Below, one piece after another: positions 1 through 64,000 of a stretch of 64,000 nucleotides of DNA. Position 1 is the stretch's first letter; each line of letters starts with the position of its first letter. The stretch comes from Paramacrobiotus metropolitanus (lineage: Eukaryota; Tardigrada; Eutardigrada; Parachela; Macrobiotidae), in NCBI RefSeq assembly GCF_019649055.1, contig NW_026570323.1:1-64000 (forward strand), given 5' to 3'. Both the position numbers and the translations under genes were made by a program. The notes beneath the pieces were generated by a model. That model ran no database searches. It was not told the DNA's origin and worked only from the letters and a program-made list of their open reading frames with translations.

Positions 1-955
1 CTTTGAAGATTTAATTTAACTTTTTGCAATATACAGCGCTATGTTTGCACTGGCAGCGCGAAATTGATACCAACTCCATTGGGGATGAGAAATGATCTGA
101 TCGATCGGATGCCATCGTCGTCTAGTGCACACATACCGCGTGGTCTTCGCAACCCCATATCATACGAGTGCTGTGCATACAGAATTGCATAACAACTGAA
201 CTGAACTGAACTGTACACACCCGTGAATGGCCGCCTTCTTTGTCAGAGTTAGCCCGTCTCCATCACGATATGTCCAACAAACCTGACAGAACAAATTCTC
301 TCCAACTCGGTAGGCGCACACCGAGGACCGCGTTTTTGCAGGTGCATAACAGAAGGCGAAATGCCCGAAGGAAAGAGGATCAACAGCAAGCAGAGCCGCT
401 AGGACTGTGTTACCTAATTCCCATACTGAGGGAATTTATGCCTCTCTAGCTGTGTGACTTGCTGTGCATTTCCCACTTCCCCAGCCGCGGTTTGCTGCAA
501 TCGCACGTCCATTCTTTATTGAGTATCATCTCGTAGCAGTAGTTTAACACTTCGTGACCTTTCCTTTCGCATCGCCCCATTCACAATGGTATATCGATTA
601 AGAAATGCCTTTATGATAGCGCGAGATTATCTCCGATGCATATCCGCGGGGGTTGCTGAAAAACTGCAAAACGTGGACAAAAAAATCACACTTGCTTTCC
701 TTATCGTTTTCAGTAGTAACGGGTTCAAAGATTTGCCAGCGCAGCTTGAACGTACCACTGCCACTCTGACGAGAACAGGACTAAAGCAGTCATAGGTAAC
801 ACCGACTACGTCTTAACAACTGTGTGTATGTGTTCCTGGAAGGCTTGGCGGTTAATATTTTTTTCTGCAACAGATTAAAGAGTATAAGTCTCACGTGGTG
901 GCAACTGTGCAGAACGTCAATCACGCCTTGTACGTCAGTCGTGAGTGACCGGCAA
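1..955. other. No recognisable gene
   Basis: AT-rich to mixed sequence. The two open frames here, at 240-449 and 586-795 on the plus strand, are short, have no recognisable domain and are not flanked by convincing splice sites. I see no RNA gene or repeat. Confidence 0.5.
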
Positions 956-957
956 TA

Positions 958-1499
958 ATGTCCCCCATGCCGGACACCAGTAATTTCGTTCCGGCTATAA
1001 TGTCCCCCATGCCGGACACCACTAAATTCGTTCCCGCAATACTGTCCCCCATGCCCAATGCCACTAAATTCGTTCCGGCAATAATGTCCCCCATGCCGGA
1101 CACCAGTAATTTCGTTCCGGCAATAATGTCCCCCATGCCGGACACCACTAAATTCGTTCCGGCAATACTGTCCCCATGCCCAATGCCACTAAATTCGTTC
1201 CGGCAATATGTCCCCATGCCGGACACCAGTAATTCGTTCCGGCTATAATGTCCCCCATGCCGGACACCACTAAATTCGTTCCGGCAATAATGTCCCCCAT
1301 GCCAGACACCAAGAAATTCGTTCTGGCAATAATGTCCCCCATGCCGGACACCAAGAAATTCGTTCTGGCAATAATGTCCCCCATGCCGGACACCACTAAA
1401 TTCGTTCCCGCAATAATGTCCCCCATGAAGGACACCACTAAATTCGTTTGGGCAATAATGTCCCCCATGCCGGACACCACTAAATTCGTTCCGGTAATA
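958..1499. repeat. 42-bp minisatellite, about 13 units
   Basis: Units of 42 bp built around ATGTCCCCCATGCCGGACACC run head to tail. Because 42 is divisible by three, both strands stay open in several frames; the plus strand would read a 14-residue repeat beginning MSPMPDTTKF. Three-unit blocks recur (units 1-3 and 4-6 share the same variants, including the CCCAATGCC variant), so there is a higher-order 126-bp period. Units 9 and 10 also share a private CAAGAAATTC variant. Units 6 and 7 carry 1-2 bp deletions that break the frames. I read it as a satellite, not as a gene. Confidence 0.9.
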
Positions 1500-1501
1500 A
1501 G

Positions 1502-3635
1502 GTCTTTTGGGTCACCAATTATCACAGTTGTTTTCCATTGGTAACGCTATGGTAACGCTGGTGGCAGTTTTTTGAAGGTCACCGATTGGCTGAAAAGTCA
1601 GCTTTCCGTGGTAGGTCCCTCATGTCATAATTTTATTCCAATTATACGGTGCAAGGAAATCTTTGGTATGATTGCATTTTCAGCACAATGGAATGTGAGG
1701 AACATGCAGAATACTCTTCCGTAGCAGTCGATGCATATGGCGACAAACCACTGCACGTGCTCCGATGACATGGTTCTGAATTATCGATCTGCTTGCAGAA
1801 CTGATCCCACCGATGCCGAAAATTCGAAGAGGAATAAAACAGTGTTACCCTCGGAGCAAATACAGTGCAGGCAATAATATTATGTAATGTATAGGCTTCG
1901 CAAAAATTCTTACAGAACTGCACTATCTTGCAGTCGTCGGCATGTGGATCACACATTTCAGTTAAATAAAGGCTGCCTTCAGTTAAAGAAAAGCTGTTGC
2001 CGATCGTGTTCCCCGTACACGATCAGCAAAAGCTGCATGTGCTTGATCAATCTTGTCCTAATTTGTTGCCCCAAACCTTGTTCCATTTCTTGAACGCCCT
2101 TGTCATTAAACATGCCTTGAGTTATGTTGATGCGTTTGACTGCTTGAGAAGGACCTGTCATCCCAATCGGAGCCACCTATGCAATTGAGTAACATCAGTG
2201 AGATCGTTCTCCGCCACTCAGTTAATTTGTTGTGTTTATTTCTTTATCGCAGACGAGAAAGCAATGGATGGCCAATGGATAATAGGCTACGCGATATAAT
2301 GCATTTGTAATGTACTGTAATACTCAGCACAGAAATACATAGTACGAAGATGGCACGGCCAACTTCGGACATTGTTTTATTATCAGACTGATAATATCGG
2401 CGCATGATCACGGTCGAGTGAGAGAAAACAGAATGTTTTTTTTTAAAAGTAGGTAGCGTTATACTCTTATTTAACTCTTGATATATCGCTGCGATAATAC
2501 GAGTGCAATCAGTGTAAATCAGTAGTGCAATCAGGGTAAATTGCTATCATAGTTGTGGAGAAAAGTACCACCTAATTCCTGTCGTCAGACTCAAACTAAG
2601 CGTCATTGTGTGCTCTATTTCTACCACCGACACCCCGCGCTCGGTTTTTGCACAACGCATGCTACGGTGAGCGTTGTCACCATAATGCTCTGAAGGGCTC
2701 CATACGTTTTGCTTTCGGCTTCCAGTTCGTGATACAGGTATGTGGAATAAGTCACAGTATCCGTACCCTAGTTGTATTTACCGCCATATTTTCCCTGGCA
2801 TTTGCCTGGTTTTATTGCCTGCCAGTTGCCAGAGTCTCCAGGTTTTATCGCTTGTCATGCCAATGGCGCGCCGTTGGCAAGTGCCACTGCCACGTGTTGT
2901 CACCTACCCTTTCATGCACAACTAACAGACGACATTCAACTGTCTTGATAAACCCGAGAAACCTAAGAAAATTAGGTGACTTAAGAGACCAAATGACCTT
3001 AAGAAACCTAAGAACCTAAGAAAAAGCAAAAAGAAATTAAGAAAACTCATAAACTAACGTATTAAACCTAAAAGGAAGTTGTCGGTCGACAAAAGTTTTT
3101 CGGCAAACATCGGTCAACAATTTAGCAGAAAAGCGAATTGTCGGTCAACAATTTGTCGGTCAGCGAGCTGTGTAAGTGAGCAACATGTCGTTCACCAAAT
3201 TGACGCTCTGAGAATTGTAGGTGCTGAACTGACGTGCTAAACTTTAAATAGTTAAGAGACATTTCAAATCACTTACAAACGTTATCCGAAAGCTGATGCT
3301 CTGTTGATGGGGCAATACTACAAACGTATTTTATGGGGTTAGGACCTTTATTAAGTATCACAATGCTAGTACAAAACTGAGTACCAAAGCAGAATATAAT
3401 TTATAATAAAAACACTTCTTCGATGCTATCCTGTTCGGGGATTGTACCCATCACGCATATCGCGTTTCCCCGTTGCATTTGAATAGATAGCCGCTGCCTA
3501 AAAAAACTCAATTGCGCGTTTTTGGCCGGTAGCAGTTGCAATTCCGTTTCCTATCTTCTGAACGAGCGTTTTAGTTCCATTTCCCCAGGGTCCGTAGATT
3601 TCAAATGCTGCCGCCATGAAATTGTACCTTGGTTG
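1502..3635. other. No recognisable gene
   Basis: No domain-bearing open frame. Small degenerate repeats occur near 2940-3050 (CCTAAGAAA-like words) and at 3078-3160 (three copies of GTCGGTC, two followed by AACAATTT). The 2606-3019 open frame has no recognisable domain. Confidence 0.45.
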
Positions 3636-3637
3636 AA

Positions 3638-4800
3638 TCAGCCGTGTTTTGTCAGCTTTCCTCGCTCCGCGTGCTCGGCCGCAGCCCCGTCGTTCACCAG
3701 GGTCCGATCAATACACGAAGCCGCTAGTGTGTCTACGCAAGTCACATCGATAGCCAGTGGCTTTCCGCGCTCCCAGGGTACGAGCGTGATCACGTCCGGC
3801 CTTTTGCGATCTTTCACAGAGATGGTTCCATTCTTTGGTTCCATTCTGGCTGGGAAAGCTGCGGTTTTCAGGCCGCGGGTGAACTCTCCGCTGAGGCCAT
3901 CATGTCTTGGCAATCTGCCGGCTGACCGTTTACAACGGAGCCCGTGCCGCCCCAGATCATCCACTAGTCCACCGCAACGCACACGTGAGGAGGACGATTG
4001 AGCTCCTGCGTAGCGCTACGCTTATGCGAAAGTGTTGTTTTCAGCAAATTTCCGAGACATGCTGCGGGTAACGCATGAATCCATACACCAGATTCGGGGA
4101 CAGATACCGCCTTTAGGTGAGCGATTTCCTCCTTTGTGGCCCGCAATTCGGTTAGCCTTGCATAAGTGTTCAGCGTTGTGGGTGTGTCCCAGGCTTTTTG
4201 AACATGTCGTAACGCTTCGAACGGAAGTTCATCAGTGTCGGCCAATAGTTTCCAGGCGCGCGTGGCGGCAGACAAATCGGTAGCCGTTAGCGTCGGGCAC
4301 AGCTTTGAAGTCAGCGGAAACAACGAGGAAGCCGATGCCAAGTAGTCAGAGGGATGAGATGACAGATTCCCCCAAAAACAGCATGGAATACGTACCGTAG
4401 CACAGCTTTATAAAAGGGTAGTATTCCGGAATGACTTCAGATGCTATTTTCAACACTTCTTCCCGTGATACGCAGTTAAAGGCGTTCGTGAAGTCAATTT
4501 TCAGAAGGGCCTTGACATCTTTGCTATACTGTAGGAGGAAATCTTTAGCAGTATATATAACAGCTTCGACACGTCTCTTAACACCCGAACCGAGCTGATG
4601 TGGCTGTAGCAATTCCGATGTGACTGGCCGGATGCGGATTTCCACTGCTTTTGCGGCGAGACGTCGATACGTTGCCAACAGCGATTGGACGCAGGCCTCC
4701 GTCTTTTGCGTAGAGCGACGAGGTCAGGGCACCACAAAGCAGAGGGACAATTTCCTCGGTACATTGCCTGTCAGAATAAGATTTAACAGATCTGTCAGTG
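3638..4800 (-). pseudogene. Degenerate retroelement pol fragment (reverse transcriptase plus C-terminal nuclease-like domain)
   Basis: On the minus strand the 5' part (about 4346-4800) has reverse-transcriptase signatures: a KDGGLRPIAVG-like block, then a frameshift, YRRLAAKAVE, LQPHQLGSGVKRR, and the palm motif LLKIDFTNAFNCVSREEVL. A middle piece (3964-4341) and a C-terminal piece (3638-3982) follow in different frames. The C-terminal piece carries HGLRCKRSAGR and KRPDVITLVPW followed by an AIDVTCVDTLA block, which suits a PD-D nuclease-like domain of an invertebrate non-LTR-type element. At least two frameshifts separate the pieces, so it cannot be expressed as one protein. The YxDD active-site block is not present. 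The family assignment (R2-like or related) is inference. Confidence 0.75.
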
Positions 4801-5100
4801 AGTCACACAGAGCAGACGAAGCGTCATCCAGTCTTGCACCGATCAGATCCAGCAGGTGTTGGGGTCGCAAATAATCTAGCCCACCAGCGCTACCACGAGG
4901 CATCGCATCTATTTTGTTTTATTGTTTCAACCTTTACGCCTCCACGTGTTTTATTGTTTCAACCTTTACAACATGCCGACAATGTGCTGCTCACTGCCTA
5001 AGCAACAACTTACTGTCGTGAACAATACTGGTGAAATAGTATCTGTAGGATACCAGGGTAATGTCGAGAAAGAAGCAACAATGCAAACAGGAAGCATGTA

Positions 5101-5589
5101 CCGTAATTATCGAATTTGTGGCTCCCCGCAATAAGAGCCCCCCCTGAAATAAGCCCCCCTCCCCGACCCTGTTTGAAAAATAATGCCACCCCCGAAATTA
5201 CGCCCCAGGGGGCCGTTATTAAATGTCGAGCGCTGCAAAATGATAAGTACGCGGGAATTTCTTCTTAACAATTATTGTTAATTTGATGGGTAAACAGCAA
5301 ACGGACATCAACATATAGTGGTGTTTGTTGAGAAAGAGTTGCTTAGGTAAGAATATGCTCCAAAATGTGTGTTCGTAAGGTCGTGTAGTTGGATAAACCG
5401 GTACCTATTTCGTACAGTTTCACTAGAATAGAATGCGCAGTTGTTTGAAATATAATGCCCCCTTCCAAAATATGCCATTTGAAAAATAATGCCACCCCCC
5501 GAAATTACGCCCCCTCCCCGAAATAAGCCCCCCTCCGTCATAACCTTCGAACTATTTGCACCCCAGGGCCACAAATTCGATAATTACGG
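5101..5589. mobile_element. MITE with perfect terminal inverted repeats and TA target duplication
   Basis: The ends are inverted copies of CCGTAATTATCGAATTTGTGG (21 bp), flanked on both sides by TA (5099-5100 and 5590-5591). Inside, C-rich blocks containing AATGCCACCCC and GAAATTACGCCCC occur twice, near 5184 and 5490. It has no coding capacity. A TA duplication with short perfect ends suggests a non-autonomous Tc1/mariner or pogo derivative. The element lies between the pol remnant and chitinase copy A. Confidence 0.8.
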
Positions 5590-5998
5590 TATACAACGAA
5601 AACGAGTAGCTTCCGTCACCAAATCGTTTCACGTGAAAGTCAGAGCAATTTTATGTGCCTACTAGTTGACTCTTTTCGGGAAGAACTGGGCAAACTACAC
5701 GTAAATCTGTTACACATACTTTCCAAACACCGAAAACCTTATAACTGCATGACGCACAGCACACAAACACCATATAAATCGCCGTAATGCACTACGTACG
5801 TACGTATACAGCGCGTTAAAGTGAACCATGCATCCATAACTTATCCAAATTATCCCAAGAAACAAATTCGATGATATTTTAAGATCCGATTACCGCTAAG
5901 CTAAAACAAATAGCATAAGAAAAAACTGACTTAAGTAGAAGTCAAACTACAATGCTATTCAGTGCGAAGAAATAACAGGTTGGCGTTATTGCCTAATT

Positions 5999-6561
5999 TT
6001 AGGATCCGGATTCGACAGGCGCCTCACCGGGCACGAAAACAGCCAAGATACGCTTATAATACTCATTTCGCGCCCGGGACTTGACCTCGTTGCGGCCCAT
6101 ACCCTCTTCCTCACTGTTGATCGCCCGGATACTCGCTCCGAATTTCCCCTCGGCCACTCCGGGATAACTATGCACCACGGCGCCCCAGTACCAGCAGGCG
6201 GTGGCCCAGGCGACGTCCTCGTCGTCCGCCACCTGATCCGGGTTCTCTACCAAGCGATCGTCGTGGTACAGCGCCTGTGAGGCCTTGCGGTAGTTATCCT
6301 CCCAGGTTAGCTGCATGTATCCGCGTCCGTAGTACTTCCCGTATTCAGGTTGGGGCGAGATCTCCTTCCTGTATCGCAACCCGGCAGATTCGTGGAGGAT
6401 GTTGGCTAAGAACATTCCCAGCTCACGGCGGCTGGTGAAGTGCCCGTAGGGAACGCCTTTGGCGAAGCTCTCGTACTGAGAATCCGTCGGTTGAGGAAAG
6501 CCGTTGACAATCACGGCCAGCCGGAATTCGTCTTTGCTAACCTGGTACCGCGCCGGAGAAC
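5999..6561 (-). pseudogene. GH19 chitinase copy A: orphan last exon
   Basis: This encodes the catalytic domain of a glycoside hydrolase family 19 chitinase (hydrolysis of chitin beta-1,4 bonds). HESAGL holds the family's first catalytic Glu, KEISP a Glu at the position shared by the other copies, and YYGRGYMQLTW is the substrate-groove block. The exon begins after an AG at 6562-6563 in phase 1, exactly as in copies D and E, but no signal-peptide or knottin exon follows upstream. Instead a 3.6-kb transposon begins 109 bp away. The end is altered: the terminal GCYN of the paralogues has become GS-stop (TGC to TCC, TAC to TAA), and the other cysteine of the paralogues' HEC motif is also absent, as if a disulfide had been lost as a pair. 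The 3' flank (5820-5990) resembles the 3' flank of copy B (34170-34330), so A and B share a duplication. Probably a non-functional gene fragment, though the exon is open throughout. Confidence 0.75.
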
Positions 6562-6670
6562 CTTGAGAAGGGAATTTTTAGAAGTGTTTATTAACTATGC
6601 GTAAGTTCATTCGACAGACTGATACAGCGTATCTAGGGTAATTCAAAGGTTAAACTGGCCGTTACTGACG

Positions 6671-7510
6671 GGCCAGGGTCAAAAAGAGGGAGGGAAAACA
6701 AAAGGGAGGGATTTTCTTTGGTCAAAAAGAGGGAGGAAAACTAAAGGAAGGGATTTTGAGTGGTCAAAAAGATGGAGGGAATTTCTATGGTAAGAAAAGG
6801 AAGGGAATTTGGGCGATACCAAAATTTGAAAAAGTGCAGAGCGAGCAAAATTTGAGCAAACTTTTCAAGTACTACTTCCGGAAGCTGTTACCGCGTAATA
6901 GCTTCAAGTATACTGGTAGTCTCCCACTTCACAAAAAAATTATGTCAGATTTTCTCCGCAGGTTTGATTTTGGATGCTATAATTATGGAACATATTTATG
7001 TTCAAAAGTAAGTACTTACTTACAAACTATATTATTTAGTTCATTTTGTAACCAAGCACCCGAGCGAAGCGAGCTTTTCTTTAACAAGCTGACGAGCGAA
7101 ACGAACCCGCGCTTCTATTGGATGACATTAGAGTCCTTCGGTCTCTGTACCGGAGAATGCACACGACTTTTGTGTCGCTGAGTGACCTTTGGGTCGCCCA
7201 CGATTTTCTTTGTAATTCCTGTGTAACTCAACGGGGTGAGTCAAACTCTGTAAGAGGCAAAGAGTTCTGTATGCATAAACGTGAGCGCGGCGTTACAAAC
7301 TAATGCACCCGGTGACCTCGAACCTGGGTACCCGAGGTCGCCACCAATGTTTCCACTGTACATATGCAGTTTGATGTGCTAAGTTGAACTGAAGTACTCC
7401 TGACATCCCTAAATCTTTAAACAGTCTACTTAAAAAATAAAAAATCGCAGTACTGAGTTGGGGCTGCGTAGGAGATCGTCGCGCACGAATCAAAAATCGT
7501 AGCCGATATT
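6671..7510. repeat. Left inverted arm of the foldback element
   Basis: Outer portion: GGGAGGG-rich tandem sub-repeats. Inner portion at 7305-7370: a GACCTCGAACC / GGTACCCGAGGTCGCCACC block whose inverted partner lies near 9985-10030. The ATTTTT...GATCGTCGCGCA patch around 7470-7500 pairs with 9773-9805. Confidence 0.7.
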
Positions 7511-8820
7511 TTTGGGTCATTGAGTTAGTTTTCAAAAAACCGTGCCGGTAGAAAATGTAGGAATTAAAGTGAAACTGCATGCTAGGTAAACTTATTTTAA
7601 TTTGAGGGTTTTACTTTCTAAAAATTATTGGCAATCTTTTTTAAATCAGTTTATTTGTTAAGCATTCAGATAATTTTCGAATCAAAACCTGGTATGTACA
7701 TTATTTTTTTGAATAAATTCTGTATCCAAGTTATATATTTTTCACGTTTTATACGCAAAATCAATTTTGGAATTTGCACCATAATCTGGAGATATTTATT
7801 GTCTTAGTTTCGCAATCAGATTTCAAACTTATTATGTTCTGATCTAAGTATAAAATGTTTCGCGTAATGCTGGTCTATTTGTGAATTTAAAAACCACTTC
7901 AAATTAGCCTGCACTGGTAATTAGAAATCAAGCCTAACAGCTCTCTGGAATTAAGCTTTTATATGATTAAATCTGCATATTTAGGATTGTATGTATGTCT
8001 TATATTTCAATAGTAAACAACTTGGTATTTAGCAAATCTTTTTTAGTTTTTGTATATTAAATCTAAGCATTTGATTTTGAGCAGTAGAGCACGTAATTTT
8101 ACGTACTTTACAGCTCATATGCTCAAAGATGCAGCTTTGTGTCTAGATACTGAGCTGTTTTGTTGTTTAGTTTTATTCACAATTTAAGCAAATTTATGTG
8201 CTTAAAGCTGTGGAGCTTCTAATTAGTGAACATTTTTGCTTGTTTAGATATGGAAATGGGAAGTATTTTGTTAGAGAGGAAATTAGATTACGTATTTATA
8301 TAATGAGAATTATGAGATGACTAAATACATAGTATATTATACATTTTCATAGACATTTAGTTTTATCAGAACATGACGCAGAGAGCGAAATAAACCCAAA
8401 CGCACACTTTACTGTGAAAGCAATATAGCCAAAAACCCAACAAAACCACAAAATCTATAAGGAAGAATGCTGGAGAAAAGACGGCTGCTTTAGAACTTGT
8501 GAATTCCGTGTTGATCAAAACAAGAACGAAACGGCATGCTGCAGCTGCGTATCATCTGAGGCAGCATAACATGGGATCGCTCGTTGGCAGGGCTCCGCCC
8601 GCCATGAGTGATGCTGATGGTCAGTGCAGACAAAGTAAGCGCAGGGCTGTCAGCGCACATAAGCGGCACGAGTGGCGTGGCCACTTGCGTGCGGGCGACA
8701 GAGCGAGCCACAAGAGGCGTGGGATCTCTGATAGTTTAAGACATTAGGTACAGATGTTGTAATCAAAAATGTTTTACCAAATTAACTTAATATATATATC
8801 AACAAATATTTATATAAGTA

Positions 8821-9090
8821 TTTAGAAATATTTAGAAATATTTAGAAATATTTAGAAATATTTAGAAATATTTAGAAATATTTAGAAATATTTAGAAATA
8901 TTTAGAAATATTTAGAAATATTTAGAAATATTTAGAAATATTTAGAAATATTTAGAAATATTTAGAAATATTTAGAAATATTTAGAAATATTTAGAAATA
9001 TTTAGAAATATTTAGAAATATTTAGAAATATTTAGAAATATTTAGAAATATTTAGAAATATTTAGAAATATTTAGAAATATTTAGAAATA
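8821..9090. repeat. Decamer tandem array (TTTAGAAATA), 27 perfect copies
   Basis: Twenty-seven uninterrupted identical decamers occupy 270 bp inside the foldback element. The same word is scattered singly elsewhere (near 27030 and 50660), usually in runs of ATTTAGAAATATTT. Perfect identity across all copies implies recent expansion or ongoing slippage. Confidence 0.97.
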
Positions 9091-9769
9091 TTAGGAACTA
9101 AATAGGTTTCGTATTTTTAAAATTACAATAATCGCTCAAAAATACTAAAAAACGTTTACATATCACATTTTTGAATTTTAAATACCCAAAAAAAATGATC
9201 AGAATTGCTCACAACTTTCTGAGACATCGAAATGCTCAGGTTTTAGCAACTGGTGCAAAGACGTCTTCAGACAGGAGGACTGCAGTTGAACCCTTTAAAT
9301 CAACCAATGCCACAAGGTGCAAAAGCTTTGTAGCGACCTCGGGTACCCTGAGACCTTCAACATGGATACTCAATACTACTCATGTTAAGTTCGTTACATC
9401 AAACTGCACTATTATAGTGTGAAAACCAAGTGGCGACCTCAGGGACCCATACACTTTTTTGTCACACCAAACTATAATAAGGCGCAAAAACGTAATGGCG
9501 ACCTACGGGACCCAGAGACCTTGAACCCGGAAACTACCTTTGAACACGCCAAAGTGCAAAAATTCGTTGGTGACTTCGGGGACATTTCGAACCAGGGTAC
9601 CAGAGTTCCTCGATGCCATTCGACTAATGCGTGTTTTTTCTAGGTCGGAAGCAAAAACTTAGTGGCGAGCCCAGCAGCCCGGGTTCAAGGTCTCCGTGTT
9701 ACAGAAAACTCAGATCTTACCTAAACTCGCTACGCTCGCTTGCTTAACTAAACGCCCCCAAAATATACG

Positions 9770-10282
9770 TTACGATTTTTGACTGTCATGCGCGACGACC
9801 TACTCAGCCCTAACTTTATATTGAGATTTTAAACTATAAGTAGGCTGTTTAAAAATTTAGAGTATGTTAGGTGTCGTCACGTCACCTGCGTACTGACTGA
9901 CAGAAAACAGAGCTGGACATACCACAGCTGACGTTGTTACGCCACAGGGTAGTGCTTCAGTTCGGCTTAGCAAGTCAGACTGCGTATATACAGTGGCGGC
10001 GACCTCGGGGACCCAGGTTCGACTTCACCGGGTATTTCAGTTTGACTCACCACGTTGAGTTTCATAGGCTCTGCACTTTTTCAAATTTTGTTATCGCCCA
10101 AATTTCCTTCCTTTTCTTACCATAGAAATTCCCTCCCTCTTTTTGACCACTCAAAATCCCTTCCTTTAGTTTTCCTCCCTCTTTTTGACCAAAGAAAATC
10201 CCTCCCTTTAATTTTCCCTCCCTCTTTTTGACCAAAGAAAATCCCTCCCTTTAATTTTCCCTCCCTCTTTTTGACCCTGGCC
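9770..10282. repeat. Right inverted arm of the foldback element
   Basis: Mirror of the left arm: CCCTCCCTCTTTTTGACC sub-repeats (four blocks between 10130 and 10275), preceded inward by a GGCGACCTCGGGGACCC block at about 9988-10010. It ends at the TTACTGACG duplication. Confidence 0.75.
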
Positions 10283-10291
10283 TTACTGACG

Positions 10292-11240
10292 CAACATATT
10301 CGAAAATCTTGCAATCTGTTGCGACTTTCAAGTGTTTCTCCACTCGCGGCCAGTCTAACGGAGTTCGCAGAATGGAGCTTCCCAGCCCTTGCTTTGGGCC
10401 CCAGCGAACTTATCAAATCTACAACTAGCCATATGTGAAACGTATAATAATGTAGTAGGATATTATTCTCGTACAGTCAAATGCTTAGGATCAAGTAGAG
10501 TAAAGTGCAAAGCACCATAGCCAAATTTAACGCGCTTGGGAGGAGGGCACCGTGAATACAGGAACCCAAATGACGGCGAAATAATCTGTTGTAGAAAATT
10601 GTTTCGCAATTTTTTCAAAGAAATCAAACTGGTTCCGCTTGCGTGAAAAGCAACGTGCCGTGTAAAAAAAGATATTAACTGCGTATTTTCGATGCACAGC
10701 TGGCCGCGCATTATTGGGCATTTTGATTTAGTTTACGGGGAAGTCGCCGCTAGGTCTCTTTCTCTCTTTTTCAGTGTTGTGCCGTGATACTGCACGGTAC
10801 CTTTCTCTCTGTTCCCTTGCTTATGGTTGCGCTGTGACAAAAGTACCATTCTGGCACGTATGGCTTGATCATCGCCCAACTCAAGGGGCTTCACTGTACT
10901 GTATTGTATAAACTGAAGACTGTATGAAATTGTATGAAATATTGTCTGTATTGTAAGAAATACAATGCAGCCCCTATAAAACCGCGTCGGCTTGATGTAC
11001 ATATTCCTGCGGTTTGGTGGCAGGTCCGCACTGTGTTTTTCGAGTTATGTGACCAGTGAGCACACTTTATGCAAGCTGTTAGCTTGCAGGTCTTCCGAGT
11101 TTCTCGCACACATAATGTAAAAACGGCCCAATGTATTTAGAGAATAGAGCGGCAGCTGTGAAGTGGTGCTGACTGTTGAGCCAGTTTGATTGATTGATTG
11201 ATTTGATTTCGAGTAGCCAAGCCCGTAAACGGGAGAGTTG
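10292..11240. other. No recognisable gene
   Basis: Only short open frames without domains. A short (TTGA)n run lies near 11187-11205. Nothing else supported. Confidence 0.45.
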
Positions 11241-11992
11241 TTAGTAAATGTATCGTGCGCACTGTTGTCGGTATGAATAGCATTGGCATAACATAATTTT
11301 TAGCAAGTTTAACATAATACCTTGTTTTGCGGACGCCTCTTTGGTAAACACGTGCATTTCATTCAGAGAAGAACTGGATGGTCGCTCTGGTCGGGGAAGC
11401 AAGCACCGCCGAACAAAATCCAAAGCGTCTTTTTCATTAATACAACTTATATCTGGGTTGGCACCAACGTTTCTCAGTCCACGTAAGTTGGCTAGAAAGT
11501 CATCAAACTTGTTTTCCGGCGCAAATACAAATAAGCTTTCTTTTTGCCGTTCCTTCTCCGTGTAAATCCAGTTTGGTGGACTGCGCTGGTACATTTCGAG
11601 CACCGTGCAACCTAAGCTGAAGACGTCTGTTAGCGTCCCAATGACATCTATTGAATCGTCCCAATCAAAGCTTGCAAGCTTTTGCATTTCTGTTGAAGCA
11701 AATCGGGAAGAGCCTTCCGCAATATTAAGAATTTTGTTGTCTTTTGAATTCAGATCATGGAACGCAGCCTTTTCAAAATGAGCGAGCTTCAGAAAATATT
11801 CCTTTTTTTTAAGGGGGCACTCTTGCTGGCGAACTAAGACATTGTCGCAACGAATGTCCTTATGAATAATGCGATTGTTATGCAAAAATGTTAATCCAAG
11901 TAGCATTTGCTTCGTGAAAGATCGGAACAGAGAAGTATCGATTTTCTGGCATCCGGTCAACGCAATCAAAGTTGAGAGCGGCTGCAAGCAAT
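11241..11992 (-). CDS. Protein-kinase-like C-lobe, predicted pseudokinase 1 (partial)
   Basis: This is a single exon encoding the back half of a protein kinase fold. It opens after an AG at 11993-11994 in phase 1. Recognisable blocks in order: an alpha-E helix (LGLTFLHNN), catalytic loop IIHKDIRCDNVLV (HRD with Arg changed to Lys, metal-binding Asn present), a KLAHFEKA block where DFG should be, a STEM block at the APE position, and TDVFSLGCTVLEM (the DxWSxG helix). The DFG aspartate is His and the glycine is Glu, so Mg-ATP handling should be impaired. A C-tail of about 60 residues follows the domain. I could not find the N-lobe exons in the 1.6 kb upstream, so this may be a truncated duplicate of the neighbouring kinase gene. 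The incoming intron has the same position and phase as in that gene. Confidence 0.65.
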
Positions 11993-13576
11993 CTTTAAGA
12001 AAAAACAGACTTAATGATCACTTTAAAATTCAAAGGTTATTTTTATCTACCGAAGCGAAGCGTGGGTCCTCTATGTTTGAGAAACTAAGATTTTTGCCTG
12101 TCCATTGGTCACGCACTCAGCAGTACTAGCTAACTGTTAAGCCATAGTATCTAGTTTCTATTAAAGCGAAATCCGGGAGCCAAGGTTTCTGGGGTTCAGA
12201 AATTTTTTTCTGTCTGACCCTCAGGTCACGCACAATCTGCTGCTCTGTCGCGACATAAGCACCACTAATCACTAAGCTTTCTCAACTACTAGGCACTAAG
12301 CTTAAGGACTTTGCACAATTTTGGGTTCTAAGTTAAGGTACTGCAAATAATACTAAATATATTCCATAGTAGAAAACAGCTTTTTTCTGTGCATTGGTCG
12401 CGTACTAGGTAGGTACATACTGCATTACAGCTAAAACTTTATGCCTGCTTGTGCGCACTTTTTTTGCCTCTTTACCTTCCTACAAAATATGTCTTCAACA
12501 AGTACATATTCTTTATTGGAGATACAATGCTAAACGAAGTGAACTGCAACTATTTTACACGAAATTTAAAATAGCACGTGCAAGATCGAGAACCTTCTAA
12601 ACAATCCGAACCCTTATGCGCTATACATGCACTCACGCAGTATTACAGTGAACAAAATGACAAACTGATAATGCCAGTATTAAGTGATATTTTAGCCAAG
12701 CAACAAACTGTAAAAAACTTTCGATAGCGATAACGAAATTTTTGTGTGCTTTATTAAAAGCAATAGGTTACGTGAGTTTAGAATAAGACCTTTTTATTAT
12801 AAAAAGGTCTATAGATAATGCAAATATGTAGCGCTTGTGTGACCGACCAGCTTTATCTGTTTTAAATACCACGTTGGCAAGTTTTAATATCTACAGATAG
12901 GAAACAACCGCCGCAGGGCCACGTAAGCATCTTGAGCTACCTATTCGCTACCGCACGTAGTTCGCTCTGAAAGTCCTTTCCACATGCTTTCGAGTTTCGA
13001 GTTATTTCGTGATATCTTGGCTATAGTTTTGTTGTACAGTACATTGCTGCCAAACATTTTATTTTGTGGCAGAAACACTGTTACGACAAACGGTTTTTTC
13101 CGGTCAGTTTTTTAAGAACGGGTTCTTCAGTAGTGACCCTGAGGCGGTCAGAACTAGTCTAAAAGTTGCCCCCAAAAGATTCCAAGTTCCACCCGATCGA
13201 CAGGGCGTAATAAGGTAATGCAAGGCATATATTTTCTAAGATTTGCAACCCCACTGAAAATTAGATTTCATCCCATGAAAATTTAGGCTCGTAATCTGTA
13301 TGTAAGAATGGCCGAGCTCAAAAAATCTATGTTTTAGAGAACGACCTTTCAAAGTGTTAATCTATGCATTTCAATTGTGTATTCACGTTTGGCTTTAACC
13401 GTTCTAGTTCCGAAGAGGTGATTTGTAGGCAAAACGAGTTCTAAATTCTTAAAGAACTGCAATAGATATGATTTGTTTAGTCAAACCTTTCATTGGACTG
13501 TAAAATTTGTGTTCTCTTGGGAGTTTCAGCCGGAGATATGTACATCAGTTTCTGGCTTCGCTTCGGTATTTTAGTG
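11993..13576. other. Gap between the two kinase-like genes
   Basis: AT-rich; no N-lobe for pseudokinase 1 was identified on the minus strand. Two short blocks with related wording (GTCACGCACTCAGCAG near 12108 and GTCACGCACAATCTGCTG near 12226) are weak local repeats. Confidence 0.4.
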
Positions 13577-16500
13577 CTAGCCAGAAGCGGCGCACTTCTC
13601 TCGAAAATTTAGGTAAAATCGATGAATACCTTCGCTTTCCGTGAATATCCAAAATTTCTGTACTGTCCGAGCTATTGCAAGGTGTTTGATAATTTCCGAC
13701 TTTTCGCCTGAGTGTTTGATTAATTTGTCAAAGACATCTCTTTTGTTTTGGAATAACGGTCCGTCCCAGCTGTCGTTGTCACGTAATAAAATAACTGAAA
13801 CACCAGAAAGGGCGTTGCCGCCTCGGAATCCACCGGGAATCACAATTTTTTCTTTCACGGCGTTATCCTCGTGACCCAACGAACTTTTAATCAGATCAGG
13901 TAGATTTAGCTTATCTTTATCGTCTGTTGCTGTTATGCTATCCGGTCGCAGTATAAATCGTGCGATTAGAAAACGCTGTATTTCGATCCTGAACGACTGA
14001 TCGAAAAATGGAAATGGTTTAAACTCCGAGAAACTCAGAGTTTTATCGGGTTCAGAGTATGTCGCACCCAGTTCAGCTTCATCGTGCGATAAAAACTGAT
14101 GCGTTGCCTCAGCTTTTGTGGAACGCTCCACTCCCTGGCTGGTGCTTTCAACATCGTCCTCTAGCCTCAACATTTTTACGGCCAATTGAACATTTTCGGT
14201 AACCGGAAGCTCATGCTCTACGAGTTGTGTAATCGTGTCACCAGGGTTTTTGATAGTGTCTGCTGAATTCGTAAATTTCTTGGGTAATTCGCAGTCCGCA
14301 AACGGGTCACAATGGTGTGAAGCAAGAATATTAGCTTGGGGATCACCGGCATTTTCAGGCTCATTGTTCAGTCCCTTTTTAGCTCGGCTGAATGTCTCGA
14401 GCAACTCTAAGAGCTTGGCTGCAGATGGCCGTAAATCAGGAAGCGGAATCAGGCAGTTCTCAAGCAAAATGAGAATTCCTTCTGTTAGCAGCAGACAACG
14501 AGCAGGACTCTGATTCCCACACACCCGGTGGTCACATTTGTGCGCGCTTGGATACACCGGCTTGTATCCCATTTCGAAATACTTGTTCATATCTTTCAAA
14601 GTTACTTCAGAAGGCAATAAAGGTAAAGGGACGTCCCGAATGCCTCTCGTAAATGATGGAGGTCGACCTTTTTGAATCATTTGGATGATCACGCATCCGA
14701 AGCTCCATATATCGGTAGTCCGACCAACATGCTGCTTCTTTTGCTGAGGTAACGATGTGAGAGCCGCCATTTCCGGAGATACGAAAGGCACCGTGCCTGT
14801 CGCTATTCCTAGCGTTCTGGAAGGTGTTTTATCCCCGTGAAAATGTTTAATCATGGTTAGACCTGCAATTTTTACCAGTCGTTTATCTTTTAAGACAATA
14901 ACATTAGCTCCTCGGATGTCTCGGTGAATTATGCAGTTCCTGTGCAAAAATTCCAAGCCTTTCAGGATTTGCTCAATGTATCCGAAAACGGTTCCCGAAT
15001 TTTCATTCTTGCCTTGTAGCGCATACATATAACAGTCCAAAGGAAGGCCTAAAAATCACTGGGTTTTCACTTTTAATTTTGGTAGATTTGTTTTCAAAAA
15101 ATTGCGTGCAAGGGCGTTTTCCTTGTTTCCCTAGTCCCAAAGCGTATCATCATGTTTAAGTAACTTATTGTTTCCGGTATTACAGTACTGTATAAAGCGC
15201 TGCTGCGCGTCATTAAACAACTCTCAGTCTCTGAGAATAAGAAGGTGCAGACACAAAAACTGACATGAATCTGCATCGCTTTATTCCATTTACTACGAAC
15301 CTTGGTTTCGGATATCGCGTTTGTTTGTTTTGCTTTGTTTATTTTGCACGTCGTCAAACTACGATAATATTCATGTTTTCATGGTACCACTTTCCATGTT
15401 AGCGTCATTTTGTGGTGTTTTTTCTTGATGTTGTTCTGCTGTCTGAAGCCTAGAGGGGGCAACCGCTCCGTTGCAAGCACAATAAACTTCATTGTTATTA
15501 TTATCCTATTGTTAACGTTATTGTTAACGTTATTATTGTTATTATTATCCTGTTGTTAACGTCGCATTTTCGCTCTCGAATACTTACTGTAATTTTCTCG
15601 GCAACTTTCGCTCTTCTGCTGATGCATGCTTGATGAGTGAAATGCCATTTCACTGAACAGGAAAATCACCCACCCCTGACTTGAATACGGTTTCCCCTTA
15701 GGGGTCCAAGTAAAATTTGATAAAAAGCAGAAGTAGGGATTACCTATACATTAAGAATTTAAGTAGCTACACATACGTTGTCTATGTGTACGAGTACACG
15801 TATACTTGGGAAAGTACCAGTAAAAATTGATTAACAGTATCAAACAACATTGTTTTCTACGTCAGAAAGTTACGTATGCGGTATATTTCTGTATACGTAT
15901 GGGTATTGCAACATAAACGCAAGCAAAATACAGTGAAACCTCTCCTAAAATTCACTCTTTATAAAATACCCTTCTTTATAACATTCAGACCGTAAGGAAC
16001 CGGATCGGCTCGTAGACTTTAACATAGGGTGGATTCTCTTTATAGCATTCACCTCTTTATAAGCCTTACATTCACCTCTTTATAAGCCTCTTTATAAGCC
16101 TTATGCGGCAACATCCGTGCGAGCTGGAGCAGCGGCAGCAAAAGCTGAACAGGATAAGGTAACCAAGTACCAGAACATCACCCATGACTACTTGTTCAGC
16201 GCTTTGGGCTTCGAGACGCTAGGACCCAACGGACCGGAAGCTACGCGCCTGCTCACGGAAGTGGGTAGGAGGATTCGGCAAGAAAGCGGCGAGGCACGAG
16301 CATTGGAGTATCTACGCCAACGGATCAGCATAGAAATCCAGCGCGGGAACGCAGCCTCCGTTCAGGGAACGGCTCCACCGGGAGCGAATTTAGATCAGTT
16401 GTTCTCTGTTCTTAGATCTCCCGAGGTTGTTTTGTGCTGATTGAGTGAACTTCGATGTGATTTTATTTGTTTTTCTGTAAGCGGAATGGGTATAATAAAA

Positions 16501-19451
16501 GATACTATTAGCCTTACATACACTTTCCGAGGAATCGAATGTATATTTATCGGTGTAGAGAGCCTCTACATAACATTCAGCACCGGTTGCATACAGCTAA
16601 CCGGATGCAGTTTGATGCAGTGAGATCGCACCAATTAATCGAATACTTAATAATAATCAACTCCAAATCGTTTGGGTAAATGGTAATTAGTTTTACAAAG
16701 TCATGTCACCGGCAGCTCGAAGAAAGCTGGATACGTGGCTCAGCTCGCAGAAAATGCTAAGCGCCGGACATATTCGTTTGTGGAAAATGGAAATTTTTTT
16801 TATCCTTTAGTGATTGAAACGTTGGGAGTATTTGCCCCGCTTTCAGTGAACTGTTGCATTTCATGGGCCGTAAAATTCGAGACTTAACTGGAGAAGCGCG
16901 TTCTACTGCTTTCATTAAGCAGCGTTTTAGTCTCGCCGTTGTAAAAGGAAATGCTACGGCTGTTTTGAGCACGTTACCTTTTAACCCAAGAGAAGATAGA
17001 GATTTTGGTTGTTTTTATAATGTTTAAATTTTAACTTTCACGTAGTGTACCGGCGCTTGCAATCATTGTTATCTTGGCGTCTATTGCCCAATAAAGTTAT
17101 GTTTTACAAAGTGCATCTCAGCAGAAAATTGTTATTTCATCAGTCATACAGTCACCTACACCACATTAAGATAAACTCTAAGCATAAACGTCAAAGTCAT
17201 TCTGTTGGTAAATTTAAGAATATCTAGGCTGAATTGTGTTTCTTGTGTATGTGCTTGCTGGTGTCTCGTTAATTGTTAAAGTAATAAAACCTTGCTGTGC
17301 CCTCGCCCCCAATTTTTACCACTGCCCCTGGGGGCAGTGTCCCTGCATAAAATACACCCGAGATAACATACAAAATGGACGGAACCGTGCCTGTATTTTA
17401 TAGAGAGGTTTCACTGTACGTGTATAAAGTACGTGCACCTGTTTCTTTCTAAAAAAAATTAGTAGTTGTGTCCGTAATTCGATAATAATGGTACATGTAT
17501 CATAATGCCCACGATATTTTAAATTTTAACATTTTTCCTACTTTCAAATTCTAACATTTTTCCTAGTTACATTTAGAGATAACTTTAACGTATTTATACG
17601 TATTGTACTTCCGTTTGCTGCAGTAATATGTGTATGTATACATATAGCCTATAGGTACCGTTTACGACGTACGTCAAAGATAAATTTATTTTCTTATTTT
17701 TATTCAAGTTTTACTTTACAAAGTATGCGCATACCGGACTTACCTGTACATGTACAAGCCTGCCGGGATAACAAAATAAGCGTTCGTAAATACAGCGAAC
17801 ATTACAAATTTACGAGTTACGCTTAAATCCATACTACGGCGCGCCACACCACAATGTCTAGACATGTAACATGCATTTGGTTGGCAGGTGGCTTAGCGCA
17901 CGCCAGATATTGTCTGGCGGAAGACCCTTTTTACCTAATTCCCGATTTTGACATTTAAAAGAAGCATGTGTATGTACCTTTTACACGTATTTTGCTTGCG
18001 TTTATGTTGCAATACTTTCTATTGTGCATAACGATGCACAGTACTTTCTACTGTGCATCGTTAATACGCTCAAGCTAGGCAGAATTTCTAAAGCCACTAC
18101 TGCGGTACGCCGGTAGCCATCAAGATAATCATGTTAAACCGGCATTATTACTGCTATTATAGGATCATGTTGCTATGGTTTTAAATAACTCCGAACTCCG
18201 AAGAATATCCGATTCGAACAAGGTAAATTTTAAAACCGCTTGCGTTTTGCAAGGCGTTACGATTAACGGCTAAATTAACGACAATTTTACTTGTTAACGT
18301 TGTTAAGTCGAGTGGGCAACTCAAGACTGAATGCCCAAACAGAAAGCCACTGGCTAGACTGTCAGGTCTATACAGCCTCCGTGCTCAGAGGTCTATGTGA
18401 GGGCAATCGCTCTATACTGAAGCTCCCCTTTTTTATTAACGAGACAATACGTTCTTCGTTTCGTTGATAACGACGGGTAATGCCGTTAAGAGGTTCTTAA
18501 TCGTACTCCGTCCCTAATTCTACAGTCAATCGTATGCCTTTCTTCATACCGCAACCTGCTTACTGCTTGATACTTTACGTTTACGTAAGTAATAAACAGT
18601 CTGTGTACATAAATCATAAACAGACAATAGCGCTTACCTTCGCAGTTTTCCGCCAAAATGTAGCATATTCTTGGAATCCCTGCTTTCGGAACTGTGTAAT
18701 CGATACCGTAATAGCGCTGCACATTAATACTTGTACCGTCCATGTCAGTTGTAAAAGCTGTTATAAGTGGTAGAATGCTTAGCCGTAATTGTTCCATTTC
18801 GGTCTTTGAATCAGTACGTTTCGCTGGTTTCGCAAGAAGTTCGTAAGTACAGCCAACTTCAATATTCTCCTCGAAATTGTCGAATTCACCATTTTCGAAA
18901 TCATCGTTGTGTGATAGCTGAAGAAAGCCGTTTTCTTGCGTTGTGGTTGCCCGCTCCTCCAGCTTAATCTGATAAACCGTGAAACCGTTGGAGAATTTTT
19001 GTTCAAAATTGGTTGCGTATAAATATTTGCCAGCCATAGCGAATATGCCAGTTTTTCCATTCAAAGAAGCCTACAAAGAAAGAAAATAAATGACAAGAAC
19101 GATTAAGGCTTTACTTATGAATCGTTTATCGTCGCTTAACATATGTTCGTTTTACGATACAAATAAAAATATTATTCAACAACTATACTTTAGGACAGTT
19201 GATGTTGTCGTTCTTTGGTTTACGTTGATCGCGTTATAGACAGTGCAAATGCCGGTAGTGCACAGATGGTGGTGCCTCGCATTTTTATAATGCACATGAT
19301 ATTGCTGTTTTCTGATGTACTACGTGTCGGGTACGTAATCAATCTGATAATTTTTCTATATTTAGCCGCTGGCTGCCAAGTTGCTACTTACCCGCTTTCT
19401 GAATTCACCTAAAACTTCTCGCGCAAAGGAACCACGCTCTGACTCAGCTTG
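13577..19451 (-). CDS. MEKK/STE-like protein, predicted pseudokinase 2
   Basis: Minus-strand exons: 19451-19392 (phase 0/0), 19070-18638 (ends phase 1), 15048-13577 (stop). The intron phases agree at every join; further 5' exons may exist. Exon 2 ends with an N-lobe block: NVQRYYGIDY, then a strand and hinge (ICYILAENCEG). Exon 3 continues LPLDCYMYALQ, alpha-E FGYIEQILKGLEFLHRN, catalytic loop HRDIRGANVIV (the RGAN spelling is typical of MAP3K/STE11 kinases), KIAGLTMI in place of KIADFG, GTVPFVSPEMA (activation segment end) and DIWSFGCVIIQMI. The DFG aspartate is missing, so I predict weak or no catalysis despite an intact HRD and APE-like region. About 260 residues of unrecognised, partly acidic C-tail follow. 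A pogo-like element lies inside the 3.6-kb intron. Scaffolding or regulatory function is inference. Confidence 0.75.
16117..16440 (+). pseudogene. Retroelement-type C-terminal fragment, copy 1
   Basis: An open frame of 107 codons with the block FETLGPNGPEATRLLTEVGR, then ARALEYLRQRISIEIQRGNA. I recognise this FETLGP ... GRRI ... FL(R/F)QR ... QRGNA pattern as a recurrent tail region in invertebrate retroelement-type open frames; the exact family is uncertain. It lies inside the pogo-like element and is probably captured or nested debris, not a host gene. Confidence 0.5.
16812..17027 (+). pseudogene. Retroelement-type C-terminal fragment, copy 2 (frameshifted)
   Basis: Reads VIETLGVFAPL in one frame and then, after a one-base shift near 16850, SELLHFMGRKIRDLTGEARS followed by TAFIKQRFSLAVVKGNA and a stop at 17025-17027. 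It matches copy 1 block by block (ETLG, GR.I, GEAR, QR.S, GNA) but is strongly diverged. Two copies in one element suggest nested or repeated capture. Confidence 0.5.
18030..18062. repeat. Perfect 14-bp hairpin
   Basis: AACGATGCACAGTA, five-base spacer, then its exact reverse complement. It lies in a pseudokinase 2 intron just outside the 29-bp inverted repeat. Confidence 0.8.
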
Positions 19452-19987
19452 CTAAACGGCAAGGAGGACTATAATTACTATTTTATCGACGCGTTGCCGC
19501 AGCAGCTGTATGTATCGCTATACTCAGTAGTACCACTTTACTGATTTACCCCACAAGTTGAAAATAATATGCAATGCCACGTTGTAATGTATACAGTCAG
19601 TGCACTATCGTAGTCGAAATCGAAACATATTTGCCTCTTAGCGGCGTTACTACGCCCGGCCCGGCCGGAAGAATATGCACGCCGTTTTAGAATTTAGATG
19701 TATGAGTACACAACACTGTCTTACAAGAACTCAAGAACCAAGCCCTGTAAAACTGGCAATAAGATTTCAGTCAGCAGCGCACTGCAAAAGTTACATAAGC
19801 TGGCTTTCATAGCGGCATTTGTCATACATAACTAGTCAATGTTGTGTTCTCATTGTTCAGTAATTACAGAACTCGAGAACCTTAAGAAGATATCGGCAAA
19901 GATTACGTACCAGTTTGCGAGAATATTATTAGACATTATTTATTTGAAACAGAATGCCTAAATGTGCAGTCTGAAGTGACATCAAGA

Positions 19988-22900
19988 ATGGATTCAAGTA
20001 CCACTTTGCTAAATGCATCTTACGCCTCTGACGCCGCAACATTCAACAGCGGACAAGCTGGATATGTCTTCTCGCGCACAACGGCCACAAGCGGAGAATT
20101 GTTTGCTCCACCGAAGTAAGGCCCTACTGTACTGTGGCCGGCACTGGCCAAATGCTACTTATATTTCTGTGACTTTTTCTGCAAAGTTTTTGTGAGCATC
20201 GTATAGTAAAGTTACAGGATGCATAAGCAGTTTGTGTCCGTTGACTGAAGCAGAAGTAGTACGTACTACGTAGCACTGCACTGATGAAATCCAGTCGTGC
20301 AACCGATCAGTAGTTTGTTTTATCAGTAGTGTTTTAACTAAATTTTTGCATGACGGAACCGCACAAGCACTTGCAAAAGGTTACAAATTTAATAATGTTT
20401 GGGTCATTACAATGTATATTTTTCGAATGCTTTGTACACAAAATTCGTATAATAATTTCAAATATTTCACGTTGCGGACTTGCTGTTGCTCCAGGGAAAT
20501 TAAAATCAGCAGCGGTTAAGTACCTTAATATGTAGGTCCAATGAGTACCAATCGATTTGCCTTATTCGCGTTTATATAATACGAGTTTATAATAATATTT
20601 ACAGCATCACTTCGCTGGCTCACTTACCGTGGGTTTTTCATTACCTGGGCCCGATCATTGTAGCAAGCTTGGTGCTGGCTGTATTGATTATCGATTTTCT
20701 CATCCATCATTGTTGTGATATATGGAAAGAACTAGTTACTTTTGTGAAGGAGTGGCCATTCTTATTCATTCGTGGGACATGTGTCTTCTTTTTAAACGCG
20801 TGTTCACTGCGTTTGAACTTCTTTATTCCTTACTGGAGTGATGACAGGTAATTGGCTAACCACCAGTTATAGAAGCACGGCCATTTTCTCGTCTGACGTA
20901 TTCTGACGTAAGCAAAAACCTGATATAATAAACCTTGATTTCCACTTCACTGTTCTTTAGAAAGAAACTGTTCTTTAGAAAGCTGAATGGCGGATGGTAC
21001 AGCAAGCTCGACTCCGAATATTGGCGAATGACTTTCTGGGATCTGCTTATAAATGCTTCCTTACTGTTTCTGCTGTTTTTAAAACCCTTACAGGTTATAT
21101 GTTTAAAATACGTGATTTTCAGTCCCTGTTACTGTATTTTTATATAACAGATGGAAACAAATGCAGGCGGTGCATCACCTCGTGAGATGTTTCATCGGAT
21201 GTGTGAAAGCTACATCAGATTTTTTAAAATAAAGGACTTCAAGATGCTGTCCAGGAAGAAAAAATGGTCCTCCATTAAAGCTAGAGCGTCCAGATTGCTG
21301 CGCGACTGGGAAGTTATTGTCAACGCAGCGAATTTTCTCCTGATTACATATGAGATTGATTACGTGTTTGGCCTGAATAGCATTACGAATTTAACGCACT
21401 GGAGATTTACCTTGCCCAGTGAGTGTTTTATTTCCAGAATAAATCATATCCTGCTTAGAATCAGCAGCATAATTTATTTTTGCGTATCTAGGCCTACAGT
21501 TCCTACGCTTACTCTGCATCGTGTGGGCGGGCGACGAGTTACTGGGCGTATTTCGCAACATTCCGATTTCGATTGCTGTAATTTTTCGACGAACGACACG
21601 GATCGTCTGCTGCTTTTTCTGTTTTGCTGCTTGGATACAGCTGGTGAGTTTCTAGTGCCTAAAATTATGCGACGAACGTTTTCGAAAACCAGAACTACGC
21701 ACCGTCTGTCGACATGAGCCACCTGGCCCATTTGACGGCAACAAAACAAATAGCCATTACATCAAATGGGGTAGGAGACTGACACAGACTGAGCTTCTGA
21801 CCACTAATTATATGCTTTAGCGCATTATAATCGATTTGAAGTGCAATTCACGTGACACCCCATTCCCAGGTAGTCGCGGAAGATTCCGTTGCACACGTTT
21901 CGTCATCCTTATTTCGTAACAGCTCGTTGCGTAACCCTTTCGTTGGGTACTAAAACGATGCTCTTAAAGCATCTCAAATCGAATTGCTTACTCAGCGCTT
22001 TGAGGGAGCTTACTGACTGTACAGGTTGGAAGAGGATACGAGGTCACGACTCACGAAGCGCTATGATTACGATTACCAGAAAGGAGAAACACGAGTTCAC
22101 TATGCGGCCAGATCGCAGGCCTTTATTTATTATCCCGTACGAACGGAAAAGGACACAAAACTAAAATCAAGTTTAGAATTATAAAATGGGCAGCTTCCGA
22201 TAAATGTGTCTAGTCATGCTATCCGCATGGTGAGCTGGTCAGAACAGGTAGCCACACATGGTGAGACCGCTTAGACAACATTCATTCGCTTTAGTACCGT
22301 TTTATCGCAAGACATTTGGGAGTAGGACAGTTATCGAAAGGCAACGAACAATCAGGATATTCGCCACAAAATTGAAATATGACTAAACGTCCGCTGACTC
22401 TCTCCGACGAAAACGTCCCAAAGTATAGAAGTGTACCGTTAAGAAATACAGAGACCAGGCATTGATTAAGTGGCACCATGGTAATTCACATTATTATGAA
22501 ACCCATAAAAGAGAGAAAACGATTTTATTGGAGTAGTTTACCTATCTTATCACCTTCGCCCGCCTGCAGTGAGACGTCGCGGCAGGAGTTATGGTTAAAT
22601 CTGGTTCATGAACGCCTTGTTCAACCACAGGTGACGACAGAAAAACAATTTGAGTGGAATAGTTTCCCCTTATCACCGTGGGTTCAGGATGAATCCAGGA
22701 CAGTAGCCCAGACTGACAGGACTCTGTGTAGTGTAGGACGTAACGTTTATGGGAGAAAAGCACAACGCTCGACATCCAGTTATCGTAATACACTTTTATT
22801 AGCGTTCTCGCTCACGGCTAAATCAACACTGTCTAGACCTCGCTTTTAGCGCCAAGTTCAATCCGCTCTCAGCGGTGTTACACAAAGAACGGCAGTAGCC

Positions 22901-25900
22901 GTCAGCCAATCAGAAAAGAGACACGTCACAGACGGCAATTCCCCACGGTGTAGTGCAACGAAGCATTCGCGTAGCGTCACGAAAGTGAAGGCAGGGCAGC
23001 CATCGCCTCACACCCTGATATGCTGTACGGAACAATGGTACAACGACCAGCCACACAAATGCACGGAAACTTTCGAAACAACTAGCCGCATAAAGCAATC
23101 GCAAAGTACCGGCTGTGTTTTGCAAATGAATGGCTGTCGCATTCAGCCAGTTCTCGATCGGATTTACTGAATTGGAAATCTCTTGCAGCAGCGAGATCGG
23201 CGTACGCTGTCATGCAGCTGAGCGTTTATAATATCTCGTATCCCCTAGCACAAGCGTTGCACATAATTTAATTGTCAAATCCAGAAAGGGAAGAAACTCC
23301 TTAAACCGCTTACGTAATATCGGGTTGGAGGATTGTGTTGCGGGAATGTATCTGGCGGAATCCGGCGCAATACATACGCACCCTGTTCAGCCATAACGTC
23401 CAACTCCAGCCGGATGATGGCAGCAGATATACAATGGACGACAAAACTTACTTAACCTAGGAACCGGATTTGCGGTTTTAGACAAAGAACAGAGAGATCA
23501 TGGCTGCCGCGTTTCTGCTCAGTGACCTGATATAGCGGCGGATATGCGGCGCTCACTCATCGTATGCGCTGTAAGCCGACAGCGGTTAACGGTCCGGAGT
23601 TAAGTAAATTTTGTCACCCATTGTGGTGGTCGGTCCAAGGCGTTTTATTTGCTTTCTTTTTCCTGTATTCACCAGTTACCCTTGCCTCCCACCCGACTAT
23701 TAAAATGCACGTTCGATCAGTTTGTCACCCCTGCCATATCTGGATCGGGGCTGATGCAATACGCTAATACGCTGTATTATTGTTCCCAGGTTCTGTTACT
23801 GTAGACACAAACAATGCAATACACAAAGGGGGTGCTTTGTTATTTACTGACAAACACACCCGCGTACAAGCGGGAACAACGTCTAAAAAAAATCATTTCA
23901 AATCCCGATCGTTGCCGGACGCAGTGCCAAGTGTGAGCGCATACACTGCGAACGGCTGCTATATATACTCATACCATATACTGCACGCTGACCATCAGAA
24001 TACTAACAGACTGAACAGACCACTGCGTTCCGCCCACCGTCACCAGGTCCAATAATTAATACAGATTACTGCGATAATCTTTCCCATAAACCCGACCCTT
24101 GCACTAAATTCGACACGTACGAAACAATGACGCATAGCCATTTGCCACACTGTCGTGTTAGCACACATAAAGTTCCCACGCGACCGGTATAAGATCGTAT
24201 TCGAGGCTTACTGCACATTTTTATTCGCCCGATGTATTGTCAGAATTTGTATGTTCAGGACAACAACTACGGTTTGACTACGAGTAGTTAAAATAATAGG
24301 CAATTAGGCACAGGAAACGCAGTGGTTAGTGCACACATGAAATAACTTGTCTCGTGTGATCAGATATTCAGGGCTACCCATATCTGTAAGACGCACTGTT
24401 AAAAACTCGCTTGAAACCCAATAACTCAATCATGTGTACAGTGTACTTGTTTTCTTACCTTCAGATGGAAATACTGGGAGACCCATACACGGAATACAAT
24501 GGTCAAAAGGATTTAACATATGGCAAAGTTGTGGCATTTCTCTATGGAAAACTGGTGTACCTGGACGTGATATCGATTCAGTTGCACACAACCTTAGCTA
24601 GAATATCCGTTTATGTTGTGCAAGCCATTAACTTGGTAAATTCATTAAAAATTAACAAAAATGGTGGCACGACATTTGTTACTGCGATAATCATTAAGCT
24701 GTGGCACGAGTGCTTGGCCTTTTTCGGTTGTGCAACACAAAGGCCTTATGGATGATTTTTTAATTGTTTTGCAGCTATTCATTGCGCAACTTATACCGGA
24801 CATGTTGAAGCAGCTACCAAACATTTTACGGCTTCGCTCGTTTGGCAAAGTTTACAGGAAAGGGGATAAAGCGTACGTAAGACCACCGAAGTAGAACTTC
24901 CATAATTTATGGTGTTATGGTCTATATTGGTTAGGTTTGTGCTGCTACTCGGATCAGTGGGACCGAATGCTGTTGAGCAATTTGCCGAAGACTTCTACAT
25001 TAGCAATCGAGAAGAAAATATCTTGGTACTCCTAGAGTGAGTGCTGGCATAAGGAAACAATGTCACAAGGGCAAAACTTGCCGTAGTTGTTAGATGACGA
25101 AACAAATTGTCTTATTAGATCAGCTGCCTCATCATGTGCCACAGAAGAGATGCACAGTGTTGCCCGGAAGCACAAGCGAAATTTGACCGTTGTCACTGGG
25201 TCGGTATTTAACCAGGCTGACATTGACAAAAACATCTCCGACATGTGTCGCTGTGCTTTTGTCCTTGCTAACGAAAGTGCGCCAAACCCAGAAGAAGAAG
25301 ACCACCGTAATTACCTTAGTGTGCATGTGCTGAAGCAACATCGCTCCAGACTTCGTGTCATTGTTAAAGTCCTTATGCTCCATAACAAGGTAATAGTGAG
25401 CGCTTTGCGCTTTCAGTATCGGTTAACGCTATTTACTGGTACTCGATCAATTATTACGTAGTTTTAATGAGTAACCACATGGAATACAGGTTTCGAACCA
25501 AAATCCACACAAAGCAAATCTACAAAGTGATTAATATTAATAAACAGTGGCTGAATGAAATCGAATTTACCGTAAAGTAAGCGTAATTGAGTTCTTGATA
25601 GGGGGACGGGGACGGATAGGAGCTGCAGCATACAGAGCGGGTGTACTGATCTCTACCGATATACTCTCTCTATGTTGAAACATCGAGCGAAATCAGAGCG
25701 CTCCCGACCACCTAGTAGGAAACCAGTTACGCTTGCTTTACGGCAAATTCAATTTTCTTCCGCCACTGTATAATATTAATCACTTTGAAATCTACCAATC
25801 TGGAAAACCTGACACAAGAGAGTAGCAGAAGCCTGAAAGAGAAAGCCCCCACATGTCACAATGTCACACAAATCAATTATGCTCCTCAAACAATCAATCA

Positions 25901-28900
25901 TGCTCATTAAACATGCTCTTCAAACGTGTGATCAATCATGCTCTTTAGTCTTTAAACAAGTTTCTGAAGCGCAACTGATATATTGATACAGGTATCGGTC
26001 GTGCTAGCGCGCGACCAGCTGTGTTCTAGGTATGGAAGAAAGAAAGAAATTACAAAATGTACATACTTCGAACAGCGATTTTGAGAAATATTTCAAATGT
26101 AAAGCCTCAGCGAGGCCAGCTACGAAGATATTTTAAACATTTAGAATGCAGACAGCTTTCAAGCTTACCGGTTAAATTCGAACATCTTTATAGAAATTTA
26201 TTGTAAAAACTATAAAAATTTGTAAAATATATTCTTTATTGTAAAATTTATTCTTTATTGAAAAAACCTCGTAATTTTTCTTTTTGTTTGTATTTTTCAC
26301 GTTTTTTATGTAACTTTTTTTTGCCGATCTAGCCCACTCAAAACTTCAATTTTTTGGTACGACAGATGGAAATGGAAACTTAAAAAATTAATGGAAACTT
26401 GTGGGAAACAATTAACAGTTGCTCAAGTGTCAAGGTGCCCTCTCGGGATCCATCTTCAGCTAATAATTGTAAGACTTTCAGCTCTTCAGTATTTAATAAA
26501 ATAAAATACGTGCGTATTTATTAGACATAACGGTTAGTGAATGCCCAAGCTACCAGCAGTATTAAAGAGAAACGTAGGTCAATGAATACTTCTACCCGAG
26601 CTACCACCAGTATTACAGAGCAACTTAAGTTAGTGAATGCCCAAGCTACCAACAGTATTACAGAGCAACGTAGGTTAATGAGCACTTAAGCTACCACCAG
26701 TAATATAGAGGAACGTAGGTTAGTGAATGCCCCAGCGACCAGTAATATGCAGCAACATAGGTCAGTGAATGCCAAGGCCCAAAGCTACCACCAGTATTAC
26801 AGAGCAACGTAGGTTAGTGAATACCCAAGCTACCACCAGTATCACAGAGCCGCTACGTGAGTGGATACGGTAAACGAGCCGCGGGCCGGCTTTTAGATTA
26901 GAAATCTAGATATAGAACAGATGCTTTAGATCGTGAGATATTGAGGTATTAGATTTCTAGATATTTTTATAATTTCGAAACTCTGGAGGCTCAAAAAATT
27001 AGGGGTAACGGCCCCGCTGGGCCAAGCCGAAATATTTAGAAATATTTTAAAATTTTGGAAATGTAAAAGCTTATGAGCCGACTCTGGAAAATTTTATAGT
27101 TGAGGTATTCGAACAGATTTAAAGAACATCTTAAAGTTTCAAGAATTTAAACAAATAAAATTACGTTTGATGCAATAAATGTAATAAATTATAAGTAATA
27201 AATAATAAGTTTTGATGTAATAAACTATAATTAGTTGTACCTTGTTTTTGTTGTTGTTGTTACGGATTTTACAGCGTAGTCGTATTTAAGTTATACCTGG
27301 AAACGGAAACGGAAACTTAAAAAATGGATGGAAATGGAAACTTAAAAAATTAATGGAAACTTGTGGGAAACAATTAACAGTTGCTCAAGTGTCAAGGTGC
27401 CCTTGACACCGAATGTGAAACTGCGTTACACATGCAGCAGCAATTCTCCTACATTTAAAAATATGGGTTTCAAAGCATATTCATCAGCAACCATGTATCT
27501 AGAACTTTCTAGAAGCTAACATTTAAGTACAGTACTATGACGTACTTACTACTAAATTTAGGTACTACAACTTCCAAAAATTCATGATACGCCGGCGATT
27601 AAGTGATAAGTACTACATTCAACTGCTACAACCTAAGTAAAGGTACTACTACACTGCTACATTCAAGTACAGCTGCCTTAAAAAGTTCAAGTACCAACAA
27701 CCTCCAAGTACTACAACTTAAAAACTTTTTTAAGACCTTCTCCAAAACTTAAGATTTTTTTAAAGATAAAGGTGGGAACGTTTGTGCGATGCTCTATTTT
27801 ATAGAATCAACAATTTTTTTCAAAATATAAATGTTGATTTAGGAGATAATTTCCAAAATTAACAGCCCTTAAGTACTAACAACCTTTAAGTACTACAACT
27901 TTTAAAAATTTTTTTAGACCTTCTCCAAATCTTAAGATTTTTTCAAATATAAAGGTAGGAACGTTTGTGCGATGCTCTATTTTATAAAATTATCAACTTA
28001 TTGAAAAAGTCAATCTTGATTTAGGAGATAATTTTCCAAAAATATGTTATTTAAAATGCTAAAGGTTATCGAAGCAGTTAATAAATGACGCCAGTCATGA
28101 CTGCAAATCCCTTCTGACATCGGTGTTATTGAATTTCGTTGTGTATCACAGGATCTGTTTTATGATATTCCCAACTGGAGTGATGAACGTAACCTCTGCT
28201 CTGGGAGACCGCCTGACAGGGTCGTTTGCGTTCCTGAGATTCATTTTGCACTGCTGGCACAAAGACATTTTGTACCTGCATTATCCAGTATTATTCATGA
28301 CTGGCTTAATCCATCTGGGGATGAAACAATCCGGTCGTATGTCATACCACAGGATTATGGAGAACCAGCAACTCGAATTTCAATACGTGATATATCTACC
28401 GAACAAACGTTAGCAGGAGTAAGAAGTTTTTCTCCAGATACCGCCAACGCCCCTACGCTGGACGATGGTAACGCCAAACCATTACGCAACCTCACGCCAA
28501 ACAAACTTTCATCAAACGCAAGCGTCGAAACGAATTCCGGTGAAAGCAGTTCACCAGCCTTCAAAACTCAGGATAAAATTGCCACTGATATCGTTGACCG
28601 CAACCATGATAATCCTTCAGAAGATCCTTCAGAAACCGAACGTCTCCTAAAAAAAAGCGAAGCGGACGGTAACAAACTTCCAGCTGAAAGCCGCGAAGAT
28701 TTCACTCCCTCCCAGTCGGGAGAAAAAAGCACAGACCCTTGCGATACGACCAATGGTACCAAGAGTACTTCAACAGTTGAAGAGAATTCAAAAGTTTCTC
28801 GGCTTTCACCGGTTTCCGACTCGGGTGGAAATAACAGCAGGCTTCAAACCGAACCTCAAATCCCGCCCGCCGCTACTGCCATTTTAACAGAGCACCAAGC

Positions 28901-31900
28901 TAACGTCCAAAAAAATCACTCCGGCGTAGAATTCAAAGATGTAAAGGTGAGAATGATGCAGATAGTGCTGAGTATCGCACTGCTTTGATTTTGACCAGCG
29001 TTAAATCTTCAGAAAGCCTATGAAAAGCTAAAGGATGGGAGTCCGTTTGCGGTGCTGCAGGAAGGAGAGTACCATTTGTTCCCACGAGACAATCTGATTC
29101 TCGGACCTGGAACGCTGTTGTTCTATGTAAAGCATAGCCGTGATACGGGAACAAACAACCGAGCTGATGTTGCATACAATGAAGCAGCTAAAACTGCAGC
29201 TTACCGATATTTTGAACAGCCCCGCCAGCAAAAACAAGACTGAAATACAAATACGGTGAGTTGTAATTTGAGTGTTTTGCGCTATGGTCTGCGCAAAATA
29301 AATACCCCTGCAGACCTTCAATCTACGCTGATAGCCGCGTAAATTACTTACGTGACGTCTGATGATCTCAGTGTTTAGGGCGGACTAGTTCTTGAATACG
29401 GGCTTGTGTTCCAAACTCTAGTCCCAGGTTTCAATGCATGCACATCTACGTAAATTATGCTGTATTCCTGCATCTCTTTTATTTTAGGGATGTCAGCAAG
29501 GTCGATGTGTACGATAAAACGGGACAATATCAACTCAACCCTGAAGATCAGCTCTATTACATCGTAAACGATTTCGCTGAAATATGGCCTGATTATATTT
29601 TTTCTTTCTCTGTCATTCACATTTTTGTTGTCTAAAACATAATTATTTATTTTACTAACAGGATCCAGACAAATCCGACCAGGAAGACAGAGGATTGAGC
29701 TTGTGTCGCGACCATATCGTTGTTTGCATTGTATCGGACGGATCTCCTGCTTTCATTGGGCTGATGGGCTTCCTCAAACCATTGCGGGCTGCCCAAATCG
29801 CCCGCACAACGGTTGTCATTTTGGCAAATAAGAAATTTCTCGACTTAGAAGCACCCACTATTAACAAGTTTTCTGACGTGCTTTTTGTCCAGGTACGACC
29901 GTAAGAACACTAAAAAGTTCAACTTTTGTTAAAGCTAGCGGTATCTACCGGTGAATCACCGCGTCATCAATTAGCAGTAAACAGTTTTGGAAATTTGTAA
30001 CTGTGATTCAGTTCTTCTGTTTCTGAATTAGTGTTAAAAACAAGCAAAAACGTTGAATAGCCAGCACAATAACATTATTTTATTATTCGCAGTAACTGCT
30101 TGTGGATTCAGTACTCGTATGCTCAAAACGTGGCCCAAAGCAGCCCAAAATAGTACATTTAACAGCGGGATGCGGATAATGCCATAATGGTTCATCCTTG
30201 CTTGTGATAACTGCTCACAGTGCTCATTGATTTTGTAATTCTTAGAAAATTTTTCCCTCTTATCACCGAAGGTTAATGAGCCGAAAGCTAACTTTTAGTT
30301 TGGAGCATTTTCAGTCTTTTTGAATCCAACTTATTATAATAATCTGGGAAATTGCAGGGTACTCCATTCAATGACGACCACCTACTTGCTGTAAATGTTC
30401 AACTGTCCCGATTGTGCGTAATAATTGATGCGAGTGAAACCACTAAGAAACTTGGGGATGACACCCACCCAGCCGCCGATACACAGTTTCCCGCCTTATC
30501 AAAATATTTCAACCGACACGGGACGGCCGTTCGAGCAACTTCTGCTGTAGCCGAGTTCATTAGAAAACATCATGACAGAACTACAACCTTGCCAGAAAAC
30601 ATTACGGCTGCTGTAGCGGACATTGCGAGCAGAATCATTTCTCCAAGCCAGGAAGCCTCCATAAAAGAGTCTGTGGAAGCCTCTATAAAAGAGTATTTAC
30701 TGGAAGTCCGGAGTTATGACAGCGAGTATAAAAAAACTGCAACGGAAAAAATAATGAAGCTCTTGAGACAGCGTGACAGAAAGCACGAACGGCTTATAAG
30801 GTTCATTAAAACGCTGTACGAAAGTTCCCAGCAGTGGGATATCGGCGTTATTGAAAAATTTGTGGACATATCCATTGATAAACGCAGAGACGCATCGTCT
30901 GCTGAAACCGCTAATAAAGTAAAAGAAGTTCTTGTTAATTTCCGCAACGAATGTGAACACTTACTTGAAGCTAGGACGCCCCAGTTGTTGAAATCTTGTG
31001 GAAGCGAAATATTGGAAGATATAAAAGGACTCATGCGAAATTTTCGACAGTATGTTTTTCCATCCGGAGAAATCTTCACATGCATGCGTAAGACGACGAG
31101 CGATACTTGTAATCATCAGTGCTTAGAAACTGCAAAATAAGTGCAACATAATTAATTAATTCTATTACTATCAACTGTGAATTTGAAAACGAGCTGCAAA
31201 TCTCTTTCCATGAATCACCATCTAAATTTACACTGAAAACTCGAACGCTCTCTTTGACTAACGATGATGTCGTGTAATTTATGCGCATTGTGTAATATGT
31301 CGTTTATACGTAGATCACGAAGCACTGGACTGCATATCATGGAATCAGAATATCATTGGAAGTTCAAAGGTGACAGTGGACAGCAGTAATCACAGCTTTA
31401 TCAACGCAATGATGATTAAATGTTACCGGGATGTTGAAGTATTTGACGTTATCCGGTTGCTGCTGATTAATGGATATAAAAATGCTTTCCACGAAAACTT
31501 GAGCCGCAAAATTTCGGGATGCCCGTTTGTTGGGAACCAGGCTATCTTAACCCAGCTGTATGCTGTCAGCAAAGATGGTACAATAACTGGGTTTCGAAAG
31601 CGCCACAATGCAGACATAACGGCCGAACGACAAGGAATCGACGTGCAAATCCTTGCAAGACAGCCTGCGTCTACAAGCAGTGCAGCAGCAGCTGTCAGCG
31701 GTGCTGTACGTAGCAGTCCAACAGAAAATTTTCCGCGTGAAGGTCGTGACGTTACAGTTCATGGAGGGGACAAACGACCAGAAGAAATAGACCTGCCGAT
31801 TGCGGACGTTAATTGTTCATTTGGTACATTTTCGGAAGAGGCCATGAAAACGGGATATCTCGTTCTGGGAACGGAATTTCCGGTGGATAAAAACATATTA

Positions 31901-32327
31901 ATGCGGGATATGCCAGACGGCTGTTCTTTAGTGGTCCTCGAAAGACCGTGGTACGTGGCAGCCCGTCAGAGACTTATCAAGGCAGTGATGGACTGGTGGG
32001 CTAACAATGGCAAACCAGAACCAAAAAGGTAATTATTACAGAAAATGTATGTCCGACTTTCCTTTCCACAACATCTATTGTTTAAGGTGGCAGAGATTTA
32101 TGGAGATTTTACCGTCCTATGTTCTAAGTCGCACCGAAAGGGAAAGCGGAGTGAACATCGGAAATCCATATATGGATCATAGCCCAACCAAGTGGCTTAA
32201 AGCGTACTACGGCATTACGAAGGACGTATTCAACCTGGTTAGTGCTGGCGAAAATTACTCTTCGAAAACCTGTCTCAGTCTGAGCGCTTCATTGCTTGGC
32301 TCCGAGCGCTGGGGCTTAAATTTTTAA
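19988..32327 (+). CDS. Slo1/BK-like channel-derived protein with non-conserved pore
   Basis: Exons: 19988-20115, 20605-20847, 20961-21093, 21151-21418, 21492-21643, 24465-24635, 24775-24872, 24935-25036, 25119-25389, 28152-28946, 29013-29255, 29488-29563, 29662-29892, 30358-31087, 31314-32028, 32087-32327; about 1,530 residues (Slo1 is usually 1,100-1,200). Nearly every join agrees in phase. Exon 1 gives an N-terminus with an NAS sequon; exon 2 holds an S0-like helix. Exon 5 is S4-S5 (SLQFLRLLC...), exon 6 the GDPYTEY turret, pore helix and S6, exons 7-10 the RCK1 domain (TVVTGSVFNQADI, FVLANE, VVCVPEIHF), exons 13-15 RCK2 (HIVVCIVSDG, GTPFNDDHLLAVNV). Alignment to Slo1 is ungapped from S4 to the end of S6. 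The K+ filter TVGYGD is replaced by YLDVIS, and no acidic calcium bowl is seen. Exon 11 shows a frame problem (in-frame TGA at 29241). Function is unknown; a conventional K+ conductance is unlikely. Confidence 0.85.
22680..22745. repeat. Dispersed repeat shared with the 35.5-kb tRNA-derived repeat
   Basis: About 55 bp containing CCAGACTGACAGGACTCTGT and GTAGTGTAGGACGTAAC recurs in inverse orientation at 35524-35580. It lies in the 2.8-kb Slo-like intron and has no tRNA-like head here. It is probably a SINE/LINE tail. Confidence 0.65.
26366..27403. repeat. About 76-bp direct repeat flanking a 0.9-kb block in a Slo-like intron
   Basis: The segment GATGGAAATGGAAACTTAAA ... GCTCAAGTGTCAAGGTGCCC occurs at about 26366-26441 and again at about 27328-27403, nearly identical. 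The intervening block contains the 45-50-bp minisatellite. It may be a segmental duplication or an element bounded by direct repeats. Confidence 0.7.
26532..26855. repeat. Degenerate 45-50-bp minisatellite
   Basis: About seven imperfect units carry the words GTTAGTGAATGCCCAAGCTA, CCACCAGTATTACAGAG and CAACGTAGG. Units differ in length and by substitutions, so the array is old. Intronic in the Slo-like gene. Confidence 0.75.
27709..28040. repeat. Tandem duplication of about 182 bp
   Basis: Two copies of a block containing GACCTTCTCCAAA, AACGTTTGTGCGATGCTCTA and GATTTAGGAGATAATTT, starting near 27709 and 27891 with several substitutions. It lies just upstream of the 28152 Slo-like exon. Confidence 0.7.
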
Positions 32328-34333
32328 TTTACTCTGTATATGATTTTAATAATTACCACGTCGCGGCCAAAAACAAAAACTAACTTTCGGCCTTTCGAAG
32401 GCGATCTCGGCGGTGAATTCGTAAAGCCGGTTCCTTGAGATCTTCGTTTTTTTCCATAAGTACAGTATTAACCCGGCTTGCAATTACCGGGAAAGCTGAG
32501 GAGCTGTGAGAGACAATTAACGTGAGATAATGGAGCTGTAAATCCGAATGACTTAAATCAAGATCCGCCCTTCTTCAAACACTTCTGTACGGCTAAAATG
32601 GAAGAAAGCTGAAACTGTTAGCCAAAAAATTGTACAGCTAAAAATATTATATAAAATTTATAAAGAGGCACGACGTTGTTCGCGGTTGCACTGATTCGTG
32701 TTGCAGCAGGTGGCGGTGGCTGTCACTCAAGAACAGGTAGAACCAGTTTAATTCGTGCTCTGACTTATTCGTTGTTCATGGTAAAAGGCTGTAATAAAGT
32801 GTGCACTCATTGTAAACAATAATATTAGCGTACAAGTACATTTCCATTCCGCAGTTGAATCCCGTAACGTCCGAGAGTGAAGACTGCGGAGCGACAGGCG
32901 AAAATTCCGGAAAAGGAAAAGCATTGGATACGAGCACAGAACTGAAGAAGTTGCCTATGGCGATCTTCCACTTCATCAGAGAAACTTACAATAACCCAAC
33001 AGCAGACTTCGAAAATAAGTCGCCCGGAACGTACTATTACGATACTGGTAATGACGAAGCACTTAAAAATTCTCATAATATATCGTGGAACAACATCTTG
33101 GCAGTGTGCTCTAATGGCACGCTCACCTCAGCGTGATTTTGGTGCTGTCTTGATTTTCCACGCAGTCCGCCCCGCCACGGATATGGATAAATTTCATGCC
33201 CAAGCGCAAAACTAGTGTTATTTTTTATACTGCATTGGTTTTTTTTTTCCATTATCGCAACCTTACCGATCTTTGCATCGATGGCCGTTTTCAGGCTCTT
33301 CGTACTACTTACTGTGTATTCAAATGGCTGTTCACTAATTGTCGGTTGTCGTGCAAAAGGAGTTAATGACGAACTAATTACGGTAACAGCCATTTGATTA
33401 ACTAGGAAAGTGCACTCGCTTTTTGCGGACTCTGTCCTGAGTGACTGGCACCCCCTTTTTACTGTGGGCACTATTCTTCGATTATTTATTGCTATCATCC
33501 CGGCTGTTATAATTTTTAATACAATGATAAGTGAAATCTTGGCCTCGGGCCCCGGTACGCATTTACGCAAAATTTCGCAAATACGTAAATGTTTCGAACA
33601 CATGTTTGAAACTGCACGAAAAATCATTATTTCTTCAGCTCTAGTGGAATAAGTTATACCGGTTCATGCAGTGTTATGAAAGGTCGCCGCCATAATATGA
33701 ACATATGTAAAGCATGAAAGCAGTCAATGGCATAGTAAATCTGCTGAATGCGGAATGAAGTGTTGGATTCATGAAGTGTTGGATTCGTCGGTCACCGCCA
33801 GCAAATGCTCATATGCACGATGGCACCTGTTGGCGAATGCACACATGCACGGGGGCACTGTATGACCGAAGCGTAGCAGTAAATTCATAATCAAATTTTA
33901 TCTACTTAACAGCAAACATTTGTAGAAAGATTGTTACGATTAGGAGATATTCAGAACAAAATCCTGTAGCATAAGCTCCCGGACTGACGAACATTGCACT
34001 GTTCTCAGAACAAAACAAAAATTATGGATGGGATATGTTTGCCAACTGTAATGCTAAATTTAATATTTCTGAAAACCTGATAGGAGGGAAATACTTGCAG
34101 TCTTACGGTTCAAATTACGGTGGACGTACATCTGAGCCGGCGGATGCATGGTTTCGCAGTTTATAGGCGTGTTGCTACGTAAACAGGTCGTTACCGTAAA
34201 ACCATTCATCCATAACATATCCACATGAAAATATTCCAAGAATAAACTCGGTGAAATTTTACGGCCAGGTTAAATCTATGCTAAAACAAACAGTATTGGA
34301 AAAACTGCCGGAAGTATAAAATCAAACTCTTCG
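32328..34333. other. Mostly gene-free; one possible exon
   Basis: Apart from the candidate exon at 32855-33136 I see no supported gene. The stretch at 34170-34330 is the 3' flank of chitinase copy B and is similar to the flank of copy A. Confidence 0.4.
32855..33136 (+). CDS. Possible exon of unknown gene (hypothetical)
   Basis: An open frame begins directly after a plausible acceptor (CCGCAG at 32849-32854) in phase 0 and reaches TGA at 33134. It contains polar, low-complexity sequence, then ELKKLPMAIFHFIRETYNN, and ends NISWNNILAVCSNGTLTSA. The central helix resembles part of the 37541-37741 open frame. It could be an alternative last exon of the Slo-like gene or part of a separate gene; there is no domain match I recognise. 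Confidence 0.3.
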   Translation: MNPVTSESEDCGATGENSGKGKALDTSTELKKLPMAIFHFIRETYNNPTADFENKSPGTYYYDTGNDEALKNSHNISWNNILAVCSNGTLTSA

Positions 34334-34861
34334 CTATCTAGTATGAAGAAATGTTAGGCGCCAGAGCCTAATTGTAGCATCCGGATTCGATAGGCACCTC
34401 GCCGGGCACTCTTCCTTGCCGTTGATCGCCTTGATGCTCGCTCCGAATTTCCCCTCTCCCACCCAGGGATAGTTGTGCACGGCGGCGCCCCAGTAGCAGT
34501 AGGCGGTGGCCCAGGCGATGTCCTCGTCGTCAGCCACCTGGTCTGGGTTCTCCACCAAGCGGTCATCGTGATACAGCGCCTGCGAGGCCTTGCGGTAGTT
34601 GTCCTCCCACGTCAGCTGCATGTAGCCGCGTCCGTAGTACTTCTCGTACTCCGGTTGGGGCGAGATCTGCTTCTTGTAGCGCAGTCCGCCGGATTCGTGG
34701 AGAATGTTGGCCAGGAACATGGCCAGCTCGCGGCGGCTGGTGATTTTGCCGTTGGGAGCGCCTTTGGCGAAACTCTCGTACTGGGCGTCCGTCGGCTGCG
34801 GGAAACCGTTGCTGGTTACGGCCTGCCGGAACTCGTCTTTGCTGACCAGGTATCCAGACAT
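34334..34861 (-). pseudogene. GH19 chitinase copy B, C-terminally deleted and catalytically altered
   Basis: Intronless frame starting MSGYLVSKDEF, with no signal peptide or knottin module. The HESGGL catalytic Glu is present, but the Glu conserved at the next position in A, C, D and E (KE or RE) is Gln here (YKKQISP). YEKYYGRGYMQLTW follows, with Gly to Glu before KYYGRG. After AINGKEE about 70 nt are missing; in the paralogues these encode the CHGQN...YYKR(V/I)LAVF segment. The remaining VPGEVPIESGCYN end persists out of frame at 34368-34409. The junction carries GTGCC, which occurs at both borders in copy C, so the deletion looks microhomology-mediated. The frame then runs into 20-25 unrelated residues. 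I regard it as a decaying duplicate. Confidence 0.85.
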
Positions 34862-35286
34862 GGTGATTTATAGCAACACTTTTTAACTGTGTAAAGCTAT
34901 GGTTAGTCGAAAGGTTTGATACAACCTACTGGTAAATAATGGAAATTTAACCGCAGCTTATATACACAACAGATAACTGGGTAGCGACCAAAGAAGGAAC
35001 AACATTCTTGTACGTTCAGCATTTGTCATGTGCTTATCAGCTATGAGTCCGTATGACTGTGTTATCGCATAATTGATCACTGAGTGTACGGTGCATTCTG
35101 ATTACCGAGCCCTTCTGTTGACCAACTTTTGTTTGCGTTCCTAGTCTAATCAGATATTATTATTTCCGGTCTGGGGGAGCGAAAATGTACATGCGTAACT
35201 ACCACCGGTCGCGAATTCGTAATTCTTAATTGCCCGGGCTTATCTGCGTTAAATAACAAGGTGTAAGGAGGAGTGGCCTCCCCGCA

Positions 35287-35441
35287 CACCCGCACTGGTG
35301 CGGGTGCTAAGTTGTTTTGCTGTTTTCCGATAGTGATTTTCTCCATCTGCCAGATCTTCGATCTGGTAGATTCTTCAGTTGCTAGCCATCGTCGTCTGAG
35401 TAACTTGCTGTTCTTTTAGCCCCGCAGCATTCTGCTGCGGG
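35287..35441. repeat. Cluster of three tight hairpins
   Basis: Hairpin 1 at 35287-35306: CACCCGCAC, two-base loop, GTGCGGGTG. Hairpin 2 at 35346-35370: seven perfect pairs CCAGATC/GATCTGG around a TTC loop, extended by three more pairs. Hairpin 3 at 35421-35441: CCCGCAGCA, TTC loop, TGCTGCGGG. Centres are about 62 and 73 bp apart. They lie in a non-coding stretch between chitinase copies B and C. Role unknown. Confidence 0.75.
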
Positions 35442-35523
35442 AGCATCTGTAGTGACATATGAATGGGATATAAAAGTGTACTACGTAAACTGGATGTCGT
35501 GCGTTGCGCATCTATCCCTAGTT

Positions 35524-35717
35524 AGTTACGTCATACACTACACAGGGTCCTGTCAGTCTGGATCACTGTCCTGGACTCTTTCACGGTCCACGGTAATATT
35601 CTAAGCAGGGCGCAATCCGAGGGAAACCGAGAAACGGCTGAAAAAGGCGCCGATGGGGGAATCGAACCCCGGCTACGTCGTGAGATCCGCGTAGGCAGTA
35701 CCACTGCACCACGGCGC
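35524..35717 (-). repeat. tRNA-derived SINE-like repeat
   Basis: On the minus strand, 35717-35646 is 72 nt with pol III internal promoter boxes: A box TGGTGCAGTGG and B box GGTTCGATTCC. The ends pair (GCGCCG with CGGCGC) and TTTTT follows immediately, as in pol III terminators. The anticodon arm is not standard: CTACG pairs with CGTAG around a 12-base loop, so a working tRNA is doubtful. The downstream tail (35640-35524) shares its last 55 bp with 22680-22745. A degenerate tRNA gene is the alternative. Confidence 0.6.
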
Positions 35718-36529
35718 AATGCGTTGAAATCCTTTGAAAGATTTTGTCGCTGTACGTGAGCCGCTTCTCCGCTCACAAAGGGAACAGCATAATACGCAAC
35801 AAATTCACTTGAACAGCTCTGTGGCTACAGCCTATATATACGTACTTTGCCTGTGCATTTCACAAACCCATTGTGCAATACCGCTAACTGAAATATTACT
35901 GAAATAACTTACTGAATCCACGGCCATTTTGATCAGGCGTCAAGAAAAATAGTGCCAAAATTATCAGCTAAATTTATTGCTTTTTTTATGAATATTCCCC
36001 CTCAGAAACCGCATTTGTATTGAAAATTTAGTTTATATATACGGCAAACAAGTTACAATACGGGTCAGCATGGGATCTCTTTTTACTGTTTACGATACGG
36101 TACGGTATAGATGGGAATAAATTCGTAGAAGAAAATAAATAAATTAAGATCAGAGACACTCATAATCCAACCAAAAACCCATTAAAAAGAGTTCCATACT
36201 GGGCCGCAGTCAAAGGCGGTTAAAGTATACACCAAGAAAATATATTCTCATTTGTCACGTTAATAAATCATCATACAGTAACCTTCTACAATAAAATGAA
36301 TAATAAACATACTAAACTAGCGTGACTAAACTCTTTAAAAGGTTTTGAGACAAAATTATGCTCACATTAAACAGAAATTGTCAGAAATTAAGCGCTCTTG
36401 AGCTCATCAATGATTTCAACCAGAAATGAACCCTAAACAAAGCCAGAGATCTGCTACGATAAAATCCTAAACAGCAGCGCTGAGAAAATCTGCTTAATAT
36501 TCATTGGAGACCAAACAAGGTTATACTGC

Positions 36530-37093
36530 CTAAATGTAACATCCCGATTCGATGGGCACCTCTCCGGGCACGAAGACGGCCAGGACGCGTTTGTAGTACT
36601 GGAAGCGGGCGGTGGCCTGGTCGCGGTTCTGTCCGTGGCACTCGCGGGCCCCGTTAATCGCCTGGATGGTCTCCCCGAACTTCCCTTCCGCCACCCGGGG
36701 GCGGGAGTGCACGTTGGTGGCCCAGAACCAGAAGGCGGTGGCCCAGGCGACGTCCTCGTTGTCGGCGACCATATCGGGATTTCTCAGCAAACGATCGTCG
36801 TGGTACAGTGCTTGGGACGCGGCGCGGTAGTTGGCTTCCCAGGTCAGCTGGATGTATCCGCGTCCGTAATACTTCCCGTACGCCGGGAGGGGATGCTGCT
36901 CCCTCTTCTTCCGCAGTCCGCCAGATTCGTGGATAATGTTGGCCAGGAACATGGACAGTTCGCGGCGTGTGCTGATGTTGCCTCGGGGAGCGCCGCTGAC
37001 GAAGCTCTTGTACTGGGCATTCGTCGGTGCCGGGAAGCCGTTGCTGGTGACCGCCTTCCGGAACTCCTCGTCACTAACCAGATCTTCTGGCAT
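36530..37093 (-). CDS. GH19 chitinase copy C, single exon, no signal peptide
   Basis: A 187-residue protein consisting only of the GH19 catalytic domain. It starts MPEDLVSDEEF, continues SNGFPAPTNAQYKSF, catalytic HESGGLRKKREQHP (both conserved acidic positions present), YGKYYGRGYIQLTWEANY, DVAWATAFWFW, AINGARECHGQN, and ends VPGEVPIESGCYI. The N-terminal residues align with the start of exon 3 in copies D and E, so this copy appears to have gained its own start codon and lost the signal-peptide and knottin exons. Without a secretion signal it would be cytosolic or use an upstream exon not recognised here. The two cysteines absent from copy A are present. The frame is intact. Confidence 0.8.
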   Translation of the reverse strand: MPEDLVSDEEFRKAVTSNGFPAPTNAQYKSFVSGAPRGNISTRRELSMFLANIIHESGGLRKKREQHPLPAYGKYYGRGYIQLTWEANYRAASQALYHDDRLLRNPDMVADNEDVAWATAFWFWATNVHSRPRVAEGKFGETIQAINGARECHGQNRDQATARFQYYKRVLAVFVPGEVPIESGCYI

Positions 37094-37540
37094 GGTTGTT
37101 TGCTTAACCGCTTTGACAGTGTGTTCTGCTTAATCTGAAAAGTGACAATCGATCGCGTAGTAACCAGCTTATACGACAAATACACTAGACGTACTGCGAG
37201 AAATTAAGAATTATTAGAACATAAACATCACTGTTTTGCGTCTGGAAATTTTTGATCGAAAACTATGAAAATTGTCCTCTTCAGTCTTCAGGTAGTTTGA
37301 GTAGAACGAGGTCAAACGGTCGCTCTGCATAAAGCGAAGTGATACGGATACAGGATCTCGCACAAGGTGCAAATGACTGCAACAGGCTACTGCAGTTGCA
37401 GTACATCATGTTCGAGGTTAAAATTTAATCAGGCTTTAGTTAATCGGTGTCATATGTCAGACGATATTAAAACTATAGTTTTCACACCAAAGGTCATTCT
37501 GTAGGACCGTAAGCGTACTACGGTTGGTGAGATCTTATGA

Positions 37541-37741
37541 AATGCATTCTGGAAAATCGGTCTGAACGACCCCCGCCACAACGGCACTGGTGATGACCAA
37601 GAAGCCAGCCATGTTTCGGAGCCCAACCAGCCGGAAGAAAATACGCTGCTGGATACAGTCAAGAATCTGACGCGCGTGATCGGCATGTTCTTACACAGAT
37701 ACCCCAAAATAAACAGCAAAAACGACAGTCTCCGGTTTTGA
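37541..37741 (+). CDS. Possible terminal exon (hypothetical)
   Basis: The open frame contains NGTGDDQEASHVSEPNQPEE, then a helical stretch (NTLLDTVKNLTRVIGMFLHR, YPKIN) and stop at 37739-37741. Composition is protein-like and the helix resembles that in 32855-33136. I find no clear acceptor or partner exon, so the call is weak. Confidence 0.25.
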   Translation, partial: NAFWKIGLNDPRHNGTGDDQEASHVSEPNQPEENTLLDTVKNLTRVIGMFLHRYPKINSKNDSLRF

Positions 37742-37955
37742 ATTCACCGCTCAACAGAACGCATTTGTGCGGATGGCCTATGAAACTTTTGTTTGGTGAC
37801 CTTTAGCGTGTATGCGGATACTCGGCTTCCGGCTACAGATCGTGTGACCAAGCAGAATTAGCCAACACTCTTTCATACTACCTCAATAAGCGTGAAATAC
37901 ATAATTTAGCGCGCGACTTGGGCTTGAAAATTGAAGCTCACTAACTCAAACTGCA

Positions 37956-39291
37956 CTAGCGGCAAACGTTTGATTTCCAGCCAACGTTGAGCGCTTCTTT
38001 CCAAAGCAGCCGGCTGTGTGCGTACAGTACAGATAATCGAATAAGGACAGCGGATACAGGCGGTAACAACCGCCTGGCTGCCAGAGCCGTCACTTCCGGT
38101 CCTTCGAAGGACTTCCCGCGCATAGCGTGCACGAGGCCTGACGACGTGTGGTTCAACTTTGGCCGTATTTTTAGTATAGGTGCCCTATTCCTGGTGTGGT
38201 TGGCCGCCTCGTTGGGGTAGGTGCCACAGGTGACCCCGTCGGAGACACCGCAGCACGGTGTGACGCCCGGGTAACCGCGCGACGGCTTCCGCAGCAGCCA
38301 CTCCCACAGATTCCGTAGTCCGGGACAGTCGCAGTCCGCGTCGGACGGGCACAACGGATTGGAATGCAGATTCAGTTTCGGGCGCACCCAAGGCGTGGAC
38401 AGACTGTACAGCAGGCTGTCGTCGAGGTGCGTCAGACGGTTGCCGGCCAACGAAAGGGTCTCTAATGCCGGCATTGCAAAGTAATCACTGAAGAAGATTT
38501 CCCGCACTTCACTGTACATCACCGAGACTCTCTGCAAACAATAACAGAAAAGGGTTCAGAGTTACGCAGTAATATTAAAGCCGGTAAGGTTAAATGTGAC
38601 GGCAAAAATCAATTCGTACCTCCAATGTTGCTGCCACCGGTGCGAAAACTGACTAATCAAATTTGGTAAAATTCCCTTCGTAAATGTGGATAGTAACGAA
38701 TTTCGATGGATGTCCGTGGGACGCAAAGGCGTCGAGCGAGATGGCCGCTAAGTGGTTGCTCTTCAGCTGCAAGTCCGTCAGCAGCGGGAATCCCGCGAAG
38801 GTCTGGCGCGTCAGCGAAGGAATGTGGAGGCCCGCAAGACGCATCTCGGTGACGGTCGCTTGGACGTTGATGAGGAAGCTGCCCAGCGGGAAGGGCCCGT
38901 CATCCGGCGCCACCCACAAATCGAAGAGCCAGACGCTGGTCAGATTGGGCAGATGCGGCAGCGGTGTGAAGGTACTCAGCAAACAGCTCCCGCCGCAACC
39001 ACCCTGGCTAATCGCATTACCGATCACCAAGCCAGTCAGATTGCGTGAAATAGCGCTGACATTGTACTCCCGCTTGTGGCAGCCGCAGCGTGGCCATCCG
39101 TCGTTACAATCCGGCAGGGCATAGCTGTAGGAAAAGGGAGTTCTTGAGGGTCCAAACCAGATGGGTATCCCCCTCTGTACAGGTCAGCACCGTGGACGTA
39201 TTCGTCGGAATCTGCGCGCAGGAACACCGCTATTGCCGGATAATAATAAGAGCAGCATTACCAACACCTTGAATACTGATACGCGCCGCAT
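37956..39291 (-). pseudogene. Secreted leucine-rich-repeat protein 1, two in-frame stops
   Basis: Exons 39291-38620 and 38531-37956, both joined in phase 0, exactly as in the intact paralogue at 55.9-57.4 kb. The start encodes a clear signal peptide (MRRVSVFKVLVMLLLLLSG). The same frame then meets TGA at 39184-39186, continues with RCGCHKREYNVS, GGCGGSCLLS, WVAPDDGPFP and LRR strands, and meets TAG at 38653-38655. At the latter position the paralogue has Trp (FDWSVF versus FD-stop-SVF), so TGG to TAG is a simple nonsense change. Exon 2 encodes more LRRs (LETLSLAGNRLTHLDD) and a cysteine-rich C-cap. Two stops in one exon argue for a pseudogene over sequencing error. Confidence 0.8.
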
Positions 39292-39955
39292 TGCAGTCAC
39301 CGAATATGGGGTATCCCGTGGCAGACTCAGAGAGCTTCAAATTTCTTGCAGATGATGGTCCCTCCTATCCAAAACTAAGTCAACACGACGGCACACGCAG
39401 GTAAGACATATACCAGTGTTACGGCAACGTGGAAGCGAAGAAACGGCAGTACAATGTTCGGCAACGCTTAATCACGGAGGCAGCTCCCACTGCAATGGAA
39501 CAGGTTTTGTTTGGAAGAAACGGTTAATGCTCTACCGTGAATTTATCTGCGGCTGGTACTGCCGAGCAGTCGTGCACATTTGACGTATTAAAGTGTGTCA
39601 GCGCCCACGCGGATGCCGTGGCATCGTCATGATTCTACCACGGAATTTAAGGTCATGGATCTACCGTTTGGGTATTCACTCGCAGGAAATATAGCTCTTT
39701 CGAATTTCGGAATAAATACAGCGGACAATAGCCCTGAGCAGACCGAAAGCCGCGTTTATGTAAAGCAAGTGGCTTTACGGAAAATTGTCAGTGGACATTT
39801 TGCAGCGAAAACACTCGAGTAGCCAAGTGCATAGAAAGAGGATCGCGGCGGGCGAAGCGCACTGCACTAGTAAATATATGCAATACAGAAATTACGGTAC
39901 AGGGCCGTACAATATAATAATATTATTACAATTTTATACCCTTTAATTACCGGTA

Positions 39956-40172
39956 TAAGAGCGGATGTCAGTAGCCACCTAGATAATCCCCTGTACTGCT
40001 GCCGTCACCCGCCTGGAGTGTGACGTTACGGCAATACATATGGCTAAATCTGGCGCGGTACATAAGATTAAGCACCCTGTGGCCTGTATAGCCACAACGT
40101 CATGCTCTAGCCGGCTGCCGGCAGCAGTACTGAGGGGATTATCTAGGTGGGCCGCTGACATCCCCTCTTATA
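39956..40172. mobile_element. Palindromic MITE, about 215 bp
   Basis: The left end TAAGAGCGGATGTCAG ... CACCTAGATAATCCCCT... and the right end are inverted copies over about 50 bp (the right arm reads GGGGATTATCTAGGTG ... CTGACATCCCCTCTTA). TA dinucleotides flank both ends. A more diverged relative may lie at 22541-22690 in the Slo-like intron (shared AGACGTCGCGGCAG- and TGGTTAAATCTGG-like words). Confidence 0.75.
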
Positions 40173-40447
40173 CGAGTATCTGTACGGTATTGTTTCACTT
40201 CCTTTATCGGCAATAACCACCCAATTAACAGGAACTGCAAACGCTGGTGCACTCCTTAACTAAGTCAACGAAAGCAACTGCACTAACAGAAATACAGTAA
40301 ATGGAGGCACCATCAGAAATAATTAAATCAAATTCGGCAGTGAATTGAATAGCAGTTAAAAAACGATCAAAATATGCCAAGATAAACAGATAAAGCAGAA
40401 GAAATCGCCCAACACCATATAAAAAGCCGTCAATTAACCGTAATTTC

Positions 40448-41642
40448 CTAATTATAGCATCCGGTCTCGATGGGCGTCTCTCCGGGCACAAAGATGGCCA
40501 GGATGCGTTTGTAGTACTGATAGCGGGCTTTGGACTGGTCCAGGTTTTCTCCGTTACACTCGTGCCAACCGTTGATGGCCTTGATGCTCGCGCCGAAATG
40601 CCCCTGTTGCACTCCGTCCTTAGCGTGCACATTGTCGCCCCAGAACCAGAAGCTGGTGTCCCAGGCGACCTGGTCGTCCTTCAGGATGAGGTCGGGATTC
40701 GTCAACAGACGGTCGTCATGGTACAATGCTGCGGACGCAGCCTTGTAGTTGTAATCCCAGGACAACTGGATGTAGCCGCGGCCGTAATACTTCCCGTACT
40801 CTGGCAGCGGGTGTTCCTCCTTGATCTTCTTGAGTCCGCCGGATTCGTGGATGATGTTGGCCAAGAACATGGCCAACTCGCGTTTGGTGGTGATGTGGCC
40901 GTTGGGAGCGCCTTTGACGAAATGATCGTACTGGGCGTCAGTCGGCTGCGGGAAACCGTTGCTGGTCACGGCTTTAAAGAATTGGTCCTTGGTGACAAGG
41001 TTTTTCGACGAGGAACCTGGAGAACCAGTTCGTCTCAAATCTGGTTAGGTTAAAGGTCAAGGAACGGCCTTACCTTGACTGTTAGTGGCTGGCGCCTTCG
41101 GGGTGGTCGGTTTCTGTGCCGGGCGAGTGGCGGCGGTGGTCTGCTTTCCAGCGGTGGGACTGGGCGCGGCTCCGCCGGCTTTCTTGCAGAATCCGAAGGT
41201 TTCGGCGCCGTTGTTGCATTTGAGACCGCTGCAGCACGGAAGGTGGCCGGCACAGCCGGCGTCCTCCGTCTGACAGGCTTCGATCACTGCGCTCTGCAAT
41301 CAAGGAAGTCAGCTGATCATAAATGGCATTTACATTAAAATTAATAGTATTTATATAGTGTTAAACAATATTTGAAATAATAACAGTATTTAAAGAGTAT
41401 AAATCAGTATTTACATAAATGAAATAGTGTTAACAATATTTGAAATGATAACAGTATTTAAATAGCATTAACCAGTATTTAGATTAAATAGTATTTTAGC
41501 AGTAATAAATAGTATTTAAGTTAAGCACCATTTGAGTACTTTAAATAAATAGTATTAAAAAGGGAATTTTTAAGGTGCCTTTTACAGCTGCAAAGCTTAC
41601 CGAACAGGCGATAGCGAGCAGAATTACGGATAATCCTCGCAT
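40448..41642 (-). CDS. Secreted knottin-GH19 chitinase D
   Basis: Three exons: 41642-41601 (signal peptide MRGLSVILLAIACS), 41293-41074 (knottin module and Pro/Thr/Ala linker), 41016-40448 (GH19 domain); phases 0 and 1 agree, giving 276 residues. The knottin-like exon has six cysteines in the order C-x6-C-x5-CC-x4-C-x9-C (CQTEDAGC, CCSGLKC, GFC). The catalytic exon has HESGGL and KEEHP glutamates, YGKYYGRGYIQLSW, HECNG and the GCYN end, and no damage is visible. It should be a secreted chitin hydrolase; the small module may aid chitin binding or act independently. It shares exon structure and upstream sequence with copy E (tandem duplicate) and shares its promoter type with F and G. Intron 1 contains AGTATTTAA-type AT repeats. 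Confidence 0.9.
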
Positions 41643-41746
41643 GGTTAATAAATGGAGCAATCCGTTAAATATAAAAAAAATTTCTTTAAGGTTTCACTGG
41701 TTTTCAAGCGCAGTTGTGAATGATAATATACTGATTACATGACTGC

Positions 41747-42010
41747 CTTATATTTTGTCCGGTCGTGCGACCAAGACTATGCTAACTAAAATCACATCAC
41801 CAGTTTATACGAAGCCGAGCCATCGAATACGCACGTCAGCTTTATTAGAAGAACTTTCGGGTAGAAAAGTTGTTTTCTGACTGGAAATTCGCACGCATCA
41901 GCAACACGTGTGACACGATTTCGTGCTAAATGTAATGTGTACGCGTGAAACCGCCACTATATGCACTAACAGTTAGCGATGGGAAAACTGGCGTAAGCGG
42001 GAATTGTTTC
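41747..42010 (-). promoter_or_regulatory. Shared upstream block of chitinase D
   Basis: A TATA-like AAATATAAGG lies at 41747-41755, about 105 bp before the ATG. Further upstream come GTGACACGATTTCGTG-like and CAGTTAGCGATGGGAAAAC, GGCGTAAGCGGG words. All of these recur in the same order upstream of E, F and G. Promoter function is inferred from conservation and position. Confidence 0.6.
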
Positions 42011-43944
42011 AAGTACCTACTTATACGCTGTGGCGATTGCCTTGTCATCGTAGACAATAATTTGCTGCGCTTGCGCCGAGTTGCGCTCAGCAGAGGCGAA
42101 CGTTAATTAAGATTTGTGAGGTATACATACTGTAAGTTTAACATGTTACCGCTTTTTTTATTTATTACTAATTTAGTAGTAATATTGACAAAATATGCAG
42201 AAATAAAAAATAGTAGCTTTGCTGCTTTGCTCTTAGGATACGTGAATTTTGAGACTATAGCGATTTCTTTCGAAAATCGTTATTAGCATAAGCTAATTAA
42301 ATTAGCGCCTGCGCAATCAGTTCAATATCACTGCTGTAACTGTATTTCTCTTACGCACTTTACGTAATTGCACTTTACGTAATTTGAGATTATCATTTCC
42401 CTTATACTTTCGAAAACTCTAACGCAACGCCAGGTCATCGCAAGAGTTTATTAGCAAGTACACAAAGCAAGAACCAGCGAGCAAAGCAAGCTGATCAGCA
42501 AGAGGCGCATAAACCGCGGGCGCTCGTGTCGAGGAGGGGGGTGTGATTCGTAATATACAAGCGGTTGCAGTATTCTGCATTGCCGCTGAATCCGCTGATG
42601 CGGTACTTTGCGTTGCTGGCGTTTCGGCGACAGCATGCGCTGGCGCATAATACTCCAAGAAAACACAAGTGTCACTGCAAAATAATTGTGTGCAGATTCT
42701 TTGACGCAGTTAAAGAGAAGTGGTTTTTCGCCATGTCGGTGGCGGCAGCTGCATCGTTTCACGCTAGACAGCAACACACGTTGGAAAAATTTAGGTTGTA
42801 CTGCTCCAACGGAAATATTTTGTTGTGACGGCCAGGATTGTGACAACGTCGAATCGCCGTGGCCACAATAATGGTCATCACAATCAACGAATCGCCGCTG
42901 GCGATGCCTTGTTCGGCTTTCGTTAGGTGGCAACTGCCGTCAGCAGGTCGCGGAACGAGTCCACCTTAGCCTCCATGATAAAGCTAAGATTGCGTCTCAT
43001 GTTTTTCAAACGCGCTAACACCAGTGACCTTCGACAGGTTTTCGGTAAGAGAACGGCAGTTCGGCTGCAACCGTCTCTTGGCAAAATCTGGTAGTTATGC
43101 CACTGCTTCGCAAGCGCGTCCCCTCGTACGCTCACCGTCCTCGCAATTTTCCCCACGACGGTTTCATTACAAAAAACCTCTGTTCGGTTTTCGATTTTCT
43201 AACTTTCTGGGCGTTTTTTTTCGGTTTTTCATTTTCTTATCCCACCTTGGTTTCTTATGTTTTATTTTGCTCTCTTGTGCTCGTTATATCGACTTTTATA
43301 GTATGTTTTCTTATGTTTTCTTATATTTTCTCATACTTTCTCATATTTTTTACTTATTTGTACGTTTTCTTATGTTTATTTTTTACTTATTTGTACGATA
43401 CAAAAATAAACTGATTACTGACTGATACAGAATCAGCAATTAAGAGTATCAAGTAGTGACTTGTGTGAGCATCATGTACGTGACATTTGCCATATGTATT
43501 GTATTGTAAATATTGTTGAGTATGTTTTTGGGAACAACCGGGCGAACCAGATAGTTGTATAACCGCATCGGCGCATCCCAAAAAACAGATATAATAATCA
43601 TTAGGAGTCGTATTAATTAATGGTCTACTTTCTATGCGGATGAAATCGTAGTCGTAATTTGCGGTTGTACTCTCACAGGAGTTCATATTCAACAATATAA
43701 ACCGCGCCGTGATGTTTCGTAAACAACACTACAACAGTTCCACTGAGCAAAAACTTTATTAAATGGAAAAATGCTTCTTAATTTATGGTAACGTTCGTGC
43801 TTTCACCGATCAATGCACCAATAATTAAGTCATATACAGTTAGATAGTCAAGTAGTTAGATAGTTAGATAGCTAAGATAAACAGAAAGAGTTTAAGAAGA
43901 ACAGCTCAACAACCAGAGGCAAACAAGCAGCTAACCATAATGGC
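42011..43944. other. No recognisable gene
   Basis: Several overlapping open frames at 42419-43156 on both strands have no domain. The 43200-43400 stretch is T-rich with TTTTCTTATG-like repeats. Nothing else supported. Confidence 0.4.
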
Positions 43945-44957
43945 CTAATTGTAGCATCCGGTTTCGATGGGCGTCTCCCCGGGCACAAAGATGGCCAGGA
44001 TGCGTTTGTAGTACTTGAAGCGGGATTGGGACTGGTCCAGGTTTGCTCCATTGCACTCATGAGCACCGTTGATGGCCTTGATGGTGGCGCCGAAATGCCC
44101 TTCTTGGACTCCGTCATGAGAGTGCACATTGGCACCCCAGAACCAGTAGGTGGTGTCCCAGGCGACCTGGTCGTCCTTCAGGATGAGGTCGGGATTCGTC
44201 AACAGACGGTCGTCGTGGTACAGTGCTTCCGACGCGGAACGGTAGTTGGCCTCCCAGGTCAGCTGGATGTAGCCGCGTCCGTAGTACTTCCCGTACTCCG
44301 CCAGCGGTTGTTCCTCCTTCATCTTCTGCAGTCCGCCGGACTCGTGGAGGATGTTAGCCAGGAACATGGCCAACTCGCGTTTGGTAGTGATGTGCCCGTT
44401 GGGCGCGCCTTTGACGAAATGATCGTACTGGGCGTCCGTCGGCTGCGGGAAACCGTTGCTGGTTACGGCTTTGAAGAATTGGTCCTTGCTGACCAGGTTT
44501 TTTGAGGAGGAACCTGGAGAACCAAGGTTCAGTTTAGAAAATCGGTAATTTATCGAGTTCTTGCTATAAATTAGTCTCCCTTAAATGTGGTTGTGTTAAA
44601 GGTCAAGGAACGGCCCTACCTTGGTTGGTTTTAGCCGGCGCCCGCGGGGTGGTTGGTTTCTGTGCCGGCCGAGGAGCGGTCTCTTCACCACTATTGGGAC
44701 TGGCGTCGGCTCCGTCTGCTTTCTTGCAGAATCCGAATACTTCGGCGCCGTTGTTGCATTTCAGACCGCTGCAGCAGGGAGGAAGATGGCCGGCACAGCC
44801 TTCGTTTTCCGTCTGACAAGCCTCGATTACTACGCTCTGCAAGCGAGAAAGTCAGTTGAGAACTTGATGTTAACTGTATTTAAAAAAAGGTGACTTTAAC
44901 AGATGGAAGCCTTACCGAACAAGCGACAGCGAGCAGGATTACGGTTAATCCTCGCAT
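43945..44957 (-). CDS. Secreted knottin-GH19 chitinase E
   Basis: Three exons: 44957-44916 (MRGLTVILLAVACS), 44836-44620 (knottin module, one codon shorter than D), 44513-43945 (GH19); phases 0 and 1, 275 residues. Knottin cysteines: CQTENEGC, CCSGLKC, GFC. Catalytic blocks: HESGGLQKMKEEQP, YGKYYGRGYIQLTW, AHECNG, GCYN end. It is highly similar to D throughout, including intron positions, and no defect is visible. D and E are head-to-tail tandem duplicates about 2.3 kb apart. The ATG is fixed by the signal peptide and by identity with D. Confidence 0.9.
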
Positions 44958-45052
44958 GATTAATAAATGGAGAAATCGGTTAAAAATATTATAACACAAA
45001 GTAAAGGAGTTAATGCGGAGTTGTGAATGGTAATACAGCGACAGAACGACTG

Positions 45053-45310
45053 CCTTATATAGTCCCATCTGCGATGCCGGCTGTGTTAAAATCGCAGCAC
45101 CGGTTCATACAGAGTACGAAAACCGCGCCAGCAAATTCATACGTCAGCTTTATCATAAGGGTTTTCGGGGAGCCAGACCTTACTGCAACTGGAAATTCTT
45201 TCGCCTCAGCAGCACGTGCAACACGATTTCGTGTTAAATGTACTGTCTCCGCTTATAACCACCACTATGCACTTACAGTTAGCGACGGGAAAGCTGGCGT
45301 AAGCTGAAAT
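45053..45310 (-). promoter_or_regulatory. Shared upstream block of chitinase E
   Basis: TATA-like CTATATAAGG at 45053-45062, about 100 bp before the ATG, followed upstream by CACGATTTCGTG, CAGTTAGCGACGGGAAAG and GGCGTAAGC words in the same order as at D, F and G. Confidence 0.6.
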
Positions 45311-48300
45311 TTATTAAGTGCTATGATGTTGTGCCAAATGCCGGTTGGCAACGGAAAATAAAGTTTTCTGCGCTGGCGCTAAAGCGTTATCAACATTAGT
45401 TTTGATCATCCTCGAAGTGCATTGGTATTAAATGCTATAATTTATAAGAAAACAGTGATAATAGAAGAAGATAGTTTTCTGAAATAATTATATGGTTCCT
45501 CTCTGTAGTCTGTACATATTGTGCACTTTAAAAAATTTTCGAAAAACTTCTATCCCGATCAATGTAGGTACGAGTACTTTATTTGCGGGCTTTTATTTTT
45601 GGCGCACAATGCACATGTCTCGCGGATACTATCGAAAGAATTTAAATCTTTAAAACTATAGCTGCAATCTGTGCAATCACGCTGTGAAAGGCGTTTTCCA
45701 CCAACATTTCGCATCACATTATCGAGCAATTTGTATTATTTCTTTAACTATCTAAGCTTTTCGACTTTCGTTTAATATACTTGCCTTGCATTTCTGCGGA
45801 GCCCTGAGAGTTATTTTGTGGAGATATGAATAAATAAATGATTTCTGGTAAAATATGTAGCGATGAAATTATAACAAAAAAATCATAAAGTCAAAAAGTT
45901 TCATAAAAGTCGAAATTATCTAAGTTGTTGTTATCTTTGAAGCACGAGAGTCAATCGCGGCAGATGCTCTGAGCAGTAAGACATATTAATACTCGCTGGT
46001 CAGACGCCGTTCTACGCTTATTGTGCCGTATGAGTTTACTGAAAAACTTCCGGTTATATCTCAAAATTATTACAATAACTGACAACATGCGAACAATCGG
46101 AAAAACAGAAGAATTTTCAATGCAGCGTTAAGAAACGGTTACAGCTTGTCACGACGCCAACTGTATCCCGAAGCTGAAGACGTGTATGGCTCAAGAACAG
46201 TGGTCGATCATGGATGCCGCAACTCTGCGGCGACGACTTATAGAAGAGTGACCATGGATAAGTGTAGACCTGTCCTGACGCGGGGATGCTATGACAGTAT
46301 GACGACAAACTGACAATACTATCGCAACTCCATAACAAAAGGAGCTAAATAATGTCGTTAAACAAGCAGCTTCCGGTTTAAGGGATGTTACTGAGAATCA
46401 TTGCTTGCGGGCCGCGGGGCAGCAAGATCTAAAATTGGAGTACGCCTTGGAGTTAAGTATCATTTTTTTAGTCGCGGACAGCGAGGCTAGGGTCTTCCCG
46501 GCGGATATGTCACTGCCATCGCGGAATTATCTCCACCCTCTCTCCGATATCTGTACACATGTTTGTAGCTGTGCAGTATTTCGACTCCTCTGTCATCTGT
46601 ATTTTGTTTTTCCACATTTTGTTTTACCACCTGACCAGACTAGCGAGTGCCGCAGCGTTTTCTGCTCTTGATAAGACTTGCTAACTCAACTCGCTGATCA
46701 TGGGTCTAGAAGAGGGAAGAAGAATCCTGTTAAAGTTCACCTGCGTTTACAATTAGAAAGCCGAGCAAAATCTGACATGAACCTCAAACAAATTTTATCA
46801 GAATTTTGATGTCAATAACTGGCGCGAAAACACGATAGAAAGCCGATAAACCGTCTCCTTTTAAATTTTGCACTGCAGTTTCTATGTACTCGTATTTACC
46901 AACCATGCAAGAGCATTAAAACTTAATGTCAGGAGGCATTCAGGAAGATTTTCGCTTTTTTATTAAAACAAAACGCATAATCGATGACAAACACTTTTTG
47001 TGTTACACTCGGTACTCGGGAATGCTCACCTAGTGGTACACATGCAGAAAATGTCAAAAGCGTATGACCTTTGCGTAGCATGCCGCCAGAGGATGTTAAC
47101 CGTAGTTGCATGGCCACCCAGAATACAAATGGTTAATGGACAAATTTAGGAACGCATCATGCAACGTGTAGCTTGCTGGGCGTAGAAGCCGCTGCAGAGT
47201 GGCGGCATCGTGTTATTCTATGATGCCGGGAATCGTGCAATATTCCTGGCTGCATAACTGCCAATGCAACATCAGCACTATGCGTGTCTCAAGTGTTTTT
47301 ACCAGCTATAATGATAACGTCTTTTCTGCGTGCCCGTCGCGCTTCCGGTTTGGCAACAACATGCAGTTTACGAATTGTGTAGCTCTGGGAAAAGGGACAT
47401 CTATCTGAAGGTTATACCGCGTATTGACATTTTTCCAGTGGTAGCAGAGAAGTGGTTATTCGAAAAATTAGTGACGATGACTGCAGCGGTCAGCAAAACT
47501 TCGGTATATTTTAGACATTTCTACTGTGAAAACAGCAGTCAGCAGCTCGTGTCGGCCACTTGAAGAAGGTATTTCCAACCGATCCAGGGAGACATGTACT
47601 TCAGACCAAGCTTACCTTATTAAACTAGTATAAGGTCTCATACGCCCTTAGGGCAAGCGGGCGGCGGTTTTCAATTTTAAATGTATAAGGCAGCAAATGT
47701 GTAAAGTATAATTATTATTTACGATTAATAACACGTACTGTAAACGCCGACGCGGCAAATTGGCCGTGGCAGTTGAGATTTAGTTTCAAAGGAAGTGTCG
47801 TGTGCATATTACTGAATCCGTTCAAACTTTCGCTTTCGCTCTCTCCCAAACACTTTATTACCTTAGTGACATTTTGTGGACAAATAATTTGTGCAACTGC
47901 AGTAAAAGCCGTTGTGGACGCAAGGTCCGGTTGGAGAGTGATAGGCGATATAGATTCCAATAAGTTTCAAAACCGGTAAATGTAAAAATTCATTAAGAAT
48001 CATCGACTTGTTCAAATCTAAATGTAAATGCGCATAAGTGTGCAGTCCGCATAAGTAAATATCTATATAAGAGTTCTGTACTGTATACGGTATACCTAAC
48101 AACGGCTCTAGCAATGTTTCTTAAATTTTAAAATATATTTCAAAAACTATAAAATTTGTGTTAAAACTTGGCAAAAATGCCGTAATAGTGCATCCTTTAC
48201 TTTCGTCTAAAATCTCCCCAACCGGATGTAAGATCGTCTTACATTGTTATAACTGTTTATAGCGAGAAAACCATCAGTCGTAAAAGACAAAACTGCAGCA

Positions 48301-49330
48301 AAACGCACAAGTCGTTAGTTGTAAACCGAAATATCTTTTGTGCACTGCTCACACTACTATAAGCGCTAAGCTAAGTAATAACATTAGACGTAAGCAATAA
48401 ATGAACTATAGATTGCAATTTATCAAGGGCATAGCACCACAAAGAGAAAATGACAGTGGGAATTAAAAATAAGATTACTTAAACTTGTTTGGCTTCCCAC
48501 AACCAGAACAATAACGGTGAGCGCGCTGATCGAGATTCGTTATCAGCCTCCGACCGGGTGCTGTCTATTGCTACCGCTGTATTCATTGAAAAATTTACAA
48601 ATTCGACTGATTGTAAGTGGGTGCGATTTTAAGTTTTGTGGTATCGCACCGTCTAAGATTCAGCGCTGTAAGTTTGGTAGATTCACTTCTGCAGAGCATC
48701 CGGCACTTTAATTTACAGAACACTTTTAAAGAGCACGTCGTGGCAAATTAATATGGTTTTTAGATGATCAAGAACTTGCGGTAACCTTAAAAAAACTTTT
48801 TCTTGGCACTTTTCAGATTTACCAGTAGATCAACATCAAGAATAAAAATTTGACAGATTAGAAAACAATCAGCATGAAATCTGATTTTGAAACCAAAACC
48901 ATGCTTGAGAATTACGCTTTATATTATGAAAATAGTTTTGGCCAGAAAATGTGGGAACCTAGTAGATATCCTGAATACACAGCCAAAAAACCCGAACTGT
49001 ATAATCCGGTTTTACTTTGAAATTAAATGCTTATTTAACGAAATCATTAGGAAATAAATTTTTAAAATCTACAGGAAGTTAAAACCAAATTTGAAAAATT
49101 TTAAAATCGGTGAGTTATTTCTAAAATTACTCGTATCTCAAATCTGACAAATGATTCAGGCAATTAATAAAGCTGAGAAAAGAAGCTCAATATTTACTTC
49201 CGAATTCATAAATATTTCCTAATCTAAAATTTTAATAAGCAAAAAAATAAATACCGGGCATCTGTTAGAAATATAGTCATTTCATTTTGCGCTCAGCCAT
49301 TTTGTTCTTGCACGCAATTTTAAAACCATT
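45311..49330. other. Gene-poor 4-kb stretch
   Basis: No domain-bearing frame or RNA gene seen. The 47860-48010 segment (TGACATTTTGTGGACAAATAA, TAAATGCGCATAAGTG) shows weak relatedness to the foldback elements at 49.3 and 53.9 kb. Confidence 0.4.
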
Positions 49331-49359
49331 AAAATCGCACTTAGAATTTGTGCATGTTA

Positions 49360-50210
49360 GTAGCTTCCTCGGTTAAGGGAAGTGGCCCGGTACATGGTGC
49401 TCAGTTCGTGCACTTGCACGAAAACTTTCACTGTCGCGCACTCCCATACACGTTTTTGTTTCGGTTTATGACATTCTGTAGCCAAATAATTTGTAATCAC
49501 TGGCGTGAAAACCGTATGTGCGCGCAACATCCGGTTCGGTAGTTATGGCTGACAGAAAATTCCAGAAACTTTAAATACATTCAGGTCTACCAAAAGTCTC
49601 ATTATTGACCAATCGCCCTCAGATTTTGCAAGTAAATGCGCGTGGCCATGAAGATCGTTTTCACACTGATCCAGACTTCCATGATGTTTTTCGAATTTTA
49701 AAATGGATTTTAAAGTTTTGAAATTCATTTTAAAATATGAAAAACATGTTAGAGCAGTGAAGAACGTTCTGATGTAAGAACGGTGTAAGAACGTTCTTCG
49801 TGGGTATGCGCATTTATGTGCAAAATCTAAAAGAGATCGGTCCATATAGAGACCTTTTGTACACCTAAAACACCTAAATGCATTCAAACTTTTTCGAATT
49901 GTCTAAAGGCCATAACTACCGAACCGGATGTTGCGCGCACAAATGGTTTTCACCCTAGTGCATACATATCATTTGGTTATAGAAGAACGGTGTAAGAACG
50001 TTCTTCGTGGGTATGCGCATTTATGTGCAAAATCTAAAAGAGATCGGTCCATATAGAGACCTTTTGTACACCTAAAACACCTAAATGCATTCAAACTTTT
50101 TCGAATTGTCTAAAGGCCATAACTACCGAACCGGATGTTGCGCGCACAAATGGTTTTCACCCTAGTGCATACATATCATTTGGTTATAGAATGTCATAAA
50201 AAAGACAAAA
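49360..50210. mobile_element. Foldback element with an internal 207-bp perfect duplication
   Basis: The left arm (about 49460-49680: GAAAACCGTATGTGCGCGCA, ACATCCGGTTCGGTAGTTAT) is inverted relative to 49777-49984. That right arm is duplicated in tandem: the 207-bp segment recurs without visible change at 49984-50190. A relative lies at 53880-54430. No coding capacity. Confidence 0.75.
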
Positions 50211-50911
50211 GAGGGTGTTAACGGTAAAGTATTGCTGCATAATTATATTATCATCGAAGCGGTATAATTAGGTCAGCAAAAGTTATTGATAACTACATCT
50301 TAATTGTTACCATTAAACAATAGGGAGCATTGCACTCATTCATCATTATATGCTTAATTTCTATTGTCACACCCATGGCACCCCTTATTGTTAATTTACG
50401 CTCTGGTTAATATGACATTGTTTTATGCTTATTAGAATTGCTAAATTTTGCTAATGCAAACTGCTGTCCCAAATGTTCTGGTATGAAAGCAGCGCTGCGT
50501 CGCTGCCAGAAATGCGGGCTTTTCTCATTTGAATTTTTGGATTAAAGTCATTCCCCATTAGTTGATGTTTGTTACGAGTAGTTTAGTTTAGTTTAGTGTT
50601 TGCCATCTCCGTTAGAGAAATACCACTTGTAACAAAGTGGCGTGAAAGAATTGCGTGAAATATTTAGAAATATTTAAAAATATTTATAAATAATAAGAAA
50701 AATTTTTAATATATATGTTAAAAAAATTTAAAAAAAGTTTTGTTCGTCATGTATGGGATAACGCTTCCAGATGGTCTCACCTTTCCAAAATGCTAAAATA
50801 AACCGAATTTTCGAACACTGTATTGACACCCTGCACTCGGAGAAATTGTGCAAAAAATTAAAATATATGTTTCACAGTACGGGCAGTACTTAAAATATAT
50901 ATAGTGGAAGT

Positions 50912-51205
50912 TTGTTCGATTCAGCTCGTCAAACTGTGCATATACAGTACATATCGTGTGGCGACCTCGGGGACCCGGGTTCGAGGTCCCCGAGTACTTC
51001 AGTTCGACTCAGCATGTCAAACTGTGCATATACAGTACATATCGTGGTGGCGACCTCGGGGACCCGGGTTCGAGGTCCTCGAGTACTTCAGTTCGACTCA
51101 GCATGTCAAACTGTGCATATACAGTACATATCGTGGTGGCGACCTCAGGGACCCGGGTTCGAGGTCCCCGAGTACTTCAGTTCGACTCAGCATGTCAAAT
51201 TGCAT
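50912..51205. repeat. 93-bp minisatellite with a built-in hairpin, about three copies
   Basis: Units contain CAAACTGTGCATATACAGTA, then GGCGACCTCGGGGACCCGGG, then TTCGAGGTCCCCGAGTACTT. In the first unit CTCGGGGACC and GGTCCCCGAG form a perfect 10-bp stem around a nine-base loop. The 93-bp period is divisible by three, so long open frames appear in all plus frames; they are artefacts. The GACCTCGGGGACCC block also occurs in both arms of the 6.7-10.3 kb element. Confidence 0.85.
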
Positions 51206-51453
51206 AGGAATCACCATAAAAATCAGCGGCGACCCAAAGGTCACGCGGCGACCCAAAGGTCATGGGTACTCCCCGTCGCATCGAACCCTCAATGTGTCTT
51301 GAATTAGAAACGCGGGCTCGCTTCGCTCGCCCGCTTGATGAATCGGCGATTTCGGAACCGATATAAAAAGAAATGCGACATGCTTGCTGGCTCATTATCG
51401 AATATCGCGGTTTCCTGTTCTGTTTGTACAAAACAACAGAAATTCTTATCATT

Positions 51454-53355
51454 ATGCTGAGTTCTCCGTCTCTGCTGCTATTCCGCGCAGCGTGGATCAT
51501 CTTCATCACGGTAAGATTAGCAATTTCACTTATGGTTGCGCCCTACAGCGTACAAACGGCTCAGTTATACATTTAACCGCATGCACTCACGTTGACCCTC
51601 TTTTTGACATATTCTGTTTTGACTGCTGGCAGATCGCAGATGCCTGTCGACTGCCGGGCGAGGGATGCTCGGACAACATTACGTGTTGCGAAGATCTGCA
51701 TTGTGAGAAAGAGGATGAAACGTTTGGATTTTGCAAAGTAGTCATTCCCCCGTACGGGCGCACCGCCAAACCCACAACCAAGCGTCCACAAAATGCCCCC
51801 ACGAGCAAGCAGCAGCCGCACGTCGCCAGCCACGGCGCTGCCTGCGCGGGCGATAGCTGCAGTGCCAGCAACTTATGACAGAACCGCTCGGAAGGTGAGT
51901 GTGGACGTTGGTTATTGCTACCGCTAGTTAGAGATTTAGCTTTGTATTGCTAAGACCACTCAAAAAATTCCTAAGAGATACTCTCCGTGTGCAACGAAAT
52001 ACTTCTTAATCACACAGGAGGTATGGATTTCGCCTTCGATTTCTCGCCCAGCATCGTCAGTAAATATCTCACCTGGGGACTTCAACCTGGCGCCTCCCTC
52101 CCTTTCAACAGCTGGCCGGGGACAGGCTTCGCGGGCCCCTCGAACAACCAGCCACGATGCCAGACATTCCCCACTTTTTCCCCGCCGTGTCCTCCTGGTC
52201 AGGGCCCGGTATGCACCAATAGACCCACCGTTCGCCATCAACAACCCAACATCTGGCCAGGAGACGTAGGAAGCTCCATTCCATACGTCATCCACGAATG
52301 GCAACAGGGACCTCAGAACGCCCGTTTCATTCGAGCTGCCAACGAGGCAGTCCAGCGGATTAACGATGTGATGTCTGGATGCCGAACACTGGTGGAAGTA
52401 CCCACTGGCAGTCAAGCGGATGTTCTGGACATCACACTCTACACCGACTGGTGCCGAGCCGTTTCGTGTTCAGCAGGTGCAGGGTGAGTTGCGTGTTGCA
52501 GTAACTTGTTCTTGTGCGCAAACTTTGATTGGTTGTGATGTTGCAGGGCGCCCTGCTCCGAAACACTCGGCTATTCCAACGTGAGCAATTCAATCCACAT
52601 AAATACCGCACCCTTCGATCGAACCCGTGCGGGGGATGCGGTGATCGTGGCGGCCTTTTTGCACGAGCTTTTACATGCGATATTTGACTTCCGTCATGAG
52701 CACCTACGAAGAGATAGCATTGACCACATTGTGCCGGTGCCGGAAAATGGTCTGTGTGGTAAGTATCGACTGTAAAAGCAAGTAAAAGAAAGTACATAAA
52801 TGTCTATTAATTAAAAAGCAACACTGACAGCTACAAGGATGAAAACAGACTTTCAAGTTTTTATTCTAACCAGAAACTGTCCTTTTGGGAACGCTCTACT
52901 TTGCATTAATTGTGTATAACATCTTCCAAGTAAATTTTTTTCCACGTCAGCGTTAAATTGCATACATTTTCGACGAGAGAATCGATAACGCAACGTGACG
53001 CCAACTTTACTGATGATGCTTTCTTCCTAATTTCTCGGTAGGTGGAGGTCCAGTACAGAGTTACCACAACAACAGAAACAACGACGCGGACGGATTTATA
53101 TTCGAAGAAGATTATAAGTTTCCCTATGACATTCGCTCCGTGATGCATGCCGGAGTGTATGACTATGCAGACATCAATCCTTTCACGTGTGCGCTCAAGC
53201 CAACGGTGATGTTGAAAGGTTGGGTGGAGTCCAGCGAGATTGGTCCGTCCCCCTATCATCCTGAACTGAGTGAACTGGATAAAAAGAAGATGCGCCTGCG
53301 ATACCGTTGTCCCGAGAGAAAGCTGCCCGCATCGACAGGCAATAAGCGCGTATGA
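51454..53355 (+). CDS. Secreted knottin-astacin-like metalloprotease with an in-frame TGA
   Basis: Exons 51454-51510, 51633-51894, 52018-52483, 52547-52758, 53042-53355; all joins agree in phase (0, 1, 2, 1). Exon 1 gives a signal peptide (MLSSPSLLLFRAAWIIFIT). Exon 2 is a knottin module (CRLPGEGC, CCEDLHC, GFC) with a Pro/Thr/Lys/Gln linker. Exons 3-5 encode an astacin-family (M12A) protease domain: GSSIPYVIHEW, ADVLDITLY, zinc motif HELLHAIFDFRHEH and Met-turn SVMHAG. Two oddities: the motif has one extra residue between the second and third His (HExxHx6H) and lacks the Gly, and the Met-turn Tyr is Ala. Exon 2 also contains TGA at 51876-51878, 16 bases before its donor. Either this is a pseudogene, TGA is read through, the base is wrong, or exons 1-2 form a separate short knottin gene. 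Confidence 0.75.
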
Positions 53356-53879
53356 ATTCGAGCCAGCTCCGCCTCCTTCCCAGTGTCGCCGCCTCGTCGG
53401 CTGCACCAACCCGAACAAAGTAGATGTACCGCCGTAGGTTTATAGCCGCGCAATGCTTTGTTGCCTTTCAGTTATCCACTAAACTGCTATTTTCACCATC
53501 TGGCAAAATTTTTATACTTTTTTTTTATGCTACTACTGTATAACGTTATAAATGCTTGTTCTAGAAACATTATTACCGGCGTGCAGGTGTATGCGCACGT
53601 GCATGCATGAGTAACACACCCGCTTTAATGCTTAATGCTAGCTTCAGAATGCTGCCTACGACATTACAATATACAACCTACCTGTCCGATCGTATCACTA
53701 GTTTTACGGCATCACAAAGCAGTACACAACGTTAAAGTCACGATGATCCTTTACGCAATGTAGTTTTTACATGAACTTCTCATTTTTGACCACTATTGGG
53801 CGGAAACATGTGAAGGGCCGAACAGGAGCCAAGAGGAACTGAAAAGATTTTGTCACAATCTGAATAGCGCGTATTGAGT

Positions 53880-54430
53880 TAAGGGAAGTGGACGTTACTT
53901 GCTACCAAATACGTGTACAAGGACGAAAAAATTTTAAAAAAATTCGCGCACTTCCAAACACTTCTTTGCTTTCTTTATGACATTCCATAGCCAGATCATT
54001 TGTATACACAGGCGTAAAAACCGGTTTGTGCGCGCAACATCTTTTTCGAGAATTATGGACTGTAAGAAAATTCCAACAAACTCGAAATGCATTCCGTTGT
54101 TCAAAAGCCTCGTTATCAACCGATCTTGCTAAAATTTTGCACGGAAACGCATATACAGATAGGCATGACGATCGCTTTTACACCGAACCACAATTCTAAC
54201 ATTTTTTTCAAATTTTTTGAAATGAATTTTGAAATTTATTTGAAAATTTGAAAAAAGTGCTAGAATCGTAGCTCGGTTTACCGTACAATCGACCTTCCTG
54301 GATATGTGCACTTACATGCAAAATTTAAAGAAGATCTCTCGAACGCTGGGCGCACAAACGATTTTCACGCTTATGTATGCAAAATTATAAATCATCTGGT
54401 TACAGATTGTCATAAAAACAAGGCAAAAAG
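53880..54430. mobile_element. Second foldback element of the 49-kb family
   Basis: Begins GTTAAGGGAAGTGG as does the 49.37-kb element, contains CGTAAAAACCGGTTTGTGCG followed by CGCAACATC, and ends with GTCATAAAAA. The internal inverted arms pair imperfectly. It is more diverged than the 49-kb copy and lacks the 207-bp duplication. Confidence 0.65.
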
Positions 54431-55860
54431 GTGTTTGTGAGTCCGCGAAATTGGATGCACACGAATCTGGTATCATGTACCTACTACCGGGCCACTGCCC
54501 TTAACATAGTCCGCTGAACGGACAACAGGCGAATGTACTGCATCACAAACTGAAAACGGCTGACAACCTGAACTGCACACTTCTCGCATTGGTAAAGTTT
54601 TCTGGAGAATACGAAGAGTCAGACATCTTTCTCTATTGGCTGGTATACGGCCAGTGCAGCGCACCATGGTGCATAAGCTATGATTCATAGAGATAAGAAC
54701 GGGTACTCAGTATGCTAAAAAACGGAGCTCTGCAGCGCGGTATCTCGAATACGTGCGGTATAGTTGTTTTGACCATTCAGAGCATAGAGAAGCTCCGGAT
54801 CGTGATGACACACGTTACCAGTCGTTTCTACTGCGCATAATGCACAAAAAACCTACATAGGCGTTGGAAGGTACCCGAATGTCTGAATCTGAGCAATACA
54901 TTGCTCAAGAATGCAACTGCTTTCTTCACCCACCCTTCTATTGCACGGTTACTGAAGCAGCGACAGCTGAACTATGTAATGTCTATGGATTTAACACCAG
55001 AAGTAACTTCAAGTAAGTATGGTAACTATTGTAACGAGTAGTGGTGTGCCCTACTAGATTGCCATGTGTGATTGACTGTTTCAGTAGTTCATATTCATTC
55101 ATGCGTTCAGCTCGACGTGGCGCGGTCCATGCATGCATGCGGCTTTGCCGCTGTGAGTTCTAATAAATTCTCTGGTTTTTCTACTACAACCTTGGGCTTG
55201 CTCTGATTCTGGAATTCAGGATCTTTGTTCCCGGGCGGCTCTGGGCAGTTTCCCCATTATTTTAGCGTCATATTACGAGTAATGACTGTCTGTGACAGCT
55301 TCTTGTGCCGACCGTAGTCACCGTAGTGACCGTACATAAATGATCTGCCCGAGCTAACTCAGACATTCTATGGCTTTTTTCCATAATTTGGTAGAGCGAT
55401 AACTTACGAAAAGCGTAAATCTTGCAACGTGGTCAACTGCGACGTCAACTGCGAAAGTTGTGTAGAAAAAAAAGCACTGACGATGGGGTTACAGGACTTA
55501 CTAAACAAACGGGTTAATATAGTGCGCAACTCCGTCTTCTGTGTAGTACGGTGTTCGATATCAAAGCTCAGTAGTAGGTAAATATGAAAAAATGCAGCCC
55601 GTAGCACTTGTCTCCTAATTCATTTTATTATATTACTGTACGATCCAATCCAATCCTCGTATAATCCAAGAGCTCAGGCTCAGTTTACTGATATATGTCG
55701 TATATATAGATGTCATATATTTATGCACAAAATAATACAGGAGCAGCTCAGAGTTACAGGTTCTAGTAACCAGGTGGTTTTTGCACTAAATTCAAACATA
55801 AATATTATTACACACCACAACTCGTAACCTGTGCACTTAGCAACATCATATACTCTATTA
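54431..55860. other. No recognisable gene
   Basis: Short open frames only, without domains or convincing splice sites. Confidence 0.4.
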
Positions 55861-55863
55861 GGG

Positions 55864-57379
55864 CTATTGGAAAGATATCTTGGTTGATTTTGTACTGTTT
55901 CTGGATTTGTTTTGATGAGCGAATAATTTTTCGGCACGTCGGCCGTTGTCGGCCTTGATATTTTTGAGGCGGGTCCGCGTCAGACTGTCCACTTCAGAAA
56001 AGTAGTCTCGTCCGTCTTTCTGGTCGGACAAGGGAGGGAATCTTGACCAGAAATCCGGGGACTCGGACCGAATGGTGTAATTGCCACACGTCAACCAGTC
56101 CGACGCGTGGAAGTAGGCGCAGCTCCAGCACAACTTGTTGCGCGGTGCCTTCTGAAAGAAGCTCCACAGATTGTCCAAGGCGGAACACCCGCACTCCACG
56201 TCGCTGGCGCAGAAGCGGTTGACACCCAATCGCAGAAAAGGTCGCACTTCCGCAGTGGACACACTGGCCAGCAGAATGTCGTCGATGCGCGTCAGATTGT
56301 TTCCAGACAGATCCACCCATTCCACGGCGGGCATCGTGAAATACTCACTGACGTAGATATCTGTGATTTCATTTATCCTTAAGAAGACTTCCTGAAAACC
56401 AACAGATATCACAGTTACTAGGAATGGATACGGATGCATAACTTTCATGTTCTAAGCGGTTCACCATGATGTGGTGGAAGTGGTTCTGAACTTCTGACCA
56501 GTTTACCATGAGCGCAGCACGAAAGCGTTGCTCTATCCTTTTAACATGAGCGCAGCATGAAACCTGTGGCTTTAATGTACTATTAATGTACCGTACGTTA
56601 ATGGCCTATTAATGTTCCGTATTAAAAGGATAGAAGTATTTCGATACTTCTGTCCTTTTGATACGGTACATTAATAAAAGCAAATAACACTACGTTAAAA
56701 ATTTTTTTACCGTCAGGCTTGTCGCCACCGGTTTGAACACCGACCAATCAAATTTGGCTAAGGAGTTTCCTTCACTATGGAATTGGCTCAAGGTGGGCGT
56801 GACCGCACCCTCCTTCCCTAGCGTTAAAGACTCAAACGCGTCGAGAGTAATGAGCGACATCCGGTTGCGCTGCAGTTCCAGCTTGTCCAGATGCGCAAAG
56901 CCTTCAAAGGTCGCCCGGGTCACCGTGGGCAGATGGATGTCCACCAGCCGGAGACCTCGCAGTATCCCTTTGATATTAACCAGAAACTGGCCAACGGGAA
57001 AGGGCCCATCATCCGGCGCCACCCAGATATTGAAGAGCTCCACGTTGGTCAAACGGGGCCGAAAAGGTATCGGGACGAAGTCGCTCAGCAAACAGCTGGC
57101 GCCGCAGTGGCCACCCAGGTCCATCTCCCCTAGCCGCAACGCTGTTAAGTCGGTCCAAATGGTGCTGACATTGAAGGCTCGTTTGCTGCAGCCGCACTGC
57201 TCCCACTGCGGGCTGCACCTCGGCAGGACAAGTCGGCCCATGCTGCCGCACCCGAAACCGTTGTAGGTGTCGGAAGGGAAAGCTTGTGTTGTCGGAGTGG
57301 TTTCTGCAGCACAACTTGGCGATGAGTGAGCGGTAACCGATAGCAACACAACAAGGATCGGAAATACTAGACAATCCAT
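55864..57379 (-). CDS. Secreted leucine-rich-repeat protein 2
   Basis: Two exons, 57379-56711 and 56391-55864, joined in phase 0; 398 residues. The signal peptide is MDCLVFPILVVLLSVTAHSS. A cysteine-rich N-cap follows (CGCSKRAFNVS, GGHCGASCLLS), then a WVAPDDGPFPVGQFLVNIKG block shared with LRR1, LRR strands (LDKLELQRNRMSLITLDAF; VEWVDLSGNNLTRIDD), a cysteine-rich C-cap (CASDVECGC, CWSC, TCGNYT) and a basic tail. No membrane anchor is seen, so it is probably extracellular, acting by protein binding; the partner is unknown. It is the intact counterpart of the broken gene at 38.0-39.3 kb. Confidence 0.85.
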
Positions 57380-57805
57380 TTCAATGGGAGTTGTCAGACG
57401 CAGATCTATCTACGAGGCATCCGACTGGGTCCAGTTATAACATTGGAACAAAAAATAAATCGCACTGAGCGGCGTTTTTATTTTGATGAAGTCTGTTTGC
57501 TTCTTCTGCACGCGTTTTGCGATGCGGATGCTGCCAACATGATTATGCTCATTCGCGGTACAAAAAGCGCCTGCAGTCTTAAAGTCAACGCAGTCAACGC
57601 ACTGCTGTATGATAGAGTAAACTTTCCGCGGAAGCATTAGCCAAAGCGAGATAATGAACCGGCATCGCGCTTCCGTGTCGAAACACAAAATTTCTGCATC
57701 CGGTGACTGATTCGTAATTACCACGTCGCATTAAATTTCTCATTGGTGCAGAACGGATTCAGTTGATCACTACACGTACGGTCGTTCAAATGGCCAGCGA
57801 TACTA

Positions 57806-58136
57806 AGTGAATGGGAGATGGTCGCTCAAAGTGGCCACCTTGGACTGCTTCTTCCACAAACCGATTTCCTTCCGGTTTTTTGCTTTGCACAATTCAGCAT
57901 AGTGTACTCTATACGTGGGACTTGAAATTTTTAAAAACCCTTGAACCGTTTTCTTGCAATTGCGTCGTTAAAAAAAAACAGTGACGAAACACTTGAACCA
58001 AGATTTTTTTAAAAATTTCAAGTACCACGTATAGAGTACACTATGCTGAATTGTACAAAGCAAAAAACCGGAAGGAAATCGGTTTGTGGAGATGTAAAAA
58101 AAGGTGGCCGCTTTGAACGACCATCTCCCATTCACT
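57806..58136. mobile_element. Palindromic MITE, about 330 bp
   Basis: The arms are about 135 bp each: AGTGAATGGGAGATGGTCG at the left is mirrored by CGACCATCTCCCATTCACT at the right. Pairing continues inward through GGTGGCC, ACCGATTTCCTTCCGGTTTT and ATACGTGG-type words to a spacer near 57950-57990. TA flanks both ends. Non-coding. Confidence 0.85.
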
Positions 58137-58139
58137 TAC

Positions 58140-59130
58140 TACAGCTGGCATTTGCACGAAAGTACGCAAATTTAGCGCGATAAGACCGTTGTACTCATTT
58201 ACCGAGCTTTGATATTGAACACCGCAATAAATTAGGCTGAATTAAAACTTATACTGGTAGGAAACGTATTCTACAGTAAATTGCTACAATTACTGTATTA
58301 AACAGACATCTTATTATTCTTATATATATTGTAGCACGAAACTGTGACGGAAGTGCGGGAGGCTGCACTTAAGCATGCTCTTACAGATGTAAGCTGCGTC
58401 GCTTTTAGACCCCCGGGGCATGAGAAATTGTAACGTTTGTGTAAGCTTTACATTATTAAATTTTATAAATATTATTATTCAATAGATTTGCTCGATCCTT
58501 GTATATAATACGGTTAAAACAACGATGCCATCAACGACTTTTGTACATATTTATTACTTCAGCGAAAACCAAAATGTTAATATATACTTTTTACTAAAAA
58601 CAAAATGCAGATTTACATGTATGCTGCCCTACCGGAATTTTTTCACACTGGTTACTCACTCAGGTCTAAATATATTAGAGAACACCGAATTCAGCGTACC
58701 TTGCAGCACATACAGAGTGCATAGTGGACTGTGAACATAACCACTTTTCGCACGCCATAGAGTGCATTATAAAAAAGACCGCCACCGTTCATGTGTTAAC
58801 TATAACCGGAAAGCAATAAGCATACCGTCGCTCAGTACGACTTATTCCATACTTCCATGTCAAAAAAGCGATTTCTTTATTTAGAAACGGTTGAAATTCG
58901 GGAATATAATGCATGTTCACCTTAATGCCAATTGCGCCATTAACCACATTTGCAAATACATATCATGGCTAAAATTTAAAAATTGGAATATAAATCAGAA
59001 TTTACCAAACACAACGAATCTACCGGCAATTTTGAATAGCCGTTAACTAACCGTTATGAATAACCGTTAATTATAATATCCATCAGGTCACCATTTAGCA
59101 ATCTGCCCAAAAAAATCTCGGATCCCTGGA
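58140..59130. other. No recognisable gene
   Basis: AT-rich; no domain or RNA gene seen. The last part is the 3' flank of gene F. Confidence 0.4.
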
Positions 59131-59782
59131 TTAGGAATTGAACGACGACGCGAAACTATTACTGTGATAGCCATCACGGCTGTTGCCGGAACCACTGGAT
59201 GCGGCCATCCCGCCAGCACGCACCCCGTGGCCGGTAGCACTCGCGGCGACCTGCACTCCACTTCCGGTGGCGTGAGGCCCCAGGGCAGACGCCGAATTAT
59301 GCAGGGCGGCCGTGGTCCCTTTCAGGCAGAATCCCCAGCGTTTGTCCGCGTTGTTGCAGTGCAAACCGCTGCAGCACGACGTGGCGTGGTCGCAGCCTTC
59401 GCCTTCCAGCCGACATACGCCGTTCGCTGCGCTCTGCAACCAAAGGACATCAGTTATGATCAGCTAATTGCAGAGAGTACAGCGTATAGTGACCTTTGCG
59501 GGTGCCTTGCTATCGGCATGAGTCGCCGTATGCTTCGCCGTGGCCGCGCCTTTTTGCAGGCAGAATCCCGGGCGGTTGGCCTTGTCATCGTTGTTGCAAT
59601 GGAGACCGCCGCAACACGAACTGCTGCGTTCACAGCCTTCGCCTTCCAACCGACAGGCCTCAATGAAAGCGCCCTTCCAGTCAAAAAAACCAGTTGAGAT
59701 TTAATAAATGTTAAAAAAGTAATAGTTGACCTTTACTGACCGAGCAAGCGACAGCGACAATGAGCAGGGAGAATCGTTGCAT
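59131..59782 (-). CDS. Secreted tandem-knottin protein F
   Basis: Three exons: 59782-59741 (MQRFSLLIVAVACS), 59673-59494 (knottin 1), 59433-59131 (knottin 2 plus tail); all phase 0, 174 residues. Knottin 1 is CRLEGEGC-x5-CC-GGLHC-x11-C; knottin 2 is CRLEGEGC-x5-CC-SGLHC-x9-C. The tail is rich in Gly, Ser, Ala and His with no domain. The donor of exon 2 reads GTCACT, unusual but matched in gene G (GTCGTT) at the same place. The signal exon has the same length and end as in D, E and G. No enzymatic domain is attached. Possible roles are chitin or cuticle binding, enzyme inhibition or antimicrobial activity; the sequence does not decide. Confidence 0.85.
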
Positions 59783-59893
59783 GGTTAGTTTGAAGAGCAG
59801 GTAAAGCAGATGTAAAAGAAATTAAAGTTATTTTCGGCAGTGGATGATTACTGGAATTGAAGGACTGATGGAAATATAATGATAGCACGACTA

Positions 59894-60150
59894 GCTTATA
59901 TTGGTCCGTCGTGTGGCCATGATGGTGCGGAAATCGCAGCGCCAGTTCATCCGAAACCTCTCCAACGAATATCCACGTCTGCTAAATTCGAAGGCTTTTC
60001 GAGGAGCCTGGCGTTACTTTGCCTGGAAACCTGCTCGTAGCAGCAGTCCTCGTGACATGATTTCGCGTGAAATGTTCTATCGCCACTCGGTACCGCCACC
60101 ATGAGCACTTGTCAGTAGCGATGGGAAGCTTAGCGTAAGCGGAAATTGAT
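59894..60150 (-). promoter_or_regulatory. Shared upstream block of gene F
   Basis: TATA-like CAATATAAGC at 59894-59903, about 115 bp before the ATG. Upstream follow GTGACATGATTTCGCGTG, GAGCACTTGTCAGTAGCGAT and GCGTAAGCGGAAATTGAT words, matching G most closely and D/E more loosely. Confidence 0.6.
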
Positions 60151-61720
60151 GAAACACTTGACTGCTATAACAGATGCCGGTTGTTAATGTTAGCTAAAGA
60201 CGATGACTGGACAATCTGCCTCGGTCGCACCGTCCAGGAGAGTGTTAGCAAAGACCAAATTAGAATTAGTTTGGCGTCTGCTAATTTTATCTAGTAATGC
60301 TTTTTATATAAGTACATGTCAACCTATTTTTCAAGAATAAAAAATATAATCCATTGTTGCAGCTTTGCATTCGGTATTTGTAGACCATTGGTTTTACGAA
60401 AAATTTTGTATTTAAACCGTGGTGTTAATCGCCGCATCTGCGTGACAGCGCTTGACTTACAGTGCAGTGTTTTAATGTTGTGACACGAAGAGCAAAACTA
60501 ATATCTTCATCATACTGGCACAAACCTGCTGTGCAGAATTAAGTGTCTAATAGATGAAGACGACTTTCCAGTAAACTCTCCCGCTAATTTTCTCAAATAT
60601 CAAGCATATTAATTCCTTATTTTTAGGAGGATCGTTGCAGCTGAGTTTCCTGTGTCTCGTTCATAGCTGCTACGTCTGCAATTGTGTTGCAATTATTGCA
60701 ACGAATACGTGTGCTTGAAATCTGATAACACAACCATGTAAAAACTGTTTGAGAGTGCGCGAAAGCGAAAGGTTCCGTGCGTGTACATGAATCTGGCAGG
60801 ATGCACCATTGTACCGGCACGTACACGTCCCTTAGAATTTTGATTTCAAACTGGCGGTACACATGTCTTAATTTTTCAAAGAACGTAAAGGTATATATAC
60901 TGATTATGCAGCCTCAGCCGACAGCAGAAATAGGCGCCCTAACTACATATACCGAACATCTCATCTACAGTAAATTAGCCGATGCTGATGCTGTTCCCAC
61001 TTTCCACCCGGCACTGCAACTACCGAAGGATAAAAAGGTATCCATTTTTTAGCGAGCAGTATGTCCGTTGCTTTGCAGTCTGCAAGACACATAACTACGC
61101 ATATCATTGCATAAGTTGTTTAATGGAATTTGCAAACAGAACTGCGAAAACAAAACGTAAATGCTTAAAGCAGCAGTGACATTAACAAGTCTTGTTACAT
61201 TACTTCGTCAAAAACCATAAATTCTTGAAGATGATGGACATCAAAAAAGGATGGCGTGGGTATAATATTTGATAATAATAACAAAGAACAGACTAACGTT
61301 TGTGCTGCCATATTATAAGCTGTTTCCAGTAATTGCGCAAGTTAAAAATATCCGTGTTTATGAAATATTATGCACACTTTGCAGAACATAGTGGAAATAA
61401 TCTCTTTCCGCAATTCTGCAGACAATTAATCATCTGAAAAGAGCGTAGCGCTCATATCCTAATTCAATTGCTTCTTTTATTTAGCAGAAGCCGAAATTTT
61501 ATTATAAAACACTTCCATGGTTAATCACAACGATCAGCCATATCTGCACAAACATAATAATCCAGGCTGAAACTTTAAAATGATTACAAAAAATAGAAAT
61601 GACAATCAATCAACAGAGATTTTAGAACAGCAGCGTTATAAATAGGTAGCCGTTAATAACATCAATGAATTTCCATTCCGTAATCTGGCCCAAATAATTT
61701 GGCTAAGCAGGATGTATTAG
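60151..61720. other. No recognisable gene
   Basis: A few open frames under 100 codons, none with a domain. Nothing else supported. Confidence 0.4.
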
Positions 61721-62796
61721 TTAGGACTTCACTGGCTTCCCGTGGCTGCTACTCTTGCTGCTGGAACCACTGGATACGGCCTTTCCGCCAGCATGCGCCC
61801 CGGGTCCCATAGCACTGGAGACGACCCGTACTCCGCTCGCGCCTTCCTTCTGCAGGGCACTGGCGATGGGGGCGAAGTAGTTGTGGTTGGCCTGGTCAGT
61901 GGAGATATTGAACGTTACCTGCATGTAGGATGGCCCGCCGTTATTCGCGGGCAGCGGATGCTGATTCGCTGCAAACAAAGCACGTTTTTTTTTACATAAA
62001 ACGACTTTCAGAACGGCCAACGCGATTAGTACAGTAACCTGGGTAAACAGACCGGGAAGAAACGGTACGTTAACTTGCTACAGTCAGGTACAGCGTTTGC
62101 GCACAATTACGCACAAATCGCTCATCAACGTTGTGAAGAAAAATCTTGAAAATTTACTATTGGCTTTTGCTACAAAAAAGAATTCTCCGTTCCGCGGCGT
62201 TACCGTTATGGGCAGCCGCTGGCGCCCGCTTGGTGGTGGCTTTCTGCGCCGGATGATGGGGGACGTTGGTCGCTTTGGCAGTGGTGTGGCTTTTCAGGCA
62301 AAATCCCATGCGGTTGCCCTTGTCGCCGTTGTTGCAGTGTAGGCCGCTGCAGCACGAGCGGCTGTTCGCACAGCCTTCGCCCTCCAACCGACAGACGCCG
62401 CTCGTTGCGCCCTGCAACCGAGCAAATCAGTTGAGTCAAACTGGGCTTTAAACGTATTAAATTGGAGAAATCAGACTGAGATTTGAGATTGAAAAAACCA
62501 TAAACGACCTTTGTGGTTGCCTTGGCACTGGAATGGGTCGGCAAATGAGTCGCCTTGGCCGCGCCTCCCTTCAGACAGAATCCCATGCGGTTGCCCTTGT
62601 CATCGTTGTTGCAATGGAGACCGCCGCAGCAAGCACTACTGCGTTCGCAGCCTTCGCCTTCCAAACGACATGCGTCGATCAAGGCGCTCTAAGGTCAAAA
62701 ACGTACCTTACGGTTAAAAAAAGTTCAAAAACCTGACAGTTGACCTTTACTTACCGAGCAAGCGACAGCGATAAGGAACAGGGATAATCGTTGCAT
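61721..62796 (-). CDS. Secreted tandem-knottin protein G
   Basis: Four exons: 62796-62755 (MQRLSLFLIAVACS), 62688-62509 (knottin 1), 62411-62204 (knottin 2 and linker), 61968-61721 (C-terminal region); phases 0, 0, 1 agree; 225 residues. Each knottin carries CRLEGEGC, a CC pair, GLHCNN and GFC. The linker has HPAQKATTK-like Thr/Ala/Lys sequence resembling the chitinase linkers. The last exon encodes QVTFNISTDQANHNYFAPI and a Gly/Ser-rich tail similar to that of F; I do not recognise a domain. Exon 3 is a phase 0-1 knottin exon, the same class that precedes GH19 and astacin domains here, as if the module lost its enzyme and acquired another tail. Confidence 0.85.
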
Positions 62797-62944
62797 GGTT
62801 AGTCTGAAGAGCAGGTAAAGCAGATGAAAATAAAATTAAAGTTATTTTCGGCAGTGAATGCTGAAATAAAATCGACGTTACTTTCGTTAGCGAATGATTT
62901 ATTGAAATTGAAGGAATGATGGAAATACAAGCATAGCGCCACGT

Positions 62945-63210
62945 GCTTATATGAGTCTCAATTCCGTCGTATGGCCATGACTGTGCGCATATAACAGTGG
63001 CAGTTTATACGAAACCGCGCCGACGAAAACGCGCGTCAGCTGAATTGGAATGAATTTCGGGGAGGAGAACTTCGATTTGTCTGGAAATTTGCTCGCCGCA
63101 GTAGCTCTTGTGACACCATTTCCTGTGAAATGTTCGGTGACAGCTCAGTACCGCCACCATGAGCACTTGTCGTTAGCGATGGGAAAACTAGCCTAAGCGG
63201 GAATTGATCA
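62945..63210 (-). promoter_or_regulatory. Shared upstream block of gene G
   Basis: TATA-like TCATATAAGC at 62945-62954, about 150 bp before the ATG. Upstream follow GTGACACCATTTCCTGTG, GAGCACTTGTCGTTAGCGAT, GGGAAAACTAG and TAAGCGGGAATTGATCAA words in the order seen at D, E and F. Confidence 0.6.
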
Positions 63211-63780
63211 AAGTGCCTGCATGTTTCTGCCGGTTTTTGGTTGAAAATAATAGCTGGAAACGATGACACCATTATCATTCTGCTTTGCTTGCACTATACA
63301 GACGGACGTTAACTAAAAGTTTTTTGCTTAAACAAATCAGTTCGGCGTCTGTCCATTAAATACTGTAATACGAGTACAGAAAAGTATTTTTATGTAGCAT
63401 AATTCGACTGTCTTTTATAGACAAATACCATCTAGTCTTGCTCGTTTTGACCTTGAATTTCGAGATAACAAAATTTTGTGTTTTCCAAGTCGTTGTGACA
63501 ATGTTCCCATGGTATACCGTATTGTATGATTAAAACTAGTAAATCTTTTTTAGGTGAACACGATTTTTCAGTAATCTTTCTTAGGGGAACACGATTTTTC
63601 AGTAACCTTTCCTGATAAATTTTTTAATAATTATTATTACACCAATTTATTTTGGCTTCGTCTGGATGGGGCTTGCTAAAGGAATAGAAAGATCTAAATA
63701 ATGCCCCACTGAAACTGAGCATGTGTTTGAGTTTTGGTAGAATACTACGGCGTATCGATTTCCGTTTTTCACGTTTTTCA
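63211..63780. other. No recognisable gene
   Basis: AT-rich. A short direct repeat, GGTGAACACGATTTTTCAGT versus GGGGAACACGATTTTTCAGT, lies at about 63553-63604. Confidence 0.4.
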
Positions 63781-63795
63781 CCGATTTCACCGTTT

Positions 63796-63932
63796 TTCAC
63801 CGATTTCCTTGTTGTGGCTTCCAGTGTCTTAGTAACGACGACGGGAGAGGATCAGAACAAGGAGCCGCCCATCGCAACGCCCTATTCGGGTTCTGGATCT
63901 ACATGGGAATCGGAGTTCGAAGAGCATGAGCA
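63796..63932 (+). CDS. Possible exon running toward the right edge (hypothetical)
   Basis: An open plus-strand frame reads FLVVASSVLVTTTGEDQNKE, then PIATPYSGSGSTWESEFEEH and ends at a possible donor (GAGCAG then GTCAAT near 63933). An acidic Ser/Gly stretch after a hydrophobic segment could be the start of a secreted or membrane protein. Start and partner exons are not determined. Confidence 0.3.
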
Positions 63933-64000
63933 GGTCAATGTTTGCCAGTCGCTTGCCGGTGTAGTTTCTTGGTATTACGTGTTATATGGACGCGGTCTAA

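Follow-up and report, generated by a model that had tools for sequence, protein, structure and literature searches.

The K+ selectivity filter TVGYGD/TVGFGD is absent from a Slo/BK-family protein of the tardigrade Paramacrobiotus metropolitanus, in which the sequence YLDVIS takes its place. The gene lies in a 64-kb stretch of DNA (positions 1-64000 of contig C103; hereafter the window) and, going beyond the initial annotation of that stretch, we found that it belongs to a clade of paralogs with a conserved pore signature of its own. The GYG filter is among the most conserved of ion-channel motifs. In these proteins another, strongly conserved sequence stands where K+ would be selected, so that a role other than K+ passage is probable. 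By analogy with other channel systems they may constitute a family of filter-replaced, non-K+-conducting Slo subunits that modify other Slo channels, a proposal to which we give about an even chance. A single animal genome contains BK-type genes with the filter kept (13), altered (2) or replaced by a conserved shared sequence (13), a series that can be tested side by side and that bears on the use of a BK scaffold without K+ selectivity, the rebuilding of P-loops and a possible later uncoupling of Ca2+ sensing from the pore.

A Slo gene with a replaced selectivity filter

The gene (19988-32032, forward strand) was modelled by hand as 16 exons with 15 introns, all of the GT-AG type, and reads as a single open frame of 1428 amino acids and a stop (Table 1), which bears out the intactness of exons, splice sites and phases described earlier; the stretch 24465-24872 singled out at that time runs exactly from exon 6 through exon 7. 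A frameshift suspected by eye near 29127-29255 proved to be a 73-bp intron with good splice sites, and for exon 3 a second in-frame acceptor is possible 18 bp further downstream. Hydropathy analysis of the protein yields peaks for S0, S1, S2, S5, the P segment and S6, with S3 and S4 falling below the cut-off used.

Table 1. Exons and pore motifs of the window Slo gene
Feature	Position	Strand	Content	Basis
Exon 1	19988..20115	+	start codon and extracellular N terminus	hand model, GT-AG, open frame
Exon 2	20605..20847	+	S0 (aa 58-76, 20648-20704) and S1	hand model; hydropathy peak 2.65
Exon 3	20961..21093	+	S2	hand model and hydropathy
Exon 4	21151..21418	+	S2-S3 region	hand model; S3 below the hydropathy cut-off used
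Exon 5	21492..21643	+	S4 (R207->Q, R210 kept, R213->C) and S5	hand model, alignment
Exon 6	24465..24635	+	turret GDPYTEY, P segment, first part of S6	model, phmmer, MAFFT
Replacement P-segment signature YGKLVYLD (aa 335-342)	24543..24566	+		Y, G, K/R and D in 13/13 filterless paralogs
YLDVIS, aligned with K+ filter TVGYGD	24558..24575	+		phmmer, MAFFT, family profile
S6 signature Y358..Q361	24612..24623	+		in 13/13 filterless paralogs
Exon 7	24775..24872	+	S6 end (LIPDM, P320 equivalent kept) and linker	
Exon 8	24935..25036	+	RCK1 start	model and phmmer
Exon 9	25119..25389	+	RCK1 (Slo-like_RCK, PF22614)	Pfam, phmmer
Exon 10	28152..28946	+	RCK1 end and long fast-evolving linker	model, constraint analysis
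Exon 11	29013..29126	+		hand model
Exon 12	29200..29255	+		hand model
Exon 13	29488..29563	+		hand model
Exon 14	29662..29892	+	RCK2 (Slo-like_RCK, PF22614)	Pfam
Exon 15	30358..31087	+	remainder of RCK2, then long insert	
Exon 16	31314..32032	+	C terminus and stop; without acidic Ca2+ bowl	

Membership of the Slo/BK family, as originally proposed, is supported by both profile and pairwise searches. A phmmer search of PDB with residues 1-580 matched 27 different sequences with E <= 1, every one a Slo-family chain, the best being a BK chain (E 2.3e-24 over query residues 258-570). Likewise, Pfam detects the Slo-like_RCK domain (PF22614) in two stretches of the protein (E 2e-26, score 92.4 against a cut-off of 24 bits); no channel-pore family of Pfam matched it. 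In the insert that follows RCK2 (30358-31087, aa ~1035-1172) there is a sub-threshold match to the HEPN domain of Cas Csm6 (E 0.003, 17.8 vs 23.4 bits), probably a chance similarity of a helical stretch.

The register of the filter replacement is the same by three routes. Two of the phmmer alignments with Slo-family chains are ungapped from S5 to S6 and set V-Y-L-D-V-I-S on S-T-V-G-F-G-D; MAFFT alignment with human Slo1 places T287, V288, G289, Y290, G291 and D292 on Y, L, D, V, I and S; and a profile of the 13 relatives described below pairs with human Slo1 without gaps and in an identical register, at an E-value (0.0066) that is weak by itself. Given this concordance, a chance register can be ruled out, and the earlier placement of TVGYGD on YLDVIS holds. 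The gapless alignment claimed from S4 to S6 needs qualification: there is no net gap, but compensating pairs of one-residue gaps occur in the S4-S5 linker and the turret. Similarly, the S6 glycine pair (G310/G311 of human Slo1) is indeed replaced by I/N in the MAFFT alignment, but this is not special to the gene, as the pair is also missing from several paralogs with a canonical filter, such as L030 (S, T).

The initial annotation had named a TVGYGD exon within the 2.8-kb intron (21644-24464) as the finding that would overturn it. No TxGYGD-like string was found in any of the six frames across the 64-kb window. As this pattern misses filters that are split by introns (it missed that of L030), a looser core, G[YF]G[DNE], was added, and it too was found in none of the six frames across the window. 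The intron is thus without a TVGYGD exon.

A clade of filterless Slo paralogs

A search of the genome (169,799,020 bases in 533 contigs) gave at least 26 matches to BK_channel_a and at least 78 to Slo-like_RCK. A tardigrade CAHS1 fragment, from a protein family not known outside tardigrades, has 16 matches in it (best E 3.8e-51). We modelled 37 genomic stretches with a custom spliced protein-to-DNA aligner, which for the window gene arrived at the model already built by hand. A readable S4-S6 pore is present in 28 Slo loci, including that of the window: 13 are canonical, with the filter TVGYGD or TVGFGD, two have odd filters and 13 are filterless. The filterless genes comprise subclade A, with eight genes (the window gene, L001+L002, here termed L0012, L003, L004, L005, L006, L007 and L008+L009), and subclade B, with five (L016, L019, L020, L021 and L024). 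Their number is to be taken as at least 13, the candidate lists being lower bounds; pore searches with a subclade A and a subclade B query revealed no further filterless locus among the matches listed. No relatives were confirmed in viral contigs.

Several features of these loci deserve mention in their own right. The Slo genes are grouped on a few contigs (C107 at 81.5-131.5 kb, C11, C14 and C105), with four subclade A genes on C105 and three subclade B genes on C11. The odd filters are TIGSPD in L018 (C14, ~1.307 Mb) and TIGGSE in L026 (C3, ~0.427 Mb), both genes being Slo1-like elsewhere; they are sisters with a support of 100/100 in the tree computed without filter columns and perhaps represent a second, separate change of selectivity. 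Four partial loci (C18, C84, C107 at 92.5-106.5 kb and C323) showed no pore segment in the pieces examined and do not enter any count. Among them, the poreless copies L033+L036 (C84) and L037 (C323) are almost identical, the latter with frameshifts, and may be a recent duplicate or a pair of pseudogenes.

All 13 filterless genes, which lie on six contigs besides that of the window, share one replacement signature: YG[KR]...D in the P segment, with the consensus YG[KR]xxx[LV]D, and Y..Q in S6. Invariant across them are the turret E and GD, the P-segment Y and G, the D, and the Y and Q of S6; the residue after YG is K in nine and R in four. The invariant D aligns with the first filter glycine, G289, and the K/R lies five residues before it. 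Neither YG[KR] in the P segment nor Q at I308 occurs in any of the 15 other rows from this genome.

In a tree of 30 rows and 388 columns from which the filter columns (Slo1 278-294) had been removed, a single branch groups subclades A and B apart from all other rows (99/94), with A supported at 100/100 and B at 98/96. A tree of RCK1 only (29 rows, 169 columns) again unites A and B (95/89), with B at 80/0. Both trees are unrooted and were built without a Slo2 outgroup. With A and B on one side of a branch, a single loss of the filter suffices, and Slo1-type Ca2+ bowls in L016 (DQDDDDLPGTEFYMTQPY), L020 and L021 point to an origin from Slo1. Most simply, then, the sequences suggest that the filterless clade descended from Slo1 (BK) with the filter lost once. 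Subclade A has a long stem (2.19), and long-branch attraction could therefore have aided the union of A and B, though the shared motif lay outside the tree.

Constraint on the replaced pore

Selection was estimated by the Nei-Gojobori method in three subclade A pairs, window-L0012, L003-L004 and L006-L007, dS being high (0.8-2.5) in these usable comparisons and saturated for most other pairs. In that order, dN/dS is 0.133, 0.084 and 0.041 for S5-P-S6, 0.16, 0.12 and 0.07 for the P exon and 0.40, 0.57 and 0.54 for the linker; for the RCK domains, on which this check had been proposed, it is 0.04-0.21 in the three pairs. When 818 stretches of 15 residues were scored for conservation within subclade A, those starting at 331, 328 and 325 ranked 2 to 4 and that starting at 333 ranked 14, with the first rank in RCK1. 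Intron positions and phases at aa 258, 309, 366, 398, 432 and 523, in the pore and RCK1, are identical in all eight subclade A genes.

These results bear on whether the filterless genes are decaying duplicates, products of an assembly fault or genes whose canonical filter is hidden in an alternative exon. The genome does hold very many Slo genes, with some copies seemingly partial. Frameshifts or stops, one or two per model, also appear in seven of the 13 automatic filterless models, against four of the 13 canonical ones (including the near-canonical Slo1, L023) and neither of the two odd ones, so that decay of single copies is possible. The window gene has none; no event falls within the S4-S6 segment of any model; the stop in L004 is at a read-through adjoining an exon boundary; and the events may be artefacts of the aligner. 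Against a general explanation of this kind stand the purifying selection on the pore and the recurrence of one motif across 13 loci on the window contig and six others, which likewise uphold the earlier argument against simple decay. A hidden filter exon is ruled out by the six-frame searches in the window and, in the relatives, by the lack of any TxGYGD-like string in the other 12 filterless loci together with short introns: those preceding the P exon are only 43, 70 and 87 bp in L005, L006 and L007, leaving no space for such an exon in these three members. The filterless loci do contain six G[YF]G[NE] strings, none in a Slo context. We consequently regard decay or artefact as very improbable.

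Divergence of the voltage and Ca2+ sensors

In S4, all 13 filterless genes have lost R207 and R213 and kept R210, the window protein retaining one of the three arginines (Q, R and C at these positions). The Ca2+ sensors differ between the subclades. D367 of the RCK1 site is kept in all five subclade B genes and is N in all eight of subclade A; E535 is kept in four of five in B and none of eight in A, where this region aligned poorly; and R514 is kept in four of five in B. The Ca2+ bowl of subclade B is good in L016, recognizable in L020 and L021 and lost in L024, with L019 not covered, whereas an acidic bowl is absent from all six subclade A models that cover the region, the window included (L0012 being uncovered and L003 partly covered). 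This pattern indicates that both subclades share the filter replacement and that only A lost the Ca2+ sites. With the bowl and the RCK1 site gone, the window protein is, judging by sequence, unlikely to be a plain Slo1-type Ca2+ sensor.

Retention of both RCK domains, under the constraint reported above, and of Ca2+-site residues in subclade B (D367 in 5/5, E535 in 4/5, R514 in 4/5 and the bowl in 3/5) would fit a homomeric, non-conducting membrane protein whose RCK ring acts as sensor or scaffold without a partner Slo subunit. The known Ca2+ sites are lost in subclade A, though, and such a role does not account for a P segment as strongly conserved as the best-kept RCK stretch; we consider it rather unlikely.

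Functional possibilities for the filterless proteins

AlphaFold2 models of the P exon were obtained from two alignments. For the window exon 6 and 11 relatives (12 of the 13 filterless rows; L021 was omitted since its P region spans an intron), helix 19-56 is unbroken (mean pLDDT 70, pTM 0.34). The control, made of eight of the 13 canonical rows (those of L010, L012, L013, L014 and L030, split by introns there, were omitted), has two helices, 13-27 and 37-50, joined by a loop, reading as pore helix, loop and S6 helix (mean pLDDT 63, pTM 0.36). As the inputs were isolated short fragments with thin alignments and the confidence is low, the models offer a weak hint that the filterless P segment forms no re-entrant filter loop.

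In the scenario that we favor, a Slo1 descendant would have lost the K+ filter and acquired in its stead a conserved P segment of new sequence (YG[KR]xxx[LV]D, accompanied by Y..Q in S6), the protein presumably keeping the Slo fold with S0-S6 and two RCK domains. A homotetramer would be expected not to conduct K+ through a canonical filter. By analogy, the filterless subunit would most likely co-assemble with other Slo subunits and alter or silence them. Subclade A proteins, with their Slo1 Ca2+ sites gone, would be unresponsive to Ca2+ in the BK manner.

Alternatively, these proteins might form tetrameric channels of other selectivity, in which the D at G289 would form a four-aspartate ring, paired with Lys/Arg, that passes Na+, Ca2+ or mixed cations; one-domain Na+/Ca2+ channels are a precedent for an aspartate-ring pore. 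A working pore would fit the invariant D, the K/R five residues before it and the exceptionally strong conservation seen in the P segment, as well as the retained hydrophobic stretches of S5, P and S6 and the S6 proline; moreover, CNG channels form a cation pore despite loss of GYG. Conversely, the isolated fragment is predicted to be a single helix without a loop, and a fixed K/R beside the pore would oppose cations unless paired with the D. Furthermore, the family profile searched against PDB at E <= 10 matched 21 Slo sequences and one staphylococcal nuclease (E 1.5) and no Na+/Ca2+ channel. We hold a pore of this type to be credible but doubtful. If it existed, subclade B would be a Ca2+-gated non-K+ channel and subclade A would also lack the Ca2+ sensor.

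The choice among subunit, non-K+ pore and sensor or scaffold leans on analogy and one weak structure prediction. On that footing the modifying subunit heads our ranking, followed by the non-K+ pore and then by the stand-alone sensor or scaffold, with decay or artefact the least likely.

Comparison with known systems

The closest counterpart is Slo1/BK (KCNMA1, slowpoke), with which the window protein shares an alignable S4-S6 region, both RCK domains, the S6 proline and the turret GDP...LTY. The tardigrade Slo1, L023, and the window gene also have matching exon boundaries ahead of the turret and within S6. Unlike Slo1, the window protein has no TVGYGD, R207 or R213 and has a long linker and an insert, and its subclade has lost the RCK1 Ca2+ site and the bowl. 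Slo3 (KCNU1) has the same Slo architecture, its gating-ring chain 4hpf being matched by phmmer at E 5.3e-9. Like the window protein, Slo3 is without a Slo1-type bowl, but it keeps the K+ filter.

CNG channels offer another comparison: they are K+-channel-like, have lost the GYG filter, carry a cytosolic ligand domain and conduct cations. Their ligand domain and pore sequence differ from those of the filterless Slo proteins. Polycystin-1 has a degenerate pore and serves polycystin-2; it and other degenerate-pore subunits resemble the filterless Slo proteins in having a pore-like domain without a working filter, the partner of the latter being putative.

We found no paper on filterless Slo proteins in open-access full text and, as to the Slo expansion in tardigrades, nothing there beyond PMC5531438, which notes a duplicated Ca2+-activated K+ channel in two other tardigrades. 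In an anhydrobiotic animal such as this tardigrade, so large a set of Slo genes may be relevant to drying or osmotic stress.

Neighbouring genes

Upstream of the Slo gene are two protein-kinase-like ORFs at 13577-15055 and 11241-12017 (-), with Pkinase E-values of 2.2e-20 and 4.1e-17. Downstream, ORFs for GH19 class I chitinases are clustered at 36530-37129, 40448-41044 and 43945-44580 (-), with Pfam E-values of 7.6e-19, 1.7e-17 and 1.3e-17, respectively, and a fourth chitinase-like ORF (34334-34867, -) was assigned by likeness of its translation only. In an animal, chitinases of the GH19 family could derive from a foreign source.
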